NCBI GenBank assembly: GCA_016208425.1
Contig: JACQYA010000078.1
Coordinates: 1-64,000, forward strand
DNA from: Betaproteobacteria bacterium
GTDB taxonomy: Bacteria; Pseudomonadota; Gammaproteobacteria; Burkholderiales; Rhodocyclaceae
Length of the DNA: 64,000 nucleotides
Reading direction: 5' to 3'
In this document: positions 1-64,000 of the stretch, one piece after another
How the letters are laid out: every line of letters begins with the position of its first letter
Position numbering within the stretch: the first letter of the stretch is position 1
Notes under the pieces: generated by a model
Seen by the model: only the letters and a program-made list of their open reading frames with translations
Databases searched by the model: none
Told to the model about the DNA's origin: nothing
Translations under genes and position numbers: made by a program

Positions 1-132
1 CTCTGCACCGATGGCAGCAAGGCCCTGGCGGCCGCTGCGCAGACCCTTGGCATCGAGCACCACGCCGTGAATCTGGCATCCGGCATCCGCGTGAATGGTG
101 CCTACCACGTCCAGAACGTCAACGCCTACGAC
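1..132 (+). pseudogene. IS1595/ISXO2-like transposase fragment, cut at both ends
   Basis: Frame 1 is open from the window edge and reads LCTDGSKALAAAAQTLGIEH, then a stretch ending HVQNVNAYD. This is the later part of an IS1595-family (ISXO2-like) DDE transposase, where the HVQNVNAY block is highly conserved. The similarity stops abruptly at about base 132; after that the same frame reads unrelated sequence that belongs to the opposite-strand res gene. The 3' end of the transposase is therefore missing and its 5' part lies outside the window. The junction marks a deletion or rearrangement between an insertion sequence and res. Confidence 0.8.
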
Positions 133-2311
133 ACGGTTTGCGCGGTTCGTTGCGAAACCAGTAGCCGACGCTGCCCGAGGTATCGGCGTCGAGCAGGTCG
201 GCAAACGCCCGTTCCGGCCCGTTCAGGTCTTGCGGCATCACGCCATAGACGTTGAGACGCGACTTCTTTACGCCCGCAGGCAGTTCGACGAACTCCGGCA
301 GTGGCGCCGTGTCGAAAACCTCCTTGAACTTCGCCGCACAAGTGCGCGCCGCCAGACGAATCAAGTGGGGGTAGGCCGCCATGATGCGATTCAAGGCACG
401 TTCCAGCCCGGCGTCATTTACGTCGATGCCGCGATGGCCGAACTCTGTTTTCAGTCGATTCAGCAAAGCATCATGCAGGTCGCGCGGGTCGAGATACTCT
501 GCGTCGAACAGCACATTTTGCGCCCGTCGCGCGATTTCCGCGTCGGACAGCCGCGCCTGGATCGACTCAGTTTCCTCAACGCCATCGAAGAGATCGACGG
601 TCTGCCGCGTCACCTTCACCGACTGGCGAAAGCCGGCGTTGAAGACCTTGTCGTCGACAGCGATATTGGCGGCGATGCAGGTCAGCAGAGCGGCGGTCGA
701 CAACGGCAGGCGTTCGGCTCGATAGACGCGCTGCACGCCGTCGCGCAAGGGATAGCGCCGGTTGCCCGAGAGTAGCGGGGCGACAGTGGATACGCCCGAC
801 GCAGACGGGGCGCTGGGCGGCGGTGCCAGCACCAGATGGGTCAAAATCCCGCTCGGCTGCCAGGCGGGCGACACGGCCGTACCCAGCCCGCCGTCGGCAA
901 GGTTTGTTTCCGGTGCCGGCCACGCGGGCGGCGCATAGGGCACCGACAGCAATTGCGCCTGCCCGTTGTGCGTCACCTGGATTTCGTTGCGCCCGGCGAT
1001 CTTCACCACCATCGTGAACGGGCAGACATGCGACAGCTCGCTCTGGATCGCGTTGATCTTTTCGCCGGCCTGCACCAGCCCGCTTTGGTTCGCCGCATCG
1101 GCGAGAAACACATAGCCGTTACGCAGCAGTTCGGGCAGCTTCCTTTCCAGCGCCGACCCCTGCAGGCGGCCATGCACACGCAGGATGCGGCCGACCACCT
1201 GAATGCCGAAATCGGTATCCTTCGCCCCGCGCATCGACACCAGCGTAAAGGCGCGCGGCGCGTCGAAACCCAGCGCCACCGCCACCTTGAATATCAGCAC
1301 TTCCTTTTGTTCGTCGATGGCTACGGCCAGCAAGTCGTCGTTCGGGTCATCGGCCGTGTACCAAGCGATTTTCGACTCCGGCACGCCCAAGGCCGCCAAC
1401 CGCGTGCGGGCTTCTTCCACGGCCGCATTGCTGTTGCCAACCTGCACCAGCATCAACGGCACCAGCCCAATGCCGGCCGCCTGCAAGCCCTGCTTGATCG
1501 CACCGTGCATGCTCCAGCCATCGGCCAGCGCGGTTGCGGCGAAGTCGACCAGTTCCTTCTGATCGTCCGCCGCCAGATAGGCGATGGACTTGATGCCGTC
1601 CTTGATGAGTCCCGCGTCCACCGCCTCCTTGCGGCTCACCGTAATACGATGCAGATGGCCGATAGCGGTAGCCTTCTTGAATTTTTCCACGTCCCGATCG
1701 TCGGGCGTCGCGGTAATCATCAAGGTGAATTCGGGGCGCAAGGTCTCGCGGTAGAAGCGCACCGCTTCGGCCGCTTTGGTGAAACTGTGATGCGCCTCAT
1801 CGACCACCGCGCCAATGCGGAAGCCGTCGGCGCGCAATTCCGCGATCAAGTCGTCCAGCGCCAGCACGAACTCGCCGCCGCTGCGCACCCGGCGCGTTTC
1901 CTTGCTGGCCGCCGCCACCGATGCCCAGGTGGCGACGAACACATCGCCGCTCCTGGTGCCCCGCGTCTGGCGGTCGCTTTGCAAGTCGCGCACGCGCAAG
2001 CCAACGAAAGTGGACTTGATCGCCCCCTTGGCCTGCTCGACCAAGCCGGCGAAGGGCGTGAACCAGAACCAGACGATGCGCGCGTTGGCGTCCCTATCCG
2101 GTGCGGCAAAAGTCTCGGCGATCATGCCGGCCATCAAGGTTTTGCCCGAGCCGGTTGGCGCTTCCAACAATAGACAACCGTTGAAGGCCGTCGCTGCCGC
2201 GCGGCTGGCGTCATCGCCAGCCTGGCGCAACTGGCTTTCGGCGTAACGGAAGATTTCCAGCGCGTTAGCGACCGCCTCGCGCTGATAGCCCTTGGGTGCC
2301 GGTGCGCTCAT
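119..2311 (-). CDS. res: Type III restriction enzyme Res subunit, truncated before its nuclease domain
   Basis: DEAD/DEAH-box helicase subunit of a type III restriction-modification system; together with Mod it would translocate or slide on DNA and cleave it. Walker A APTGSGKT is at residues 51-58, DEAH at 171-174, TATPDD at about 200-205 and motif VI QVVGRILR at 371-378. The family normally continues past the block NEPRKP into a C-terminal PD-(D/E)xK nuclease of roughly 100 or more residues. Here the protein reads NEPRKP and then CRRR and stops, because the DNA switches to IS1595-type transposase sequence at about 131-136. The 730-residue product keeps the motor but lacks the nuclease. Its start overlaps the stop of mod by 4 bp, so the two are translationally coupled. 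Restriction is probably lost while modification may persist. Helicase assignment is firm; loss of function is inferred. Confidence 0.85.
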   Translation of the reverse strand: MSAPAPKGYQREAVANALEIFRYAESQLRQAGDDASRAAATAFNGCLLLEAPTGSGKTLMAGMIAETFAAPDRDANARIVWFWFTPFAGLVEQAKGAIKSTFVGLRVRDLQSDRQTRGTRSGDVFVATWASVAAASKETRRVRSGGEFVLALDDLIAELRADGFRIGAVVDEAHHSFTKAAEAVRFYRETLRPEFTLMITATPDDRDVEKFKKATAIGHLHRITVSRKEAVDAGLIKDGIKSIAYLAADDQKELVDFAATALADGWSMHGAIKQGLQAAGIGLVPLMLVQVGNSNAAVEEARTRLAALGVPESKIAWYTADDPNDDLLAVAIDEQKEVLIFKVAVALGFDAPRAFTLVSMRGAKDTDFGIQVVGRILRVHGRLQGSALERKLPELLRNGYVFLADAANQSGLVQAGEKINAIQSELSHVCPFTMVVKIAGRNEIQVTHNGQAQLLSVPYAPPAWPAPETNLADGGLGTAVSPAWQPSGILTHLVLAPPPSAPSASGVSTVAPLLSGNRRYPLRDGVQRVYRAERLPLSTAALLTCIAANIAVDDKVFNAGFRQSVKVTRQTVDLFDGVEETESIQARLSDAEIARRAQNVLFDAEYLDPRDLHDALLNRLKTEFGHRGIDVNDAGLERALNRIMAAYPHLIRLAARTCAAKFKEVFDTAPLPEFVELPAGVKKSRLNVYGVMPQDLNGPERAFADLLDADTSGSVGYWFRNEPRKPCRRR

Positions 2312-3987
2312 GGCCGTCCTCCCGCAGCGGCTGAGGAACGCGCGCCAAAACGATTGACCAGAAACGCTGGAATCGGCTCAAAGGCGACGCGCGGATCGGT
2401 AAGTCGCTGGGCAAGCAAGAACGGTTGCCACGAATACACCACCGCCTGCCCGGCGGCGTGTATCGCGGATTGCACGGCGTCGAGCGCTGCGCCGGTCAGC
2501 TTGGGCAGGTAAATCACCAGGCCGCGCTGACCGTTCGCGGTTTGTAGACTCAAATCGGCCCGATACGGCGTCAGCGCCACATCGTGTATCAATTGCAGCG
2601 CCGCCCATATTTGTCCGTGCTGGATGCTGCGGAATACCGTTGCCGCCGGTATCCGCCGGCAGCGCAGATAGGCGAAACCGCCGCCCAAGCCGTCAACCGC
2701 TTGCTCCTTCTTGTTGGTGTAGCCGGCGATGACGCGCCTTACCCGTTCGGCGCACACGTCGCGGCAGAGGTTTTTGTCCTTCGCCTCGTCTGTCGCCTCG
2801 GTGCTGGAAACGAGGATAAAGCGGCGATTGCCGCCGTCTTCCTTGTTCAAGTTCAGCACCGCCTGTGCCGTGGTGCCCGACCCCGCGAAAAAATCGAGGG
2901 TAATGGCATTTGGATCATCGATCATCCGCAACATGCGCTCGATCAACTCGACAGGCTTGGGCGTACTGAACAGGTCGGACGTGTCGAAGATATCGCGCAA
3001 CATGGCTTTTGCCTGGCGCATCGTCGGCAAGTCCGCCCAGATGGTGGGGTACGGCCGAACCGGGGTGTCAGGGGCAAACTCTCGGGCATAGGGTTCCCAC
3101 ACCGTTGCGCCAAGTTTCTTGCGCTGCTTCCAGATCAGTGTGCCCGCTACGCGATGCTTTTCAACGCCATCTCTTCCCATCGCCCAGCGCGCTTCTTCGC
3201 CGTTGTCGTGAATCGGCAAGACTTCGTTGCCGTCTGGGTCGATAATCGGAAAGAACATCGTTGGCCGGTCGCGCCGCAAGCTGTTCTTGCCGTTCTTCTT
3301 AACCAGACGATCACGGAATCGCGAACCATCTGCCGCAACCTTGTAAGCGTCAACAATGTCGGGCGCGGAAAGAGGCGCAAAGCGGGCTTGCTCCTTCCTC
3401 AAGGCATAGCAAAGAATGAACTCGTGGTCTGGCGTAATAGGAACCTTGTTATCGTTCGGGCTATCGACCTTGCGCCAAACAAAGCTTGCTACGAAATTCG
3501 AGGCACCGAATATCTGCTCCAACAGCAAACCGAGATGAAACGCTTCGTTGTCGTCGATGGAAACGAAGATCACGCCGTCCTCGGTCAGCAGTTCCTTCGC
3601 CAGTTCCAGCCGGCGATACATGAACTCCAGCCACTTGGAATGGCGGTAGTTGTCGTCCTTGTCGACAAAGCGGTCGTTGTAGATGAAATCGCGGTTGCCG
3701 GTGTTGTAGGGCGGGTCGATATAGATGCACTTGACGCGGCCGGCGTGGGTCATGCGCAGATAGCGCAGCGCGTCGAAGTTGTCGCCTTCGATAATCAGGT
3801 TTTGCTGTGCTCCGGCACCGCACGACAACCCGGCATCCCAATCCAGCGCGACGAAGTCGTTATTGATCGAGAGGTCGTGCGCGATCTCGTCGCGTTCCCA
3901 GACCAGCCCAAAGCGCGGCCGCTGGTCGCGCTCGCGCAGCAGGCGCAAGAGCTGCTCGCGGGAGTAATCGTCGTAGTTGTCGGCCAT
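2308..3987 (-). CDS. mod: Type III DNA adenine methyltransferase Mod subunit
   Basis: Site-specific DNA-methyltransferase (N6-adenine) of a type III system; it also provides target recognition for Res. The catalytic DPPYNTG is at residues 91-97 and the SAM-binding FAGSGT at 367-372, so the order (DPPY before FxGxG) is that of beta-class methyltransferases, as expected for Mod. The region between them, roughly 180-340, should hold the target-recognition domain, so the recognition sequence cannot be read from homology. At 559 residues it is within the family range, and all main motifs are intact. It follows a HicA-like gene and overlaps res by 4 bp, which indicates one leftward operon from about 5244 to 119. 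Confidence 0.92.
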   Translation of the reverse strand: MADNYDDYSREQLLRLLRERDQRPRFGLVWERDEIAHDLSINNDFVALDWDAGLSCGAGAQQNLIIEGDNFDALRYLRMTHAGRVKCIYIDPPYNTGNRDFIYNDRFVDKDDNYRHSKWLEFMYRRLELAKELLTEDGVIFVSIDDNEAFHLGLLLEQIFGASNFVASFVWRKVDSPNDNKVPITPDHEFILCYALRKEQARFAPLSAPDIVDAYKVAADGSRFRDRLVKKNGKNSLRRDRPTMFFPIIDPDGNEVLPIHDNGEEARWAMGRDGVEKHRVAGTLIWKQRKKLGATVWEPYAREFAPDTPVRPYPTIWADLPTMRQAKAMLRDIFDTSDLFSTPKPVELIERMLRMIDDPNAITLDFFAGSGTTAQAVLNLNKEDGGNRRFILVSSTEATDEAKDKNLCRDVCAERVRRVIAGYTNKKEQAVDGLGGGFAYLRCRRIPAATVFRSIQHGQIWAALQLIHDVALTPYRADLSLQTANGQRGLVIYLPKLTGAALDAVQSAIHAAGQAVVYSWQPFLLAQRLTDPRVAFEPIPAFLVNRFGARSSAAAGGRP

Positions 3988-4019
3988 CGGGGAAGGGCGA
4001 TCAGGGGCGCGGAATCGAC

Positions 4020-4313
4020 TCAGGCAGCCGGTGCCTCAACGGCGCCGCACTCGATCAACTTGTGCTCGTAGGTATCGCGATCCAGCGGGCAATCGATGAG
4101 TCGGTCGAAATCTTGCCGCGTGAGTTTGCATTGGCGAGACATCATGCCCAGCAGACTGTCGTCGAGTTCCTTCGCACCGTGGCTGGTCTTCGTAAAGACC
4201 TTCGTCTTCTTGCCCGCCGTGGTGTAGTAGTTGAAATAATGGTGATCGCCTTCCTTGCGCTGAAAACCTTTTTTCTCCAGGCTTCTTTCCACATCATTGG
4301 GCTTACGCGCCAT
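4020..4313 (-). CDS. HicA-like (YcfA-type) small protein in the type III operon
   Basis: 97-residue protein starting MARKPNDVERSLEKKGF; a start four codons upstream is possible, but this ATG fits the family. The segment GFQRKEGDHHYF resembles the HicA/YcfA dsRBD-like fold, in which a Gly-x-His-His region carries the catalytic His of an mRNA interferase. A following Thr/Lys-rich strand (KTKVFTKTSHG) also fits. No HicB antitoxin lies next to it. It overlaps the upstream unknown gene by 11 bp and precedes mod by 32 bp, so it is embedded in the restriction operon. Whether it is a toxin, a nucleic-acid-binding accessory factor or a control protein is not decidable from sequence. Confidence 0.6.
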   Translation of the reverse strand: MARKPNDVERSLEKKGFQRKEGDHHYFNYYTTAGKKTKVFTKTSHGAKELDDSLLGMMSRQCKLTRQDFDRLIDCPLDRDTYEHKLIECGAVEAPAA

Positions 4314-5244
4314 TGGCAACCTCACTGAACGCGGCGAGCAAGGATTGCTTCATCTTGATTGCCTCGCCGTCGAGCGAGTCGTTATCGGCTAGTGCGTATT
4401 CCTGCCAAAGCATGCCGATCTGCTCATTCAGTTCGCTGACCAACGCCTCGCGCGTGCGCGCAAAGGCGTCGATACCCAAGGCAGCATCGGCCACGCAGAT
4501 GAGTTGCTGCGTCTCGTCGGTTGCCGGTTCCAGCGTCACACCTTGTCTTGCCTTGAGCACCCCAGCACCAATCTTGACCGTGTCGACCGTTATCGGCGAC
4601 AAATCCAGTTCGACGCATTCCATTTCGCGTTTGGTCGGCGGGTAGAAAATCGTGACGACCCGATGGGTGAAATTGATATTGGTGAGTTGGCCGGTGACGA
4701 CCTGAGAAGCTGCACGTTCCGCAACCGGCACAATCGCGTCTCGAATGATCGTTCCGCTGTCTGTATTTAGCTCGCCGAACTCGACATTGCTGGCGTCCCA
4801 CAGCTTGAGACGCCATTTGTCATCGGCGCGAGGGGACATTCCCCTTATTGCTTCCAGTACACGGTGACGTAGCCCTTGGTCTGGCAATGCGGCGCCGATC
4901 TGCGCCGTATCGCGCCGGGTAATGCCCTCGATCATTTTGTGGAAAACATCAAGAGCCGCCGTGACATGCTCGGCCAAGAGGTCAGTGCCGCCCAATTCGA
5001 GCGGAACGGCATAGCAGCCCGGCTCCGGCAAACGACATACCAACTGAAAACGGCTACGGGTAGCGGGAGAAATCCTTGCCCGCTCACGGATCGTTCGCCC
5101 TTCGACGTACGTTCCAATTAGCTCGAAGGCTCGCTGAGAATTACTGAGAATCTGCGCCAACACGGCTGCCGGAACAGCATCGCCGCTCTGGGTGCCGCCC
5201 TCGATGTGCAAGCTAAACGAGGTTTTCCCGTCGGGGTTGGTCAT
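4303..5244 (-). CDS. Uncharacterised protein, first gene of the type III restriction operon
   Basis: 313-residue soluble protein with no signal peptide or membrane segment and no nuclease, helicase or methyltransferase motif that I recognise. The N-terminus (SFSLHIEGGTQSGDAVPAAV) is followed by a helical region and a middle part rich in beta strands (INFTHRVVTIFYPP). It ends with an acidic helical tail. It overlaps the HicA-like gene by 11 bp and is the first gene of the leftward operon leading to mod and res. The position suggests an accessory or regulatory role in this restriction locus; that is inference from context only. Confidence 0.65.
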   Translation of the reverse strand: MTNPDGKTSFSLHIEGGTQSGDAVPAAVLAQILSNSQRAFELIGTYVEGRTIRERARISPATRSRFQLVCRLPEPGCYAVPLELGGTDLLAEHVTAALDVFHKMIEGITRRDTAQIGAALPDQGLRHRVLEAIRGMSPRADDKWRLKLWDASNVEFGELNTDSGTIIRDAIVPVAERAASQVVTGQLTNINFTHRVVTIFYPPTKREMECVELDLSPITVDTVKIGAGVLKARQGVTLEPATDETQQLICVADAALGIDAFARTREALVSELNEQIGMLWQEYALADNDSLDGEAIKMKQSLLAAFSEVANGA

Positions 5245-5318
5245 GGGTCATGGATCCGAAAAGCAGAAAACCGCAGAAGGAACGCGTTGCGGTTAGGAAA
5301 TTATAGGGACAATGCCGC

Positions 5319-5345
5319 TTTTCCGATACCTTAAGGTTCGGAAAA
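5319..5345. promoter_or_regulatory. 27-bp near-perfect palindrome upstream of the type III operon
   Basis: The arms TTTTCCGATACC and GGTTCGGAAAA flank a TTAA centre, giving an inverted repeat with a single extra base. It lies 75-101 bp upstream of the first gene of the restriction operon (start 5244). This resembles a dimeric repressor or controller operator, but an intrinsic RNA hairpin is also possible. No regulator gene is adjacent. Confidence 0.45.
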
Positions 5346-5517
5346 ATGCTGTCTGGCCAACACAATGTGCCGTTTGCCGCCGGCAGCCGACCGCCTCCAG
5401 ATTTCACAACAGATTCAGCAACGTAACCGCTCTGGATTCGGTTGGGTACGAACCGCATCGTTTCCCTCTGATGATGCGGTTCGCTTTGCTCACCACATCC
5501 TACCGTCCTCCATCCAC

Positions 5518-6315
5518 TCAAGCCGCCAGCTTGTGTCCCGCCTGCTTGTCGTACAAGAACTCCAGCACGGCTGCCCGGTAATCGATGTAACGCGCATCGT
5601 GCGCCAAATCCAGCCGGTTGCGCGGCCTGGGCAGTTCGACCTTGAGCACTTCGCCGATGGTCGCCGCCGGGCCGTTGGTCATCATCACGATGCGGTCGGA
5701 AAGCAGCACGGCTTCGTCGACGTCGTGCGTGACCATCACCGTGGTTGCTTTTGTCGCATCGCAGATCTTCATCAGCTCGTCCTGTAGCCGGGCGCGAGTG
5801 AGCGCATCGAGCGCGCCGAACGGCTCGTCCATCAGCAGAACCTTGGGCTGCATCGACAGGGCGCGGGCGATGCCGACACGCTGTTTCATGCCGCCGGAAA
5901 TCTCGTGCGGGTACTTGTGCGCGGCCGGCGTCAGGCCGACCAGTTCGAGCGCCGCATGAGTACGGTCGCGTAGTTTGGCCTTGCCTTCCTTGGCGCCGAA
6001 GACGCGCTCGACGGCGAGGTGGACGTTCTCGAAACTGGTCAGCCAGGGCAGCAGCGAGTGGTTCTGGAAGACCACCGCCCGTTCCGGCCCCGGCCCGCCG
6101 ATCTCGCGCCCGTCGCAGAGCAGCACGCCGATGCTGGGCTGGGTCAGGCCGGCGATGAGGTTGAGCAGCGTCGACTTGCCGCAGCCGGAATGGCCGATCA
6201 GGGTGACGAATTCGCCCTGGGCGATGCTCAGGTCAATGTCGCGCAAGGCGACGAACTTGCCTTTCTTGGTGTCGAAGGTCTGGCCGACTTTTTCGACGGT
6301 GACGAATTTTTCCAT
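5518..6315 (-). CDS. nrtD: Nitrate ABC transporter ATP-binding protein
   Basis: ATPase of a nitrate/nitrite/cyanate-type ABC importer, working on the cytoplasmic face with the NrtB permease. Starting at MEKFVTVEKV the protein has 265 residues. Walker A GHSGCGKS is at 41-48, the Q-loop FQNHSLLPW at about 83-91, the signature ISGGM at 139-143 and Walker B LLMDEP at 160-165. The SsuB/TauB/NrtD subfamily cannot be split by the ATPase alone; the NrtA-type binding protein in the same operon decides for nitrate. A longer start at 6366 exists, but its extra residues do not fit the family. The gene is the last in a leftward nrtA-nrtB-nrtD operon. Confidence 0.9.
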   Translation of the reverse strand: MEKFVTVEKVGQTFDTKKGKFVALRDIDLSIAQGEFVTLIGHSGCGKSTLLNLIAGLTQPSIGVLLCDGREIGGPGPERAVVFQNHSLLPWLTSFENVHLAVERVFGAKEGKAKLRDRTHAALELVGLTPAAHKYPHEISGGMKQRVGIARALSMQPKVLLMDEPFGALDALTRARLQDELMKICDATKATTVMVTHDVDEAVLLSDRIVMMTNGPAATIGEVLKVELPRPRNRLDLAHDARYIDYRAAVLEFLYDKQAGHKLAA

Positions 6316-6410
6316 TTTCCTTCTCCGGTGAAATGCTTGAAGAACCGCGTGGATATTGGCTCTCATGGATCTGGGCGGAACGGGTTCAGCGCTTGCAGAT
6401 CGGCGGTTTT

Positions 6411-6453
6411 CCCCTCTCCCCGCCCCTCTCCCGCAAGGGGCGAGGGGGAAAGA
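6411..6453. repeat. C/G-rich inverted repeat between nrtB and nrtD
   Basis: Within the 148-bp gap, CGCCCCT and AGGGGCG form a hairpin with a short CTCCCGCA loop, and flanking C-tracts and G-tracts extend the stem. This kind of element is often dispersed in proteobacterial genomes. Between two genes of one operon it could stabilise or attenuate the message. Confidence 0.5.
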
Positions 6454-6463
6454 CGGGGCGCCC

Positions 6464-7441
6464 TCAGGTGTTTTCGTAGGTGAAGCGCTTTGCCAGCATG
6501 ACCAGGAACTGTTCGAGCAACAGTCCGACGATGCCGATCACGAAGATGGCAATGATGATGTGTTCGACCTTGAGGTTGTTCCACTCGTCCCACACCCAGA
6601 AGCCGATGCCGACGCCGCCGGTAAGCATTTCGGCGGCGACGATGACCAGCCAGGCGGTGCCGATCGACAGGCGGATGCCGGTCAGCATGTAGGGCAGCAC
6701 GGCCGGGAACAGGATGCGGGTCATCACCTGCCACTCGGGCAGCGCCAGCACGCGGGCGACGTTCAGGTAATCCTGCGGCACGCGCTGGACGCCGACGGCG
6801 GTGTTGATAATCATCGGCCAGATCGAACAGATGAAGATCGTCCATGTCGCCGCCGGGTCGGCTTTCTGGAAGACGAGCAGGCCGATCGGCAGCCAAGCGA
6901 GCGGCGAGACCGGGCGCAACAGGCTGATGAGCGGGTTAATCATCGCGCTCATGAAAGCGAAACGGCCGAGGATGAAGCCGAGCGGAATGCCGGCCAGCGC
7001 CGCGAAGCCGAATCCGACGGCGACGCGCTTCAACGACGAGAGCACGTTCCAGCCAATGCCCTGGTCGTTCGGGCCGTTGCTGTAGAAGGGGTCGGCAAAG
7101 AGCACGCTCGCCGCCTTCCAGGTTTGCACCGGGCCGGGCAGGCCGCTCGCCTTGAGCGTTGCCAGGTACCAGATGCCGATAAACACGCCGAACCCGATCA
7201 AAGGCGGCAAAACGGCCTTCAGGAACGCGCGCAGCTTTTCGGCGCGCTCGCTTGCCGCCGCGAGGCCGGCCTTCCCGGCGTCGCCCGGCGTGGCGCCGCC
7301 CCCGGTTGGCGCTTGCAGCGCAGCGCCCGCCCCGGCCGCCGGTTTGAGCGCCGCCGGGACAGCGCGCGGCATCGCCATCTTGCGCCCGCTTTCGGCCATC
7401 GCCGGCAGGATTGCCGGCGTGTCCATCGTCATTGCGTCCAT
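6464..7441 (-). CDS. nrtB: Nitrate ABC transporter permease
   Basis: Inner-membrane permease of the nitrate importer, 325 residues from the ATG at 7441, which has an AAAGGAAA ribosome site. An upstream TTG in frame is less likely. An extended, Ala/Pro-rich cytoplasmic N-terminus of about 85 residues precedes the first membrane segment (LIGFGVFIGIWYLATL). Several further hydrophobic segments follow, with the binding-protein-dependent transport motif (EAA loop) around residues 220-240 (VARVLALPEWQVM). It sits 31 bp downstream of nrtA and upstream of nrtD in one operon. Confidence 0.88.
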   Translation of the reverse strand: MDAMTMDTPAILPAMAESGRKMAMPRAVPAALKPAAGAGAALQAPTGGGATPGDAGKAGLAAASERAEKLRAFLKAVLPPLIGFGVFIGIWYLATLKASGLPGPVQTWKAASVLFADPFYSNGPNDQGIGWNVLSSLKRVAVGFGFAALAGIPLGFILGRFAFMSAMINPLISLLRPVSPLAWLPIGLLVFQKADPAATWTIFICSIWPMIINTAVGVQRVPQDYLNVARVLALPEWQVMTRILFPAVLPYMLTGIRLSIGTAWLVIVAAEMLTGGVGIGFWVWDEWNNLKVEHIIIAIFVIGIVGLLLEQFLVMLAKRFTYENT

Positions 7442-7472
7442 GCTGTTTCCTTTCAATGTCCGGTGGTCGGGA

Positions 7473-8759
7473 TCAAACCTTTACCTTGAAACCGGCGGCG
7501 TATTTCTTCGGGTCTTTGCCGTCCCACACGACGCCGTCGATCAGCTTGTGGCTGCGCATCTCGCTTTTCGGCAGCGTGACGCCGGCCAGCCCGGCGGCAT
7601 CCTTGTAGATGTCGGTGCGGTTTACGCTCTTCGCCACGGCCAGGTAATCGGGATCGTCCTTGAGCAGGCCCCAGCGTTTGTGCTGCGTCATGAACCACAT
7701 GCCGTCGGACAGGTAGGGGAAGTTCACCGTGCCCTCGTTGAAGAACTTCATGTGGTTCTTGTCGTCCCAGCTTTTGCCGATTCCGTTCGAGTAGCGGCCG
7801 AGCATGCGTTCGAGGATCACATCCACGTCCGTATTGACGTACGACTTCTGCGCAATCGTCTCGGCCGTCTTGCGGCGGTTGGCCAGCGAGGCATCGATCC
7901 AGCGACCGGCTTCGAGGATGGCGGCAGTCATCGCGCGCGCCGTGTTCGGGTTCTTCGCCACCCAATCCGCCGAGGTGCCGAGCACTTTTTCCGGGTGGTC
8001 TACCCAAATATCCTGCGTGGTGACGGCGGTGAAGCCGATCTTGTCGATGATCGCGCGGTTGTTCCACGGCTCGCCGACGCAAAAGCCGTCCATGTTGCCG
8101 ACACGCATGTTGGCGACCATCTGCGGCGGCGGCACGGTGATGACTTTCACATCCTTCATCGGGTTGATGTCGTTGGCCGCCAGCCAGTAGTACAGCCACA
8201 TCGCGTGCGTGCCGGTCGGAAAGGTTTGGGCAAAGGTGTATTCGCCGGGCTTGGAAGTAATCAGCTTCTTCAGCGACGCGCCGTCGGTGACGCCGAGGTC
8301 TTTCAGCTTGTTGGCCAGCGTGATTGCCTGGCCGTTGTTGTTCAGACTCATCAGCACCGACATGTCTTTTTTCGGCCCGCCGATACCCATCTGGACGCCG
8401 TAGATCAGGCCGTAGAGGACGTGCGCGGCGTCGAGTTCGCCGTTCGTCAGTTTGTCGCGCACCGAGGCCCACGAGGCTTCTTTGGTCGGCACGATCTTGA
8501 TGCCATATTTCTTGTCGAAACCCATCTCGGCGGCCATCACCACCGACGCGCAATCGGTCAGCGGGATGAAGCCGATGCGCACCTCTTTCTTCTCGGGGGC
8601 GTCGGAACCGGCAGCCCAGACGCCGGCGGGAGCCAAGCTCATCAGCGAGGCGCCCGCGCCGGCGAGCGCGGCGGATTTGAGGAAGTCCCGGCGGGCGGGA
8701 TCGGGCAAGCCGTGCGGTGAAGCGGAATCGCCCAAAAATGTGGTTGTGTCGTCTTTCAT
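7473..8759 (-). CDS. nrtA: Nitrate ABC transporter substrate-binding protein, Tat-exported
   Basis: 428-residue periplasmic nitrate-binding protein. The N-terminus carries a twin-arginine motif (RRDFLKSAALAGAG) and a hydrophobic stretch ending before AAGSDAP, so export by the Tat pathway is likely. The mature part matches the NrtA/SsuA family (IGFIPLTDCASVVMAAEMGF; LTNGELDAAHVLYGL), with the NrtA-type length. It is the first gene of nrtABD. A sigma54 promoter lies about 72-86 bp upstream and an NtrC-like site about 165-180 bp upstream, pointing to control by nitrogen supply. Confidence 0.92.
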   Translation of the reverse strand: MKDDTTTFLGDSASPHGLPDPARRDFLKSAALAGAGASLMSLAPAGVWAAGSDAPEKKEVRIGFIPLTDCASVVMAAEMGFDKKYGIKIVPTKEASWASVRDKLTNGELDAAHVLYGLIYGVQMGIGGPKKDMSVLMSLNNNGQAITLANKLKDLGVTDGASLKKLITSKPGEYTFAQTFPTGTHAMWLYYWLAANDINPMKDVKVITVPPPQMVANMRVGNMDGFCVGEPWNNRAIIDKIGFTAVTTQDIWVDHPEKVLGTSADWVAKNPNTARAMTAAILEAGRWIDASLANRRKTAETIAQKSYVNTDVDVILERMLGRYSNGIGKSWDDKNHMKFFNEGTVNFPYLSDGMWFMTQHKRWGLLKDDPDYLAVAKSVNRTDIYKDAAGLAGVTLPKSEMRSHKLIDGVVWDGKDPKKYAAGFKVKV

Positions 8760-8830
8760 GTCGCTCTCCTACGTGCTCAGATTAGAAAAATTGCCGACGC
8801 GCCGTCGGGCACGTCTCCGAGCTTGTTATA

Positions 8831-8845
8831 GCAATGAATGTGCCA
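8831..8845 (-). promoter_or_regulatory. Sigma54 (RpoN) promoter of nrtABD
   Basis: Read on the minus strand the sequence is TGGCAC, five bases, then TTGCT, an exact match to the -24/-12 consensus TGGCAC-N5-TTGCW. It faces nrtA, whose ATG at 8759 is about 70 bp downstream of the -12 element. Sigma54 promoters need an enhancer-binding activator; an NtrC-like site is 80 bp further upstream. Confidence 0.82.
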
Positions 8846-8924
8846 GCCACGAAAATGGGCCGGTAACCGTAGTGTTTGCAAGGTCGATGGCGAGATCCCT
8901 GCTCCCCGCGCCAACATTCGCCAG

Positions 8925-8941
8925 CGCACTACTGCGGTGCA
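8925..8941. promoter_or_regulatory. NtrC-like enhancer site
   Basis: CGCACTACTGCGGTGCA fits the NtrC dyad TGCACYA-N3-TGGTGCA at nearly every conserved position; only the outermost T and one inner T differ. It lies 80 bp upstream of the -24 element of the nrtA sigma54 promoter, a normal enhancer distance. Confidence 0.7.
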
Positions 8942-9143
8942 ACAAAATCGCGGGGGTGCACTGGAACAGGGAAGAAGTGCCGGTCTTGCCGGCGCGGATC
9001 GTAGGGTCGCGTTTTCGCGGCGAGCCGCACCGTTTCCCGGCGGAAAGCGAAATGATGGACAATTCGCCGCAAGCTCCGGCGGCTGCGCCCGAGCGCGAGC
9101 TGCGTGCGCCGCAACCGGCCGCCAACCGTCACCGAACCGAGGA

Positions 9144-9773
9144 ATGGCAGAAATGCACGAACAAAGCAAAGCGGCAAAGAGGAGATTCTCGGACGGCGCC
9201 TTCCATAGCCGCTATTTCGTCGGCGACGGCATCGACATTGGCGGAAAGCCCGACCCGCTTGCCCAGTACGGCGGCCTGTTCGCCGGCATGCGCGGCGTGA
9301 GGGTGTGGGATTTGGCCGACGGCGACGCGCAGCTGATGGCCGGGGTGAAAGACGAAACCTTCGATTTCGTCCATTCCAGCCATTGCCTCGAACACATGCG
9401 CGACGTGCGCGAAGCGATGAAGCACTGGATACGGATTGTCAAACCCGGCGGCTACCTGGTGATTTCCGTGCCCGACGAGGATCTGTACGAACAGGGAAAC
9501 TGGCCGAGCCGGTTCAACTCGGACCACAAGTGGAGTTTCACGATCCACAAGAACCGCAGCGCGATGCCGCGCTCGCTAAACGTCATCGACCTGCTGGCGG
9601 AAATTTCGGATGCCGTGGAGATCGAACGGATCGTGCTCGTCAGGGATTTTTTCCGCGACGCCCTGGCCGGGAAAGTGGATCAGACTCTGACGCCGGTCGC
9701 CGAATGCGCGATCGAGTTCGTCGTTCGCAAGCGGCAGATCACCGCATCAGCAACATCAAGCACACCAGATTGA
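9144..9773 (+). CDS. SAM-dependent methyltransferase, class I
   Basis: 209-residue protein starting MAEMHEQSKAAKRRF; a start at 9153 (MHEQ) is also possible. The middle part has the class I methyltransferase (Methyltransf_11) motifs DFVHSSHCLEHMRD and WIRIVKPGGYLVISVPDED, as in methyltransferases acting on small molecules, sugars or quinones. The SAM-binding GxG loop is represented by a short GDGIDIGGKPDPL segment near the N-terminus, which is atypical. The substrate is unknown. Its 3' end overlaps that of the convergent kinase gene by 35 bp. Confidence 0.72.
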   Translation: MAEMHEQSKAAKRRFSDGAFHSRYFVGDGIDIGGKPDPLAQYGGLFAGMRGVRVWDLADGDAQLMAGVKDETFDFVHSSHCLEHMRDVREAMKHWIRIVKPGGYLVISVPDEDLYEQGNWPSRFNSDHKWSFTIHKNRSAMPRSLNVIDLLAEISDAVEIERIVLVRDFFRDALAGKVDQTLTPVAECAIEFVVRKRQITASATSSTPD

Positions 9774-11421
9774 GCGCAATCGAAACCGTTGCCACGATAC
9801 GCCAGGTCAGCGCCGGATTGCGCAGCGCGAGCGGGGTCGCGCGCGGGCGGTCGAGCGGGCGGCTGGCGCCGCGTTCGAGCGCGATCAGGAATTCTTCGGC
9901 GGTCTCGAAGCGCCGCGCCGGGTCTTTCGCGACAGCCTTGAGCAGCACGTTTTCGAGCCATCCCGGAATGTCCGGGCGGTAGCGGGTGGGCGCGACCGGT
10001 TCGCCGAATTTCGGGTGCTGGAACGGTTCGATCTCGCCGTAGGGGTATTTGCGCGCGAGCAGATGGTAAAGGGTCGCGCCGGCCGCGTAGAGGTCGTGCC
10101 GGGCGGTCGCCCTTTCTCCCGCAAACAGCTCCGGCGCCATGTAGCTCGGCGTACCGGGGTTCCCCGCCGGCACCTCGTCTTCCGACGGGCTGACGGCGAC
10201 GCCGAGGTCGAGAATGCGCAGCCGGCCGTCGCGCCCGATATGGATGTTGTCCGGCTTGATGTCGCGGTGCGCGATGTCCAGCCGGTGCAGGCCGGCGATG
10301 CCCTTGAGCAGGCGGATGCCGTGCTGCACCGCTTCGGCGACGGTGATGTGCAGGCCGGTATCGAGCATGCGCTGCAAGGTGGCGCCCTCGTGCCAGGTTT
10401 GCAGGTAGTAGAGGCAGCTCCGGCGCTCGGCCGGCACCCATTGCGCGAAAAAGGGCGAGACGACGCGCCGCGCGCGCCACTCTTCCATGATGAGCGCGCG
10501 GATTTCGTCGGCGTCGTCGGCCAGTTCCGGGCGCAGGGTCTTCATCACCAGTTGCTGGCCGGTTTCATTATCCTTTACCCGGTAGAGCAGCGTCGCCCGC
10601 GAATCGTGCAGCACCTCTCCGATCAGCAGGCCATCAAACTGCTGTCCGGGTTTGAAGCGCGGCGGCAGCGGCAGACGCGCCACACCTTCGAGCGAGTCGC
10701 GCAGGTTTTGGGGCGGCAAGGTTTCGGTGCGGGCGACGACGGCGCTGGCGTTGTCCTGCCCGCCCGCCGCCAATGCCAGGCTACAGAGCGAAGCGGCCGC
10801 CTGTTGCGGGTCGGGATGCGCGAGCAGCGTTTCACGGATTCGCTCATCGCCGAGCGCGCCCCACACGCCGTCCGAACAGAGCAGGAAGCAATCGCCTTCC
10901 TTCAGTTCGCCGTCGGCAACATCGAGCTGGAAATGCCGGTCGAGGCCGACGGCGCGCGACAGCACGTTCTTCAGTTCCGGGTGTTCCCAGATGTGATCGA
11001 CGGTGAGCCGCGCGCACACACCGTCGCGCAACAGATAGATGCGCGAATCGCCGATATGCGCCAGCACGTAGCGGCGGCCGCGCAAGACCAGCGCCGAGAG
11101 CGTCGTCGCCATGCCGGCCAACTCCGGCTGGCGGCCCGCTTCGGCCATCACCCAACGGTTAAGCGGCACCAATACCTTTTCCAGCGCGTGCGGCACGCTC
11201 CACGTGTCGGGCGTCGCGTAATAGTCGGCGAGCAGGCCGCGCACCGTGTATTCCGCCGCCTCGCGCCCGCCCTTGTGCCCGCCGATGCCGTCGGCGACGG
11301 CGGCGATCAGCCCCTTGTTCTCCAAATCGGCGCCGGCCGGCGTGACGATGCCGCAAAAGTCCTCGTTGCGCTCGCGCGGGCCGGTGAGCGAGGAATGGCC
11401 GATGGATACTTTAAGGGGCAT
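9739..11421 (-). CDS. Fused PPM protein phosphatase and Ser/Thr protein kinase
   Basis: Single 560-residue protein with opposing activities. The PPM (PP2C) phosphatase occupies about residues 1-235, with metal and phosphate ligands RNED (18-21), DGIGG (44-48), GDS (124-126), SDG (183-185) and GQDN (221-224). A eukaryotic-type kinase follows at about 265-525: the VMK lysine at 294, HRDIKPDN at 385-392, a DLG in place of DFG at 405-407 and APE at 429-431. A single C-terminal membrane helix (about 537-558) anchors it. Such fusions are found beside nitrate transport genes in betaproteobacteria. Here it is three genes from nrtA, separated by the divergent methyltransferase. A role in controlling nitrate assimilation is inference. 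Confidence 0.9.
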   Translation of the reverse strand: MPLKVSIGHSSLTGPRERNEDFCGIVTPAGADLENKGLIAAVADGIGGHKGGREAAEYTVRGLLADYYATPDTWSVPHALEKVLVPLNRWVMAEAGRQPELAGMATTLSALVLRGRRYVLAHIGDSRIYLLRDGVCARLTVDHIWEHPELKNVLSRAVGLDRHFQLDVADGELKEGDCFLLCSDGVWGALGDERIRETLLAHPDPQQAAASLCSLALAAGGQDNASAVVARTETLPPQNLRDSLEGVARLPLPPRFKPGQQFDGLLIGEVLHDSRATLLYRVKDNETGQQLVMKTLRPELADDADEIRALIMEEWRARRVVSPFFAQWVPAERRSCLYYLQTWHEGATLQRMLDTGLHITVAEAVQHGIRLLKGIAGLHRLDIAHRDIKPDNIHIGRDGRLRILDLGVAVSPSEDEVPAGNPGTPSYMAPELFAGERATARHDLYAAGATLYHLLARKYPYGEIEPFQHPKFGEPVAPTRYRPDIPGWLENVLLKAVAKDPARRFETAEEFLIALERGASRPLDRPRATPLALRNPALTWRIVATVSIALNLVCLMLLMR

Positions 11422-11437
11422 ATCGTTTGATTATACG

Positions 11438-12295
11438 TCATAGGCTCTCGAACCATGCCTTATCAATGCTGACGCGCTCAACAAGTTCGGTTTTTACGCC
11501 AAGCGCCAACTCTTTCAGTTTCTCTGCAAGTTCATCGCCGTCGACAAGGTCGATCGGTGGCGCACCGTCTCTTGTGGCTTCCTTGACAGCGGCGGGCGTG
11601 AAAGACCCCGTCGTAATGAACAAACCTTTGTCGGCACGGCCAACCATAGCACCACGAAAGTCACGAACCTCGCCGGCAGCAACTGAGCCTTTGTAACGCT
11701 TGCACTGGAAGAGAACGTGAAAGCTCATGAAGCCGTGAATACGGGCAATGCCTTTTCCGTCAATTCCGCCATCGCCCGTGCGGCCTGTCACCTCAACATG
11801 AATGAACCCGGATTCGCGCAAGATGCGCTGAACCAACCGCTCAAAGCCAGCAGGGTCGAGATTTTGAGTGAGGACGGCGGAAAGCTTGTCTTTCCATCCT
11901 TCCTCTTCAGACAATTCCCGTGCGGTTTCGTCAGGCGGTCGCTTCTTCGGGGCATCCTGTTTGTCGAGAGCGCGAACAAAACGAACGACCTCTGCGGAAT
12001 CTACAGTTTCAAGCGTCTTTGCTTTTTCCGTTAGCGACCAGACTCCACGGCTTGAGTTTTCGAGCAATCCGTACTTTCTGAGATACGTTCGCGCCCAGGC
12101 AAGGCGATACCCGACTTCGGTTTGACTGCTTTTTTCGGGGTCGTGAAGTTGCGCCAGAATCTCCTCTGGCAAGCCCGTGACCTCCACGGTCTTGGCGTAA
12201 ATCTCTTCAATTGATCCTGAGCCTCCGAGCTTCCGTATCGCCTCCAGAAGCGGGTTCATCAGATCGTCATATGTGGGGAGCGTGGTCATGGGCAT
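11438..12295 (-). CDS. mrr: Mrr-family modification-dependent restriction endonuclease
   Basis: 285-residue type IV restriction enzyme that cleaves methylated DNA. The N-terminal about 90 residues form the Mrr_N winged-helix domain (YDDLMNPLLEAIRKLGG), thought to sense modified DNA. The C-terminal catalytic domain carries the PD-(D/E)xK variant GDGGID at 174-179 and QCKRY at 197-201, so both catalytic motifs are present. Base composition is lower in GC than in the flanking genes. The stop lies 17 bp before the start of the kinase fusion, and an attC-like site lies just upstream of the start; both suggest acquisition. A start two codons downstream (MTTLP) is equally possible. Confidence 0.9.
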   Translation of the reverse strand: MPMTTLPTYDDLMNPLLEAIRKLGGSGSIEEIYAKTVEVTGLPEEILAQLHDPEKSSQTEVGYRLAWARTYLRKYGLLENSSRGVWSLTEKAKTLETVDSAEVVRFVRALDKQDAPKKRPPDETARELSEEEGWKDKLSAVLTQNLDPAGFERLVQRILRESGFIHVEVTGRTGDGGIDGKGIARIHGFMSFHVLFQCKRYKGSVAAGEVRDFRGAMVGRADKGLFITTGSFTPAAVKEATRDGAPPIDLVDGDELAEKLKELALGVKTELVERVSIDKAWFESL

Positions 12296-12313
12296 CGTGG
12301 TGTCAGTGGTAAC

Positions 12314-12382
12314 GTATAACGTTTGAATTAACCGGCTGACGCGGCTTTATCGCGCCAGTCCGTGTTGAATGACGTGTTGGAC
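12314..12382 (-). other. Possible integron attC site upstream of mrr
   Basis: Read on the minus strand, a 69-bp imperfect palindrome starts with GTCCAAC (an R'' core, RYYYAAC) and ends with GTTATAC (an R' core, GTTRRRY with one mismatch). The central arms GACTGGCGCG and CGCGTCAGCC pair around a short AT-rich loop. The conserved spacer words TTCATTCAA-like and TTAATTCAA-like resemble classical attC sites. The orientation places mrr as the next cassette after this site. No second attC is seen after mrr and no integrase is in the window. Confidence 0.5.
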
Positions 12383-12422
12383 GAAGCCGCTACGCGGAGG
12401 AACAAGCAACGCCAAGCTGGAT

Positions 12423-12671
12423 TCACAATTGATCTCCCACTCTGCCGATGGATTGTTCCGTCACGAACTGAGAGGTCATTTTACGATCTGATGTTACTTC
12501 TACTTTGTCAGATTGAATTGTAAGGCTTAAGTAGTGATTTCTAGTGACAAGCATTGTACGGCGTCTATATTGGGTTCGTGAGATGCGCCGAAGCTTGGAA
12601 AGAGAGTCGATCATGAGAGAGCGCGAACTGAGCTTCCCTCGGTATTTCATCTGCCAAAGGGCGAGTTTCAT
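12423..12671 (-). CDS. Small unknown reading frame before the attC-like site
   Basis: 82 codons, Lys/Arg-rich start (MKLALWQMKYRGK), no recognised family. It is AT-rich compared with its neighbours and ends 40 bp before the attC-like site, where a cassette gene would be expected. Its 5' end meets the decayed IS3 element, so it may be truncated. It could equally be a chance frame. Confidence 0.25.
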   Translation of the reverse strand: MKLALWQMKYRGKLSSRSLMIDSLSKLRRISRTQYRRRTMLVTRNHYLSLTIQSDKVEVTSDRKMTSQFVTEQSIGRVGDQL

Positions 12672-13558
12672 GCTACCAGTTTTTCCTGATGCTGCGCTCT
12701 GATCCAGTTCTCCAGAAACTGGACAGGCGACCTGTCGCCGGGGGTCGAATGCCGCCGTTTCCGGTTGTAGGAAACCTCGACGTATTCAAAGGCCGTCGCC
12801 TCGATTTCGGCGTGTGTGGCGTAGCGAGCCCCGTGCACCCGCCCGTTCTTGAAACTGTTGGACCGGCTTCCGGCCGGCGCGTTATCCCGGCAGTTCCCTT
12901 TTCTGCTCATCCGTCAGGTCATGCCGCAAGCCTCGAGCTTGCCCCGAAAGGCATGGCTGGCGTACCGGCCGCCCCGGCCGGGGCGGCGCGGCAGCCCCGG
13001 CGCCGGTTTCTTGCGGAACCGGGCCATGGCCGGCGCATCCGCCACGATATCCGCCGTCATGCGCGGCTTGGGCGGCCGGCCGGCGGCTTCGCGGTCGAAC
13101 AGATCGGGCACGATGGGCTGGTAGAGCCGGCCTTCATCGGCACGCAAGCAGGTTGTGCCCGGCGTCCGGACCTGGTTCGGCGCCGTCGGCGTGAAGTTTC
13201 CGGCAAGAAGGTTCTCCGCCACCGGCGGGCCGTGCTCCGAGCCCGCCGCCACCTTGTGGCGCCGCTTGTGGCGGGCGCGGATACCGTTGTCGCGCACCGG
13301 CCGCCCGGCTCGTCCCTCGCTGGCGGGGAAGCCTCTGGCCCGCGGTTCCCGCACCGTGCGCGGGCTGCCGTAGGCGCCTTTGGGTCCGGCGTGGATGGCC
13401 CGGATGAGCGCCGGCATCCGGCTGTCGGCCAACCGCTGGCAGTCCGGCGCCCCGCCCCGCTTCCGGGCCCGGTAGCCGCCGACGCTGACGCCGGGCACGC
13501 CACATATTTCGATCAGGGGAAACGACTTGCCTTGCCCGGCAACCCGGGCGTGCTTCAC
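12668..13558 (-). pseudogene. IS3-family transposase OrfB, interrupted by a stop codon
   Basis: Starts at a GTG overlapping the OrfA stop and reads the IS3 OrfB pattern: AYGSPRTVREPRARGF, then NGIRARHKRRHKVA, the integrase core, and a C-terminus FEYVEVSYNRKRRHSTPG. Between GMT and MSRKGNCRDNAP, where the family has Cys-Ser, a TGA occurs at 12914-12916, so the frame is broken into 12914-13558 and 12668-12910, both in the same frame. Many conserved residues are also changed (for example TGDITYL has become a non-matching segment), so the copy is old and inactive. Confidence 0.82.
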
Positions 13559-13844
13559 TGAACATCCCTTGCGGGGCGCGCCGCCGCTTTTTTAGGGTTT
13601 CGTTCTCCCGCTTGGGCCGGAGGTTCTCGGCGCGCGGCCTCGGGAGCCCCATCTCTTCCGGTGTCACTTCCTTGCCGCCAGCGCCGCCAAGCTCGCCTTC
13701 CGCCGCCGCCTTGACCCGGTTGCGCAAAGTCCGGTCGCCCGGCCCGAGCTCCTTGCAAACCTTGCTGGCGCTCTGCCCATCCTTGATCCGCTTGACCGCA
13801 AGTTCCTCGAGCCCGGTCGTGTAGGCCTGTTTCGGTATCTTCAT
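13555..13844 (-). pseudogene. IS3-family transposase OrfA, frameshifted
   Basis: Helix-turn-helix OrfA: KQAYTTGLEELAVKRIKDGQ, then TLRNRVKAAAEGELGGAGGK and a leucine-zipper-like RAENLRPKRENETLKK. The expected end AAA..ARDV occurs in another frame after a run of six A residues near 13588, suggesting a one-base loss there. The tail frame ends in TGA overlapping the GTG of OrfB. Confidence 0.75.
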
Positions 13845-13957
13845 TTCGTGCCTTCCAAAAGTGACCCAATTTTAGGCCACCCTCGGCAGACGAAATTTCG
13901 GGGGATGCTCAGAGGCTCGAATGCCGTAAAATCCTTCCCTTTACCCGGGGCGGACAC

Positions 13958-14449
13958 ATGCGGCTATCGACACGTACAGGATTTGCCCTAATGGCGGTTT
14001 CGTCGGCCGGTTTGGTCGCGGCCGGGCTGGCGATCGGCGAGATTTATAAGTTGCAGCCTTGCCCGCTGTGCATTTTTCAGCGCTTGCTCTATATCGTCAT
14101 CGCCCTGTTGGCCTTGGGCGGGGTGGCGTTGCCCGGCTGGCGCAGAACTTGGAGCGCGTTGGCGGTGCTGACCGCAGCGGGCGGGCTAGGTACTGCGCTG
14201 TATCAAAGCTGGTTGCAGTTGGCGCCCGAGGTGAGCAAGGAATGCGGCTTCGGCGAACCGACGCTGATCGAGCAACTGGTCGACTGGCTGGGCATGCAGT
14301 GGCCGGCGATGTTCATGGCGACCGGTTTTTGTTCCAGCAGGGACTGGCTGTTTCTCGGACTGTCGATGGCCAACTGGTCTGTCGTTTGCTTCTCGGGGTT
14401 CCTGCTGTTTTCGCTCTGGCTGCTGGTCAAGCGCGACGATTCCTTGTAG
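13958..14449 (+). CDS. dsbB: Disulfide bond formation protein B
   Basis: 163-residue inner-membrane quinone reductase that reoxidises periplasmic DsbA. Four hydrophobic segments are present. The first periplasmic loop carries the redox pair CPLC (Cys35, Cys38). The second loop carries Cys96 (KECGFGEP) and Cys125 (GFCSSRDW). The conserved Arg after the first pair is present (FQRLLY). Length and topology are typical. The stop codon lies inside a REP-like element. Confidence 0.95.
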   Translation: MRLSTRTGFALMAVSSAGLVAAGLAIGEIYKLQPCPLCIFQRLLYIVIALLALGGVALPGWRRTWSALAVLTAAGGLGTALYQSWLQLAPEVSKECGFGEPTLIEQLVDWLGMQWPAMFMATGFCSSRDWLFLGLSMANWSVVCFSGFLLFSLWLLVKRDDSL

Positions 14450-14516
14450 GAGCGGCCTTCGCCGCGATTGGGCGTTTCCGTACATCCGCCGCCAATCGCT
14501 ACAGGCGGTTTCGCCG
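14445..14516. repeat. Inverted pair of REP-like elements
   Basis: TTGTAGGAGCGGCCTTCGCC continues with GCGATTGGGCG, and after about 15 bases an inverted, diverged copy reads CGCCAATCGCTACAGGCGG. This is the typical layout of a REP doublet in Pseudomonas-like and betaproteobacterial genomes. It fills the gap between the convergent dsbB and cytochrome c genes and could act as a bidirectional terminator. Confidence 0.65.
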
Positions 14517-14535
14517 TTCTTATGAAATATCCGGG

Positions 14536-15141
14536 CTATAGGCTGCTCAGATACTCCGCCACCGAACGCATTTCGTCCGTGCTCATTTTCTTTGCGATTT
14601 CCTGCATCTGGGCGTTGTCGTTGGTGCGGCGGCGCTCTTCGAACAAGGCCAGTTGGGTCTCGATGTAAAGCGCGTGTTGTCCCGCAAGGCGGGGCAGGCT
14701 TTCCGATCCGGCGCCTTCGGGGTGGTGGCATTTGACACACGGCGGGACGCCGGTTTCGCCGTTACCCTGCGCGTAGAGTTTCTCGCCCATCGCGCGCATT
14801 TCGGGAAACGCGGATTTGCCCGACGAAGGCTTTTGCCGGCCGAGGAAGAGGGCGAGCGCGGCGATGTCGCTTTCGCTCAGATCGGGGGCGACTTTGCGCA
14901 TGTCGTTGCTGTCGCGCTCGCCGGCCTTGAAATTCCTCAACTGTTTGACGATGTATTCGGGATGCTGGCCGGCGATTTTCGGATAGAGGGGGCTGGAGCT
15001 TTCGCCGTTGGCGCCGTGGCACAGCGCGCAGCGCCCATTGACGAGCTGTTCCGCGCGCCGGATGTCGGCCGCTTCGTCGGCGCGCCCGGCGTCCGGCGTC
15101 GTCAGCAGCGCTAGCGTCAGACAAAGCGCTGCGGTGTTCAC
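14536..15141 (-). CDS. Diheme cytochrome c, c4-type
   Basis: 201-residue periplasmic electron carrier. I take the GTG at 15139-15141, directly after the dut stop, as start; it gives a normal signal peptide (MNTAALCLTLALL ending at ADEAAD). Two heme sites are present, CALCH at 38-42 and CVKCH at 135-139, each followed by an axial Met region (KVAPDLSESDI and IAKKMSTDEM). The two-domain layout and size match cytochrome c4. It follows dut by 2 bp in the leftward coaBC-dut-cytochrome operon. Confidence 0.88.
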   Translation of the reverse strand: MNTAALCLTLALLTTPDAGRADEAADIRRAEQLVNGRCALCHGANGESSSPLYPKIAGQHPEYIVKQLRNFKAGERDSNDMRKVAPDLSESDIAALALFLGRQKPSSGKSAFPEMRAMGEKLYAQGNGETGVPPCVKCHHPEGAGSESLPRLAGQHALYIETQLALFEERRRTNDNAQMQEIAKKMSTDEMRSVAEYLSSL

Positions 15142-15143
15142 GA

Positions 15144-15593
15144 TCAGGATTTTCCGGTGCTGCCGAAGCCGCCTTCGCCGCGGCTGCTGGCGTCGAACTG
15201 GTCGACGACGTTGAAGGCGACTTGCAGGACGGGGACGACGACGAGCTGTGCAAGGCGGTCGAGCGGATTGAGCGTGAAGCGTTCCGATCCACGGTTCCAC
15301 GTCGATACCATGATTTCACCCTGATAGTCCGAGTCGATCAGGCCGACCAGGTTGCCCAACACGATGCCGTGCTTGTGGCCCAGCCCGGAGCGCGGCAGGA
15401 TCATCGCGGCCAAACCCGGATCGGCCAGGTGAATGGCGATGCCGGTCGGGATCAGCGTCGTTTCGCCGGGCGCCAGAGCCAGCGGCCCGGCAATGCAGGC
15501 GCGCAGGTCGAGACCCGCCGAGCCGGGGGTCGCGTAATGCGGCGGCGTTTCCTTCAGTCGCGGATCGAGAATACGAACGTCGATTCTGTGCAT
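15144..15593 (-). CDS. dut: Deoxyuridine 5'-triphosphate nucleotidohydrolase
   Basis: 149-residue trimeric dUTPase converting dUTP to dUMP and pyrophosphate. All five motifs are present: [10 protein letters not shown] (motif 1), [11 protein letters not shown] (motif 2), [15 protein letters not shown] (motif 3), [10 protein letters not shown] (motif 4) and the C-terminal Arg/Gly-rich [13 protein letters not shown] (motif 5). Its ATG overlaps the coaBC stop by one base, indicating coupling, a common arrangement in proteobacteria. Confidence 0.96.
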
Positions 15594-16786
15594 CAGGGCT
15601 TCTCCAGCAGAATGGCGATACGCGCCACGATCTGGCGCGCGAGTTCGAGTTTCGGGGCGGGCGGCAAGGGGTGCCGACCCTTGTCGTCGAACAGGGTCAG
15701 GGTGTTGTCGTCGCCGCCAAAACCATGATGGATGAGGTTGCCGACGATGAGCGGAATCTTCTTGCTGCGCCGCTTGCTTTCGGCGTATTCATGCAGGTTC
15801 TCGCTTTCGGCGGCAAAGCCGACGCACAGCGGCGGGTTCGGCAGCGCCGCGACTTCGGCCAGGATGTCGGGGTTCTGGACGAGCTCGATAGCCGGCGGTT
15901 TGGCCTGTTGACCCTTCTTGATTTTCTGTGGTGACGGGTTCGCCGGGCGGTAGTCGGCGACGGCGGCGACGGCGACGAAAACGTCGCAATGTGCAACGTG
16001 CTGCTGCACGGCGTCGCGCATCTGTAACGCGCTGCTTACCCGTATCCGCTCTACGCCGGGAGGGCTGGCGAGGTCGACGGGGCCGGAAACCAGCGTTACG
16101 TCGGCGCCCGCTTCGCGCGCCGCGCGGGCGATGGCGTAGCCCATCTTTCCCGAAGACAGGTTGGTGATGCCGCGCACCGGATCGACAGCCTCGAACGTCG
16201 GGCCGGCGGTGAGCAACACCCGCTTGCCGGCCAGCAATTTGGGCTGGAAGAAAGCGATCAGTTCGGCGACGATCTCTTCCGCTTCGAGCATGCGACCCAG
16301 CCCGGTCTCGCCGCACGCCTGGCCGCCGGACGCGGGGCCGAGAACGGAGACGCCATCGCCGCGCAGCGTGGCGAGATTGCGCGCCGTTGCCGGGTTGTCC
16401 CACATCTGCCGGTTCATCGCCGGTGCGACCAGCAGCGGGCAGTTGCGCGCCAGCACCAGCGCGGTCAGCAGATCGTCGGCCAGGCCGTGCGCGACTTTGG
16501 CCAGAAAGTCCGCCGAAGCGGGGGCGACGAGAAGCGCGTCGGCCGTGCGCGAGAGGTCGATGTGCGCCATGTTGTTGGCCACGCGGCTATCCCATTGATC
16601 CGTAAACACCGGCTTTCCGGAAAGCGCCTGGAAAGTGACCGGAGTGACGAAATGGGTCGCCGCTTCGGTCATCGCCACCTGTACCGCCGCGCCCTGCCCG
16701 AGCAGCAGGCGGACGAGTTCGGCCGCCTTGTAGGCGGCGATGCCGCCGGTAACGCCCAGAACGATGTTTTTTCCCTGCAATTCCAT
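15593..16786 (-). CDS. coaBC: Bifunctional phosphopantothenoylcysteine decarboxylase / phosphopantothenate-cysteine ligase
   Basis: 397-residue enzyme for two steps of coenzyme A synthesis. The N-terminal CoaC flavoprotein half (about 1-190) has [18 protein letters not shown], the catalytic His in NMAHIDLSR, the APAMNRQMW loop (PxMNxxMW) and the Cys of the flap ([13 protein letters not shown]). The C-terminal CoaB half starts at about 190 with [19 protein letters not shown] and NLSSGKMG, and contains the CTP-site Lys region (KIKK). It is the first gene of the coaBC-dut-cytochrome operon and is divergent from radC across 60 bp. Confidence 0.95.
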
Positions 16787-16846
16787 GTGGCTGGCCCGGT
16801 AGCTTGGTTAGAATGACAGACCGAACATTCTACTTGAGATTGAAAG

Positions 16847-17524
16847 ATGGCAATCAGCGATTGGCCGGAGGACGAGCGCCCGCGCGAGCGTTTGCTGGCG
16901 CAGGGGGCATCCGTGTTGTCCGACGCCGAGCTGCTGGCCATTTTTCTGCGCGTCGGCGTCAGGGGGAAAAGCGCGGTGGACTTGGCGCGCGAGCTGATCG
17001 GCGAGTTCGGCGGGCTGAACCGCCTGTTTGTCGCAACGCAGGCCGAGTTTTCCGCCGTCCGTGGAATGGGGCCGGCCAAATACGCGCAGTTGCAGGCGGT
17101 GCTTGAAATGGCGCGCCGCACCTTGGGTGAGGAAATGCGGCAAGGCGCGCTTTTCTCTTCGCCGGGCGCCGTGCGCGACTACTTGCGCCTGCACCTGGCC
17201 GGTTTGCCCTACGAAGTGTTTTTCGCCCTCTGGCTGGACGCCCAGAACAGGTTGATCGCGGACGAAGAGCTGTTTCGCGGCACCTTGACGCAAACCAGCG
17301 TCTACCCGCGCGAGGTAGTGAAGGCCGCGTTGCGCCACAATGCGGCGGCGGTGGTGCTGGCGCACAACCACCCTTCCGGTCTGGCCGAGCCTTCGCGCGC
17401 CGACGAGCTGCTGACCCGGGAGCTGACGCGGGCGCTGGCGCTGGTCGACGTGCGCGTGCTGGATCATTTTATCGTCGCCGGACAAGCGCAGCCCCTGTCG
17501 TTTTCGGAACGCGGGCTGCTGTGA
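16847..17524 (+). CDS. radC: RadC family JAB/MPN-domain protein
   Basis: 225-residue protein with an N-terminal helix-hairpin-helix-like region ([18 protein letters not shown]) and a C-terminal JAMM metalloprotease fold. The zinc motif HNHPSG with a distant Asp gives His173, His175 and Asp186. It was historically linked to DNA repair; its biochemical role is still unclear. The position next to coaBC-dut is common in proteobacteria. Confidence 0.93.
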
Positions 17525-17598
17525 ACCGGTCGCGAATATTCGGGAATTGCCTCCTCGGCCAGTTAAAATAGCCCGCTTCGACCATCAAGGATTTTGCT

Positions 17599-19377
17599 GT
17601 GAGCAACGCCCCGAGCGACAGCGTCGCAACTGCGACCAACTTCATCCGCAATATTATCGATGCCGACCTGGCGGCAGGGAAGCACGGCGCGCGGCGGTGG
17701 TGCGGGCAGCCCGGCCCGGCCGACCGGCAACTGGCCGGCCCGCCCGACCCGGCGAGGATACGTACCCGCTTTCCGCCGGAACCCAACGGCTACCTGCATT
17801 TCGGGCACGCCAAGTCGATCTGTCTCAATTTCGGTCTGGCGCGCGATTATGGCGGGCGCTGCCATCTGCGCTTCGACGACACGAACCCCGAAAAGGAAGA
17901 GCGGGAGTACGTCGACGCCATCGTCGAGTCGGTCAAGTGGCTGGGGTTCTCTTGGGAAGGCGACGGCGAGAACAACCTCTATTTCGCCTCCAACTACTTT
18001 GCCTGGATGGCGCAGTGTGCCGAGTACCTGATCGCCAGCGGTCACGCCTACGTCGACAGCCAGAGCGCCGAGGCCATGCGCGCCAGTCGTGGCACGCTCA
18101 CCGAAGCCGGCCAGGACTCGCCGTTCCGGTCGCGCAGCGTCGAAGAGAACACGGATCTCTTCAAGCGCATGCGGCAGGGCGAGTTCGCCGACGGTGCCCA
18201 TGTGTTACGCGCGAAAATCGACATGGCTTCGCCCAATATCAACCTGCGCGATCCGGCCATCTACCGCATCCGCCACGCGACGCACCACAACACGGGCGAT
18301 ACCTGGTGCGTGTATCCGATGTACACCTTCGCGCACCCGATAGAAGATGCGCTGGAGAACATCACGCATTCGATCTGCACGCTCGAATTCGAGGCGCAGC
18401 GCCCGTTTTACGACTGGCTGCTGGAGCGCCTGGCCGAGGGGGGTCTCTTGCAGCGCCCGCTGCCGCAGCAGATCGAGTTTTCGCGCCTCAACCTGACTTA
18501 CGTCGTGCTTTCCAAGCGCAAGCTGATCCAGCTGGTCGATGACAAACACGTCGGCGGCTGGGACGACCCGCGCATGCCGACGCTGGTCGGCGCGCGTCGC
18601 CGGGGCTACACGGCGGAAGGTTTCCGCCTGTTCGCCGAACGCATCGGCGTTTCCAAGTCCGATTCGCTGATCGAATACTCGCTGCTCGAAGACGCCATGC
18701 GCGAGGTGCTCAACCTGTCGGCCGAACGCCGCGTCGCCGTGCTCGACCCGCTCAAGCTGATCGTCACCAACTACCCGGAAGGCCAGGAAGAGGAGTGTCT
18801 GGCGCCGAACCACCCGCTGAAACCGGAACTGGGCAAGCGGCCGATGCCTTTCGCGCGCGAGCTGTGGATCGAGCGCGAAGACTTCATGGAGGCGCCGAGC
18901 AAGGGGTATCACCGTCTGTTTCCCGGCAACATGGCGCGGCTGCGCTACGGGTTTGTCATCAAGTGCACCGGCTGCGAGAAGGATCGCAACGGCCACATTA
19001 CGGCAGTGCTTTGCGAATATCTGCCCGAAACCAAATCCGGGACGCCAGGCGCCGACAGCGTCAAGGTCAAGGGTAATCTGCACTGGGTTTCGGTCGCCCA
19101 TGCCTGCCGGGCGGAAGTCAGGCTTTATGATCGCCTGTTCAAGGTGCCCGCTCCGGGCGGCGGCGACACGGATTTCAGGGACGATCTGAACCCGGAGTCG
19201 ATGGTCGCGATCCATGCCCAGCTTGAACCCGCGCTCGGGGATGCGCGTCCCGAAGACCGATTCCAGTTCGAGCGCCACGGCTACTTCGTCGCCGACCGGG
19301 CCGACTCGCAACCGGGGGCGCCGGTGTTCAACCGCACGGTGACGCTGAAAGACTCGTGGGGTCAGGCGCACAAATAG
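17599..19377 (+). CDS. glnS: Glutaminyl-tRNA synthetase, with an unusual N-terminal insertion
   Basis: 592-residue class I synthetase charging tRNA-Gln. It starts at GTG (17599) with AAGGA 8 bp upstream. The signature [17 protein letters not shown] is at about 58-74 and the KMSKS equivalent VLSKRKL at about 305. The C-terminal anticodon-binding beta barrels are complete ([12 protein letters not shown] end). Between GKHG and TRFPPEPN, where relatives have only a few residues, there is an extra, very GC-rich stretch of about 21 residues ([20 protein letters not shown]). It sits just before the active-site motif and keeps the frame open. Confidence 0.95.
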
Positions 19378-19387
19378 GGGACATCCG

Positions 19388-20209
19388 ATGAACTTCATGC
19401 AAGCGCTGGGCGCCGCGTGGCGCGAGCGCAACTCGTTGCTCTGCGTCGGCCTCGATCCCGATCCGGCGAAGTTTCCCGCCCATCTCCAGAGCCGGCCAGA
19501 CGCCATCTTCGAGTTTTGCGCCGGCATCGTCGATGCGACGGCCGATCTCGTTTGCTGCTTCAAACCGCAGATCGCCTACTTCGCGGCGCACCGCGCGGAA
19601 GACCAGCTCGAAGCGCTGATCGACCACATACACGCCAGACATCCCGCCACTCCGGTCATTCTCGACGCCAAGCGCGGCGACATCGGCAGCACGGCCGAGC
19701 AGTACGCCAGCGAGGCGTTCGAGCGCTTCAAGGCCGATGCCATCACGGTCAACCCCTACATGGGGCGCGATTCGGTCGAACCCTATCTGGCGCACGAAGG
19801 GAAAGGCGTCATCCTGCTTTGCCGAACCTCCAACCCGGGCGGCAGCGACCTGCAGTTTCTCGAAATCAGCGGGAGCGGCGGAAAAAAACTGTACGAGCAC
19901 GTCGCCAGCCTGGTCGCGCGCGAATGGAACGCCAGCGGCCAGTGCGCGCTGGTCGTCGGCGCCACCTTTCCCGCCGAAATTGCCCGCGTGCGCGAACTGG
20001 CCGGCGAGATGCCCTTGCTGGTGCCGGGGATAGGCGCGCAGGGCGGCGATATCGAAGCCACCGTACACGCCGGATGCGACACCGGCGCCGCCGGCCTGAT
20101 GATAAATTCCTCGCGCGCCATCCTTTATGCCGGCGGCGGCGAGGATTTCGCCGCCGCCGCGCGTCGCGTCGCGCAGGAAACGCGGGATACCATCAACCGC
20201 TACCGGTAG
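19388..20209 (+). CDS. pyrF: Orotidine 5'-phosphate decarboxylase, group 2
   Basis: 273-residue enzyme making UMP from OMP. The catalytic DAKRGD is at residues 93-98 and the FKPQ of the substrate site ([10 protein letters not shown]) at about 58-61. The long form with the insertion [13 protein letters not shown] is typical of group 2 enzymes from betaproteobacteria and actinobacteria. The start lies 10 bp after the glnS stop, so the two genes are probably co-transcribed. Confidence 0.94.
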
Positions 20210-20321
20210 TCGTGGGGTCGGTTCGCACGAAGTCACCGATCCGCCCAACTCCCGTCATCCTGCCCAAACTTTGTCATTTCGGATCGGACCCGGAATTTCA
20301 CATTTTTATCGCAAATTGTAA

Positions 20322-21814
20322 CTACATGGTGTGCTGCTTGGGAAAAGCGTTGCAAAAGCGCAGCGATTCCGGGTAGGGGAAGAAATCTTCGACGTGGCCA
20401 TCGCGTATCTTTTGTTGTGCGCCGCGCCAGAATTCCGCGTTGAGCAAATCGCGGTGATATTTGAGAAAAGCTTGGCGCACCTTCGGCGATCCGAGCAGGA
20501 AAGTGGCAAATTCCTCGGGAAAGACATCGTTCTTCGCGACCGAATACCACGGCTCGCTCGACATCTCCATGTCGGGATAAGGCGCCTCCGGGATGACGCG
20601 GAAGTTACAGTCGGTCATGTATTCGATTTCGTCGTAGAGAAGCGGTTTTTCGGCAGCGAGACATGCGAAAACTCCAGCGTGTCCGCCATCCGACCGACGC
20701 GGTCGACCTGCTTGACAAGCAGGTACTTCGCTTTGACCGTGTCCCTGTCCATCTCCTTTGACGCGCCGAACACGTCCTTGATGATCTTGAAGACGTAAGG
20801 GTAAGACGGCAGCGTAAACACCAGCATGACCAGCCCGCGAATTCCCGGCGCGACGATGAACTTGTCTTCCGAGTGCCGCAGATGCTGCATCAGGTCGCGC
20901 AGAAACAGCGTCTTGCCCTGCTTGCCCAGGCCGAGCATGGTGTATAGCTCCGAACGCGGCTTGTTGGGCATGATCGTGCGCAGGAACTGCACGTAGCCGG
21001 ACGGCACCTCCATGTCGACCATGAAGTAGGCGCGCGACAGCGAGAAGAGCAGGCTGATCCGCCAGGCGTCGAGCAGGATCGTGTCGAGCACGAGCTTGCC
21101 CTCTTCCGTATGCAAGACCGGGATTGCGAAGGGGTATTCCAGATGCCCGTTCACCGCCTTGCCGAAGATGTAGGCGGCTTTGTTCCGGTAGAACGCCGAG
21201 TAAAGCACCTGGATCTGCGCGTTGGCCTCCGCCTGCGGCCAACCGCCGAGCGACTTTTCGACCGTCCGCATGACGTAGTCGACGTCGCGGCCGAGATCCT
21301 CGAACGGGCGCTGCCAGTCGAAATCGAAGACGATCTGCGTGATCGTTTCGCGCAGCCCGCGCTGCAAGGGGTAATAGCTCGAATAGGTCGGCGGATACGA
21401 GTCGATATATTCGGTGGACGCCGCCGGGCGGGTGAAGATGTAGTCGTTATGAAAGTAAGTGCGGTGCAGGATTTTGGTACACACCGAGTTAAAGAACGTC
21501 TCGGCGAGTTCCGGCTGCTTGTGGTTGATGAGCTGGCCGATATACAGCAGTTTCAGTTGCTGCCAGGTCTCGTTGTCGAGCGAGCTGGCACCGAACTGCG
21601 CGCAGAGCAGGTCGGTCGTTTCGTCCACCCGGTCGTCGTAGGAGCGGATACGTTCGCGAACCGCCGTTTGCACCCCCTTCCAGTCGGCGGCCTCGAACAG
21701 GATCTTGGCTTGCCTGCCGTAGTGCCGGATCAGCCGATAGTGGCGGTTGAAGCCGTCGATCATCGCCTCGGCAATACGTTTGGCGAGCGGATTCTGGGCG
21801 GTCGAGATGTCCAT
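20322..21814 (-). pseudogene. aceK: Isocitrate dehydrogenase kinase/phosphatase, inactivated by an internal deletion
   Basis: Starting at MDISTAQNPLAKRI the first about 390 codons match AceK, including the nucleotide loop [13 protein letters not shown] and the Lys region [10 protein letters not shown]. At about 20640 the reading breaks: [12 protein letters not shown] is followed by a few foreign residues and a stop at 20615. The C-terminal segment [19 protein letters not shown] continues in another frame to 20322 with the normal end ([15 protein letters not shown]). Roughly 85-90 residues are missing between the two, including the catalytic-loop Asp/Asn and the DYD metal ligand region. The deletion length is not a multiple of three. 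The rest is very well conserved, so the loss is probably recent. It is divergent from icd, its usual target. Confidence 0.9.
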
Positions 21815-22099
21815 TTGGCGGGTCGAAGATTTCCGGGCGGGCAATTGTAACATCGACGATACGGCCGGACGCCTTGCCGGCCAATTCCTGTAACATATCA
21901 GAGAAATGGAACGTGTTGGCGGAGCGCCGGACTTTCGGCCATAATCCTTGGCAGTGCTGCACGATGGATGAAAACAAAAGGGTCTGTCGTGCGCATGCGC
22001 AGCATCGGCCGGCCGCGTGTTTTGTCTTGGCACCGCAAGCCGCCGGCCAACGAAGCTGCTCCCCGATTTGGAAACACGCAAACCTCAATTGGAGTTGGC

Positions 22100-23329
22100 A
22101 TGAGCGAAAGCCTGATTAAAGTCCCGCACGGCGGCCAGAAAATCATTCCGGGGCAAGCTATCCCGGACAATCCCATCATCCCCTTTATCGAGGGCGACGG
22201 CATCGGCGTCGACATCACGCCGGTGATGATTAAAGTGGTCGATGCCGCCGTCGAAAAAGCTTACGGCGGCAAAAAGAAGATCCGCTGGATGGAAGTCTAT
22301 GCCGGCGAGAAATCCACACAGGTCTACGGTTCGGATGTCTGGCTGTCGGCCGAGACCTTCGCCGCGCTCAAAGAATACTCGGTATCGATCAAGGGGCCGA
22401 TGACGACGCCGGTCGGCGGCGGCATCCGCTCGCTCAACGTCGCCCTGCGCCAGGAGCTCGACCTCTACCAGTGCGTGCGCCCGGTACAATACTTCAAGGG
22501 TGTCCCGTCGCCGCTGAAACGGCCGGAACTATGCAACATGGTCATCTTCCGCGAGAACACGGAAGACATCTACGCCGGTATCGAGTGGGCGCACGGCACC
22601 GATGCCTGCAAGAAGGTCATCAAATTCCTACAAGACGAAATGGGCGTCAAGAAGATCCGTTTCCCGGAAAGCTCGGGCATCGGTATCAAGCCGATCTCGG
22701 TCGAAGGCACCGAGCGCCTGGTGCGCGCCGCGATCAAGTACGCCATCGCCAACAACCGCAAGTCGGTGACGATCGTGCACAAGGGCAACATCATGAAGTT
22801 CACCGAAGGCAACTTCCGCGATACGGCCTATGCCTTGGCCAAGCGCGAATTCGGCGGCGCAGAGATCGACGGCGGGCCGTGGCTCAAGTTGCCCGGGGGC
22901 ATCGTCATCAAGGATTCGATCGCCGACGCCTTCCTGCAACAGATCCTGCTGCGCCCGGCCGAATACGACGTGATCGCCACCACCAACCTGAACGGCGACT
23001 ATATCTCCGACGCGCTGGCCGCGCAGGTCGGCGGCATCGGCATCGCGCCGGGCGCCAATATTTCCGACCACTATGCCTGTTTCGAGGCGACGCACGGAAC
23101 GGCGCCAAAGTACGCCGGCCTGGACAAGGTCAACCCCGGCTCGCTGATCCTCTCGGCGGAAATGATGCTCCGCCACCTGGGCTGGACAGCCGCCGCCGAC
23201 CTGATTATCAGGTCGATGGAAGCGGCGATCACCGACAAGGTCGTCACTTACGACTTTGCGCGTTTGATGGAAGGCGCCACCGAGGTGTCCTGTTCGGCCT
23301 TCGGCGACGCGATGATCGCGCGCATGTGA
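22100..23329 (+). CDS. icd: NADP-dependent isocitrate dehydrogenase
   Basis: 409-residue TCA-cycle enzyme converting isocitrate to 2-oxoglutarate. The start at 22100 has GGAG 6 bp upstream; longer in-frame starts lack family similarity. The substrate motif [13 protein letters not shown] is present, and its Ser111 is the equivalent of the Ser that AceK phosphorylates in E. coli (Ser113). Other conserved blocks include [16 protein letters not shown], the [13 protein letters not shown] segment and HGTAPKYAG near the NADP site. A rho-independent terminator follows at 23371. Confidence 0.96.
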
Positions 23330-23370
23330 CCCGACGGCGCCCGGCCGGCGACTTGCCGGCATCGCCGACG

Positions 23371-23398
23371 CCCCCCGTCCGCCCGTGCGGGGGGTTTT
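23371..23398 (+). terminator. Rho-independent terminator after icd
   Basis: CCCCCCG and CGGGGGG form a 7-bp stem around a 10-base loop, followed by TTTT. It begins 42 bp after the icd stop. Confidence 0.8.
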
Positions 23399-23432
23399 CC
23401 GCTTGCAGCACCGCAACCGGGGGCACCGGCGC

Positions 23433-23683
23433 ATGACCGGAATTTCCGGGCCGCTGACCGGCCTCAAGGTTATCAGGTGTTATGGAAAAGCTGGGGCTGG
23501 GACGAGTGGTCGGCGCTCAACCCCGGCCTCGTCATGTTGCGGTTGTCCGGGTTCGGTCAGAGCGGCCCGCTGTCCGGGCAACCCGGCTTTGGCGCCATCG
23601 GCGAATCGATCGGCGATTCCATCGCCGCGCTGGGGTACGGTGCGGCGCAGATCGCGGCGCCGCGCGCGGCAGGAGCCATATAG
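23433..23683 (+). pseudogene. Remnant of a CaiB/BaiF-type (family III) CoA-transferase gene
   Basis: Three short pieces of one family are run together. MTGISGPLTGLKVI matches the N-terminus. MEKLGLG followed, after a frame change, by WSALNPGLVMLRLSGFGQ matches the centre. IAALGYGAAQIAAPRAAGAI matches the C-terminus including the stop. The family is about 400 residues long, so most of the gene has been deleted in at least two steps. It is non-functional. Confidence 0.75.
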
Positions 23684-23792
23684 GCCATTTTTCTGCGCCC
23701 GCGCCTCCGAAATTGTTTCAACCGGTAACTCCCGTCAACGTAGCGGGGTATGGCACGTTCTTTGTCGGTATCCCTCCCGCTGAAAGGTGTGT

Positions 23793-25586
23793 ATGAACGC
23801 CCTGTCCGAAATGCTGGCCTCGCTGGTTTTGGCCGCAGCCCTGCTGCCGGCGCCGTCGTTTGCCCAGGTGCCCGACCGCGTCGGGCGCATCGCCTATCTC
23901 GCCGGCCAGGTACAGTTCTATTCCGAGACCGGACAGGGTTGGGGGCCGGCCGAACTGAACGCGCCGGTCACGTCCCGGAATTCGCTGTACACCGGCTCCG
24001 ACGGACGCGCCGAAATCCGCTTCGGCAGCGCCGCGGTGTCGATGGAGTCCAACACGCAGCTCGATTTCCAGGTGCTCGACGACGAAAGCTTCCGGGCGCG
24101 GGTCGGCCGGGGCAGCGTCAGCCTCCGCGTCCCCCAGTTCGATTTCAACGAAACGGTCGAAGTGGCCGCCGGTCACGGGCGCTATACGCTGCAGCAAGCC
24201 GGGCGCTACCGGATCGATGCCGACGAAAGCGGGTCGGCGATTGCCGTGTTTTCCGGGTCGGCGCGCGCCAGCTTGCCGGGCAACGAGGTGTCGGTCGAGG
24301 CGGGCAGATCGTTGTCGGCAAACATCGCGGGCTACCAGTTTGGCTCCGCCGTGCAAACGTCGCTCGATCTTTGGGGCGTGCAGCGCGACGCCGCGCTGCG
24401 CTTTGCCCAGGCCACGCGCTACGTTTCGCCGAACATGACCGGCTACGAAGAGCTCGACGCCAACGGCCGCTGGGAGAGCGACCCCGACTACGGGACTGTC
24501 TGGTATCCCACCACCTACGTATCGCCCGGCTGGGCGCCCTACCGCGACGGCCGCTGGGCCTATGTGGCGCCCTGGGGCTGGACGTGGATCGACGCCGCGC
24601 CGTGGGGCTTCGCGCCCTTCCACTACGGGCGCTGGGTCAGGATAGGCCCGTCTTGGGCGTGGACGCCGGGCAGCTATATCAGGCGCCCCAGTTACGCGCC
24701 GGCGCTCGTCGCCTTCGTTGGCGGCGTTCCGGGCGCCACCTTCGCGGTCGGCGCGCGCCCGTCGGTCAGTTGGTACCCCCTGCCCCCTTGGGAATCGTAT
24801 CGGCCGGCCTACAGGCACCCCGGCCACCACCTGCACAACATCAACAGCTTCACGGTTACGGAAGCGCCGTCGCATGCCGTGCAGATTGTAGAAAGCCAGC
24901 GTATCAGCAACAACCAGTTGCACGGCAAGACCGAGGCGCCACATGCCGCTTTTTTCGAATCGCGGCCGCTAGCGCGCGTCAACCGTCCGCCGATACCGGC
25001 GAACGTTCAGGAAAGCGGGGCAAGGGGGCGTCCAGAATCTGCCCGGACGCCCCTTTTCCCGGAACAGCCGTCGGGAGTGCCGGAAGGATCGCGCCACAAC
25101 CTCGGGGAGGGTAGCGCTGCCCGACCCGCGCGGAATGCGGTCGAGCCGCCCTCCGGCGCCGTTCCGGGCAGCGAACGCCGTCCGCCGCCCGGGGTCTCCG
25201 AAACCGCTGCTCCAGAGCGTATAGAGGCGATGTACCCGCCGCCGGCCGCCTTCCGGCGCAGCGAAGGCGGGCAACGTGGCGCTTTGCCGGGCAATTCCGC
25301 CAATCCGGCCGAGCCACGTTTCGAGCACGCGATCCCGCAAAATCGGTTCGGCGGAGGTGGCTTCGGCGTGCGCCCGGAATTGCCCCAGCCCAAACCGGCC
25401 GAGATCGCGCCGCCGAAGATGCGCTCCGAACCCGGCTACGCCCGCCCCGAGCCGCCGCGCACGGAGTTTCAGAACAGGCAAACGGTGCGCCCGGCAGAGC
25501 TGCCGTCCGAGCAGCGGCGCGAGCGAGAGAAAGAGCGCTCCGGCCCGCCGGAACACGGTCGCGGCCGGGAGCCTTGGGCGCGCTGA
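23793..25586 (+). CDS. Secreted FecR-domain / DUF6600-type protein
   Basis: 597 residues from MNALSEML. A signal peptide ends at about residue 24 (APSFA). Residues about 30-170 form a FecR-like beta domain (YLAGQVQFYSETGQGWGPAE, ESNTQLDFQVLDDESFRARV). Residues about 210-320 hold Trp/Gly/Tyr-rich repeats (YRDGRWAYVAPWGWTWIDAA) of the DUF6600 kind. The last 250 residues are Pro-, Glu- and Arg-rich and probably disordered. This suggests a periplasmic or cell-surface role; the function is unknown. It precedes the SulP gene with a 250-bp gap, so co-transcription is uncertain. Confidence 0.75.
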   Translation: MNALSEMLASLVLAAALLPAPSFAQVPDRVGRIAYLAGQVQFYSETGQGWGPAELNAPVTSRNSLYTGSDGRAEIRFGSAAVSMESNTQLDFQVLDDESFRARVGRGSVSLRVPQFDFNETVEVAAGHGRYTLQQAGRYRIDADESGSAIAVFSGSARASLPGNEVSVEAGRSLSANIAGYQFGSAVQTSLDLWGVQRDAALRFAQATRYVSPNMTGYEELDANGRWESDPDYGTVWYPTTYVSPGWAPYRDGRWAYVAPWGWTWIDAAPWGFAPFHYGRWVRIGPSWAWTPGSYIRRPSYAPALVAFVGGVPGATFAVGARPSVSWYPLPPWESYRPAYRHPGHHLHNINSFTVTEAPSHAVQIVESQRISNNQLHGKTEAPHAAFFESRPLARVNRPPIPANVQESGARGRPESARTPLFPEQPSGVPEGSRHNLGEGSAARPARNAVEPPSGAVPGSERRPPPGVSETAAPERIEAMYPPPAAFRRSEGGQRGALPGNSANPAEPRFEHAIPQNRFGGGGFGVRPELPQPKPAEIAPPKMRSEPGYARPEPPRTEFQNRQTVRPAELPSEQRREREKERSGPPEHGRGREPWAR

Positions 25587-25750
25587 CACGCCGGGAAGCC
25601 GGCGAGTCCCCGGTGCGACGACATGCGTACCACCCGGGCCACCAGACGCAGCAGGAGGCGCCCGGTGCCCCGGTGCTGCCCGGCAACCCGGCGGTGCGTT
25701 TGTTTGCGCACCGGTACTCATCCCATTTCCCAACCATTTTGTAAATGGAA

Positions 25751-25794
25751 TTAACCCGCGTTTAACGGGCGCTTAACGGGCGCTTAACGCGCAC
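25751..25794. promoter_or_regulatory. Four tandem 11-bp direct repeats upstream of the SulP gene
   Basis: TTAACCCGCGT, TTAACGGGCGC, TTAACGGGCGC and TTAACGCGCAC follow each other without gaps, ending 42 bp before the SulP ATG. Read one base earlier they form TTTAAC-N5-CTTAAC-N5-CTTAAC, close to the direct-repeat boxes of PmrA/QseB-type OmpR-family regulators. An OmpR-family regulator is encoded at 28276-28977. Confidence 0.6.
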
Positions 25795-25836
25795 ATCGGC
25801 AGACTTCAGCCATCGCTTTCCGCTGGAGTTTCCATC

Positions 25837-27633
25837 ATGTATGCGCAACACCTCGACGGGGTTTCGCGCCCCTCCGCCAACTGGTCCCGGTTGTTGCCCT
25901 TTCTGCGCTGGCGCGACCGGGTGACGCGAGGAAATACGCGCGACGACGCGATGGCCGGCCTGACCGGCGCGCTGATCGTGCTGCCGCAGGCGGTGGCCTT
26001 CGCCACGATCGCCGGTTTGCCGCCGGAGTACGGCCTTTATGCGGCGATGGCGCCGGCCATCGTCGCCGCGCTGTTCGGCTCGTCCTGGCATCTGGTATCC
26101 GGCCCGACCACCGCCATTTCCATCGCCGTGTTCGCCTCGGTAAGCCCATACGCCCAGCCCGGTTCGCCCGAATTCATCGGCCTCGTGCTGACGCTGACGG
26201 TGCTCGCCGGGCTGTTCGAGCTGGCGCTGGGGCTGGCGCGCCTCGGGGTGCTGGTCAATTTCATCTCCCACACGGTGGTGCTCGGTTTTACCGCCGGAGC
26301 GGCTTTGCTCATCGCCGCCAGCCAGATCAAGAATTTCTTCGGCCTGGACATCCCGCGCGGTACGCCCTTCTTTGAAATACTCGGGCTATTTGCGCAACAA
26401 ATCGAGAGCATCAACCTCTATGTGCTAGCGGTGAGCGTCACGACGCTGCTTGCAGGAATCCTCACCAGGGTTCTCGCGCCGAAACTGCCCTACATGATCG
26501 TCGCCTTGCTGGCCGGCAGCTTTCTCGCGGCGGGCGCCAACGCGACCTTCGGCGTGGATACCACCCATATCGTGACGGTCGGCGCGCTGCCTTCCGGTCT
26601 GCCACCTTTGTCCGTGCCCGACTTCTCGCTCCGCGCGCTGACCCAGATGCTGTTCCCGGCGCTGATTATCACCCTGCTGGGGCTGACCGAAGCGGTATCG
26701 ATTTCCCGCTCCATCGCCGCTCGTTCCGGCCAGCATATCGACGGCAACCAGGAGTTCATCGGCCAGGGGCTGTCGAATCTGGTGGGCGCCTTTTTCTCGG
26801 GTTATCCCTCGTCCGGCTCCTTCAACCGCAGCGGCGTGAATTACGCCGCTGGCGCCCAAACCCCTTTGGCGGCGGTTTTTGCATCGTTTTTCCTGTTGCT
26901 CGTCCTGATTCTGGTGGCGCCCCTGGCCGCCTACCTGCCGACCGCAGCGATGGCCGGCATCCTGTTTCTGGTGGCCTGGGGACTGGTCGATTTCCACCAT
27001 ATCCAGCAGTTGCACCGCATCAGCCGCCAGGAAGCGCTCGTGCTGTGGGTCACCCTGGCCGGCACGCTGATCGACCTGGAGAAAGGCATTTTCCTGGGCG
27101 TCGCCTTGTCGCTGGCGATCTACCTGTCGCGCACTTCGCGCCCGACGCTGGAAGCCGTCGTGCCGGACAGCGACCCCGACAGCTATCACTACGTGGCGGC
27201 AAACGGCAGGGCGGAGTGTCCGCAGATCAAAATGCTGCGCCTCAACGGATCGATTTTCTTTGGCGCGGTGTCCTATCTCCAACAGCAGATTCAAGAGTTG
27301 GCCGACCGGGAACCGGCGCAGAACCATCTGGTGCTGATGGCGAGCGGCATCAATTTCATCGACTTGGCCGGTGCCGAATTTCTCCGTGATACCGCGCAGC
27401 GTTACCGGCGCGCCGGAGGGAGCCTGTGTCTCTACCGGTTGAAGGACAGCGTCGCCGAATCCCTGCGCAAGGGCGGCTTCATGGACGAGATCGGCGAGAA
27501 CCGCGTTTTCCCGGCCAAATCGCGGCCGGCGGAAGCGCTGTTCCCGTATCTCGACCCCGGCACTTGCGCAAACTGCCGCTACCGGCTTTTTCGCTCCTGC
27601 CACGCGGCAGGCCAGCAAACCCCGTCCGTGTGA
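25837..27633 (+). CDS. SulP-family anion transporter with STAS domain
   Basis: 598-residue inner-membrane transporter. The membrane core (about 35-430) starts with the family signature region AGLTGALIVLPQAVAFATIAGLPPEY split over the first helices and contains GLTEAVSISRSIAARSG. A cytoplasmic STAS domain follows at about 460-560 (LRLNGSIFFGAVSYLQQQI, INFIDLAGAEFL). The C-terminus adds a Cys cluster CANCRYRLFRSC, which could bind metal. The transported anion (sulfate, bicarbonate or another) cannot be told. The universal stress gene follows 27 bp downstream, probably in the same operon. Confidence 0.88.
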   Translation: MYAQHLDGVSRPSANWSRLLPFLRWRDRVTRGNTRDDAMAGLTGALIVLPQAVAFATIAGLPPEYGLYAAMAPAIVAALFGSSWHLVSGPTTAISIAVFASVSPYAQPGSPEFIGLVLTLTVLAGLFELALGLARLGVLVNFISHTVVLGFTAGAALLIAASQIKNFFGLDIPRGTPFFEILGLFAQQIESINLYVLAVSVTTLLAGILTRVLAPKLPYMIVALLAGSFLAAGANATFGVDTTHIVTVGALPSGLPPLSVPDFSLRALTQMLFPALIITLLGLTEAVSISRSIAARSGQHIDGNQEFIGQGLSNLVGAFFSGYPSSGSFNRSGVNYAAGAQTPLAAVFASFFLLLVLILVAPLAAYLPTAAMAGILFLVAWGLVDFHHIQQLHRISRQEALVLWVTLAGTLIDLEKGIFLGVALSLAIYLSRTSRPTLEAVVPDSDPDSYHYVAANGRAECPQIKMLRLNGSIFFGAVSYLQQQIQELADREPAQNHLVLMASGINFIDLAGAEFLRDTAQRYRRAGGSLCLYRLKDSVAESLRKGGFMDEIGENRVFPAKSRPAEALFPYLDPGTCANCRYRLFRSCHAAGQQTPSV

Positions 27634-27660
27634 CCGGGCAATTTTCGAGGAAGAACGATC

Positions 27661-28113
27661 ATGAAAACCTATAAGCGCATCCTGGCACCCGTGTTCTCCG
27701 ACGGGCAAAGCGAGCTACTGCTACGCCGCGTCAAGGAGCTCACGCAAACCGCACACGCCCAAGTGCTGGTGTTGCGCGTTCTCGATACGCGCAGCGGATT
27801 TGCTCCCGACGGTCCAGCTGCCGCATTCCCGGAAGAAGCCGCGATGCGCCGGGCGGCGGACTCGAAGAAGCGCCTCGAACTACAGCTCGCGCGCTACGAC
27901 CTGGCCTGGGCTGAGGCCAGGGTGGCCTGGGGCGAGCCGGCCGCTACCGTGTCCGAAGTGGCCCGCGCCTGGCAACCCGATCTCGTCGTCACTTGCGGAA
28001 CCCGCCTGCCAAGGGATCTCGCCGAAAAAGTCGACGTCCTGACCGTGGGGCGTGCCAGCACGGTGGGCCGCTGGGCCGACGCCTTGTTCCATTCGGCTTT
28101 TCGGCACGCCTGA
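27661..28113 (+). CDS. Universal stress protein (UspA family)
   Basis: 150-residue UspA-like protein: N-terminal KRILAPVFSDGQSELLLRRV, a helical middle part, and a C-terminus PDLVVTCGTRLP ... VDVLTVGRAS. The ATP-binding G-2x-G-9x-G(S/T) motif is incomplete, so nucleotide binding is doubtful. It follows the SulP gene closely; a regulatory partnership is inferred from position. Confidence 0.7.
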   Translation: MKTYKRILAPVFSDGQSELLLRRVKELTQTAHAQVLVLRVLDTRSGFAPDGPAAAFPEEAAMRRAADSKKRLELQLARYDLAWAEARVAWGEPAATVSEVARAWQPDLVVTCGTRLPRDLAEKVDVLTVGRASTVGRWADALFHSAFRHA

Positions 28114-28275
28114 AGCCGGGGCGTGCCCCGCGACCGGTGACTGGCACTCTCAAACGCGGAGCGCTTGGCGGGGGACGTTGGCCCGGGGTGCTGGTCTGGA
28201 GTGGACGCGGGACGGTACTTGCAGTAAAAGATTCGATCGCCTCGGATCACGAACACACGAACACTCCGGCCAAGC

Positions 28276-28977
28276 ATGCACGACTCCAGAGCAATTTCGG
28301 TACTCATCGTCGAAGACAACAAGGATCTGGCGACAAATATCGCAGATTATCTGGAGTCGAAAGGCTACCTGGTGGATACGGCCATGGATGGTGTTACCGG
28401 ACTGCATCTCGCCGTTACCTGCGCGTACGAGGTCATCGTTCTGGATCTGATGTTGCCCGGGATAGACGGTTTGACTTTATGCAGGCGGTTGCGCCAGGAC
28501 GCGCAATCGTTTGTGCCGGTGTTGATCCTGTCCGCCCGCGACACGCTCAACGACAAGGCTGCCGGTTTCGGCGAAGGCGCCGACGACTACCTGGTCAAAC
28601 CGTTCGAGCTGCGCGAACTCGATTTGCGGCTGCGCGCCCTGACCCGGCGTTCGCGGCCGGGGGAGACCCAGCGTTTGCTCGCCGTGGCCGATCTGGCGTT
28701 CGATCTCGACACCTTCGTCGTGCGCCGCGCCGGCAAGCCGCTAACCCTGCCGGCACTGCCCTTGAAGATTCTCGAACTGCTCATGAAACGCGCCCCCGGC
28801 GTGGTTTCGCGGCGCGATATAGAGCGGGCGGTGTGGGGCGACTCGCCCCCGGACAGCGACGCGCTACGGGTGCATATGCACACGCTCCGCTCGGCCATCG
28901 ATCCGCCGGGGCAGCGGCCGCTTCTCCACACCTTGCGCGGCGTGGGCTACCAGATTAAAGATGCGCTTGCTGTCTGA
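28276..28977 (+). CDS. OmpR-family response regulator
   Basis: 233 residues. The receiver domain has acidic ED at 13-14, phospho-acceptor Asp57 (VLDLMLPG) and Lys108 (LVKPF). The C-terminal winged helix (about 140-228) ends LLHTLRGVGYQIK, typical of OmpR/PhoB. The closest subtype by pattern is QseB/TctD-like. It overlaps the sensor kinase gene by 17 bp. The direct repeats upstream of the SulP gene are a plausible target. Confidence 0.93.
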   Translation: MHDSRAISVLIVEDNKDLATNIADYLESKGYLVDTAMDGVTGLHLAVTCAYEVIVLDLMLPGIDGLTLCRRLRQDAQSFVPVLILSARDTLNDKAAGFGEGADDYLVKPFELRELDLRLRALTRRSRPGETQRLLAVADLAFDLDTFVVRRAGKPLTLPALPLKILELLMKRAPGVVSRRDIERAVWGDSPPDSDALRVHMHTLRSAIDPPGQRPLLHTLRGVGYQIKDALAV

Positions 28978-30220
28978 TCTGCGCGGCCGCGTCGCCCTCT
29001 TCTTTGCCGGCTTTGGCGCCCTGGTCAGCCTTATCATGGCCGTCGCGTTGTACCAGAGCGCCCACGATTTGAGCCAGCGCCTGATCGACGAAACGCTGTC
29101 GGCCGAACTGGACGACTACATTGCGCGGCGCGAACGGAACCCGGCCTCTCTTCCGCCCTCCACGGTCGTCGTACACGGCTACGTGCAGGGCGCCGCCGGC
29201 GTCGGGGATGTGCCCGGCTACCTGGCCGGACTGCCGGTGGGCCGGCACAACATCCATCTGGGAACCATCAGCTACCGCGTCGCCGTCGTCGAGCGCGGCG
29301 GCGCACGCTACTACCTGCTTCACGACATCGCCCTGCAAGCGCGCCGCGAACAGCGCTTTGCCTGGATGCTCGTGCTGATGGTCGTCGCCATGACCATGTT
29401 GTCGGCTTTGGGCGGCATCTGGCTTTCGCGCAGAGTGGTCGCGCCGGTGGCCGAGCTGGCGGCGAAGGTGCGCCACCGTAGCCCGAACGACTGGGAGCAC
29501 CCCCTGTCCGACGATTTCCCGGTGGGTGAAGTCGGCGAGCTGGCGCGGGTTTTCGACCGCCACCTGATCCGTATGCGCGCCTTCATGGAGCGGGAACGGG
29601 TCTTCAACGCCGACATGAGCCACGAACTGCGTACCGCGCTGGCGGTAATCCTGAGCGCGGCCGAAATACTGCTGGAGGACGATAGCCTCGGCGACAAACA
29701 GAAAAGCCGGGTCGGGCGTATCAGGCGCGCCGCCCACGATATGGCCGAACTGGGTACCGCGCTGCTGCTGATGGCGCGCGAAGAATACAGCGTGTCCGCG
29801 GGGGGCGGCTGCGTCCTGGCCGATGTCGTGCGAGACGTGGTGGCCGAACAGCGCCACCTTCTTCGCGACAAACCGGTCGAAGTCGACGTGCGCACCGACC
29901 CGGAACTGATCCTCTCCGTCGACGCCGGCCTGGTGAAAATCGTGGTGAGCAACCTGGTCCGAAATGCGTTTTCCTTCACGGCGGCCGGTTCGGTAGCGGT
30001 GTGGCAGGACGCCCGCTCGCTGGCCGTGAGCGACACGGGCAGCGGCATTCCCGCCCACGCGGTCGAACGGGTTTTCGTTCGCCACTATCACGACACCGGC
30101 AGCCAAGGCGCGGGAATCGGCCTTTCCCTGGTCAAGCGTATCTGCGGCTGCTATGGCTGGCAGATACGGCTAGAAAGCCGGGAAAACCGGGGAACCGTCG
30201 TCAGAGTCACGTTTTCGTGA
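28961..30220 (+). CDS. Sensor histidine kinase
   Basis: 419-residue inner-membrane kinase paired with the preceding regulator. Membrane helices lie at about 11-31 and 134-156, with a periplasmic domain of about 100 residues between them. A HAMP-like linker follows, and the H-box MSHELRTAL has the phospho-acceptor His221 (Ala in place of the usual Pro). The ATPase domain has the N-box VVSNLVRNAF, G1 DTGSGIP and G2 GAGIGLSLV. The signal is unknown. Confidence 0.92.
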   Translation: MRLLSDLRGRVALFFAGFGALVSLIMAVALYQSAHDLSQRLIDETLSAELDDYIARRERNPASLPPSTVVVHGYVQGAAGVGDVPGYLAGLPVGRHNIHLGTISYRVAVVERGGARYYLLHDIALQARREQRFAWMLVLMVVAMTMLSALGGIWLSRRVVAPVAELAAKVRHRSPNDWEHPLSDDFPVGEVGELARVFDRHLIRMRAFMERERVFNADMSHELRTALAVILSAAEILLEDDSLGDKQKSRVGRIRRAAHDMAELGTALLLMAREEYSVSAGGGCVLADVVRDVVAEQRHLLRDKPVEVDVRTDPELILSVDAGLVKIVVSNLVRNAFSFTAAGSVAVWQDARSLAVSDTGSGIPAHAVERVFVRHYHDTGSQGAGIGLSLVKRICGCYGWQIRLESRENRGTVVRVTFS

Positions 30221-30243
30221 TGTCGTGACCGGGAAGACGGCCG

Positions 30244-30633
30244 TCAGCCATCGCCGCGCTTGAGCAGGTCTTTCAGATGGGCGAAAGGCTGCGCGCTCGC
30301 CCGGCTTTTTGAACGTCCGCCACCGTCGCCGGCCCCGGCCTGACACGCCGCTTCGGCGTCGAGCAAACGCGCGTGCTCGTTGTCGTGGCAGTAGAGGCAC
30401 AACAATTCCCAGTTGCTGCCGTCGGACGGGTTGTTGTCGTGGTTGTGGTCTTTGTGGTGCACGGTCAGTTGCTGCAAGTTCTCGCGGGTGAACTCGCGGC
30501 TGCAACGGCCGCAGACCCACGGATAGATCTTGAGCGCCCGTTCGCGGTAGCCCACCTCGCGCGACTGGCTGTTGCGGATGGCTTCAGCGATCAGGCGGTC
30601 GGTACGCGCGCTTTTCGGGTTTTCTGCGGTCAT
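30244..30633 (-). CDS. yajD: YajD-family HNH nuclease
   Basis: 129-residue small HNH protein. CGRCSREF and CLYCHDNEH supply four zinc Cys, and VHHKDHNHDNN carries the HNH catalytic core. The Lys/Arg-rich N-terminus (SARTDRLIAEAIRNSQSREV) matches YajD of E. coli. The Ser/Ala-rich C-terminal tail is longer than usual. It faces the histidine kinase convergently with a 23-bp gap. Confidence 0.88.
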   Translation of the reverse strand: MTAENPKSARTDRLIAEAIRNSQSREVGYRERALKIYPWVCGRCSREFTRENLQQLTVHHKDHNHDNNPSDGSNWELLCLYCHDNEHARLLDAEAACQAGAGDGGGRSKSRASAQPFAHLKDLLKRGDG

Positions 30634-30692
30634 AGGGCTTGCCTCATAGGCGGTCGATAAAATGTGGGGGCGGCAAGAAACGAACCCGGCGC

Positions 30693-33524
30693 CTACGGCT
30701 GCCGTTCGCGGGCATGAAGCACTTCATGCACCTGCGACAGCAGCGCCGGCACATCGAACGGCTTGGTGAAATACGCGAGGAAACCGGCGCTTTCGCACGC
30801 CTCGACGTTGCGGGGCAAGGCGTTGGCGCTGACGGCGATGGCCGGGATATCGGCCGTTTCCGGGTCGGACTTGAGCTCGCGCAGCAGCTCCAGGCCGCTC
30901 ATGCCCGGCAGATGGATGTCCATCAGCACGAGCGCCGGCGGGTTTTCGCGGATCATCGCCAAAGCCGCCTCGGCGTTTCTGGCGATCGACAGTTCGACGC
31001 GGGACAGCCGGCGAAAGGCGTGTCTCATGACGTCGACGTTGACCGGATTGTCTTCCACGTACAGCACCCGCCCGCAGACGTTCGCCAGCCGGGCGATATC
31101 GATGGCGGGCGCCGACGCTTCAGCCCCCGCTTGTCCGGGCGGGCCGGCCAGCGGCAGATCCAGCCAGAAACAGCTGCCGACGCCGGCCTGGCTCTCGTAG
31201 CCGATGCGGCCGCCCAACGCTTCGGCGAGCTGCTTGCAAATCACCAGGCCGATGCCGGCGCCTTCCACGGCGGTCAGTTCCGCTCCCAGCCGCCGGAAAG
31301 GCAGGAAGACTTCGGGTCGGCGCGCTTCCGCGATACCCATGCCGGTATCGGCGACCGTGATGCGGACAACGTTCTCCGACGCCCGGCAAATGATCGCCAC
31401 CGCGCCGTCGGGACGGTTGTATTTCACGGCGTTGGACAGCAGGTTAGTCAATATCTGGCGAACCCTGAAGCGGTCGGCGGCAACCGCAAGCCCCGCGCCG
31501 CAGGAATGCCGGATAACGACGCCGCGCTCGGCGGCGGCCGGCTGCGAAAGCGCTATGACTTCCTCGACCAGCGGCGCGAGCGGCACCGCCGCAATCACCA
31601 GATCCAGGCGGCCGGCCTCGATGCGCGCCAGATCCAGCACCTCGTTCACCAGCTTCAGGAGGTGGCGTCCGCTGCTCAGAATATGGCCGACCGCCTCCTT
31701 TTGCGCTTCGGCGAGCGGCGCCGGCACGCCCATGCCGAGCATCTGCGAAAAACCGATGACGGCGTTCAGCGGCGTGCGCAATTCGTGGCTCATGCTCGCC
31801 AGAAAGTCGGACTTCGCCCGGTTGGCCGCGTCGGCTTTTTCCTTGGCCTGCGCCAAAGCCTCTTCGGCTTCTTTCCGGTCGGTCATGTCCTCCCCGGAAC
31901 TCAGGGTGCCGACGATCCGGCCCTCGTTGTCGGCGAAATAGGCGTTATGCCAGCCGATCAGGCGCCGCCGGCCGTCGCGGCAAAGGACGGGGGTCTCGCA
32001 ATACTCGGAGGGCGGCAGCTGGCCGGCCACGAACTGCGCGAAGCGCGGGTACATCGTTTCCAGCCCCGACGGTTGTGGCAGGCAACGCGCGAACCAGTTG
32101 CTCCCGAGAAGCTCCTTTTCCGCGTAGCCGAGCAGCTCGCAGCCCCGGCGGTTTATCATGACGATACGCCCGTCTGGATCCAGGGACACCATCACCGTCT
32201 GCACCGTATCGAGATAACGCTGCGCGCGGTCGCGTTCCTCGCGCAACGCAATATCGGCCGCCTTGCGGTCAGCGATGTCGCGCAACACCGTCACCACCAG
32301 CACGCCGGACGAGGTTTGCACGGCGCCCAAGCTGATGTCGACCGGGATCTCGCGCCCGTCTTTGGTCAGCGCCGAAAACTCCATTCGAGCGCCGGGACCC
32401 AGGATGCGGGATTGGGTGATGACGCCGCTCCGTCTCGCGTGCGCGCCGCGCAGGTGCTTGGGCAACAGCATCTCGACCGGCGCGCCGACGAGTTCCTCGC
32501 GCCGGTAGCCGGAGAGGGTCAGCGTCCGGTTGTTCGCCAGCATGACGGTGCCGGCCGGGTCGGAAATCAGCACCGCGTCCGGCATCGACTCCAAGATCTC
32601 GCTCTGCATTTGCAGCAGTTGCCGGCTTTCGGCCAGGCTGGCGTCGGCCTGCGCGCGCGCCTCCGCCGTCGCGCGCATCGCCCGGCCGAGCGCGAGGAAC
32701 GGCCCCAGCACGAGAAGCGCGACGAGAAGGAAGGCCAGGCGCACCGCCCACACGTTGTCGGCCTGCGTCGGCCAACCGCCGCGCGGCACCGCCGCCATTT
32801 GCCAGGAGCCGTATGGCAGCGGGATGTCAGTCAACACGGGGCGCTCGTCGAAGATCCCGGCGCGGCCGAAAAACACTTCGCCCCGCGGCCCGCTGGCGTC
32901 CTTACCGCGTAGGGCGATCTCGATCGGCTGGCCGGCGGCGAGCAGGCCGCTCTCGCGGTACATGGCTTCGAGGTCGATCACGGCGGAGACCAGCCCCCAG
33001 AAACGTTCCCGGCCATCGTCGCCCTGAAAAAACACCGGCATGCGCATCGCCAGACCGATGCCGCCCTGCACCAGCTCCATCGGTCCGGCCAGAACGATCT
33101 GCCGCGTCAAGCGCGCGCGCTCGGCCGTCTCGGACTGGCCGGGCGTCCGGCGGAAATCGAGACCGACGGCCTGCTCGTTGTCGGTTACCGGATAGATGAA
33201 CCGGATCACCATGTCCGGCGCGGCGCCGATGTTGCGCAAATAGGATCGGCCCAGAAACAGCGGCCGCACGGTGCGCCCGAACTTCGCCTGGGTGAGATGC
33301 GGATCGAGCGTGACGAGGCCGCTCATCCCCTTCACCAGTTGCGTGGTGCCGTAGAGGCTGCCTTCCAGGCGCGAACGGATCACCCCCTGCGCCTCCTGGA
33401 CGGCGGCGCGGCTGGCCGCAGCATGCCGCTCGTCGTTCAGCCGTTCGGCGAAAAACGCAGCCAGCGCGAGGCCGCAGGCCAGAGCGATGGTCGCCAGCCA
33501 GACCCGCTTTTCTTTCTTGTTCAC
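30693..33524 (-). CDS. Hybrid sensor histidine kinase: CHASE, two PAS, HisKA, HATPase, receiver
   Basis: I take the GTG at 33524 (VNKKEKRVWLAT) as start because the first membrane helix follows at once; an in-frame start at 33662 would overlap the upstream gene. About 943 residues. Order: membrane helix (about 8-26), a CHASE-type periplasmic domain, a second helix (about 245-267), two PAS domains (ISDPAGTVMLANNRTLTLSG and SLDPDGRIVMINRRGCELLG), HisKA with FLASMSHELRTPLNAVIGFS, HATPase with DTGMGIA and GIGLVICKQL, and a C-terminal receiver (VLYVEDNPVNVDVM, LVLMDIHLPGMSG). The stop of the upstream REC/EAL gene is 127 bp before it, so the two are probably co-transcribed and form a phosphorelay. 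Confidence 0.9.
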   Translation of the reverse strand: MNKKEKRVWLATIALACGLALAAFFAERLNDERHAAASRAAVQEAQGVIRSRLEGSLYGTTQLVKGMSGLVTLDPHLTQAKFGRTVRPLFLGRSYLRNIGAAPDMVIRFIYPVTDNEQAVGLDFRRTPGQSETAERARLTRQIVLAGPMELVQGGIGLAMRMPVFFQGDDGRERFWGLVSAVIDLEAMYRESGLLAAGQPIEIALRGKDASGPRGEVFFGRAGIFDERPVLTDIPLPYGSWQMAAVPRGGWPTQADNVWAVRLAFLLVALLVLGPFLALGRAMRATAEARAQADASLAESRQLLQMQSEILESMPDAVLISDPAGTVMLANNRTLTLSGYRREELVGAPVEMLLPKHLRGAHARRSGVITQSRILGPGARMEFSALTKDGREIPVDISLGAVQTSSGVLVVTVLRDIADRKAADIALREERDRAQRYLDTVQTVMVSLDPDGRIVMINRRGCELLGYAEKELLGSNWFARCLPQPSGLETMYPRFAQFVAGQLPPSEYCETPVLCRDGRRRLIGWHNAYFADNEGRIVGTLSSGEDMTDRKEAEEALAQAKEKADAANRAKSDFLASMSHELRTPLNAVIGFSQMLGMGVPAPLAEAQKEAVGHILSSGRHLLKLVNEVLDLARIEAGRLDLVIAAVPLAPLVEEVIALSQPAAAERGVVIRHSCGAGLAVAADRFRVRQILTNLLSNAVKYNRPDGAVAIICRASENVVRITVADTGMGIAEARRPEVFLPFRRLGAELTAVEGAGIGLVICKQLAEALGGRIGYESQAGVGSCFWLDLPLAGPPGQAGAEASAPAIDIARLANVCGRVLYVEDNPVNVDVMRHAFRRLSRVELSIARNAEAALAMIRENPPALVLMDIHLPGMSGLELLRELKSDPETADIPAIAVSANALPRNVEACESAGFLAYFTKPFDVPALLSQVHEVLHARERQP

Positions 33525-33651
33525 GATTCGTGTTCCAGGTCTTTCGGGGTGGGTGTGGCGGCTTCTGGAGCGCGCGCGCCCGCGCATGGGCGCTTCGCGG
33601 GCATCCTCGGCGCGATGGGCGGAACACTCGCCCGCCCCCGCATCCGCCCGC

Positions 33652-36600
33652 TCAACGGGCATCCCTGGCGCGCAACCACTCGATCAGCTCTTCCACCGGC
33701 ATCGCCCTGGCGATAAGCCAGCCCTGCGCCAGGTCGCAGCCCAGGCCGCGCACCAGATCGAGGTCGCCCTGCGTCTCCACGCCTTCCGCCACCGTGGACA
33801 GTTTGAGCTTGCGCGCCATTTCAATCGTCGAGGCCAGTATGGCGCGCGTGGCGGGCTTTTCGGCGGCGCCCCGCACGAAGCTGCGGTCGAGCTTGAGCTC
33901 GCCGAAGGGGATGCGCTGCAACTGCTCCAGCGACGAATAGCCGGTGCCGAAATCGTCGATGGACAGCTTGAAGTCTTTGAGCCGCAGCCGGCTCATCACG
34001 TCGAGCGAGGTCTCCACGTCGGCCATGACGCCGGTTTCGGTAATTTCGAGAATCAGGTTTTGCGCGAGGAAGCCGGTGGCCTCTATGCTGTCCTGGATGA
34101 ACTCCGGCAGGCGGAGGTCGGAAAGCCAGTTGGCCGACATGTTGACCGCGAGCGACAGCGGGAACCCCGCTTCGGCCAGCCGGACGCCGCCGATCAGCGC
34201 CTTGGTGACCAGCACCTCGGAGAGCCGGGCGATCAGGCCGTGCCGCTCGGCGGCGCCGATGAAGGTGTCGGGCGCGACCGGCCCGTCGGCGCGCTGCCAG
34301 CGCGCCAGCGCTTCCACGCCGACCACGCGCAGCGCGCCGACCTCCACCTTGGGCTGAAAGTGCACGCTGAATTCGTCGCGGGAAATGCCTTCCCGGATAT
34401 CGTCGGGGGAAACGGCCACCGCGCCGTGCGGCGCCACGACGCGCTTCGAGCGCTCGCAGGGAGCGAGCATCAGCGCGGCCAGCGCCTCCAGCGTCACCGG
34501 TTTCTTCAGCGTGCCGCGCAAGAACAGCCCCTTGGCCCGAGCCAATTCGGCGGCCGTCTGCAGCAAGCGATCCTCGACGCCGCTGGCGACGATCAGGCAA
34601 CCCCGGTAGCCGGATTCCGCCAGCCGCCGCAACAGCTCGATACCGTCCATGCCGGGCATTTTGAGGTCGATGATGAGCTGGTCGAACTTCTCGCTGGCCC
34701 ACCCCAATTCCGCGAGCGCCGCCTCGCCGCCGTCGACCGCCAGCGTTTCGTCGACGCCCAGTGCCGATAACAGGATGCTGATCTGCCGGCGCGCCAAGGG
34801 GTCGTCGTCGACGACCAGCACGCGACGCGGCAGCGCCTCGGCGGGCGGTAGCGCCACCTCGGCCAGGGTCGGGGCCGCCGCGCCCGCGATCTGGAGAGCG
34901 GCCGCCTCCACGTCGTGCACCGCGTGTTCGAGGTCGCGCAACAAAACTGCCGCCGCGCTCAAACGCCCGCCCCTGCCGGCGCTCTCCAGGCTCTCCGCGA
35001 GGCCGGCAAAGCGCAGCGCGCCGACCATGCGCGCCGGCGACTTGAGCTTGTGCATCACCAGGGCGAGGCCGTGCCCGTCCCCGCTCTTGAGCAACAGGCG
35101 GCAGACGGGGAGCTCGGCGTGCACCGTCGCGGTAAATAGATCGACCAGCTCGCGCAAGCGCGCCGGATCGGAGCTGCCGACGTTGTGGGCGAGGCAATGC
35201 GTGTCCAGCGTCGCGCGCGCCTCGCCGGCCAACGCGGCGGGGGTATCGCCGGCCGGCGGAGGGTGAGAAACGCCGGAAGCGGGGGAAACGGGCGACGCGC
35301 GCGGCAACCAGCGCGCCAGCAAACGACCCAGATCGTCGAGATCGATCGGTTTGGGCAGGGCATCGTCCATCCCGGCCTCGCGGCAGGCGGCAAGTTCGGA
35401 CGGATGATGCGCGGCGGTGATGGCGACGATGGGGGTGTAACTTCCGTTTTCCTTTTCGGTGGAGCGGATGGCGCGCGCCAGCGCCAGGCCGTCCATACCG
35501 GGCATGTTGCGGTCGGCCAGGATCAGGTCATGGCCGCCGGCCTGCCACTTGGCCAGCGCCACCGTGCCGTCGCCGGCGATATCCGCCACGTAGCCGAGCG
35601 CGTCGAGCTGCATGCGCAGCAGCGCCTGGTTGGCCGGGTTGTCCTCGGCGACCAGGATGCGCCGCCGGTCGGCGCCTTGGGCGACGCTGGGCGGGAGCGG
35701 GCGAATTTCCCCCGCAGCGCGGGGCTGAGGCACGTCGTCGCGCGCGGGGAAACTTCGCCCGCTCCCGCATCTGTCGGCTTCAAGCCGACCGCCCGCCTGC
35801 CGTTTGACCAGATCGTCGATGACCTGGCGCTGGAAATGGCGCTGGCGGACCGCTTCGAGAATGTCGGCGTAGGTGGCCGCCACGGGAGCCAGGAACTCCA
35901 CCGTAGCGGGGTCGTATCCCCCGGGGCGGTTGGTCAGCCCGATCATGCCGACAAGCGCCTTGCCAACATGTATCGGCACGCCGATAAAAGCGTGAACCGG
36001 CGGATGCCCCTCGGGCAATACGTCACAGCGCGGATCGTTGGCCGGATCGTTGGCAATCACCGTTTCGCCGGTACGCAATAACGCGCCGTACAAGCTGTCG
36101 AGCTTGCGGAATTCCATGCCCTTTGCCTGCGCCCGCTCGTACAGGCGCCGGCTGGCTTCGTTCCACTTAATGCCGGACAGGGCGTGGGTTTTAAGGTAAG
36201 GCGTATCGTCCGGGTCGTGCAGCACTTCGCCGATAAAGCCATAGCCGCTGTCGGTCAAAAGCAGCATGGCGTCGAGCAGCATCGCGGAGGTGGACGCCAG
36301 ATCGTAAGCGACGATGAAGTGCTGGAGCGCCCGGCGGATCGCATCGAGCAAGCGCCCCTGGCGTTCCTGTTCGGCCTGCGCGCGCTTGTGCCCGGTGATG
36401 TCGGTGCGGATGGAGATGTATTGCTCGGGCAGGCCGTGCTCGTCGAGTATGGGCACGATGGTGCTCTGCACCCAGTAGTGGCTGCCGTCCTTGCGCCGGT
36501 TTTGCACTTCTCCCTGCCACATGCGGCCGCCGGATATGGTTTGCCACATCTCCTCGAAAACGGCGGGCGGGTGGTGCCCCGATTTGACGATGCGGTGGTT

Positions 36601-37845
36601 GCGGCCGATCAGTTCCTCGCGGCTATAGCCGCTGATTTCGCAGAATTTGCGGTTGGCGTCGATGATGCTGCCGTCCGGGGACGAGACGGAAACGATGGCG
36701 TGCGGTTCGAGCGCGCTCCGCAGGTTTTTCAACTGGCGCCAGGCCTGGCGGCGCTGGCGGTACGCCGCTTCAAACATGCGGAACTGCCGCGCCCGCGCCG
36801 TGACGGCCGCCACCAGCAGGCGCGCATCGGCCGGTTTGCCCAAATAATCCTCGCCGCCGGCCTGCCGGGCATCGAGCTGGTGTTCGAGATCGGCGCAAGC
36901 CGACAGGAAGATCACCGGCAGGCGGGCGAAACGCTTGTCGCGGCGGAACAACGCGGCAAGATCCGTCCCCCGGCAGGCCGGCATTTCGACATCGAGCACG
37001 CAGACTTCGGGCGCGAACCCGTCGAGAGCTTCGCGCGCGGCGACCGGATCGTCGGCGGCCAGCACCTCGAAACCGGCGTCGCGCAGTATGCCGGCGTGTG
37101 CCGCCAGCACGCTGCGGTCGTCGTCGACCAGCAGAACGCGATACGCCGTGCGCGGCATCCAGGCCAGACCCGCCAGCTCGGAAATCAGCCGGTGTACCTC
37201 CAGGGGGGCATCGAGCAGCAGGCGGGCGCCGGATTGCCGCGCCTTGACCTGGGAGCGGAAGTCGCCGGTATCGGCCACGGCGACCAGAACCGGGCGCGCC
37301 GCGCCTTTGGCGGCGGCTTCGCGCGGTGCGCCGGCAACGCGGTCCGCATGCCCGGCCAGCCAGGAGGCTCCGGCCAGCAGTACGGTTGGGCCGGTGGCGG
37401 CGACCGCCGCCGGCGATTCGATCCCGGCGGCGTGCTCGACGGCAAACCCCAGCGCGCGCAGGCTCCGCAAGACGCCTGTTCCGGGATCGAAGCCGTCGCC
37501 CAAGGCCACGAAAGTCCACTTGTCCGGCTCTGCCGGCAGAACGCCGCGATCCACCCTGTCCGGCAGATAACCGTCTTGCATCGCCCTGGCGAGTTCTGCG
37601 GCGGAGACCAGGGCGGGCGCCAGGCGATCCGCGCCCGGCGCCTCGCGCACGAACTCGCCCAGCACCTGGGCCAGCGCGTCGGCGCGCCCGACGCCTTCCA
37701 GCCAATCCGCGCGCCTGGCTTCGCCCATCGCCGCCGACACGGCATGGATCAAGCGCTGCCCGCGCAGGCGATCCCATCCGTCGGCGGTCAGCTTGGCCGA
37801 CAGCTCGCGGATCTCGCGAGCCAGTTCGTGGCACTTTTGAGTCAC
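33652..37845 (-). CDS. Multi-receiver signalling protein: REC-PAS-GAF-REC-Hpt-REC-EAL
   Basis: 1397 residues, no membrane helix. An N-terminal part of about 230 residues is unassigned. Then come REC1 (about 235-350, VLLVDDDRSVLAAHAG), PAS (about 385-490, ISGYSREELIGRN), GAF (about 505-655), REC2 (about 705-825, ILVAEDNPANQALLRMQ), Hpt (about 860-960, with the phospho-His in VMHKLKSPARMVG), REC3 (about 990-1105, VLVVDDDPLARRQ) and EAL (about 1135-1390). The EAL domain keeps VEALARW, NMSANW, ILEITET, IDDFGTGYSSL, LKLDRSF and AEGVET, so c-di-GMP hydrolysis should be active. There is no kinase and no GGDEF domain, so phosphate must come from another protein, most simply the hybrid kinase encoded next. 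Confidence 0.88.
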   Translation of the reverse strand: MTQKCHELAREIRELSAKLTADGWDRLRGQRLIHAVSAAMGEARRADWLEGVGRADALAQVLGEFVREAPGADRLAPALVSAAELARAMQDGYLPDRVDRGVLPAEPDKWTFVALGDGFDPGTGVLRSLRALGFAVEHAAGIESPAAVAATGPTVLLAGASWLAGHADRVAGAPREAAAKGAARPVLVAVADTGDFRSQVKARQSGARLLLDAPLEVHRLISELAGLAWMPRTAYRVLLVDDDRSVLAAHAGILRDAGFEVLAADDPVAAREALDGFAPEVCVLDVEMPACRGTDLAALFRRDKRFARLPVIFLSACADLEHQLDARQAGGEDYLGKPADARLLVAAVTARARQFRMFEAAYRQRRQAWRQLKNLRSALEPHAIVSVSSPDGSIIDANRKFCEISGYSREELIGRNHRIVKSGHHPPAVFEEMWQTISGGRMWQGEVQNRRKDGSHYWVQSTIVPILDEHGLPEQYISIRTDITGHKRAQAEQERQGRLLDAIRRALQHFIVAYDLASTSAMLLDAMLLLTDSGYGFIGEVLHDPDDTPYLKTHALSGIKWNEASRRLYERAQAKGMEFRKLDSLYGALLRTGETVIANDPANDPRCDVLPEGHPPVHAFIGVPIHVGKALVGMIGLTNRPGGYDPATVEFLAPVAATYADILEAVRQRHFQRQVIDDLVKRQAGGRLEADRCGSGRSFPARDDVPQPRAAGEIRPLPPSVAQGADRRRILVAEDNPANQALLRMQLDALGYVADIAGDGTVALAKWQAGGHDLILADRNMPGMDGLALARAIRSTEKENGSYTPIVAITAAHHPSELAACREAGMDDALPKPIDLDDLGRLLARWLPRASPVSPASGVSHPPPAGDTPAALAGEARATLDTHCLAHNVGSSDPARLRELVDLFTATVHAELPVCRLLLKSGDGHGLALVMHKLKSPARMVGALRFAGLAESLESAGRGGRLSAAAVLLRDLEHAVHDVEAAALQIAGAAAPTLAEVALPPAEALPRRVLVVDDDPLARRQISILLSALGVDETLAVDGGEAALAELGWASEKFDQLIIDLKMPGMDGIELLRRLAESGYRGCLIVASGVEDRLLQTAAELARAKGLFLRGTLKKPVTLEALAALMLAPCERSKRVVAPHGAVAVSPDDIREGISRDEFSVHFQPKVEVGALRVVGVEALARWQRADGPVAPDTFIGAAERHGLIARLSEVLVTKALIGGVRLAEAGFPLSLAVNMSANWLSDLRLPEFIQDSIEATGFLAQNLILEITETGVMADVETSLDVMSRLRLKDFKLSIDDFGTGYSSLEQLQRIPFGELKLDRSFVRGAAEKPATRAILASTIEMARKLKLSTVAEGVETQGDLDLVRGLGCDLAQGWLIARAMPVEELIEWLRARDAR

Positions 37846-38249
37846 ACCCGCACGCCTTCGGGACGCCGGTTGACGGGGCGTCGCGGTTCGGGAAGCGGCG
37901 CTTGCCCGCCCGTCTGGTATTTGCTCATGTTGCTTTCGACGCTTCTGGTCTGAACGGTAGTTCCACTATTCCATTTGCCCGGCCAAACGCGGAATATCTT
38001 TCCGCATCAAGCGCGTATCATGCCACGCAAAGACGTGCGGAGGAAAGGGAAACAGCGGAAAAACAGCGGGGAAATTGCGGGAGAAATACCGGGGGGATGC
38101 CAAAAAAGCCCGTAGGATGCCACGCAACATCGGCGGGAAATGACGGCGCTGAAATGGTATCCGCAGCCAACGCCGGCATGTCGGCCGTATCCGCCAGTTT
38201 ATACTGCACCGGATTCCCCGCACTTTCCAGCACTTTTACTTTCCCCGCA
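37846..38249. other. 404-bp divergent intergenic region
   Basis: No gene is supported here. The stretch carries purine-rich runs and two copies of ATGCCACGCAA about 100 bp apart (near 38018 and 38118). It must contain the promoters of the two divergent transcripts, but no consensus is clear enough to mark. Confidence 0.5.
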
Positions 38250-39749
38250 ATGAACCACGCCCTGCTTTTTTCCGTGTTTGTCGTCGCCTCCTGCGGGCTG
38301 GCTTATGAGTTGATCGCCGGCGCGCTGGCGAGCTATCTGCTGGGCGATTCGATCACGCAGTTTTCTACGGTGATCGGCGCCTACCTGTTCGCGATGGGCG
38401 CCGGCTCCTGGCTGTCGCGCTACGTGCTGTGCGATCTGGTGGCGCGCTTCGTGCAAATCGAGCTGATGGTCGGCGTGCTCGGCGGCTTCTCGGCGGCGGG
38501 GCTGTTCTTCGTTTTCGTCTGGTTCTCGGCGCCGTTCAAGCTGGCGCTGTATCTGGCGGTGTCCGGCATCGGCGTGCTGGTCGGGCTGGAGATCCCGCTC
38601 ATCATGCGTATCCTGAAACGCGATCTGGCGTTCAAGGATCTGGTGTCGCAGGTGCTGACCTTCGATTATCTCGGCGCGCTAGCTGTTTCCATCCTTTTCC
38701 CGCTGCTGCTCGTGCCGCATCTCGGGCTGGTGCGTAGCGGCCTGCTGTTCGGCCTGCTCAACGTGCTGGTCGCGCTGTGGGCCTTGTGGCTGTTCCGCGA
38801 CCGGTTGCAACACGCAGGCGGGCTGCGCGCGCAGGGGCTGGTGTCGCTGCTCGCGCTGCTCGCCGGCTTCGCCGCCGCCGGGCAGTTTACCTCGCTGGCC
38901 GAGGCGCACCTGTACGCCGACGAGATTGTGTACGCGGAAAGCACGCCCTACCAGCGCATCGTCGTCACGCGCTGGAAGGACGATCTGCGCCTGCATCTGA
39001 ACAATAATTTGCAGTTCAGCTCGCGCGACGAATACCGCTACCACGAGGCACTGGTGCATCCTGGGTTGGCGGCGCTGCCCGGCGCGCGCCGGGTGCTGGT
39101 GCTGGGCGGCGGCGACGGGCTGGCCGTGCGCGAGATCCTGAAATACCCGCAGGTCGAGACGGTGATCCTGGTCGATCTCGACCCGGCGATGACCGCGCTG
39201 TTTTCCACCGCGCCGCCGCTGCGCAAGCTGAACAACGATGCGCTGCTCTCGCCCAGGGTGCGCGTCGTCAACGCCGACGCGCTGCAATGGCTGGAAAGCA
39301 ACGACGAGCCGTTCGATTTCGTCGTCGCGGATTTCCCCGACCCGTCCAACTTCGCCATCGGAAAACTGTACAGCGCGGCTTTTTACCGCCTGCTCGACAA
39401 ACATCTGGCCGAGGGCGCGCTGGCCGTGATCCAGTCGACGTCGCCGCTTTACGCCCGGCAATCGTTCTGGTGCGTGGTGGCGACGCTGGAGAGCGTCGGC
39501 CTCGTCGCCACGCCGTATCACGCGCTGGTGCCGTCGTTCGGCGAGTGGGGCTTCGTGCTCGCCGGCCGCCGCGCCTACCGGCCGCCGGCCGCTTACGCGG
39601 TCGATACGCGATTTTTGACGCCGGAAGACACGCCCGCGTTGTTCCGGTTCCCGAAGGACATGGCGCGCGTCGACGCCGAGGTCAACCGCCTGAACACGCA
39701 GGTGCTGGTGCGCTATTTCGAGAAGGAATGGCGGCAAGTGATCCGCTGA
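38250..39749 (+). CDS. Membrane-fused polyamine aminopropyltransferase (SpeE-like)
   Basis: 499 residues from MNHALLFSVFVVASCG. The first about 205 residues contain seven or so membrane helices. The rest is a spermidine-synthase fold: TPYQRIVVTRWKDDLRLHLN, the SAM-like VLVLGGGDGLAVREILKYP and the acidic VDLDPAMT, followed by ADFPDPSN. Such fusions are widespread in proteobacteria next to a SpeD-like decarboxylase and an FAD protein, which are also found here at 41698-43782, beyond an inserted restriction pair. The product polyamine or other acceptor is not known. Confidence 0.85.
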   Translation: MNHALLFSVFVVASCGLAYELIAGALASYLLGDSITQFSTVIGAYLFAMGAGSWLSRYVLCDLVARFVQIELMVGVLGGFSAAGLFFVFVWFSAPFKLALYLAVSGIGVLVGLEIPLIMRILKRDLAFKDLVSQVLTFDYLGALAVSILFPLLLVPHLGLVRSGLLFGLLNVLVALWALWLFRDRLQHAGGLRAQGLVSLLALLAGFAAAGQFTSLAEAHLYADEIVYAESTPYQRIVVTRWKDDLRLHLNNNLQFSSRDEYRYHEALVHPGLAALPGARRVLVLGGGDGLAVREILKYPQVETVILVDLDPAMTALFSTAPPLRKLNNDALLSPRVRVVNADALQWLESNDEPFDFVVADFPDPSNFAIGKLYSAAFYRLLDKHLAEGALAVIQSTSPLYARQSFWCVVATLESVGLVATPYHALVPSFGEWGFVLAGRRAYRPPAAYAVDTRFLTPEDTPALFRFPKDMARVDAEVNRLNTQVLVRYFEKEWRQVIR

Positions 39750-39825
39750 GCGGTTTCCAGACGGCTTCAACATGACCATCGCAGCATGAGAAAATCGACC
39801 TCCCCGATTCTGGAAATATTGACGC

Positions 39826-40473
39826 ATGAAACCGCAAGCGTTTGATCGAAGCGAGCATGTTTATAGAAACGAGGCCTTTGTCGAACTGGTCAAAGATGCG
39901 GTCAGGTTCTTTAATGGCACGCCTGTCCACACGCTTCCCCCACCAGAATCATTTCTTGGAACAGGGGTGTACGCGCTCTACTACACAGGTAGTAATCCTC
40001 TGTACAAACGATACGCCGAGCTAAACCGCCTTTCATACGGTTATCCCATCTACGTGGGCAAAGCCGTTCCCAAAGGATGGAGGCAAGCCCGCTCATCTGA
40101 CAACGCACTAAATCAATCTCGCGAACTAATCGGTCGCCTGCGAGAGCATGGAAGGAGCATTACCCTTGGTGCCGAACTGGCGCTGGAGGATTTCATGTGC
40201 CACTTCGTCATTTTTGAAGAGGAGGGCTCAGACATGATCAGCACGATTGAAGCCGCCCTCATTAAACTAAATAAACCGCTCTGGAATACTGCCGTTGATG
40301 GATTTGGAAATCACGACCCCGGAAGCGGTCGATACGAACAAGCCAAATCAGATTGGGATGTCATCCACGAAGGCAGGGCTTGGGCGAATAAGTGCAATGG
40401 GAAACATGCCGAAAAAAGCATCATAATTTCCAATATTCGCCTTCATCTCAAGAAGTTGGGGTCGGCGCAATGA
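39826..40473 (+). CDS. Eco29kI-like GIY-YIG type II restriction endonuclease
   Basis: 215-residue restriction enzyme with the GIY-YIG fold. The motif residues are seen as GVY (Tyr49) and YVG (Tyr76). Arg104, His108, Glu142 and Asn154 also fall at the positions that I recall as catalytic in R.Eco29kI. The core YPIYVGKAVPKGWRQAR is characteristic. Eco29kI cuts CCGCGG; whether this homologue has the same specificity is not shown. The stop overlaps the methyltransferase start by ATGA. GC content is far below that of its neighbours, as expected for a recently acquired system. Confidence 0.88.
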   Translation: MKPQAFDRSEHVYRNEAFVELVKDAVRFFNGTPVHTLPPPESFLGTGVYALYYTGSNPLYKRYAELNRLSYGYPIYVGKAVPKGWRQARSSDNALNQSRELIGRLREHGRSITLGAELALEDFMCHFVIFEEEGSDMISTIEAALIKLNKPLWNTAVDGFGNHDPGSGRYEQAKSDWDVIHEGRAWANKCNGKHAEKSIIISNIRLHLKKLGSAQ

Positions 40474-41639
40474 AAACTTTTGAGATTTTTTCAGGTGCAG
40501 GCGGTCTAGCAAAAGGCTTGGAGTTGTCAGGATTTGAGCATACAGCCTTCGTTGAGTTTAATAGGCATGCGTGTGAGTCGCTTTCTGAGAATTTCGACCC
40601 GACGCGAGTCTTCTTTGGCGACATAAAAGATTTTGATTTAGACAGCCTTGAGGATATTGACATTGTTGCAGGGGGGCCGCCATGCCAGCCATTTTCACTG
40701 GGTGGCAAGCACAGAGCCGACCAAGACAACCGGGACATGTTTCCATATGCCATACGTGCTATCGAAAAACTCGCACCAAAAGCATTTGTATTTGAAAATG
40801 TAAAAGGCCTGCTTCGCCAAACTTTTTCTGAGTATTTTGAATACATAATCCTCAGATTAAGTTACCCGGATTTTATGTCTGGTAATGACACCAACTGGAA
40901 AAGTCACCTTGATGAACTTCGCAATATTGGCAGCCTTTCTTATGCAGGGAAAAAATACAACGTTCAGTTCAAACTAATAAATGCCGCAGATTATGGCGTA
41001 CCACAGACACGAGAGCGGGTTGTGATTGTTGGAACAAGAGCAGACATCTCATTGCCTTGGTCATTCCCTATTGAAACACACTCAGAAGATAGGCTTCTCT
41101 GGGACATGTACGTAACGGGTGAATACTGGGTGCGCCACAAAGTACCTAAGCTATTGCAACCTGATTTAGACGCACCACTGAGAGAAAGAATATCTCGACT
41201 AAAAGGCAAGTACGGAATGTTTGAGCCAGAATTATTGCCATGGCAAACCATGCGGGATGCTTTATTTGATACGCCAGACCCAAAATCAGATCATGGAATA
41301 ATCGACCACATATTTCGGGATGGCGCGCGACCGTATCCAGGGCATACAGGTAGCGATTTCGATTGGCCGTCAAAAACAATCAAAGCTGGCGGGCACGGGG
41401 TTCCGGGGGGGGAAAACATGATCCGCTTCAATGATGGAAGCGTTCGCTACCTAACGACCTTTGAAGCAAAACGAATTCAAACTTTTCCTGATGATTTTGT
41501 CATTAAAGGCGCGTGGGGTGAGGCTATGCGTCAAATTGGGAACGCGGTACCTGTATTACTTGCAGAAAAAATAGGCTTAAAGTTAGCGGGGCAACTAAAA
41601 GCGTTTAGCCCGGAAATCAACGCGGGCGCTGCGCGATAA
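40470..41639 (+). CDS. DNA (cytosine-5) methyltransferase of the Eco29kI-like system
   Basis: 389-residue C5 methyltransferase protecting host DNA from the preceding nuclease. Motif I FSGAGG is at 7-12, the catalytic GGPPCQPFS has Cys72, ENV is at 109-111, QTRERV at about 180-185 and the C-terminal IGNAVP motif X at about 362-367. All core motifs are intact. The target-recognition region is about 190-330. It is AT-rich like the endonuclease gene and overlaps it by 4 bp. The pair lies between the SpeE-like and FAD genes of one conserved cluster. Confidence 0.94.
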   Translation: MKTFEIFSGAGGLAKGLELSGFEHTAFVEFNRHACESLSENFDPTRVFFGDIKDFDLDSLEDIDIVAGGPPCQPFSLGGKHRADQDNRDMFPYAIRAIEKLAPKAFVFENVKGLLRQTFSEYFEYIILRLSYPDFMSGNDTNWKSHLDELRNIGSLSYAGKKYNVQFKLINAADYGVPQTRERVVIVGTRADISLPWSFPIETHSEDRLLWDMYVTGEYWVRHKVPKLLQPDLDAPLRERISRLKGKYGMFEPELLPWQTMRDALFDTPDPKSDHGIIDHIFRDGARPYPGHTGSDFDWPSKTIKAGGHGVPGGENMIRFNDGSVRYLTTFEAKRIQTFPDDFVIKGAWGEAMRQIGNAVPVLLAEKIGLKLAGQLKAFSPEINAGAAR

Positions 41640-41697
41640 AGGCGCGTGGCGCCGCTTACTGACCGAAGAAAATTGCCCGGCAAAGAAGTGACTTTCC

Positions 41698-43347
41698 ATG
41701 CATCGGCGTGATTTCCTGAACGCGTTGACTGTGGTTGGCTTTGCCGGCTTATCCGCATGCGACAGTTCGTTCAAGCCACCTTTGCCGCCCGGCGAGCTGT
41801 TCGGCGCTTCGTCAGACCTTGGTCATCGTCTGCGCAAAGCGGATTTTCCGCCGCCTTCCGAAACGCGCCACGTCCCCGTCGCCATCGTCGGCGCCGGCAT
41901 CGGCGGGTTGGCCGCCGGATGGAAGCTGGCGAAATCGGGATTCGGCGACTTTCTGCTGGTCGAGATGGAGGGCGAACCGGGCGGCAATTCGCGCGCCGGC
42001 CGCAACGAGACGAGCGCCTATCCGTGGGGCGCGCACTATCTGCCGCTGCCGGCGCGCGAGGCGACAGCGGTGCGCGAACTGCTCGCTGAACTCGGTGTGC
42101 TGCAAGGCGATCCGCGCGCCGCAAGACCGCGCTACGATGAGCGCTACCTCTGCGCCGCGCCGCAGGAGCGCCTGTACCGCAACGGTTTCTGGCAGGAGGG
42201 CGTGCTGCCGCACGGCGGCCTCGATCCCGCCGAGCACGGGCAGGTCCGGCGCTTTCACGAGCTGATGGACGGCTTCAAAAAACGGCGCGACGCGCGGGGT
42301 CGACGCGCTTTCGCGCTGCCGATGGCGCTCTCCAGCCACGATGCCGACCTGCTCGCGCTAGACCGGATCACGATGCGCGGCTGGTTGCTCGCGCAGGGGC
42401 TGGATTCGCCGCGTCTGCACTGGTACGTGAACTACGCTTGCCGCGACGATTACGGAACGGGCAGCACCGAGGTATCGGCCTGGGCGGGCATCCACTATTT
42501 CGCGAGCCGCGACGGCGAGGCGCTGGGCGCCGGCGGCGACACCGTGCTCACCGCGCCGGAAGGCAACGCCTGGCTGGCGCGGGGCATGGCGCAGAGCATC
42601 CAGAACCGCGCGGGGGACCGGCTACTGACCGGCGCGTTTGTCTGGCGCGTCGCCGACAGCGGGCGGCAAACGGAAATCGACCTTTGGCTTTCCGCTGAGG
42701 CGCGAACTGTCAGGCTGGTCGCCGACCAACTGATCTGGGCCGCACCGCTGTTCCTGCTACCGCATGTCTTCGTCGGCCACGACGCGCTGAAAGCCGCCGC
42801 GCGCGGCATGAGTTACGCGCCGTGGCTGGTCGCCAACCTGACCCTCTCGCATTTCCCCGACGACCGGTTCGGTGCGCCGCCGGCGTGGGATAACGTGCTC
42901 TACGACAGCCCCGGCCTCGGCTATATCGTCGCCACGCACCAGCAGATGCGGCTGCGGCCGGACGCCACCGTGCTGACCTATTACCGGGCGTTGAGCGAGA
43001 TAACGCCGCAGGAAGGCCGCGAGATGCTGCTCGACGCCTCGCGCGAATCGTGGGCGGAACAGATACTCGCCGACCTCGAAAAGCCACACCCGAACATCCG
43101 GCAGGTCACCACCCGCCTCGACGTATTCCGTAACGGCCACGCGATGGTGCGCCCGCTGCCGGGAACGATATGGGGCACAGGGGGCAAGGCGCGGCAGCGT
43201 TTTGCCGCCGACCGGCCACGCCTGCGTTTCGCGCATGCCGACGCGAGCGGTTTCTCGTTGTTCGAAGAAGCCCAGTATCGCGGCGTGCTGGCTGCGGAAA
43301 GAACGTTGCGCCGCCTCGGTGTACGATTTGCCTCGTCGCTGGCCTGA
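41698..43347 (+). CDS. Tat-exported FAD/NAD(P)-binding oxidoreductase lipoprotein
   Basis: 549 residues. The N-terminus MHRRDFLNALTVVGFAGLSAC has a twin Arg and a lipobox-like LSAC (Cys21), suggesting Tat export and lipid anchoring. The dinucleotide motif VAIVGAGIGGLAAG is at 61-74, followed by the acidic VEMEGEPGGNSRAG, as in flavin amine oxidase/protoporphyrinogen-oxidase-like proteins. It lies 16 bp before the SpeD-like gene. In relatives it commonly follows the SpeE-like gene directly. An exported amine oxidase acting on the cluster's product is plausible but unproven. Confidence 0.82.
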   Translation: MHRRDFLNALTVVGFAGLSACDSSFKPPLPPGELFGASSDLGHRLRKADFPPPSETRHVPVAIVGAGIGGLAAGWKLAKSGFGDFLLVEMEGEPGGNSRAGRNETSAYPWGAHYLPLPAREATAVRELLAELGVLQGDPRAARPRYDERYLCAAPQERLYRNGFWQEGVLPHGGLDPAEHGQVRRFHELMDGFKKRRDARGRRAFALPMALSSHDADLLALDRITMRGWLLAQGLDSPRLHWYVNYACRDDYGTGSTEVSAWAGIHYFASRDGEALGAGGDTVLTAPEGNAWLARGMAQSIQNRAGDRLLTGAFVWRVADSGRQTEIDLWLSAEARTVRLVADQLIWAAPLFLLPHVFVGHDALKAAARGMSYAPWLVANLTLSHFPDDRFGAPPAWDNVLYDSPGLGYIVATHQQMRLRPDATVLTYYRALSEITPQEGREMLLDASRESWAEQILADLEKPHPNIRQVTTRLDVFRNGHAMVRPLPGTIWGTGGKARQRFAADRPRLRFAHADASGFSLFEEAQYRGVLAAERTLRRLGVRFASSLA

Positions 43348-43362
43348 AACAGAGGAGCTGCC

Positions 43363-43782
43363 ATGCACGGGCTACACCTGATCGCCGAACTGCACCAATG
43401 TCGCTGTGCGGCGCGCCTGCTCACCGACGCAGAAGCGCTGCGCAAGCTGTGCCTGAAAGTATGCGACAGACCGGGGCTGACACCTGTCGGAGCGGTCTTC
43501 CACCAGTTCGGCAGCATCGCCAGCCCGGCCGGTGCCACCGGCGCGGTCGTCCTCGCCGAGTCGCATCTGGCCGTGCACACCTGGCCGGAATTGCGGGCGG
43601 TAACGCTCGACCTCTATGTCTGCAACTTCAGCCAGGACAACAGCGCTGCGGCGCGCGCCGCCTGCGAGCAGCTGATCGCAGCCTTCGCGCCCGGGCAGGT
43701 CGTGCGGCGAGAGCTGGTGCGCGGCGGAGGAGAAGGATGCCAAGAGGGTGATCCGAGCCGGAAACACGGCGCCGAAGGCTGA
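43363..43782 (+). CDS. speD: S-adenosylmethionine decarboxylase-like proenzyme (SpeD-like)
   Basis: 139 residues, class 1B AdoMet decarboxylase fold. The self-cleavage site is seen in ESHLAVHTWPE (Glu66-Ser67), where Ser becomes the pyruvoyl group, and the later conserved Cys is in LDLYVCN. It supplies decarboxylated AdoMet, the aminopropyl donor used by the SpeE-like protein of the same cluster. A charged tail of about 15 residues (GGEGCQEGDPSRKHG) is unusual. Confidence 0.87.
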   Translation: MHGLHLIAELHQCRCAARLLTDAEALRKLCLKVCDRPGLTPVGAVFHQFGSIASPAGATGAVVLAESHLAVHTWPELRAVTLDLYVCNFSQDNSAAARAACEQLIAAFAPGQVVRRELVRGGGEGCQEGDPSRKHGAEG

Positions 43783-43858
43783 TATACTTTCGCGGCGCGC
43801 AGCGTTCACGCTGGCCTGGAACGAACGCCAACCGAAATCCAATATCCGAGGGAGCTCC

Positions 43859-45223
43859 ATGGACACCATCCGCTTTACGCTAGAACAAAACGAGATACCG
43901 ACACACTGGTACAACGTCGTGTCGGATATGCCCAACCCGCCATCGCCGCCGCTCGGGCCGGACGGCAACCCGGTCGGCCCGGAGCAGCTGGCGGCGATTT
44001 TTCCGATGGCTATCCTGGAGCAGGAGATGTCGGGCGAGCGCTGGATACCCATCCCCGAACCGGTGCGCGAGATCTATCGCCTGTGGCGCCCGTCGCCGCT
44101 GATCCGCGCGACGCGCCTGGAGGCCGCGCTCGGCACGCCGGCCAGGATCTACTACAAGAACGAAGGCGTTTCGCCGGCCGGCTCGCACAAACCGAACACC
44201 GCCGTGCCGCAGGCTTACTACAACCGGCAGGCGGGCATCAAGCGCATCACGACCGAGACCGGCGCCGGGCAATGGGGCTGTTCGATGGCCTTTGCCGGGC
44301 AGATGTTCGGCATCGACGTGCGCGTGTACATGGTGAAAATCAGCTACCAGCAAAAACCCTTCCGCCGCTCGATGATGCAGACCTGGGGCGCGGAAGTCTT
44401 CGCCAGCCCGTCGAACATGACACAAACCGGCCGCGACCTACTGGCCAAAGATCCCGACAACATGGGGTCGCTCGGCTTCGCCATTTCGGAAGCCGTCGAG
44501 GAAGCCGCATCGCGCGCCGACACCAACTATGCGCTGGGTTCGGTGCTCAACCACGTCGCCCTGCACCAGACGATCATCGGCCAGGAAGCCAAAAAGCAGT
44601 TCGAGAAGGCCGGCGACTGGCCGGATGTCGTCTTTGCCCCGTGCGGCGGCGGCTCGTCGTTTGCCGGCGTCGCTTTCCCCTTCCTCGCCGACAACGCGGC
44701 CGGCGGACACAAAGGCAAACCGACGCGCCTGGTCGCCGTCGAGCCGGCTTCCTGCCCGTCGCTGACCAAGGGGGTTTACGCCTACGACTTCGGCGACGCC
44801 TCGGGCTTTACGCCGCTGATGAAGATGTACACGCTCGGCCACGACTTCATGCCGCCGGGCATCCACGCCGGCGGCCTGCGCTACCACGGCGATTCGCCGC
44901 TCGTCTCGCAGCTTTACCACGAAGGCTTGATCGAGGCCATGTCCGTGCAGCAGCTGGCGACTTTCGACGCCGGCGTGACGTTCGCGCGCGCCGAGGGCGT
45001 CATCCCGGCGCCGGAATCCAACCACGCGATCAGCGCCGCCATTTCCGAGGCGTTGCGCTGCAAGGAGACCGGCGAGGCGAAAACCATTTTCTTCAACCTT
45101 ACCGGCCACGGCCATTTCGACATGGCCGCCTACGATAGTTACTTTGCCGGCGAACTGGGGAACTTCGACTATCCGGCGGAAGCGATCCGAGCCTCGCTGA
45201 ACCATCTGCCCAAGGTCGGCTGA
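43859..45223 (+). CDS. trpB: Tryptophan synthase beta chain, TrpB2 type
   Basis: 454-residue PLP enzyme condensing indole with serine. The start at 43859 has a strong GAGGGAG site. The PLP Lys111 is in SPAGSHKPNTA, and the phosphate loop is PCGGGSSFAG. The length, the N-terminal WYNVVSDMP and the insertions identify the TrpB2 class, which acts without TrpA contact as an indole-salvage enzyme. No trpA is nearby. The gene stands between the SpeD-like gene and the SPOR gene. Confidence 0.93.
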   Translation: MDTIRFTLEQNEIPTHWYNVVSDMPNPPSPPLGPDGNPVGPEQLAAIFPMAILEQEMSGERWIPIPEPVREIYRLWRPSPLIRATRLEAALGTPARIYYKNEGVSPAGSHKPNTAVPQAYYNRQAGIKRITTETGAGQWGCSMAFAGQMFGIDVRVYMVKISYQQKPFRRSMMQTWGAEVFASPSNMTQTGRDLLAKDPDNMGSLGFAISEAVEEAASRADTNYALGSVLNHVALHQTIIGQEAKKQFEKAGDWPDVVFAPCGGGSSFAGVAFPFLADNAAGGHKGKPTRLVAVEPASCPSLTKGVYAYDFGDASGFTPLMKMYTLGHDFMPPGIHAGGLRYHGDSPLVSQLYHEGLIEAMSVQQLATFDAGVTFARAEGVIPAPESNHAISAAISEALRCKETGEAKTIFFNLTGHGHFDMAAYDSYFAGELGNFDYPAEAIRASLNHLPKVG

Positions 45224-45240
45224 TTCTTTAAGGCCCACAA

Positions 45241-46005
45241 ATGCGCGCGTTCGTCTTTCTGCTGGTTCTTGCCAACCTGCTGTTTTTTGTTTGGGCGCAG
45301 GGGTATTTCGGCGCACCGTCCAACCCCGACGCCTACCGCATGCAACAGCAGATCAAACCCGAGCAGCTAACGGTTGTCGGGCGCGGCGATTCGCCGGTAG
45401 CGGCGGCGGAGACGGCGCCGCCGCCGGCGGACGAAGCCGCGCAACAGCCGGAAGCGGAAACGGCCGAAACGGCGCCGGAGAAAGTCGAGAAGAGCGCAGA
45501 AAAAACCGCAGAAAAGCCAGAAAAGAAAGAGCCCAACGTCTGCTTGTCGTGGGGGGAACTGCCCGTCACCGACGCCGACAAGCTCGAACGTCTGATCGTC
45601 GGCAAATTCTCTTCGCTCAAGCTCAAGCGCCGCAACACGGCGGCCAGCGGCGCTTACTGGGTTTTCGTTCCCCCGGCGGCGAACCGCCAGGCGGCCGAAG
45701 CGAAAGCCGCCGAACTAAAAGAGCTTGGCGCGCCGGAGCATTTCATCGTCGCGGACGCCGGACCGAACCAGCTCGCCATATCGCTGGGCGTCTTTTCCAC
45801 CCAAGGAGCCGCCAACGAACGCCTGGAAGCGCTGCGGTTGAAGGGGGTGAACGGAGCCAGGACAGGCGAGCGCAACGTCAGGCCGGCGACCTCCACGGTC
45901 GAAGCGCGCGGCCCGCAGGGACAGGCGGAGGCGCTGCGCGAGGCGGCACTCGCCGCGCTGCCGAAAAACAAGCCGGCGAACTGCAAGACCGCCGCGCCGC
46001 GATGA
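45241..46005 (+). CDS. SPOR-domain membrane protein
   Basis: 254 residues. One N-terminal membrane helix (MRAFVFLLVLANLLFFVWAQ) is followed by a Glu/Ala/Pro-rich linker (about 50-100) and a C-terminal region with SPOR-like repeats (YWVFVPPAANRQAAEAKAAE, ISLGVFSTQGAANERLEAL). SPOR domains bind denuded peptidoglycan at division sites. The gene overlaps coaE by 4 bp, and zapD, a division gene, follows. Confidence 0.75.
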   Translation: MRAFVFLLVLANLLFFVWAQGYFGAPSNPDAYRMQQQIKPEQLTVVGRGDSPVAAAETAPPPADEAAQQPEAETAETAPEKVEKSAEKTAEKPEKKEPNVCLSWGELPVTDADKLERLIVGKFSSLKLKRRNTAASGAYWVFVPPAANRQAAEAKAAELKELGAPEHFIVADAGPNQLAISLGVFSTQGAANERLEALRLKGVNGARTGERNVRPATSTVEARGPQGQAEALREAALAALPKNKPANCKTAAPR

Positions 46006-46670
46006 CTTTTATCGTCGGCCTGACCGGCGGTATCGGCAGCGGCAAGAGCACGGTCGCCGAGCTATTTGTGCGGCGCGGCGCGGCTCTGGTCGATACTGAC
46101 GCGATCGCCCGCCAGCTTACCGGCCCGCGCGGGGCTGCGATGCCGGAGATCGGTGCCGCTTTCGGGCCGGGCATCGCGGGTGCCGATGGCGGGCTGGATC
46201 GCGCCGCGATGCGCCGGATTGTATTTTCCGACCCCGCCGCCAGGGCGCGGCTCGAAGCCATCCTGCATCCGCCGATCCGCCGCGAAAGCATGGTTCGCTG
46301 CGCTGCGGCCGACACAGCCCCCTACGTGCTGCTGGCCGTCCCCTTGCTCGTCGAAACGGGCGGCCCGGACGGATTTCGCGGGCGCGTCGACCGCGTGCTG
46401 GTCGTCGACTGCGACGAAAAGTCGCAAATCGCGCGCGTCGTTGCGCGCGACGGCCTGACGCCCGATACGGTGCGCGCCATCCTCGCCGCGCAGGCGACGC
46501 GCGCACGACGCCGGGCGGCTGCCGACGACCTGATAAACAACGGGGGTGGCGTGGAAAACCTCGCCGCTCAGGTGGATATTTTGCACCGACACTATCTCGC
46601 GCTGGCGGCAGCCAAGAAAGCGGCGGACGACGACCCGTCCGCCGTCGATAGCCGTCGATTGCGTGGTTGA
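46002..46670 (+). CDS. coaE: Dephospho-CoA kinase
   Basis: 222-residue P-loop kinase for the last step of coenzyme A synthesis. The P-loop GGIGSGKS is at 9-16, DTDAIARQLT follows at about 31-40, and the HPPIRR and VPLLVETGG blocks are present. The start overlaps the SPOR gene stop (ATGA). The coaE-zapD order matches the yac region of other proteobacteria. The C-terminus is extended by about 15 residues. Confidence 0.95.
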   Translation: MTFIVGLTGGIGSGKSTVAELFVRRGAALVDTDAIARQLTGPRGAAMPEIGAAFGPGIAGADGGLDRAAMRRIVFSDPAARARLEAILHPPIRRESMVRCAAADTAPYVLLAVPLLVETGGPDGFRGRVDRVLVVDCDEKSQIARVVARDGLTPDTVRAILAAQATRARRRAAADDLINNGGGVENLAAQVDILHRHYLALAAAKKAADDDPSAVDSRRLRG

Positions 46671-46730
46671 GGTTTGGCCGCAAATGATTCAGAATCATGG
46701 CAGTCTCCAGCATTTTTCTCCGGCGGTTGC

Positions 46731-47489
46731 GTGATTACTTACGAATACCCCTTCAACGAGCGTATACGCACCCTGCTGCGGCTGGAGGATCTGTTCGAGA
46801 AGCTGGCTTACTTCATGCAGCTGGATGGTTTGCACGAGCACCATGTCGCGCTGTTGTCGCTGTTCGAGGTGCTCGAAGTCGCCAGCCGCGCCGACCTCAA
46901 GATGGACTTGATCCAAGAGCTCGAGCGCCAGCGCCAGACTTTGCTCCACTTCCGCAACAACCCCGACATTTCGGAAGAAGCCCTTTCCGGAGCGCTGTAC
47001 GAGATCGAACAGTCGTCCGCCGCCCTGCTCGGCATGACGGGCAAAACCGGCCAGTACCTGCGCGAGAACGACTGGCTGATGTGCATCAAAAGCCGCGCCG
47101 TCATTCCCGGCGGCGTCTGCGAGTTCGACCTGCCCTCCTACCACTACTGGCTGCACCATGAACCCGACCATCGGCGCGAGGCCTTGTTCGGCTGGTTGAA
47201 GCCCTTGCAGCCGTTGCGCGACGGCCTGACCATCGTTCTCCGCCTGCTGCGCGCGAGCGGCCGACCCGAGCACAAGACCGCCGTCGGCGGTGCCTTCCAG
47301 CTCATGCTGGGCGGCACCGGTACGTCGCAAATGGTGCGCGTCTCGCTCAAATTGCACGCCCCTTACGTGCCCGAAATCAGCGCCAACAAATATGCGCTGA
47401 ATATCCGCTTCATCCGCCCGGACAACGACACCCGGCCGCGCCAATGCGATAGCGACGTTCCTTTCGAGATGGTTTTTTGCACGCTGTAG
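46731..47489 (+). CDS. zapD: Cell division protein ZapD
   Basis: 252 residues from a GTG at 46731 (VITYEYPFNERIRTLLRLED). ZapD (YacF) crosslinks FtsZ filaments. The whole length matches the family: RLEDLFEKLAYF, the NNPDISEEALSGALYEIE segment and the C-terminal IRFIRPDNDTRPRQCDSDVPFE. The start codon follows the conserved N-terminus; an upstream ATG lacks similarity. It is 60 bp after coaE. The usual third gene, yacG, is not next to it. Confidence 0.94.
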   Translation: MITYEYPFNERIRTLLRLEDLFEKLAYFMQLDGLHEHHVALLSLFEVLEVASRADLKMDLIQELERQRQTLLHFRNNPDISEEALSGALYEIEQSSAALLGMTGKTGQYLRENDWLMCIKSRAVIPGGVCEFDLPSYHYWLHHEPDHRREALFGWLKPLQPLRDGLTIVLRLLRASGRPEHKTAVGGAFQLMLGGTGTSQMVRVSLKLHAPYVPEISANKYALNIRFIRPDNDTRPRQCDSDVPFEMVFCTL

Positions 47490-47538
47490 CCGCCCCGCAG
47501 CCACGGCTCCCGCATCTACCCCCGCCCCGGTTCCCGAA

Positions 47539-48519
47539 ATGAAGACGCCCGCATGTCTGGTCGGCGACATAGGCGGCACGCGCGCGCGCTTTGCTTTGCT
47601 CGACGAACGCGGAGCGCCAGGCCCGGCCACTGTTCTGCCCGTCGCCGATCACGGCGGCCCGGTCGAGGCGATAGAGGCCTACCTCGATAGGATCGGACAG
47701 CCGCGCCTGGGCGCGGCGGCGCTCGCCGTCGCCGCGCCGGTCGGCGACGGGCCGGTGCGCCTGACGAACGGCGCGTGGACTTTCTCGCGGGCCGGAATAC
47801 AGGATCGGCTCGGGATCGACCGCCTGCTACTGCTCAACGACTTCACCGCGCTCGCCCTGTCGTTGCCGCATCTGGCCGGCGGCGACTTGCGTCAGGTCGG
47901 CGGCGGCGCCCCGCTCGCCGGCGCCGCGAAGGCGGTGCTCGGGCCGGGAACCGGCCTGGGCGTTTCGGGGCTGTTGGCCGACCGCGGGCGCTGGTCGGCG
48001 CTGTCGGGCGAAGGCGGACACGCAACGCTGGCGCCGGCCGACGCGCGCGAGGCCGAGATTCTCGCCCTCGCCTGGCGCGAATTGGGGGGGGCTTCGCCGC
48101 ACGTCTCGGCCGAACGCCTGGTCTCCGGCGGCGGCTTGCCGCTTCTGCACAGTTTGGTGGCCGAGGTGGACGGCTGCGTATTCCTTGCTCTGACCGGAGA
48201 AGAGATTGTTGCCCGGGCGCTGGTCGGCGACCCGCTATGCCGGAGCGTGATCGAAACCTTCTGCGCGATGCTCGGCACATTGGCCGGCAACCTGGCGCTG
48301 ACCCTGGGCGCGCGGGGCGGCGTTTACATCGGCGGCGGCATCGTGCCGCGCCTGGGCGAGCTCTTCGACCGCTCGGCGTTTCGCGCCCGTTTTGAGGCGA
48401 AGGGACGTTTCGCCGGTTACCTGGCCGCAATTCCCGCGTATGTCATCCTGTCGCCGGCGCCCGCGCTGATCGGCGCGGCAAGCGCGCTGGTCGAGGCCGA
48501 AAAACAACAACCTCTTTAG
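47539..48519 (+). CDS. glk: Glucokinase
   Basis: 326-residue ROK-independent bacterial glucokinase (GlkA/Glk family). The phosphate loop GDIGGTRARF starts at residue 9, the catalytic base Asp101 is in LLNDFTALALS, and GPGTGLGVSGL and SGEGGHATLAP follow. It supplies glucose 6-phosphate and sits upstream of the glycogen genes, consistent with use of the glucose freed by GlgX and MalQ. Confidence 0.93.
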   Translation: MKTPACLVGDIGGTRARFALLDERGAPGPATVLPVADHGGPVEAIEAYLDRIGQPRLGAAALAVAAPVGDGPVRLTNGAWTFSRAGIQDRLGIDRLLLLNDFTALALSLPHLAGGDLRQVGGGAPLAGAAKAVLGPGTGLGVSGLLADRGRWSALSGEGGHATLAPADAREAEILALAWRELGGASPHVSAERLVSGGGLPLLHSLVAEVDGCVFLALTGEEIVARALVGDPLCRSVIETFCAMLGTLAGNLALTLGARGGVYIGGGIVPRLGELFDRSAFRARFEAKGRFAGYLAAIPAYVILSPAPALIGAASALVEAEKQQPL

Positions 48520-48681
48520 GGTAATTTCAATTCCGTGCCAAAACGCGAATAATCGCGGGATCCGTGGAAATGGCCTCGGATGTTGTAGGAGCGCCTGACG
48601 ACACACGGCTCTCATGGCGGCGCAGACCGCCCGGATAACGACAAGCCACAACTTTCAAATACCAAAAGGAACCTTAGTCCG

Positions 48682-51135
48682 ATGCCCGACCCGCACACGT
48701 TCGACTGCGCCGAAATGCGCACCTGCCTGGACCGGCAACTGCTGTGTTCCGTCGCCACCGATCCCGCGTCGGCGGGAACGGCCGATCTCTACCAGGCGCT
48801 CTCCCAGGTGGCTCGCGAGCAACTGGCGGAGCGCTGGGTCGATACGCAACGCGCCGACACTAACGACAAGGCGCGGCGCGTCTATTACCTGTCGATGGAG
48901 TTCCTGATCGGCCGCACGCTGAACAACGCCCTGTCCGCCCTCGATCTGCGCGACAGCGCGGCCAAGGCTTTTGCCGGCGCCGCCGGCCCATCGCTCGACC
49001 AGGTGATCGAGTGCGAGCCTGACGCCGCGCTCGGCAACGGCGGCCTGGGCCGCCTGGCCGCCTGCTTCCTCGACTCGATGGCGACGCTGGAGCTGCCGTC
49101 CTGGGGCTACGGCATGCGCTACGAGTACGGCATGTTCGCTCAGTCGATCCTGAACGGCGGCCAGGTCGAGCATCCCGACGCCTGGCTGGAGAACGGCACG
49201 CCGTGGGAATTTCCGCGCCCCAACACGCATTACACGGTGCGTTTCGGCGGCACCGCCGAGCACCACGGCGAGTGGGCCGAATGGCGCGCCACCGATTCGG
49301 TCGAGGCCAAGGCCTTCGATTACGTCATCCCCGGCCACGGCACCGAGCGGGTCAGCACCCTGCGTTTGTGGAAAGCGGCGGCGCCGGCGCAGATCGACCT
49401 CGGCGCCTTCAACACCGGCGATTACGCGCGTGCCGCCGACTTCAAGAACCGTTTCGAGAACATTTCCTGGGTGCTTTACCCCAACGACAGCACGCCGGCC
49501 GGGCGCGAGCTGCGCCTGCGCCAGGAGTATTTCTTCGTCGCCGCGTCGATGCAGGACATCTTGGCGCGCCACCTGGCCGAACACGGGAGTTTCGACAACC
49601 TGGCCGGGTGCGTGGCGATCCACCTGAACGATACGCACCCGGCCATCGGCGTCGCCGAACTGATGCGCGTCCTGGTCGACGAACATGGCATGGCTTGGAA
49701 CGCCGCCTGGGAGCAGTGCGGCCGCATCTTCTCCTACACCAACCACACGCTGATGCCAGAAGCGCTGGAAACTTGGACGGTCGAACTGATCCAGCACGTG
49801 CTGCCGCGCCACATGCGCATCATCTACCGCATCAACCAGGAATTCCTCAACGAGGTGGTTCGCCGCCATCCCGGCGATGTCGATCTGATGCGGCGCGTCT
49901 CGATCATCGACGACGGCAACGGCAGCGGGATGGATCACGACAAGCGCGTGCGCATGGCGCACCTGTGCATCGTCGGCAGCCACCGCATCAACGGTGTCTC
50001 GCAGTTGCATTCAGACCTGATGGTGCAAACGATCTTCGCCGATTTCGCGCGGCTCTACCCCGAGCGCTTTCACAACAAGACCAACGGCGTCACGCCACGG
50101 CGCTGGCTGGCGCAGGCCAACCCCGGCCTCGCCGGGCTGATCGACGAGCGTATCAGCAACAAGGCGGGGGAAAACTGGCGGCTCGATCTCGACCGCCTGC
50201 AGGAATTGCGCGCGAGCGCCGGCGACGACGGCTTCCGCACGGCATTCGCCGCCACCAAGCGCAGCAACAAGCTCCGCCTGGCCGACTACGTCCTGCGCGA
50301 AACGGGCGTCGCGCTCGACCCGGACAGCCTGTTCGACGTACAGGTCAAGCGCATCCACGAATACAAGCGGCAGTTGCTCAACGTGCTGCACGTCGTTACC
50401 CGCTACAACGCGCTGCTGCACGGTTACGGCAAGAGCTTCGCGCCGCGCAGCGTGATTTTCGCCGGCAAGGCGGCATCGTCGTACCACATGGCCAAGCAGG
50501 TGATACGCCTGATTAACGACGTCGCCGCCGTGGTCAACAACGACCCGCGCACGAACGAGTACTTGAAGGTCGTCTTTATCCCCAACTACGGGGTTTCGGT
50601 CGCCGAACTCATCATGCCCGCCGCCGATCTTTCGGAGCAAATTTCGACCGCCGGCACCGAGGCTTCCGGCACCGGTAACATGAAGCTTTCGCTGAACGGC
50701 GCGCTGACGATAGGCACCGAGGACGGCGCCAACATCGAGATCCGCGACCAGGTCGGCGCCGACAACATCTTCATCTTCGGCAACAGCGCCGCGCAGGTGG
50801 CGGATATCCGTCGGTCGGGCTACCGGCCAGAAGCGATCTTCCAGAACGATCCGGCGCTGAACGAAGCGCTCAACAAGGTCGACGGCGGCTTTTTCTCGCC
50901 CGGCGAACGGACGCGCTACCACGACGTATTCAACAGCCTGGTGCATTACGGCGACCACTACCTGCTGCTGGCGGACTACGCGGATTACGTCGCCACGCAA
51001 CTGCGCGTCGACGCGCTCTACCTGACGCCGGCAGAGTGGCAGCGCAAGGCCATCCTCAACGTCGCCGGCATGGGGCATTTTTCGGCCGACCGCACGATAC
51101 GCAATTACGCAGACGATACGTGGAATATGAAATAA
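48682..51135 (+). CDS. glgP: Glycogen/maltodextrin phosphorylase
   Basis: 817-residue PLP enzyme releasing glucose 1-phosphate from alpha-1,4-glucans. The N-terminal part has [15 protein letters not shown] and [21 protein letters not shown]. The PLP Lys668 lies in [29 protein letters not shown] is also conserved. It is the first gene of the glycogen operon; the normal continuation to glgB is interrupted by a restriction-modification pair whose first start is 5 bp after the stop. Confidence 0.96.
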
Positions 51136-51139
51136 GTAT

Positions 51140-52879
51140 ATGCAATTCAGCCCCCAGCAGCTAAATTTTGACCTGTTTGGCGAATCGGTTTTCCCGCATT
51201 CGTCGATGGTCGCTGCTGCGGTTGAAAAACTGTCTGTAGCTACAGGAACCGAATCTCGCGGGGCGATCTTTACACGTGCCGAGGTAGTGGATTTCATCCT
51301 CGATCTGGCTGGCTACACCGAGGATCAACCGCTCCATCAAAAGCGGCTTCTGGAACCTTCGTTCGGTGGTGGTGATTTTCTGTTACCGGCAATCGGACGA
51401 TTGTTGGCAGCGTGGAGATCATCACAACAAGCAAGAAGTGTCGTCGAAGCATTAGGCGGTGCAATTCGCGCTGTCGAATTGCACCGCAAGACCTTTTCTA
51501 CTACCCGCGCAGCAGTGATCGAACTGCTCAAGCGAGATGGGATAGAGGATAAATCCGCAGCAACGCTTGCTGATCGTTGGCTTGTGCAAGAAGATTTCCT
51601 TCTTGCGCCACTTCAAGGGCAATTCGACTTTGTTGTCGGGAACCCTCCCTATGTTCGCCAGGAGCTAATTCCGGCACCGTTATTGGCCGAATACCGCCGC
51701 CGCTACCCGACGATGGTTGACCGTGCCGACATCTACATCCCGTTTATCGAGCGCTCGCTGGTCGCGTTGGCGGAGGGAGGAAGCCTCGGCTTTATCTGTG
51801 CGGACCGCTGGATGAAAAACCGCTATGGCGGACTGCTTCGTCACCTTGTGGCCGATCGGTTTCACCTGAGAATCTATGTCGATATGGTGGATACACCAGC
51901 CTTTCGCTCCGATGTGATCGCCTACCCGGCCATCACGATCATCAGTCGGGAAACCCCCGGTGCGACCCGCATTGCCCATCGCCCAGCCATTGACCGGGCA
52001 ACGCTGGCAGTCCTTGCCGACGCGCTTCTGGCGCGGACTCTACCGAAAGACGTTGGGCTGGTGCGCGAACTGGCCCGCGTCACGAATGGGTCGGAACCTT
52101 GGTTGCTTGGATCTTCGGATCAGATGGCGCTGATTCGCCGCCTTGAAAAACAATTCCCGCGCTTGGAAGAAGTGGGCTGCAAGGTGGGCATCGGCGTAGC
52201 AACCGGCGCGGACAAGGCCTATATCGGCGACTTCGACACGCTCGACGTGGAGCATGATCGCAAGCTGCCGCTAGTGACAACGAAAGACATCGTGTCAGGC
52301 GAGGTGCAATGGCGCGGTCAAGGCGTCATCAATCCCTTTGCCGACGGTGGTGGCCTTGTCGAATTGGGAAACTATCCGCGCCTGCGCCGCTACCTGGAGG
52401 CAAGACGGGAGGTTATCGCAGGCCGTCACTGTGCGCGGAAGACTCAAGCCAACTGGTATCGCACGATTGACCGTATCACCCCGGCGCTGGCATTAAGACC
52501 GAAGCTCCTGATTCCCGACATTAAGGGCGATGCACATATTGTATTTGAGAGTGGCAAACTGTACCCGCACCACAACCTTTACTACGTCACGTCCGACGAA
52601 TGGGACTTGAGGGCCTTGCAAGCAGTGTTGCTTTCAGCCGTCACCAGTCTATTCATGGTGACCTACTCAACCAAAATGCGTGGCGGATTCATCCGGTTTC
52701 AAGCGCAATATCTCCGTCGCATCCGTATTCCGCAATGGGAAAATGTCTCGACAACGTTGCGGACAGAACTGGCGGAGGCTGCGACAAAGCGGGATATTCA
52801 AGCGTGCAACCGTGCGGCATTTCAACTTTTTGGCCTTGGTAACGAAGAACGATCTCTTCTGGGAGGCAACGGAGAATAA
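51140..52879 (+). CDS. PaeR7I/XhoI-like type II adenine-specific DNA methyltransferase
   Basis: 579-residue N6-adenine methyltransferase. Motif [11 protein letters not shown] is at 71-80 and the catalytic NPPYVRQ at 168-174, the order of gamma-class enzymes. The C-terminal about 300 residues carry the target-recognition domain with the [10 protein letters not shown] and HHNLYYV words typical of the Eco57I/PaeR7I group. It pairs with the following endonuclease, which fixes the type. GC is lower than in glgP and glgB. It is probably transcribed from the glycogen operon promoter. Confidence 0.9.
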
Positions 52880-53671
52880 ATGGCCCTTGATCTTGTCGAT
52901 TACGAACAAAAAGCACATGAGGCTGTAAAAGCGTTCTGGGGAAACCGTGATACAGCAAGACAAAAACAGATCGAGTCCGGAAAAACCGATCAGGGCGAAC
53001 GCGCTGGCGTAACCGCAGGCAAAAACATGGACGGATTTCTGGCTTTGGCGCTCGACATCGTGCGGGCCAATGGACTTGCCCATGCCGAGATTCATCAGAA
53101 ACGGGTGATGTTGACACTGCCCGGCTACTTCAGGCCGACAAAGCTATGGGATCTTCTCGTTACCTACAAGGGCGAGTTGATTGCGGCCATTGAACTGAAA
53201 AGTCAGGTAGGTTCGTTCGGAAATAATTTCAACAATCGCACCGAAGAAGCTATTGGCACCGCGCACGATCTTTGGATGGCCTACCGTGAAGAGGCTTTCG
53301 GCAAGCAACCACGACCTTTCGTCGGCTGGTTGATGATGGTTGAGGATGCCCCGAAGTCCAGATGTTCGATCAAGAATGCGTCACCGCACTTTCCTGTTTT
53401 CAAGGAATTCAAGGGGGCGTCGTACCTCATACGGTATAACTTGCTCTGTCAAAAATTGGTAAAGGAACAGCTTTACACCGCTGCCGCCCTCATCACGTCG
53501 CCCCGCAGTGCAGCCGACACAGGGGAGTTTTCAGAAATGTCGGCGATGACGGGACTCAAGGCATTGGTTACGGCGCGGGCGGGCCACGTTGCCGCCGAGG
53601 CCGCCAGACTTGCGGTGAAAATGCGGCCAACAAATCGTTTCAGCAGACGCGCCAAAGCGGTGCGCCGCTAA
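52880..53671 (+). CDS. PaeR7I/XhoI-family type II restriction endonuclease
   Basis: 263-residue nuclease whose ATG directly follows the methyltransferase stop. It matches the XhoI family: [20 protein letters not shown], then [18 protein letters not shown] and [14 protein letters not shown]. The PD-(D/E)xK residues are Asp91, Glu105 and Lys107. XhoI and PaeR7I cut CTCGAG; the same target is likely but not proven. The C-terminal tail is basic and longer than in PaeR7I. glgB begins 35 bp downstream. Confidence 0.93.
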
Positions 53672-53706
53672 TTTTAAATAACATCCCCCACCTTGGATCC
53701 CATTCT

Positions 53707-55899
53707 ATGCTCGATAACGCGCAAACTGTCGCCCTCTGCCGGGCAGAACACGGCGACCCGTTCGCCGTCCTCGGATTGCACGCCGACGCCGACGGGCGTT
53801 TGTGGGTGCGCAGCCTGCAACCGGGCGCGCTGTCGGTCGAGCTGATCGACGCGGCGACCGGTCGCTCCATCGTTGCCTTGGAGCAACGTGTGCTGGACGG
53901 CTGGGATCAACCCTCCGGCTTCTTCGAGGCGCGCGTGCCGCGTCGTCGCAAGGCGTTTGCCTATCGCCTGCGCATCGTCTGGCCGGGCGGCGAACAGGAG
54001 ATCGACGACCCCTACCGTTTTCCGCCGGTGCTCGGCGAGCTCGATGTCTGGCTGCTTGCCGAAGGCTCGCACCTGCGCCCGTACGAGCGCCTGGGCGCGC
54101 ATCTGCGCGAGATCGACGGCGTGCACGGCACCGCGTTTGCCGTCTGGGCGCCGGGCGCCCAGCGCGTCGGCGTGGTCGGCGATTTCAACACCTGGGACGG
54201 CCGTCGGCACGCGATGCGGCTGCGCCGCGAATGCGGCGTCTGGGAGATATTTTTGCCCGGCGTCGCGGCCGGCGCGCGCTACAAATACGAGCTGCGCGCG
54301 CACGATGGCCGGATGTTGCCGCTCAAGGCCGACCCTTACGGCTTCGCCGCCGAAATGCGGCCGTCGACCGCCTCGGTGGTGTGCGCGCTGCCGCCACCGA
54401 TAGAGCCTGCCGGGAGCAGGGCGGGCGACCGGCTGAACGCGCCGGTTTCCATCTACGAAGTTCACCTCGGCTCGTGGCGGCGCGCCGACGGCGGCGGCTT
54501 CCCCGGCTGGCGGCAGCTCGCCGAAACGCTGATCCCTTACGCCACGGGGTTGGGCTTCACGCACCTCGAACTGCTGCCGGTATCGGAACATCCGTTCGAC
54601 GGTTCGTGGGGCTACCAGCCGCTCGGGCTCTACGCGCCGACCGCCCGTTTCGGCTTGCCGGAAGGCTTCCGCGACTTTGTCGGCGCCTGCCATGCGGCCG
54701 GGCTGGGCGTCATCGTCGACTGGGTGCCGGCGCATTTCCCGACCGACGAACACGGGCTGGCGCGCTTCGACGGCGAACCGCTCTTTGAACACGCCGACCC
54801 GCGCGAGGGCATGCACCAGGACTGGGGCACGCTGATCTACAACTACGGCCGGCGCGAAGTGACCAACTTCCTGATCGGCAACGCGCTGTTCTGGGTCGAA
54901 CGTTACGGCGTCGACGGGCTGCGGGTGGACGCCGTCGCCTCCATGCTCTACCGCGACTACAGCCGCGCCGCCGGGGAATGGTTGCCGAACGTGCACGGCG
55001 GCCGCGAAAATCTCGAAGCCGTCGCCTTCCTGCGCCGCTTGAACGAAGTGCTCGGCCAGGAGTGTCCGGGCGCCGCCACCTATGCCGAGGAATCGACCGC
55101 CTGGCCGCAGGTCAGCCGGCCGCCGGCGATGGGCGGGCTGGGCTTCCACTACAAGTGGAATCTCGGCTGGATGCACGACGTGCTCAACTACATGGCCTGC
55201 GACCCGATCTACCGCAAGTATCACCACAACCAGCTCAGTTTCGGGCTGATGTACGCCTTCAACGAAAATTTCGTGCTGCCGCTGTCGCACGACGAGGTGG
55301 TGCACGGCAAGGGGTCGCTCATCAACAAGATGGCCGGCGACGCCTGGCAGAAGTTCGCCAACCTGCGCGCGCTGTACGGTTTCATGTGGGCGCATCCGGG
55401 CAAGAAGCTGCTGTTCATGGGCGGCGAGTTCGGCCAGTGGCGCGAGTGGAACCACGATAGCCCGCTCGACTGGCACCTGCTCGACGACCAGCAACACGCC
55501 GGTGTCCAACACCTGATCGGCGATCTGAACCGGTTTTACCGCGACACGCCGGCGCTGTACCAGATCGATTTCGACCCCTCGGGCTTCGAGTGGATCGCCG
55601 CCGACGACGCGGGCAGCTCGGTGCTCGCTTTCCTGCGCCGGGGCTTCGACCGCTCGCGCGCCATCCTCTGCGTCTGCAACTTCACGCCCATCGTCCGCCA
55701 CGGCTACCGCGTCGGCGTGCCCGGCCCCGGCGAGTACCGCGAGCGGCTCAACACCGATTCGCGCTACTACGGCGGCAGCGACGTCGGCAACGCGCTCGGC
55801 GCGGCGCACGCCGATCCGATCCCGGCGCACGGCCGCGACTGGTCGGTGGCTCTGACGCTGCCGCCGCTGGCCACCCTGTTGCTGGAATGGACGGCCTGA
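53707..55899 (+). CDS. glgB: 1,4-alpha-glucan branching enzyme
   Basis: 730-residue GH13 enzyme forming alpha-1,6 branches in glycogen. It has the long form with an extra N-terminal domain (about 1-105), a CBM48 domain (about 110-215, [20 protein letters not shown]) and the catalytic barrel. The nucleophile Asp408 is in [14 protein letters not shown], the acid Glu in [10 protein letters not shown], and [13 protein letters not shown] supplies the third Asp. The stop overlaps the glgX start by 13 bp, so translation is coupled. Confidence 0.96.
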
Positions 55900-57950
55900 T
55901 TCTGCAAGCCGGGCGGCCTTGGCCGCTCGGCGCGCACTGGGATGGCGCCGGGGTCAATTTCGCGCTGTTCTCGGCAAACGCCGAGCGCGTCGAACTGTGC
56001 CTGTTTACGGGTGAAGCGGTATGCGCGCTCGCGCTTACCGAGTGCTCCGATCAGGTCTGGCACGGCTATCTGCCCGGTGCCGCGCCCGGTCTGGCCTACG
56101 CATATCGCGTTTACGGCAGATTCGATCCCGAAAACGGTTACCGTTTCGATTCTGGCCGCCTGCTGCTCGATCCCTACGCGCGCGAGCTGGCGGGTGAATT
56201 TTCCTGGCCGACCAGAGACGGTCTGAGATCTCGCGTCGTCGAAGAACATTACGATCAGGGCGAAGAGTGGTGCGACGTGTGGGGCGACGACGCGCCGCCG
56301 GCCACTCCCTGGGCCGATACCGTTCTCTACGAAATTCACGTCAAGGGCGCGACGCGCCGGCATCCGGGTGTACCCGAAGCGCTACGCGGCACCTACGCCG
56401 GTTTGGCCGCACCGGCGATGATCGCGCATTTGCGGCGCCTGGGCGTCACGGCGGTCAACCTGCTGCCGGTACAGCAGTTCCTCGACGAAGAGCGGCTGGT
56501 GCGCGGTGGACGACGCAACTACTGGGGCTACAACACGCTGGCCTATTTCGTCCCCGAGCCGCGCTACGCGGCGCGCGTGGGCGGGCAGCCGGCGATCGCC
56601 GAGTTCCGCGCGATGGTGCGCGCGCTGCACGCGGCCGGCATCGAGGTCATTCTCGACGTGGTGTTCAACCATACCGCCGAAACCGACGAAAGCGGCCCGA
56701 CAATCTCCTTTCGCGGCATCGACAACGTCAGTTACTACCGCTTGCCGGCCGACCATCCCGCCGGCTACGAGAACTTCACCGGCTGCGGCAACACCCTCAA
56801 CCTGGCCCATCCGCGCGTGCTGCAACTGGTCATGGACGCGCTGCGCTACTGGGTCACCGAGATGCACGTCGACGGTTTCCGCTTCGATCTGGCGGTGACG
56901 CTGACACGCGACAGCGCATTTCTCGCCGCACTGGCGCAAGATCCCGTGCTTTCCCGAGTCAAACTGATCGCCGAACCCTGGGATTTGGGGCCGGACGGTT
57001 ACCGGTTGGGACGCTTTCCCGCCGGCTGGAGCGAATGGAACGACCGCTTCCGCGACGATGTGCGCGCGTTTTGGCTGACCGGCGAGCGGGGCGCCGCCGC
57101 GTTGGCACGCCGCTTGTCCGGATCGAGCGACATCTTTTGCGACGCGAAACATGCTGCCGGACGCGCGCCGCAAGCCGGCATCAATTTCGTCGCCGCGCAC
57201 GACGGCTTTACGCTGCGCGACCTGGTGACGTATCAGCGGAAGCACAACGAAGCGAACGGTGAAGACAACCGCGACGGACACGACCACAACCACGCCTGCA
57301 ACTGCGGCTGCGAGGGCGAATGCGAAACCGACAGCCGCTCTCCGGCCATCCGCGAAACCCGCCGCCGCCTGCAACGCGCGCTGCTCGCCACGCTGTTCGT
57401 CGCGCAGGGCGTCCCCATGCTGCAAGGCGGCGACGAGCTGGGGCGCACGCAGAACGGCAACAATAACGCCTATTGCCAGGACAACGAACTGACGTGGCTG
57501 GATTGGCGGGAGTGCGGGGAGCGTGGCGAAGAGGCGCAGGCCGACGGCGGGCCGACCGGATTGTTTGAATTCGTCTCCGGACTGATCGCCTTGCGGCGCC
57601 GTTTCCCGCAACTGCGGCGCACGCGCTGGCTGACCGGAGAACCTCCGGCTACCGGGCGCGCCGACACGGTTTGGCTGCATCCGGCCGGGCATGAAATGCG
57701 CGTTGCCGACTGGGAATCGCCGGCTCTGGACGCTTTCGGATTACGCCTCGCGCCGCTGGCGGCCGGGCGCGGAGAAAACGACCTGCTCTGCCTTTTCAAT
57801 CGCGGCGCCGGGGACGTTTCCTTCCAGCTTCCGGGCGGCGGTTGGTCGCAGATCTGCGATAGCGCCGCCGGGGCGCCTTTCGCGCCCGCACCCCGCGTAT
57901 CCGCTAGTTCCGTGGCGGCGCGTAGCGTGCAAATATTGACATCGGATTAG
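55887..57950 (+). CDS. glgX: Glycogen debranching enzyme
   Basis: 687-residue GH13 isoamylase-type enzyme that removes short branches from phosphorylase-limited glycogen. It has a CBM48 N-terminus ([21 protein letters not shown]) and a catalytic barrel with [10 protein letters not shown] (Asp334), LIAEPWDLG (Glu363) and [15 protein letters not shown]. The loop after [12 protein letters not shown] is unusually Cys/His-rich ([11 protein letters not shown]), longer than the common NxSWNCG form. It starts inside glgB and ends 6 bp before malQ. Confidence 0.95.
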
Positions 57951-57956
57951 CGCCCC

Positions 57957-59495
57957 ATGACCTTTCCCCGACGTAGCGGCGTTTTGCTGCATCCCACCTC
58001 TTTGCCCGGCGCGCACGGCTGCGGCGATCTGGGCGCGGCCGCCTATCATTTCGTCGACTGGCTGGAAACCGGCCGACAATTCTTGTGGCAGGTGTTGCCG
58101 CTCGGCGGGGCAGGCCCGGGCAATTCGCCGTACATGAGTCCGTCGGCCTTCGCCGGCAACGAGCTGCTGATCGACCTCGTGCAGTTGCGCAATGCCGGTT
58201 GGTTGGGCGACGACGATCTGGCGCCGGAACCGGCGTTGCAGGACGCGCGGGTCGATTACCCGGCCGTCCAGGATTTTCGCATGACGCGCCTGCGGCGCGC
58301 TGCGGCGCGCTTCTTCGCCGGCCCGCCGGGTACCCGGCACGATGCCTTCGCCGCGTTCTGCGCCGCAGAGCGGGCGTGGCTGGACGATTTCGCGCTGTTC
58401 GTGGCCTTGAGCGGCGGCCACGGCGGAGCCGGCCCGGTCTGGCAGGACTGGCCCGGTGCGCTGGTGCGCCGCGAAGCCGATGCCTTGCGTGCAGCGACGG
58501 CGCAGCAGGCCGACGAGATCGCATTCCGGAAATTTTGCCAGTGGCAGTTTTCCGTCCAATGGAGCGCGCTCAAGGACTACGCGAACGGGCGGGGGGTAAA
58601 GATCGTCGGCGATGTGCCGATCTTTGTCGCCGCGCACAGCGCCGATGTGTGGGCGCACCAGCACTTGTTCGATCTCGATGCCGGCGGCCATCCGCGCGTT
58701 GTCGCCGGCGTGCCGCCGGACTACTTCAGCGCGACCGGACAGCGCTGGGGCAACCCGCTCTATCGCTGGGCCGCGCATGGCGCCGAAGGCTACCGCTGGT
58801 GGGCGGCGCGCATGCGGCGCACGCTGGCCACCTGCGACATCGTGCGCATCGATCACTTTCGCGGCTTCGAGTCCTACTGGGAAATACCCTCCGACGCGCG
58901 AACTGCCGTCGACGGCCGCTGGCTGCCGGGACCGGGCGCCGCGCTGTTCGAGGCGCTCGACACGATTCTCGGTTTCACACCGGGAGAACTGCCGATCATC
59001 GCCGAAGATCTGGGCATCGTCACGGCGGAGGTGGCGGCGCTACGCGAAACCCTGGGTCTTCCCGGTATGCGCATCCTGCAATTCGCCTTCGACGGCAAGC
59101 CGGACAACCTCTATCTGCCGCACAATTTCGAGGCGAATACCGCCGTTTACACCGGCACCCACGACAACGATACGACGCGCGGCTGGTGGGCGTCGATTGG
59201 CGAGGGCGAGCGCCGCTACGTGCGGCGTTACCTCGGCACCGGCGGCGAGCGGATCGAGTGGGATTTGATGCGCGCCGCGTCAGCCTCGGTGGCCGCGCAA
59301 TGCATCTTCCCGCTGCAGGACGTACTCGGGCTGGATTCAAGCGGGCGCATGAACCGGCCCGGTGTCGGCGAAGGCGCCTGGGAATGGCGTTTTGTCTGGG
59401 ATCAAGTCAAACCCTGGCACGCCGACCGGCTCGGCGAACTGACCCGGCTGTACGGGCGCTGCCCGGAAAACGCGGGGGCAGAGATCGCCTTGTGA
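57957..59495 (+). CDS. malQ: 4-alpha-glucanotransferase (amylomaltase)
   Basis: 512-residue GH77 enzyme moving maltodextrin chains and releasing glucose. The nucleophile region is IDHFRGFESYW (Asp299) and the acid is in IAEDLGIVT (Glu350). The N-terminus RRSGVLLHPTSLPG and TGTHDNDTTRGWW near the end are characteristic. It closes the glgP-glgB-glgX-malQ operon and handles the short chains that GlgX and GlgP leave. Confidence 0.96.
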   Translation: MTFPRRSGVLLHPTSLPGAHGCGDLGAAAYHFVDWLETGRQFLWQVLPLGGAGPGNSPYMSPSAFAGNELLIDLVQLRNAGWLGDDDLAPEPALQDARVDYPAVQDFRMTRLRRAAARFFAGPPGTRHDAFAAFCAAERAWLDDFALFVALSGGHGGAGPVWQDWPGALVRREADALRAATAQQADEIAFRKFCQWQFSVQWSALKDYANGRGVKIVGDVPIFVAAHSADVWAHQHLFDLDAGGHPRVVAGVPPDYFSATGQRWGNPLYRWAAHGAEGYRWWAARMRRTLATCDIVRIDHFRGFESYWEIPSDARTAVDGRWLPGPGAALFEALDTILGFTPGELPIIAEDLGIVTAEVAALRETLGLPGMRILQFAFDGKPDNLYLPHNFEANTAVYTGTHDNDTTRGWWASIGEGERRYVRRYLGTGGERIEWDLMRAASASVAAQCIFPLQDVLGLDSSGRMNRPGVGEGAWEWRFVWDQVKPWHADRLGELTRLYGRCPENAGAEIAL

Positions 59496-59597
59496 CGCGC
59501 TGTGGCAAGTTGTTGCAGCGTGTAAAAACGGTCGGCCGGCCACGCCGCCGCCCGTTATTTCCTCGGGGACGCAAACCGCGGCCCGGAGGAGAAAGCC

Positions 59598-59891
59598 ATG
59601 AAACGCGCCGTCGTTCCGCTGTCCCTGCTGCTGGCCGCAGTGCTGTCCGGCTGCGTCGTCGCGCCGCCGAGGTATCGCGCGCCGCCGCCCGGCATCTACC
59701 TCCCGCCGCCAAGCGTCGCCCCCGGCTCGGGCTATCTCTGGATCGATGGGCTATGGCTGCATGAAGGCGGCCGCCGCACATGGCAACCCGGGCGCTGGGA
59801 GCGCAGGCCGCACGGCAGCGCACGGGAAACGCCGCACCATCCTCACGAATACGGCGAAGAGCGCGGGCACGGAAGAGGCGGGTGGCGCTGA
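59598..59891 (+). CDS. Small lipoprotein with a WxxGxW-type repeat
   Basis: 97 residues with a lipobox LSGC (Cys18) and a strong GGAGGAG ribosome site. A Pro-rich segment is followed by YLWIDGLWLHEGGRRTWQPG and RWERRP, a YXWIDGxW-type repeat found in small secreted proteobacterial proteins. The C-terminus is Gly/His/Arg-rich. It may be an outer-membrane-associated protein; the function is unknown. It converges on the patatin gene with a 25-bp gap. Confidence 0.75.
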   Translation: MKRAVVPLSLLLAAVLSGCVVAPPRYRAPPPGIYLPPPSVAPGSGYLWIDGLWLHEGGRRTWQPGRWERRPHGSARETPHHPHEYGEERGHGRGGWR

Positions 59892-59916
59892 ACGAGATTT
59901 CGGATAGCGCCCCGAA

Positions 59917-61296
59917 CTACCGCAAATCCTGCATCAACCGCTGGAACCCTTCCGACTGGCGCAGCAGTTCGCCGCCGACGCGCACCAGCCGGTCGACCTG
60001 CTCGTCGGTCAAGCTGAGGGTGGTCGGCGTTTCGAGCAAGGCCTTGCGGTCGGCCGGGTCGCGCACCGCTTGTAAATTGATGTTGACGAGGAGGAACTCG
60101 GCGTCGGGCGCATACGCCGGATCGGGGTCGCTGGCGGCGGCGCTCCTGATTTCCGCCCGCCAGCGCCCGAAGCTGGCGCGCAGCAGCTCTATCGTCTCGA
60201 AGCTGTAGCGGATGAGCGGAATCTGCGCCGCAGCCTGCGCGGTCACCAGCGCGTCCGGCATATTGGGGCTTTGGTCGAGGTCGAAGCGGCTGACGCGCGA
60301 CTCGGCGTTGATGACGATGAAGACATGCTTGCGCACACCGCGCACGCCCAGGCTCTTCATCGCCGGATAAATGCCGCCGGCTAGATCGAACATATCGAGC
60401 GGGCCGCGCAGGCCGAGATTGTCGGTCAGGCCGCCGTCGATCAAATGGACGTTGGGGCGCAGCGCTTTGTCCTGATAGGTGCGCAGCTCGCCGATGCGCC
60501 TTGCCGTGCGTTCCCCGTTCTGCCAGCCGGCTTGCGGTTCGGGCAGCGTCACCGGCGCGCAATCCCCGGCGCTGTTGGTCAGCCTGATCGGGCTGAAGAC
60601 GACCGGCAGCGAAGTCGACGCCGCAACCGCGCGCGCCACTTTGAAGCGATCGAGATCCGAGCAAATGAGATCGAACTGCTCCTGGACGAAATCGAAGCGC
60701 GCGCGCAACGACATGTCGGAGGCCGAAATCACGACCAGAGGCCGAACCTTGCGGAAATCGGCAAACGTCTTGCCGTCGAACAGCTCGTGGTCGAGGTGCT
60801 CGGCCAGCATGTCGCCCCGCCCGTAGCGCGGCGACAGCGCGTTGCGGATCCCGGCCCAAGACAAAATCAGCGATTGCAGCTCGTGCTGGAAGTTGCGGCG
60901 CAGAAAGCGCGTCTCGAAATCGTCGAAGATGCGCTCGCCGAACAGCGCGTAGTAGGCGGCGGGAAAGCTGCCGCCCGATACCGCGTTGATCGTATCGACC
61001 TCGTCGAGCAACGTCGTCTCTTTTCCCTCCCAGAAAAACTTCGTCCGGTGCAGTTCGCGCATCACGCCGTAGGCGAGGGCGGCGGCGCGCGAGCCGCCGC
61101 CGGAAAAAGTCATATTGATGAACAGGCTGTCGCCGGAAGGATCGGGCTGCAGGTTGCGCAGACGATAACCACCCGCAGGATCGGTCTTCTCCAGCGGCAC
61201 GTTGCTCTCGTATTCGACGGGCGCCGACGCGCAGCCGGCAAGCAGCAGGATCGCGGAAGCCGCCAGAATGCGGGAGAAAGCCGTCGTATTCATCAT
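59917..61296 (-). CDS. Patatin-like phospholipase lipoprotein
   Basis: 459 residues from MMNTTAFSRILAASAILLLA, with a lipobox LLAGC. The hydrolase has the oxyanion loop FSGGGSRAAALAYG, the nucleophile region INAVSGGSFPAAYYALFG and the catalytic Asp in LIDGGLTDNLG, which together form the patatin Ser-Asp dyad. An outer-membrane-facing lipase or phospholipase is likely. The ATG at 61293 is an alternative start. The neighbouring IS remnant begins about 220 bp upstream. Confidence 0.9.
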   Translation of the reverse strand: MMNTTAFSRILAASAILLLAGCASAPVEYESNVPLEKTDPAGGYRLRNLQPDPSGDSLFINMTFSGGGSRAAALAYGVMRELHRTKFFWEGKETTLLDEVDTINAVSGGSFPAAYYALFGERIFDDFETRFLRRNFQHELQSLILSWAGIRNALSPRYGRGDMLAEHLDHELFDGKTFADFRKVRPLVVISASDMSLRARFDFVQEQFDLICSDLDRFKVARAVAASTSLPVVFSPIRLTNSAGDCAPVTLPEPQAGWQNGERTARRIGELRTYQDKALRPNVHLIDGGLTDNLGLRGPLDMFDLAGGIYPAMKSLGVRGVRKHVFIVINAESRVSRFDLDQSPNMPDALVTAQAAAQIPLIRYSFETIELLRASFGRWRAEIRSAAASDPDPAYAPDAEFLLVNINLQAVRDPADRKALLETPTTLSLTDEQVDRLVRVGGELLRQSEGFQRLMQDLR

Positions 61297-61516
61297 CCGA
61301 TCCGATGCGTCAAAGAGAAAGTAACGGAAGCGCGCAGCCCGCAGTATCCCCGCGATTTTCTGGATCAACAATCCCCGATTTTTACCCGGCGCCCGATGGA
61401 TAAAGTTCTGCACCGGCTAGACCAACTATAGTGGTCACCGTTTTTAGGACGAAGGTTTAGACTGTACGCTATCACAACAGGATATGCGGCAGCGCAACTT
61501 TTCTCTGTAAATATTT

Positions 61517-61728
61517 TCAGGTAATTCCATCGGTATGGAAGTCTCGGTCTTTCAGGTTGAGATAGATTTTTCCGGTCATCCAATCCTCATCGCATTCGGC
61601 CAGCAGAGCGGAGACAAGGCGCAGGCAGGAAGCGGTATTGGGAAAGATGGGAGCGGCCCGGGTGCGGCATTTGATCTCGCGGTTGATGCGCTCCGGGTCG
61701 TTGGTGGTGCGTAGCCGGACGCGCCGGG
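61517..61728 (-). pseudogene. IS256-family transposase, C-terminal fragment
   Basis: ARRVRLRTTNDPERINREIK continues with RTRAAPIFPNTASCLRLVSA and ends ALLAECDEDWMTGKIYLNLK, the C-terminus of an IS256-family transposase. It was joined to the fragment at 63012-63643 before the ISAs1 insertion; removing that element and one copy of the 10-bp duplication restores the frame. Confidence 0.88.
61719..61728. repeat. Target-site duplication of the ISAs1 element, left copy
   Basis: ACGCGCCGGG, identical to 63012-63021. Confidence 0.85.
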
Positions 61729-63011
61729 CAGGGCCATCGCACTCGAACACCATAGCGGTCAGATTCCCGGGATGGTCGCTCGGATATCGTCATCCCAAGC
61801 GGCCAGCTTACGCTTCTGGCGCAAGCTGGTCTTGGCCTTGCCGGCCGTATCCAGGCGGAGCATGTTGAGCACGATTTTTTTCAGGAGCGAGAAGTTTTGT
61901 GGCGCATGGCCCTCCCTGATCTGGCTGGCGTCCTCGCCGAACGTGACATCGAGTACCCAGTGAAGCCGATTTTCAACGCCCCAACGCGCCCGCGCGCTCA
62001 GCGCCAGGTCTCCGGCAGTCATCTGGCGAGAACTGATGTAGTAGCGCCACTCAGCATCGGCCACCTTGTTGCCGGCCACCCGCTGAGACACGATGCGTCC
62101 AACGGTCTTGCAGGCTGGCCGGCCGGTCGTGTTGACGACCCCTTCGGCGGGTGCCACCCAAGCGGATCGGCCTACCCCGCAGCCATGCGGACGTTCAATA
62201 TGCTCATGCCGGGGCCGTGCGGCCGACAAGTTGTCGAAGGCATCCCGGATCGCCGCGTGCAGGGTCGGCTGGTTACCTTTCGCGGCCAGGAGATAATCTC
62301 CTTTCTGAGCGACGATCTGTCTGGCAACGGCCTTCTGGCAGCCCACCGCATCGATCGTCACCAGATGCCCCTCGAGATAGAGCGCCTGGAGCAACTCGGG
62401 AATGGCCGTTATCTCGTCGCTTTTCCCAACGACCTTCTCCTGACCGGGAACCAGTCCCAGATCGGTGGCGAAAGCGCCGACCCTATGCACGGGCGAGCCC
62501 GCCCCCTTTCCCGATCCGCGCAAGGTCTTGCCGTCAACGGCAATGGTGCGGCCCAGCGCGGGGACAATGCCGCCCGCCCAACGGCGAAAGGCCGCCTCGA
62601 ACCGCTTGGGGTTGATGGCGCCGAAAACCCGGAAGAAGGTGTCTTGCGAGGGAATGCCGTTCCTGAGCACCGGGAAGCGCCGCAACCAGTCTTCCTTGAC
62701 GCGAGCCCATGCCGCGAAATCGTCGGCGTTATCCGCGTCCGACAGCACCGCTCAAATGGCGATCGCCAGGATCTCCTGAAAGTCATGAAGCGTTCCATTG
62801 CTCGGCCTGCGCGGGTCGTCCACCTCGTTCAGCAGGGCCGTCAGCGTCTTTCCGGAAGTGCTCATCTCGTCCGCCCAAAAGACGGGAGTAGACGCTGTTT
62901 TCACCGGGTTTACAAGACTTATGCATAACGCTTTGACTGTTAACGAATTTGTGCCCTGCGCTTCAAACCGGTTATCCTGTACGGATATGTTGTCCGAGTG
63001 CGATGGCGCTG
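61729..63011 (-). mobile_element. ISAs1-family insertion sequence, 1283 bp
   Basis: Both ends begin CAG and form imperfect inverted repeats: CAGGGCCATCGCACTCG at the left and CAGCGCCATCGCACTCG (reverse strand) at the right, with 22 of the first 25 positions matching. The element is flanked by an exact 10-bp duplication, within the size range known for the family. The transposase contains a stop codon, so this copy cannot move by itself. Confidence 0.88.
61759..62865 (-). pseudogene. ISAs1-family transposase with one nonsense codon
   Basis: Starts MSTSGKTLTALLNEVDDPRR. The frame is open for 37 codons to LHDFQEILAIAI, then TGA at 62752-62754, then continues AVLSDADNADDFAAWARV to 61759 without a further break. 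The family has Cys at the stop position, so this is a single TGC/TGT to TGA change. The DDE residues appear in TIAVDGKTLRGSGKG, VTIDAVGCQ and RWGVENRLHW. The copy is otherwise well conserved, so the mutation is likely recent. Confidence 0.88.
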
Positions 63012-63021
63012 ACGCGCCGGG
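63012..63021. repeat. Target-site duplication of the ISAs1 element, right copy
   Basis: ACGCGCCGGG, identical to 61719-61728. Confidence 0.85.
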
Positions 63022-63643
63022 CAATTGGTAACTGGAACGTAGCGAAGCCCTCCGGTAGATTTTCCTCGGCCCATTGGGCGAGTTTGGGCGCCTCGGTGCG
63101 CCAGCTGTCGGTCGCCTGGCGCAAGAGGCGCTCCGCCCCGGTTTTGTCCGGCGCATTGAAGATGGCGCGGATCCGTTGCGCCACCGGTTTGCGCTGATCG
63201 GGGCGCGTGACATACGGCTGGGCGTTCTGTTGCAAGTGGAACGGGCAGCGCTGCCGGAGGGCGCCGGGCAAAGTTGCGCGGCGCGCGGCCTTGAGCCCGG
63301 CGCGATCGTCGGAGATGATCGTCTTGACGCCCTCGAGACCGCGCCGGATCAGACTGTCCGGGAAAGCCCGCCAACGCACCTCGGCCTCGGACAAGGCGAC
63401 CGAGACCCCGAGCACCCGGCGATGCCCGCTCTGCGTGATGCCAGCCGCCACCGGCACGGCACGGTCGGCCAGCTGCCCGCCTTCGCGCACCCGCCCGTAG
63501 CGGGCATCGAGAAAATGGTTGCGCCCAGTCCGGCCCGCCCCGTTAACCGGGATGCGCGGCGCTTCGCCGGCGCCATCCAGGCCGTTGTTCAGCAGCGCCG
63601 CAAAAGCGGCCTCCAGAGGGGGATGTTTTACGCGTTGTGCCAT
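63012..63643 (-). pseudogene. IS256-family transposase, N-terminal and central fragment with internal deletion
   Basis: MAQRVKHPPLEAAFAALLNN and the following GLDGAGEA match the N-terminus of an IS256-family transposase. After about 45 residues it jumps, in frame, to LDARYGRVREGGQLADRAV, skipping about 130 residues that relatives have. The centre then continues to EGFATFQLPIARRV, where the ISAs1 copy interrupts it. The first catalytic Asp (LDARY) survives at the junction. Confidence 0.85.
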
Positions 63644-63783
63644 GCCGTCGGTTCTTTCGTGGGTATAGACAGGTAAGAATGCCCCGAAGAAATCGCCTGC
63701 GGGAATGCCCTGTCGAGGTTTTGCCGCGCGGCTGTGCCGCCCTCCGCGCTTCGGCCACCATAGCCGCGCTACAACAACAGGCC

Positions 63784-63999
63784 ATGAATTTACGGAAAGG
63801 ATTTTGCACTAACATCAAGGCCGCCTGGCAATATGGCAATATCCGGGCTGCGCTGGAGAAACTTGAGCAGCCGATCAGCGTCAACGATCTGCATATCGCC
63901 GCGCATGCTTGCAGTCATGGCCTGACCCCGGCAACCAACGAGCTGCGCGAATTCGAGAGAGTGCCGGGGCTGCTGCTGGAAAACTGGATGAATCACTGA
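63784..63999 (+). pseudogene. VapC-type PIN-domain toxin, C-terminal fragment
   Basis: The last about 57 codons read YGNIRAALEKLEQPISVNDL, HIAAHACSHGLTPATNELRE and FERVPGLLLENW, the C-terminal half of a VapC PIN nuclease, with the acidic-site Asp in SVNDLHIAAHA. The first about 70-75 residues, with the N-terminal catalytic Asp, are absent; upstream lies sequence next to the IS256 remnant. No VapB is visible. The stop is at 63997-63999, so the fragment itself ends inside the window. Confidence 0.75.
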
Positions 64000-64000
64000 G

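Follow-up and report, generated by a model that had tools for sequence, protein, structure and literature searches.

IntI, the integrase of integrons, acts on attC sites by binding their folded bottom strand, and it joins cassettes at G|TT. The boxes of the site, RYYYAAC (R'') and GTTRRRY (R'), lie in inverse orientation to each other. The R' consensus GTTRRRY is also given in PMC10127599, and PMC2727003 defines attC as an imperfect hairpin that has extrahelical bases on its R''-L'' arm and a central spacer left unpaired. Chromosomal integrons are described as reservoirs of anti-phage systems (Darracq et al. 2025, as cited in PMC12409362), attC sites without a nearby integrase are known as CALINs (IntegronFinder 2.0, PMC9024848), and the joining of cassettes to genomic sites is known as attG insertion (Loot et al. 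2024, as cited in PMC12901181 and PMC11023631). Published work already covers CALINs, attG insertion and the occurrence of defence genes in chromosomal integrons. Among the papers listed by literature searches, none dealt with Mrr carried as an integron cassette, judged by title and the opening of the abstract, and this is weak evidence that no such report exists.

The window analyzed here, a stretch of 64,000 nucleotides from a betaproteobacterium, carries an mrr gene that is a new, well-delimited example of a defence gene as a cassette. Like class 1 cassettes such as aadA1, it has R'' and R' boxes, spacer words, a hairpin whose R''-L'' arm carries unpaired bases, and a gene on the matching strand. 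Unlike them, it has an attC of a chromosomal-type family (GCGCGATAAAGCCGCGC core), the R' box GTTATAC and a collapsed mrr attC. Defence-type genes occur as cassettes, as in the integrons of Darracq et al. 2025 (as cited in PMC12409362), but here they are a predicted Mrr enzyme and a predicted Eco29kI pair, lie outside a recognizable array and are betaproteobacterial. As in published attG insertion, cassettes are found joined to genomic sites of a non-canonical kind, close to chromosomal genes or within them, although the junctions here are natural ones from one assembly and the action of IntI is presumed. The window attC resembles a CALIN in having no intI on its contig, whereas the sites here are single and IntegronFinder 2.0 by default reports CALINs from two sites up (PMC9024848).

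Structure of the attC site

A sequence-only reading of the window had proposed that a palindrome upstream of mrr is an attC site with the core sites GTCCAAC and GTTATAC on the minus strand. Both core sites are present as claimed, and the site has the following parts:

12314..12382 (read 12382 to 12314), minus strand: attC site, 69 bp, identified from sequence, fold, covariance models and a word test
12376-12382, minus strand: R'' box GTCCAAC, from sequence reading
12314-12320, minus strand: R' box GTTATAC, from sequence reading

Direct reading of the minus strand from 12382 to 12314 gave GTCCAAC ACGTCATTC AACACGGACTGGCGCG ATAAAGC CGCGTCAGCCGGTTAATTCAAAC GTTATAC, which comprises, in order, R'' GTCCAAC, a spacer with terminal TCATTC, the stem, the loop ATAAAGC, TTAATTCAAAC and R' GTTATAC. 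The R'' box matches RYYYAAC and the R' box is off GTTRRRY at one base (T for R). Crossover at the R' box would be expected between G12320 and T12319.

Folded as single-stranded DNA, the site had an energy of -11.8 kcal/mol, and 2 of 200 shuffles folded equally well (z -2.43). Two bases, A12363 and A12359, were unpaired, and the orientation of the site toward mrr is fixed because both sit on the R''-L'' arm. The fold also has the unpaired central spacer of the published definition.

A covariance model of our own, rather than that of IntegronFinder, was built by joining seven class 1 attC sites at the arms. An earlier alignment of 12 class 1 sequences was set aside because its arms were out of register by one; seven sequences were retained, and aac6Ib, qnrVC1, dfrA14, arr3 and dfrA27 were left out. 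Positions 12382-12316 on the minus strand ranked first of the four window matches at E<=10, with 16.6 bits and an E of 0.08 that is weak alone. The held-out aac6Ib site was recovered in two copies (27.8 and 18.5 bits), and qnrVC1, dfrA14, arr3 and dfrA27 had no listed match, indicating that the class 1 model is narrow. Across the bacterium's own genome it listed only two sites, and 12314-12382 was not among them.

The second model, likewise our own, was trained on nine betaproteobacterial sites, five at the mrr loci of relatives and four in the own genome, with the window site excluded. The held-out site scored 64.4 bits with an E of 3.8e-14. Moreover, the word test, which combined the R''/R' boxes with TTCAA in both arms, had 12314-12382 as its single window match and none in 200 first-order Markov shuffles, although it was devised after the site was seen and is hence fitted to it. 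The nine-site score, the unpaired R''-L'' bases and the word test bear out the palindrome as an attC in the proposed orientation. The nine-site model had further window matches at 41603-41671 on the plus strand (36.3 bits, E 5e-7) and at 57067-57140 on the minus strand, the latter a weak attC-like match (17.5 bits, E 0.03).

The mrr gene and the ends of its cassette

The gene next to the site and its surroundings on the 3' side are as follows:

11438..12295, minus strand: mrr, 285 aa, with Mrr_cat (110.6 bits) and Mrr_N (67.4 bits); PADLOC mREase_IV, 86.5 bits
11424..12319, minus strand: mrr gene cassette in its present form; 5' end TTATAC common to relatives in unrelated surroundings, 3' end a collapsed attC
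11424..11436, minus strand: probable remnant of the attC that belonged to mrr, as judged against L022 and L063
9739..11421, minus strand: PP2C phosphatase-protein kinase gene adjoining the mrr cassette, from family search and comparison with relatives

With both the Mrr_N and Mrr_cat domains present, the protein is a predicted type IV (modification-dependent) restriction enzyme. No close Mrr was found among solved structures (PDB), where matches were weak (E>=0.03). The attC does lie upstream of mrr, at a distance from the start codon of 18 bp rather than the 19 bp given previously. The cassette is AT-richer than its surroundings, as had been noted, with a GC of 0.54 vs. 0.637 for the window.

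Of the mrr relatives in named genomes, 139 were confirmed and 80 retained; the closest belong, as labelled, to different betaproteobacterial groups. The homology of the window DNA to the mrr regions of L020, L022 and L063 was 94.3, 93.7 and 90.9%, respectively. It spans window positions 12322 to 11431-11433 and ends there on both sides. The left end common to the relatives starts CGTTATACGTYAC and is preceded by unrelated sequences; L024 is without the TTATAC start. In L022 and L063, GTATAAC and a full attC lie directly 3' of mrr. This R'' box is complementary to their 5' GTTATAC at 7/7 bases, as expected if the attC of a circularized cassette is assembled from its two ends; the window copy has no such 3' site. 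Furthermore, mrr is flanked by attC on both sides in L021, and the order in L063 is mrr-attC-gene-attC-gene, which we read as a three-cassette array. The suggestion that mrr arrived as a gene cassette thus held up: it is a discrete unit with fixed ends, and its boundaries are common to L020, L022 and L063 in unrelated surroundings.

By comparison with these relatives, the window site is the end of a preceding cassette, fused through its R' (GTTATAC) to the 5' end of the mrr cassette, a fusion that explains the unusual R' box. The attC that the sequence-only reading placed upstream of mrr is real, but it belongs to the previous cassette, and mrr's own attC has collapsed. The site was also considered as an attI (AAACGTTATAC is in common with L015), an idea that was dropped because the relatives showed TTATAC to be the end of mrr's cassette.

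No intact attC follows mrr in the window. The sequence 3' of the gene is TGACGTATAATCAAACGATATGCCCC, the final ATG of which is the start of the PP2C-kinase gene. What remains of mrr's attC is 13 bp, GTATAA-TCAAACG, located two bases before the chromosomal kinase gene, at G|AT and the kinase ATG. Probably GTATAA is R'' and TCAAACG is L' or L'-like, the intervening hairpin having been deleted. At the equivalent place L020 has GTATCAAGCGGAAAAG, and the 3' end of mrr is degenerate in other ways in L023 and L024. Among the eight closest mrr loci (the window, L020-L025 and L063), an attC after mrr was found by the model in three (L021, L022, L063), seen by eye in one (L025) and lost or degenerate in four (window, L020, L023, L024). 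The window mrr is descended from a cassette, yet is not a complete cassette itself, and it looks immobilized.

In the wider set of 80 mrr loci there were 16 attC matches at E<=0.1, every one on the mrr strand (11/11 without the five training sites). An attC was present within 1 kb of mrr in 9/80, including four cyanobacterial loci; in the other 71, no attC match at this threshold lay that close to the gene. Because attC sites occur near mrr in these wider loci and both L082 and L040 have a fragment of IntI upstream of the gene, Mrr homologues were probably cassettes more than once. In the cyanobacterial loci (L077, L078, L088, L096) the attC-like match is on the mrr strand and 721-730 bp downstream of the gene, as if one cassette held mrr and a second gene. 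The fragment in L082 (4354-4618, Oscillatoria sp. CS-180) is divergent and 383 bp upstream of the mrr homologue, a first-cassette layout.

The preceding cassette and the IS3-like element

Two features lie on the other side of the attC:

12383..12626, minus strand: 3' remnant of the preceding cassette, with repeats on C164 and C144
12627..13869 (far end approximate), minus strand: degraded IS3-like element, with rve_2 in 12668-12910 and homology to copies on C92 and C9

The preceding cassette was recognized by its repeats, 12376-12448 at C164:190-260 (95%) and 12375-12437 on C144 (82%); the C164 copy precedes attC sites, and the C144 copy is next to one. It is interrupted by the element at 12627-13869, whose right end was set at 12627 by homology to the copies on C92 and C9. 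A search for inverted repeats gave no clear IS ends. The layout had been described as a cassette array cut by an IS3 element. The interruption was confirmed, but the array is one of two readings, because cassettes in the own genome also seem to lie outside arrays. The small frame reported beside the attC is likewise present, at 12423-12671 (82 aa), but was rejected as a cassette gene since it starts inside the IS3-like element and had, as a protein, no match better than E 0.035 among the loci compared. It is an IS-cassette chimera.

Integrase and attC sites in the genome

An intI gene was looked for elsewhere in the genome, as had been suggested, and was found on contig C143 (224-1165). It encodes 329 aa, is open throughout and scored 499 bits with TIGR02249 vs. 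a curated cut-off of 265. When intI, attI and array were sought together, contig C143 was found to end 184 bp upstream of intI, and the window is on another contig. A 5' fragment of a second intI is present at C165:80-199; its upstream sequence resembles that of the C143 gene, and ATA replaces ATG.

The attC was to be given up if its covariance score was non-significant and the genome held nothing similar. Instead, the nine-site model gave 13 matches at E<0.01 in the own genome, four of which are training sites. At least one match at E<=0.01 was found in 33 of 41 genomes (the own genome and 40 relatives), comprising 24/25 of the family, the own genome included, and 9/16 elsewhere in the order. 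Since positives are so common in the family, the survey is context and not a negative control. Small genes that we take to be toxin-antitoxin-like lie between or after attC sites on C9 (L107 1798-2613) and C134 (L126), and a cassette gene of ~430 codons (C195; L122 40-1365) directly precedes the C195 attC.

A probable second restriction cassette

The second attC match in the window adjoins a restriction-modification pair:

39826..40473, plus strand: Eco29kI-family restriction endonuclease (PF09517, 238.3 bits)
40392..41639, plus strand: C5 cytosine DNA methyltransferase (PF00145, 205 bits)
41603..41671, plus strand: second, degenerate attC, found by the nine-site model; 79% to the L063 mrr attC over 58 bp

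This attC follows the pair, its R' is not recognizable, and the stop codon of the methyltransferase falls in its loop. The genes that flank the pair and the attC are ~1.9 kb apart here, whereas in G016 and G018 they adjoin each other, no more than a few bases apart. The endonuclease is likely to be part of a second cassette.

Location of the cassettes

There is an even chance, in our estimate, that IntI inserted the cassettes found outside the integron at secondary, attG-like genomic sites, mrr at G|AT before the kinase ATG, and that the IS3-like element came later. The C195 attC (L122 1370-1438) ends CCACG|GTAGACGTGAAAGCC inside an oxidoreductase-like gene, where it is joined at CACG|GTAGAC; a copy on C92 of the same assembly is uninterrupted, TACACG|GTAGACGTGAAAGCC, with TACACG|GTAGAC at ~1501 of L141. 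However, 78 bp of the host gene are absent on the left and only the right junction is clean, which makes the insertion an imperfect one; moreover, the two copies, both from one assembly, may represent paralogues or different strains. The C29 attC ends ACG|GTAGGA shortly before a chromosomal gene, but the target sequence was not seen by eye before that gene in four relatives. The Eco29kI pair and its attC were placed between two genes adjacent in G016 and G018, although this site is without a clear R'. For the right junction of C195 an uninterrupted counterpart is available, and the restriction-modification pair has one at the level of genes. For mrr no empty site was found: 12 relatives carry other sequence before the kinase, often a gene that is presumably a transporter, which is here on another contig. 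The mrr-kinase junction is G|AT, and GNT and GAT triplets are reported as minimal secondary-site cores in PMC10127599. In the closed relatives G018 and G023, the attC matches listed (14 of a total of 34 and 11 of a total of 14, respectively) are in five separated places each.

Such scattered sites in closed genomes, as well as the clean insertion junctions at other places in the own genome, argue against the proposal that the locus is the remnant of a larger former array (CALIN) that was reduced to a single attC and a single cassette by the IS3-like element and a rearrangement of the chromosome. In favor of a remnant, the element interrupts the preceding cassette, the transporter-kinase neighbourhood is broken in the own genome, and several attC sites are near contig ends; its chance is put a little short of even. 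Attachment at secondary sites and a broken array are about as likely as each other. It is very improbable that the palindrome arose by chance or is an ordinary terminator beside a vertically inherited mrr. While the fold is only 2.4 sd better than shuffles and the class 1 model gave an E of 0.08, the clade model gave 3.8e-14, the exact cassette boundaries are common to unrelated contexts, and IntI is present in the own genome. Rfam, searched over 11500-13500, returned nothing except one match by chance, which also speaks against this reading.

Discussion

The locus is, with high confidence, an attC that ends a preceding cassette, followed by a horizontally captured mrr cassette whose own attC later collapsed. 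The attC at 12314-12382, which looks complete, closes one cassette and its R' opens the next. The mrr cassette (TTATAC...mrr...attC) was captured horizontally and spread among betaproteobacteria, and the hairpin of its attC was later lost, leaving 13 bp directly before the PP2C-kinase gene. With the hairpin gone, IntI would no longer be expected to excise mrr alone. The attC anatomy, the cassette boundaries, the genomic IntI gene and the relatives with a complete attC can be read from the DNA itself; from these we infer that IntI was active in the past, that mobility was lost and that Mrr acts in restriction.

Tentatively, and as less likely than not, a broader proposal can be made that restriction genes leave integrons and become fixed host genes. 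IntI would drop single defence cassettes at attG-like sites, within chromosomal genes or next to them, where they would become locked once the attC hairpin was lost. The window mrr (GTATAA-TCAAACG|ATATG) and that of Rhodocyclaceae L020 (GTAT-CAAGCG|GAAAAG) would be two independent lock-ins, and the Eco29kI pair, with its decaying attC, would be an older one. The mrr locus records base by base how a type IV restriction gene moved between betaproteobacteria as a cassette. Moreover, the natural junctions, one with an uninterrupted counterpart in the same assembly, provide material on how cassettes may escape integrons and become permanent defence genes.

Follow-up and report, generated by a model that had tools for sequence, protein, structure and literature searches.

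Does the bacterium behind this DNA still control the competition between isocitrate dehydrogenase (ICD) and isocitrate lyase (ICL) through AceK, the kinase/phosphatase of ICD, or has it lost that control? The question is raised by an interrupted aceK in a stretch of 64,000 nucleotides, here called the window, on contig C37 of a draft genome (3.54 Mb, 199 contigs, ~96% complete, 0.5% contaminated). The gene order is coaBC, a radC-like gene (named by eye), glnS, pyrF and, on the minus strand, aceK, followed by the divergent icd (Table 1). In named collections, it is most closely related to lake metagenome bins and to Candidatus Accumulibacter, Propionivibrio and Rhodocyclus, which places it in the Rhodocyclaceae, referred to below as the family. 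We favor a real deletion of aceK in this lineage, to which we assign a probability of roughly 0.7; this weighing is a judgement and not a computed value.

Table 1. Positions of aceK, its parts and the neighboring features in the window
Feature	Position	Strand	Evidence or remark
aceK, whole broken gene	20322-21814	minus	
aceK 5' part, codons 1-392 plus 2 bases, frame intact	20637..21814	minus	Regulatory domain and N-lobe of the kinase domain; NCBIfam NF002804, 531 bits, residues 6-394
Deletion junction	20636..20637	minus	268 bp absent relative to intact relatives; 1 bp (C) common to both sides
aceK 3' part, codons of Tyr476-Asp477-Glu478 to the stop	20322..20636	minus	Out of frame with the 5' part; PDB AceK 476-570; PF06315 167-256
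ORF of the truncated product, 399 aa	20615..21814	minus	Final 6 residues out of frame
icd, NADP-dependent homodimeric isocitrate dehydrogenase, AceK substrate	22100..23329	plus	Intact, normally conserved; TIGR00183, 683.7 bits
CaiB/BaiF-type CoA-transferase remnant	23448..23680	plus	Internal deletions and frame change; family name by eye and from the intact homologue

The aceK deletion and the residues lost with it

The first-pass annotation had described aceK as broken by a deletion that removed about 85 to 90 codons, among them the catalytic loop and the metal-binding Asp, with loss of the frame. Comparison with relatives bears this out. The AceK kinase domain is split into two pieces in different frames (PF06315 positions 1-78 at 20633-20866 and positions 167-256 at 20367-20636), and between them 268 bp are missing in comparison with 76 of the 106 relatives' loci measured. 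Against another 25 loci, which belong to more distant relatives with a small length difference, the gap is 280 bp. Because 268 bp corresponds to 89 codons plus 1 base, the reading frame is lost: instead of one continuous frame of ~590 codons, the 5' frame reaches a stop at 20615-20617 after 399 aa, leaving the 3' part out of frame. A short microhomology (TTCTC/TTCTAC) had also been proposed at the junction. We rejected it as the mechanism of the deletion, since that sequence is not located at the breakpoint, where the two sides have only the single base C at 20637 in common.

What remains of the gene is readily aligned. The 5' part is up to 87% identical in amino acids to the AceK of other Rhodocyclaceae, and its residues 13-393 align with E. 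coli AceK residues 8-386. The N-terminal regulatory domain is present, as indicated by NF002804 and the PDB alignment (residues 6-394). In the alignment to E. coli AceK, the 5' piece ends at residue ~386 and the 3' piece begins at Tyr476. Residues ~387 to 475 are therefore absent, and Asp457, Lys461, Asn462 and Asp475 all fall inside the deletion. Among them are the metal ligands, a residue that contacts phosphate and the catalytic base; Asp457, Lys461 and Asn462 belong to the catalytic loop, and Asp475 is a metal ligand. The nearest intact relative (locus L118, genome G030) is gap-free through the deleted stretch and has all four. Mutations in the Asp457/Asn462/Asp475 motifs abolish the kinase activity of AceK (PMC3747045), and in E. 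coli AceK the Asp457Ala change abolishes the phosphatase activity too (PMC6591243). Since the deleted residues include those essential in the E. coli mutants, both activities are predicted to be gone. While the lesion is read directly from the sequence, it is by analogy with these mutants that we infer that any product of the broken gene would act neither as a kinase nor as a phosphatase.

Both parts of aceK are free of other stops and frameshifts, and the window contains no N characters. A second copy, which would overturn this picture, was looked for with the AceK kinase domain across the whole ~96%-complete genome; neither a copy nor another piece of aceK was detected. The gene thus carries a disrupting lesion with no intact copy elsewhere in that genome, as is expected of a pseudogene. 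Together, these results point to a single event: one very recent 268-bp deletion, joining ends with one base in common, would have taken the catalytic loop (Asp457-Lys461-Asn462) and the metal ligand Asp475, shifted the frame and abolished both activities. A single lesion that inactivates a well-known gene is ordinary in kind; what is unusual here is the gene context.

Age of the probable loss and the possibility of an artefact

The remaining codons of aceK still look constrained. Over the 496 alignment columns that are left, the branch leading to the window's gene has a dN/dS of ~0.11, compared with 0.07 and 0.10 in two intact relatives from a neighboring genus; these are rough estimates, obtained by a counting method with dS of ~0.5 or higher. 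At 225 columns that are otherwise invariant in amino acid, the window's gene has 2 private substitutions, and intact genes have 0 to 8. Relaxed selection, which is expected only of an old pseudogene, was seen by neither measure, as the dN/dS resembles that of intact genes. Rough as they are, these values would leave only a small part of the window's branch unconstrained. Because the codons are still constrained, the loss is either very recent or not a property of the living population. The first-pass annotation had called the loss recent on the grounds that all other parts are well conserved, and the comparison with relatives, the constrained codons and the lack of any other frameshift or stop agree with it. 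On the evidence of these codons, the locus would be the product of a very recent loss, or else an assembly or population variant and not a true pseudogene.

A pristine remainder is equally expected from an assembly or minority-variant error. The organism would still have an intact aceK if the deletion had arisen in assembly or if the consensus had picked up a minority variant. Such an error would fit a draft genome in 199 contigs, the full conservation of the rest of aceK and the rule, described below, that icd and aceA are accompanied by aceK in 127 of 128 genomes of the family. The junction itself argues against it. Collapse of a repeat by the assembler does not explain the junction, because there is only 1 bp of homology there, and with no repeat at that point a k-mer assembler needs real reads that span it. 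Moreover, the window contains no N, and the other adjacent ORF pairs that we tested in it resemble normal distinct genes. The gene beyond icd is also eroded in a manner that resembles real deletion. Of the CaiB/BaiF-type CoA-transferase, only codons 104-112, 112-151 and, weakly, 378-406 are left, as found by tblastn with the intact 406-aa protein of locus L036 as the query. In Accumulibacter an intact CoA-transferase lies near icd (406 aa in L036, with close relatives in L044 and L047). Deletion-driven erosion thus seems to have acted within the same few kilobases as aceK, on the far side of icd. We consider an artefact unlikely, although it is the most serious of the competing explanations. 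A real deletion is favored because the lesion is single and clean, no second aceK was found, the region has no N, and the neighboring CoA-transferase has been eroded by deletions as well.

The large gaps that we inspected give no sign of a general excess of broken genes in the window: most of them hold restriction-modification, IS-like or other low-GC genes, and not pseudogenes. Restriction-modification genes are abundant. A type III-like restriction subunit and a DNA methylase, followed by a HicA-like small ORF, occupy 119-4839. At 11422-13558, a restriction-endonuclease-like ORF (Mrr-type by eye) lies beside an ORF with an HTH_21 domain (IS3-type by eye). Two low-GC islands, at 39750-41781 and 51136-53706, carry a DNA cytosine methyltransferase-like ORF (by eye) and an Eco57I/TaqI-like methylase.

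The 399-aa product could also have been retained as a noncatalytic regulator, consisting of the N-terminal domain and the N-lobe, that binds, for example, ICD or nucleotides. Its reading frame is open and constrained and includes the whole N-terminal domain. However, the 3' part is equally constrained, which indicates a recent lesion of a whole gene and not selection on a truncated form, and no other genome in the family survey keeps the 5' part alone. We therefore regard a retained regulator as very improbable.

ICD, the glyoxylate shunt and the co-occurrence of aceK

In the window's genome, isocitrate lyase (aceA, 436 aa, contig C83) and the malate synthase ORF (aceB, contig C87) are both intact, so that the absence of a glyoxylate shunt is rejected as an explanation for losing aceK. 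Replacement of ICD by the monomeric isocitrate dehydrogenase was also ruled out, as the genome has no match to that enzyme. The phosphorylatable ICD is the only recognized NADP isocitrate dehydrogenase of the genome. Since aceA and aceB are intact, the competition for substrate between ICD and ICL that AceK governs in E. coli can still occur. With no monomeric enzyme, the likely consequence is an ICD/ICL branch point without phosphorylation control.

The first-pass annotation had reached a similar conclusion, namely, that the organism should be unable to down-regulate ICD by phosphorylation. Its core holds, as the comparison with relatives and the lack of a second copy support the loss of kinase and phosphatase, but two of its arguments, the microhomology and the retention of Ser111 in icd, fail. 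The serine is indeed present, within RSLNVALRQ. It has no evidential value, because icd genes from genomes without aceK carry the same serine, as we found in four genomes of the family (L156-L159, from G046, G101, G134 and G166). All 68 full-length icd sequences that we examined have the equivalent of Ser111, a residue that contacts isocitrate and is thus presumably kept for catalysis. Nothing striking emerged as a compensating change in icd: the only deviation at a column conserved in >90% of sequences is Glu364 to Ala, and the relatives have a median of 1 such deviation.

In E. coli, aceK is required for growth on acetate (PMC4999502, PMC3603453). On the model of E. coli, phosphorylation of ICD would not be available to this organism for steering isocitrate into the shunt, and an effect on growth on acetate, as in E. 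coli (PMC4999502, PMC3603453), is plausible because aceA and aceB are intact. After the loss, the cell would retain a phosphorylatable ICD, isocitrate lyase and malate synthase. It would then either depend little on the shunt when growing on acetate or be in an early, perhaps transient, state of the loss.

We surveyed 200 genomes of the family for these genes. Because the species surveyed are unequally related and some of their genomes incomplete, the counts describe a pattern and not independent events. The combination of icd, intact aceK and aceA was found in 127 of the 200 genomes, and icd and aceA without intact aceK in only one, the window's genome. Among the 128 genomes with both icd and aceA, it is thus the sole exception, and for this reason a real loss would be unusual. 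Five genomes have icd with neither aceK nor aceA, five have icd and aceK but no full match to aceA, three have an intact aceK without icd, and 59 have neither icd nor an intact aceK. In this family, aceK is nearly always lost either along with icd or in genomes that lack isocitrate lyase. Among 120 sampled genomes from the order, aceA was present in all 39 tested genomes with icd and aceK and in 4 of the 41 with icd but no aceK (one of the four with a split aceA). In the wider order, icd and aceA without aceK are therefore rare yet present (4/43), and one of the cases is a near-finished genome (G253). A literature search of partial coverage returned no report of aceK decay in this group.

The survey also bears on whether the locus is at an early stage of losing the whole aceK-icd pair, as in ~30% of the family, in which case icd would be lost next. 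This would overlap with a real deletion of aceK as the explanation. Where the pair is lost, the monomeric isocitrate dehydrogenase is usually present: of the 62 family genomes without icd, 59 also lack an intact aceK and 51 carry the monomeric enzyme. One of them, G070, has both genes as remnants. Here, the monomeric enzyme has no match and icd is normally conserved, for which reasons icd is probably needed. We consider incipient loss of the pair improbable.

This relative of Accumulibacter may have an ICD/ICL branch point freed from AceK control, with icd, aceA and aceB all still under selection and a phosphorylatable ICD left without its kinase. We put this forward tentatively, as a possibility at somewhat less than even odds. 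It would be a natural aceK knockout showing what replaces AceK control, and an exception in a family where icd and the shunt are otherwise always accompanied by aceK. The 127/128 rule is in keeping with a need for AceK in every case of competition between this ICD and ICL. Such a need would be put to a natural test by a fresh exception, provided that it is real, in a bacterium related to phosphate accumulators. If the deletion is an artefact, it shows that co-occurrence rules can flag errors in draft genomes.

Comparison with known systems

The window's gene is the same gene as E. coli aceK (PF06315, NF002804; PDB 3EPS and 3LC6), with a clear alignment on both sides of the gap. In contrast to functional AceK, it lacks residues ~387-475 with the catalytic triad and has lost its frame, and it is not a functional member.

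Within the family, aceK has likewise been reduced by deletion in G070 and G082, both of which keep isocitrate lyase. In G070 (L119, 5981-6463), aceK and icd are both short remnants produced by deletion, in a genome that has isocitrate lyase as well as the monomeric isocitrate dehydrogenase. In G082, a single-contig genome, a remnant of aceK codons 450-513 adjoins a monomeric isocitrate dehydrogenase gene split over two frames (L120, 8309-10935). These two genomes differ from the window's genome in that icd is also gone and the monomeric enzyme is present, whereas here icd is kept and the monomeric enzyme was not found. Among relatives with a full locus, G030 is the nearest, and there a gene for a monomeric isocitrate dehydrogenase separates aceK from icd (L118, 9821-12103); neither the window nor the rest of its genome contains this gene.

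Outside the family, G223, G248, G253 and G279 (the last with a split aceA), from other families of the order, likewise have ICD and ICL without AceK. In those genomes no trace of aceK was found, while in the window the broken aceK is still almost whole.

For E. coli without AceK, a split between ICD and ICL set by enzyme levels has been modelled (PMC4999502). In mycobacteria, the ICD/ICL branch point has no AceK, and the shunt is likewise run without phosphorylation of ICD, the split being under metabolite control (PMC4999502). Mycobacterial ICD lacks the AceK recognition elements and is itself under metabolite control (PMC4999502), whereas the ICD of the window is of the AceK-substrate type.
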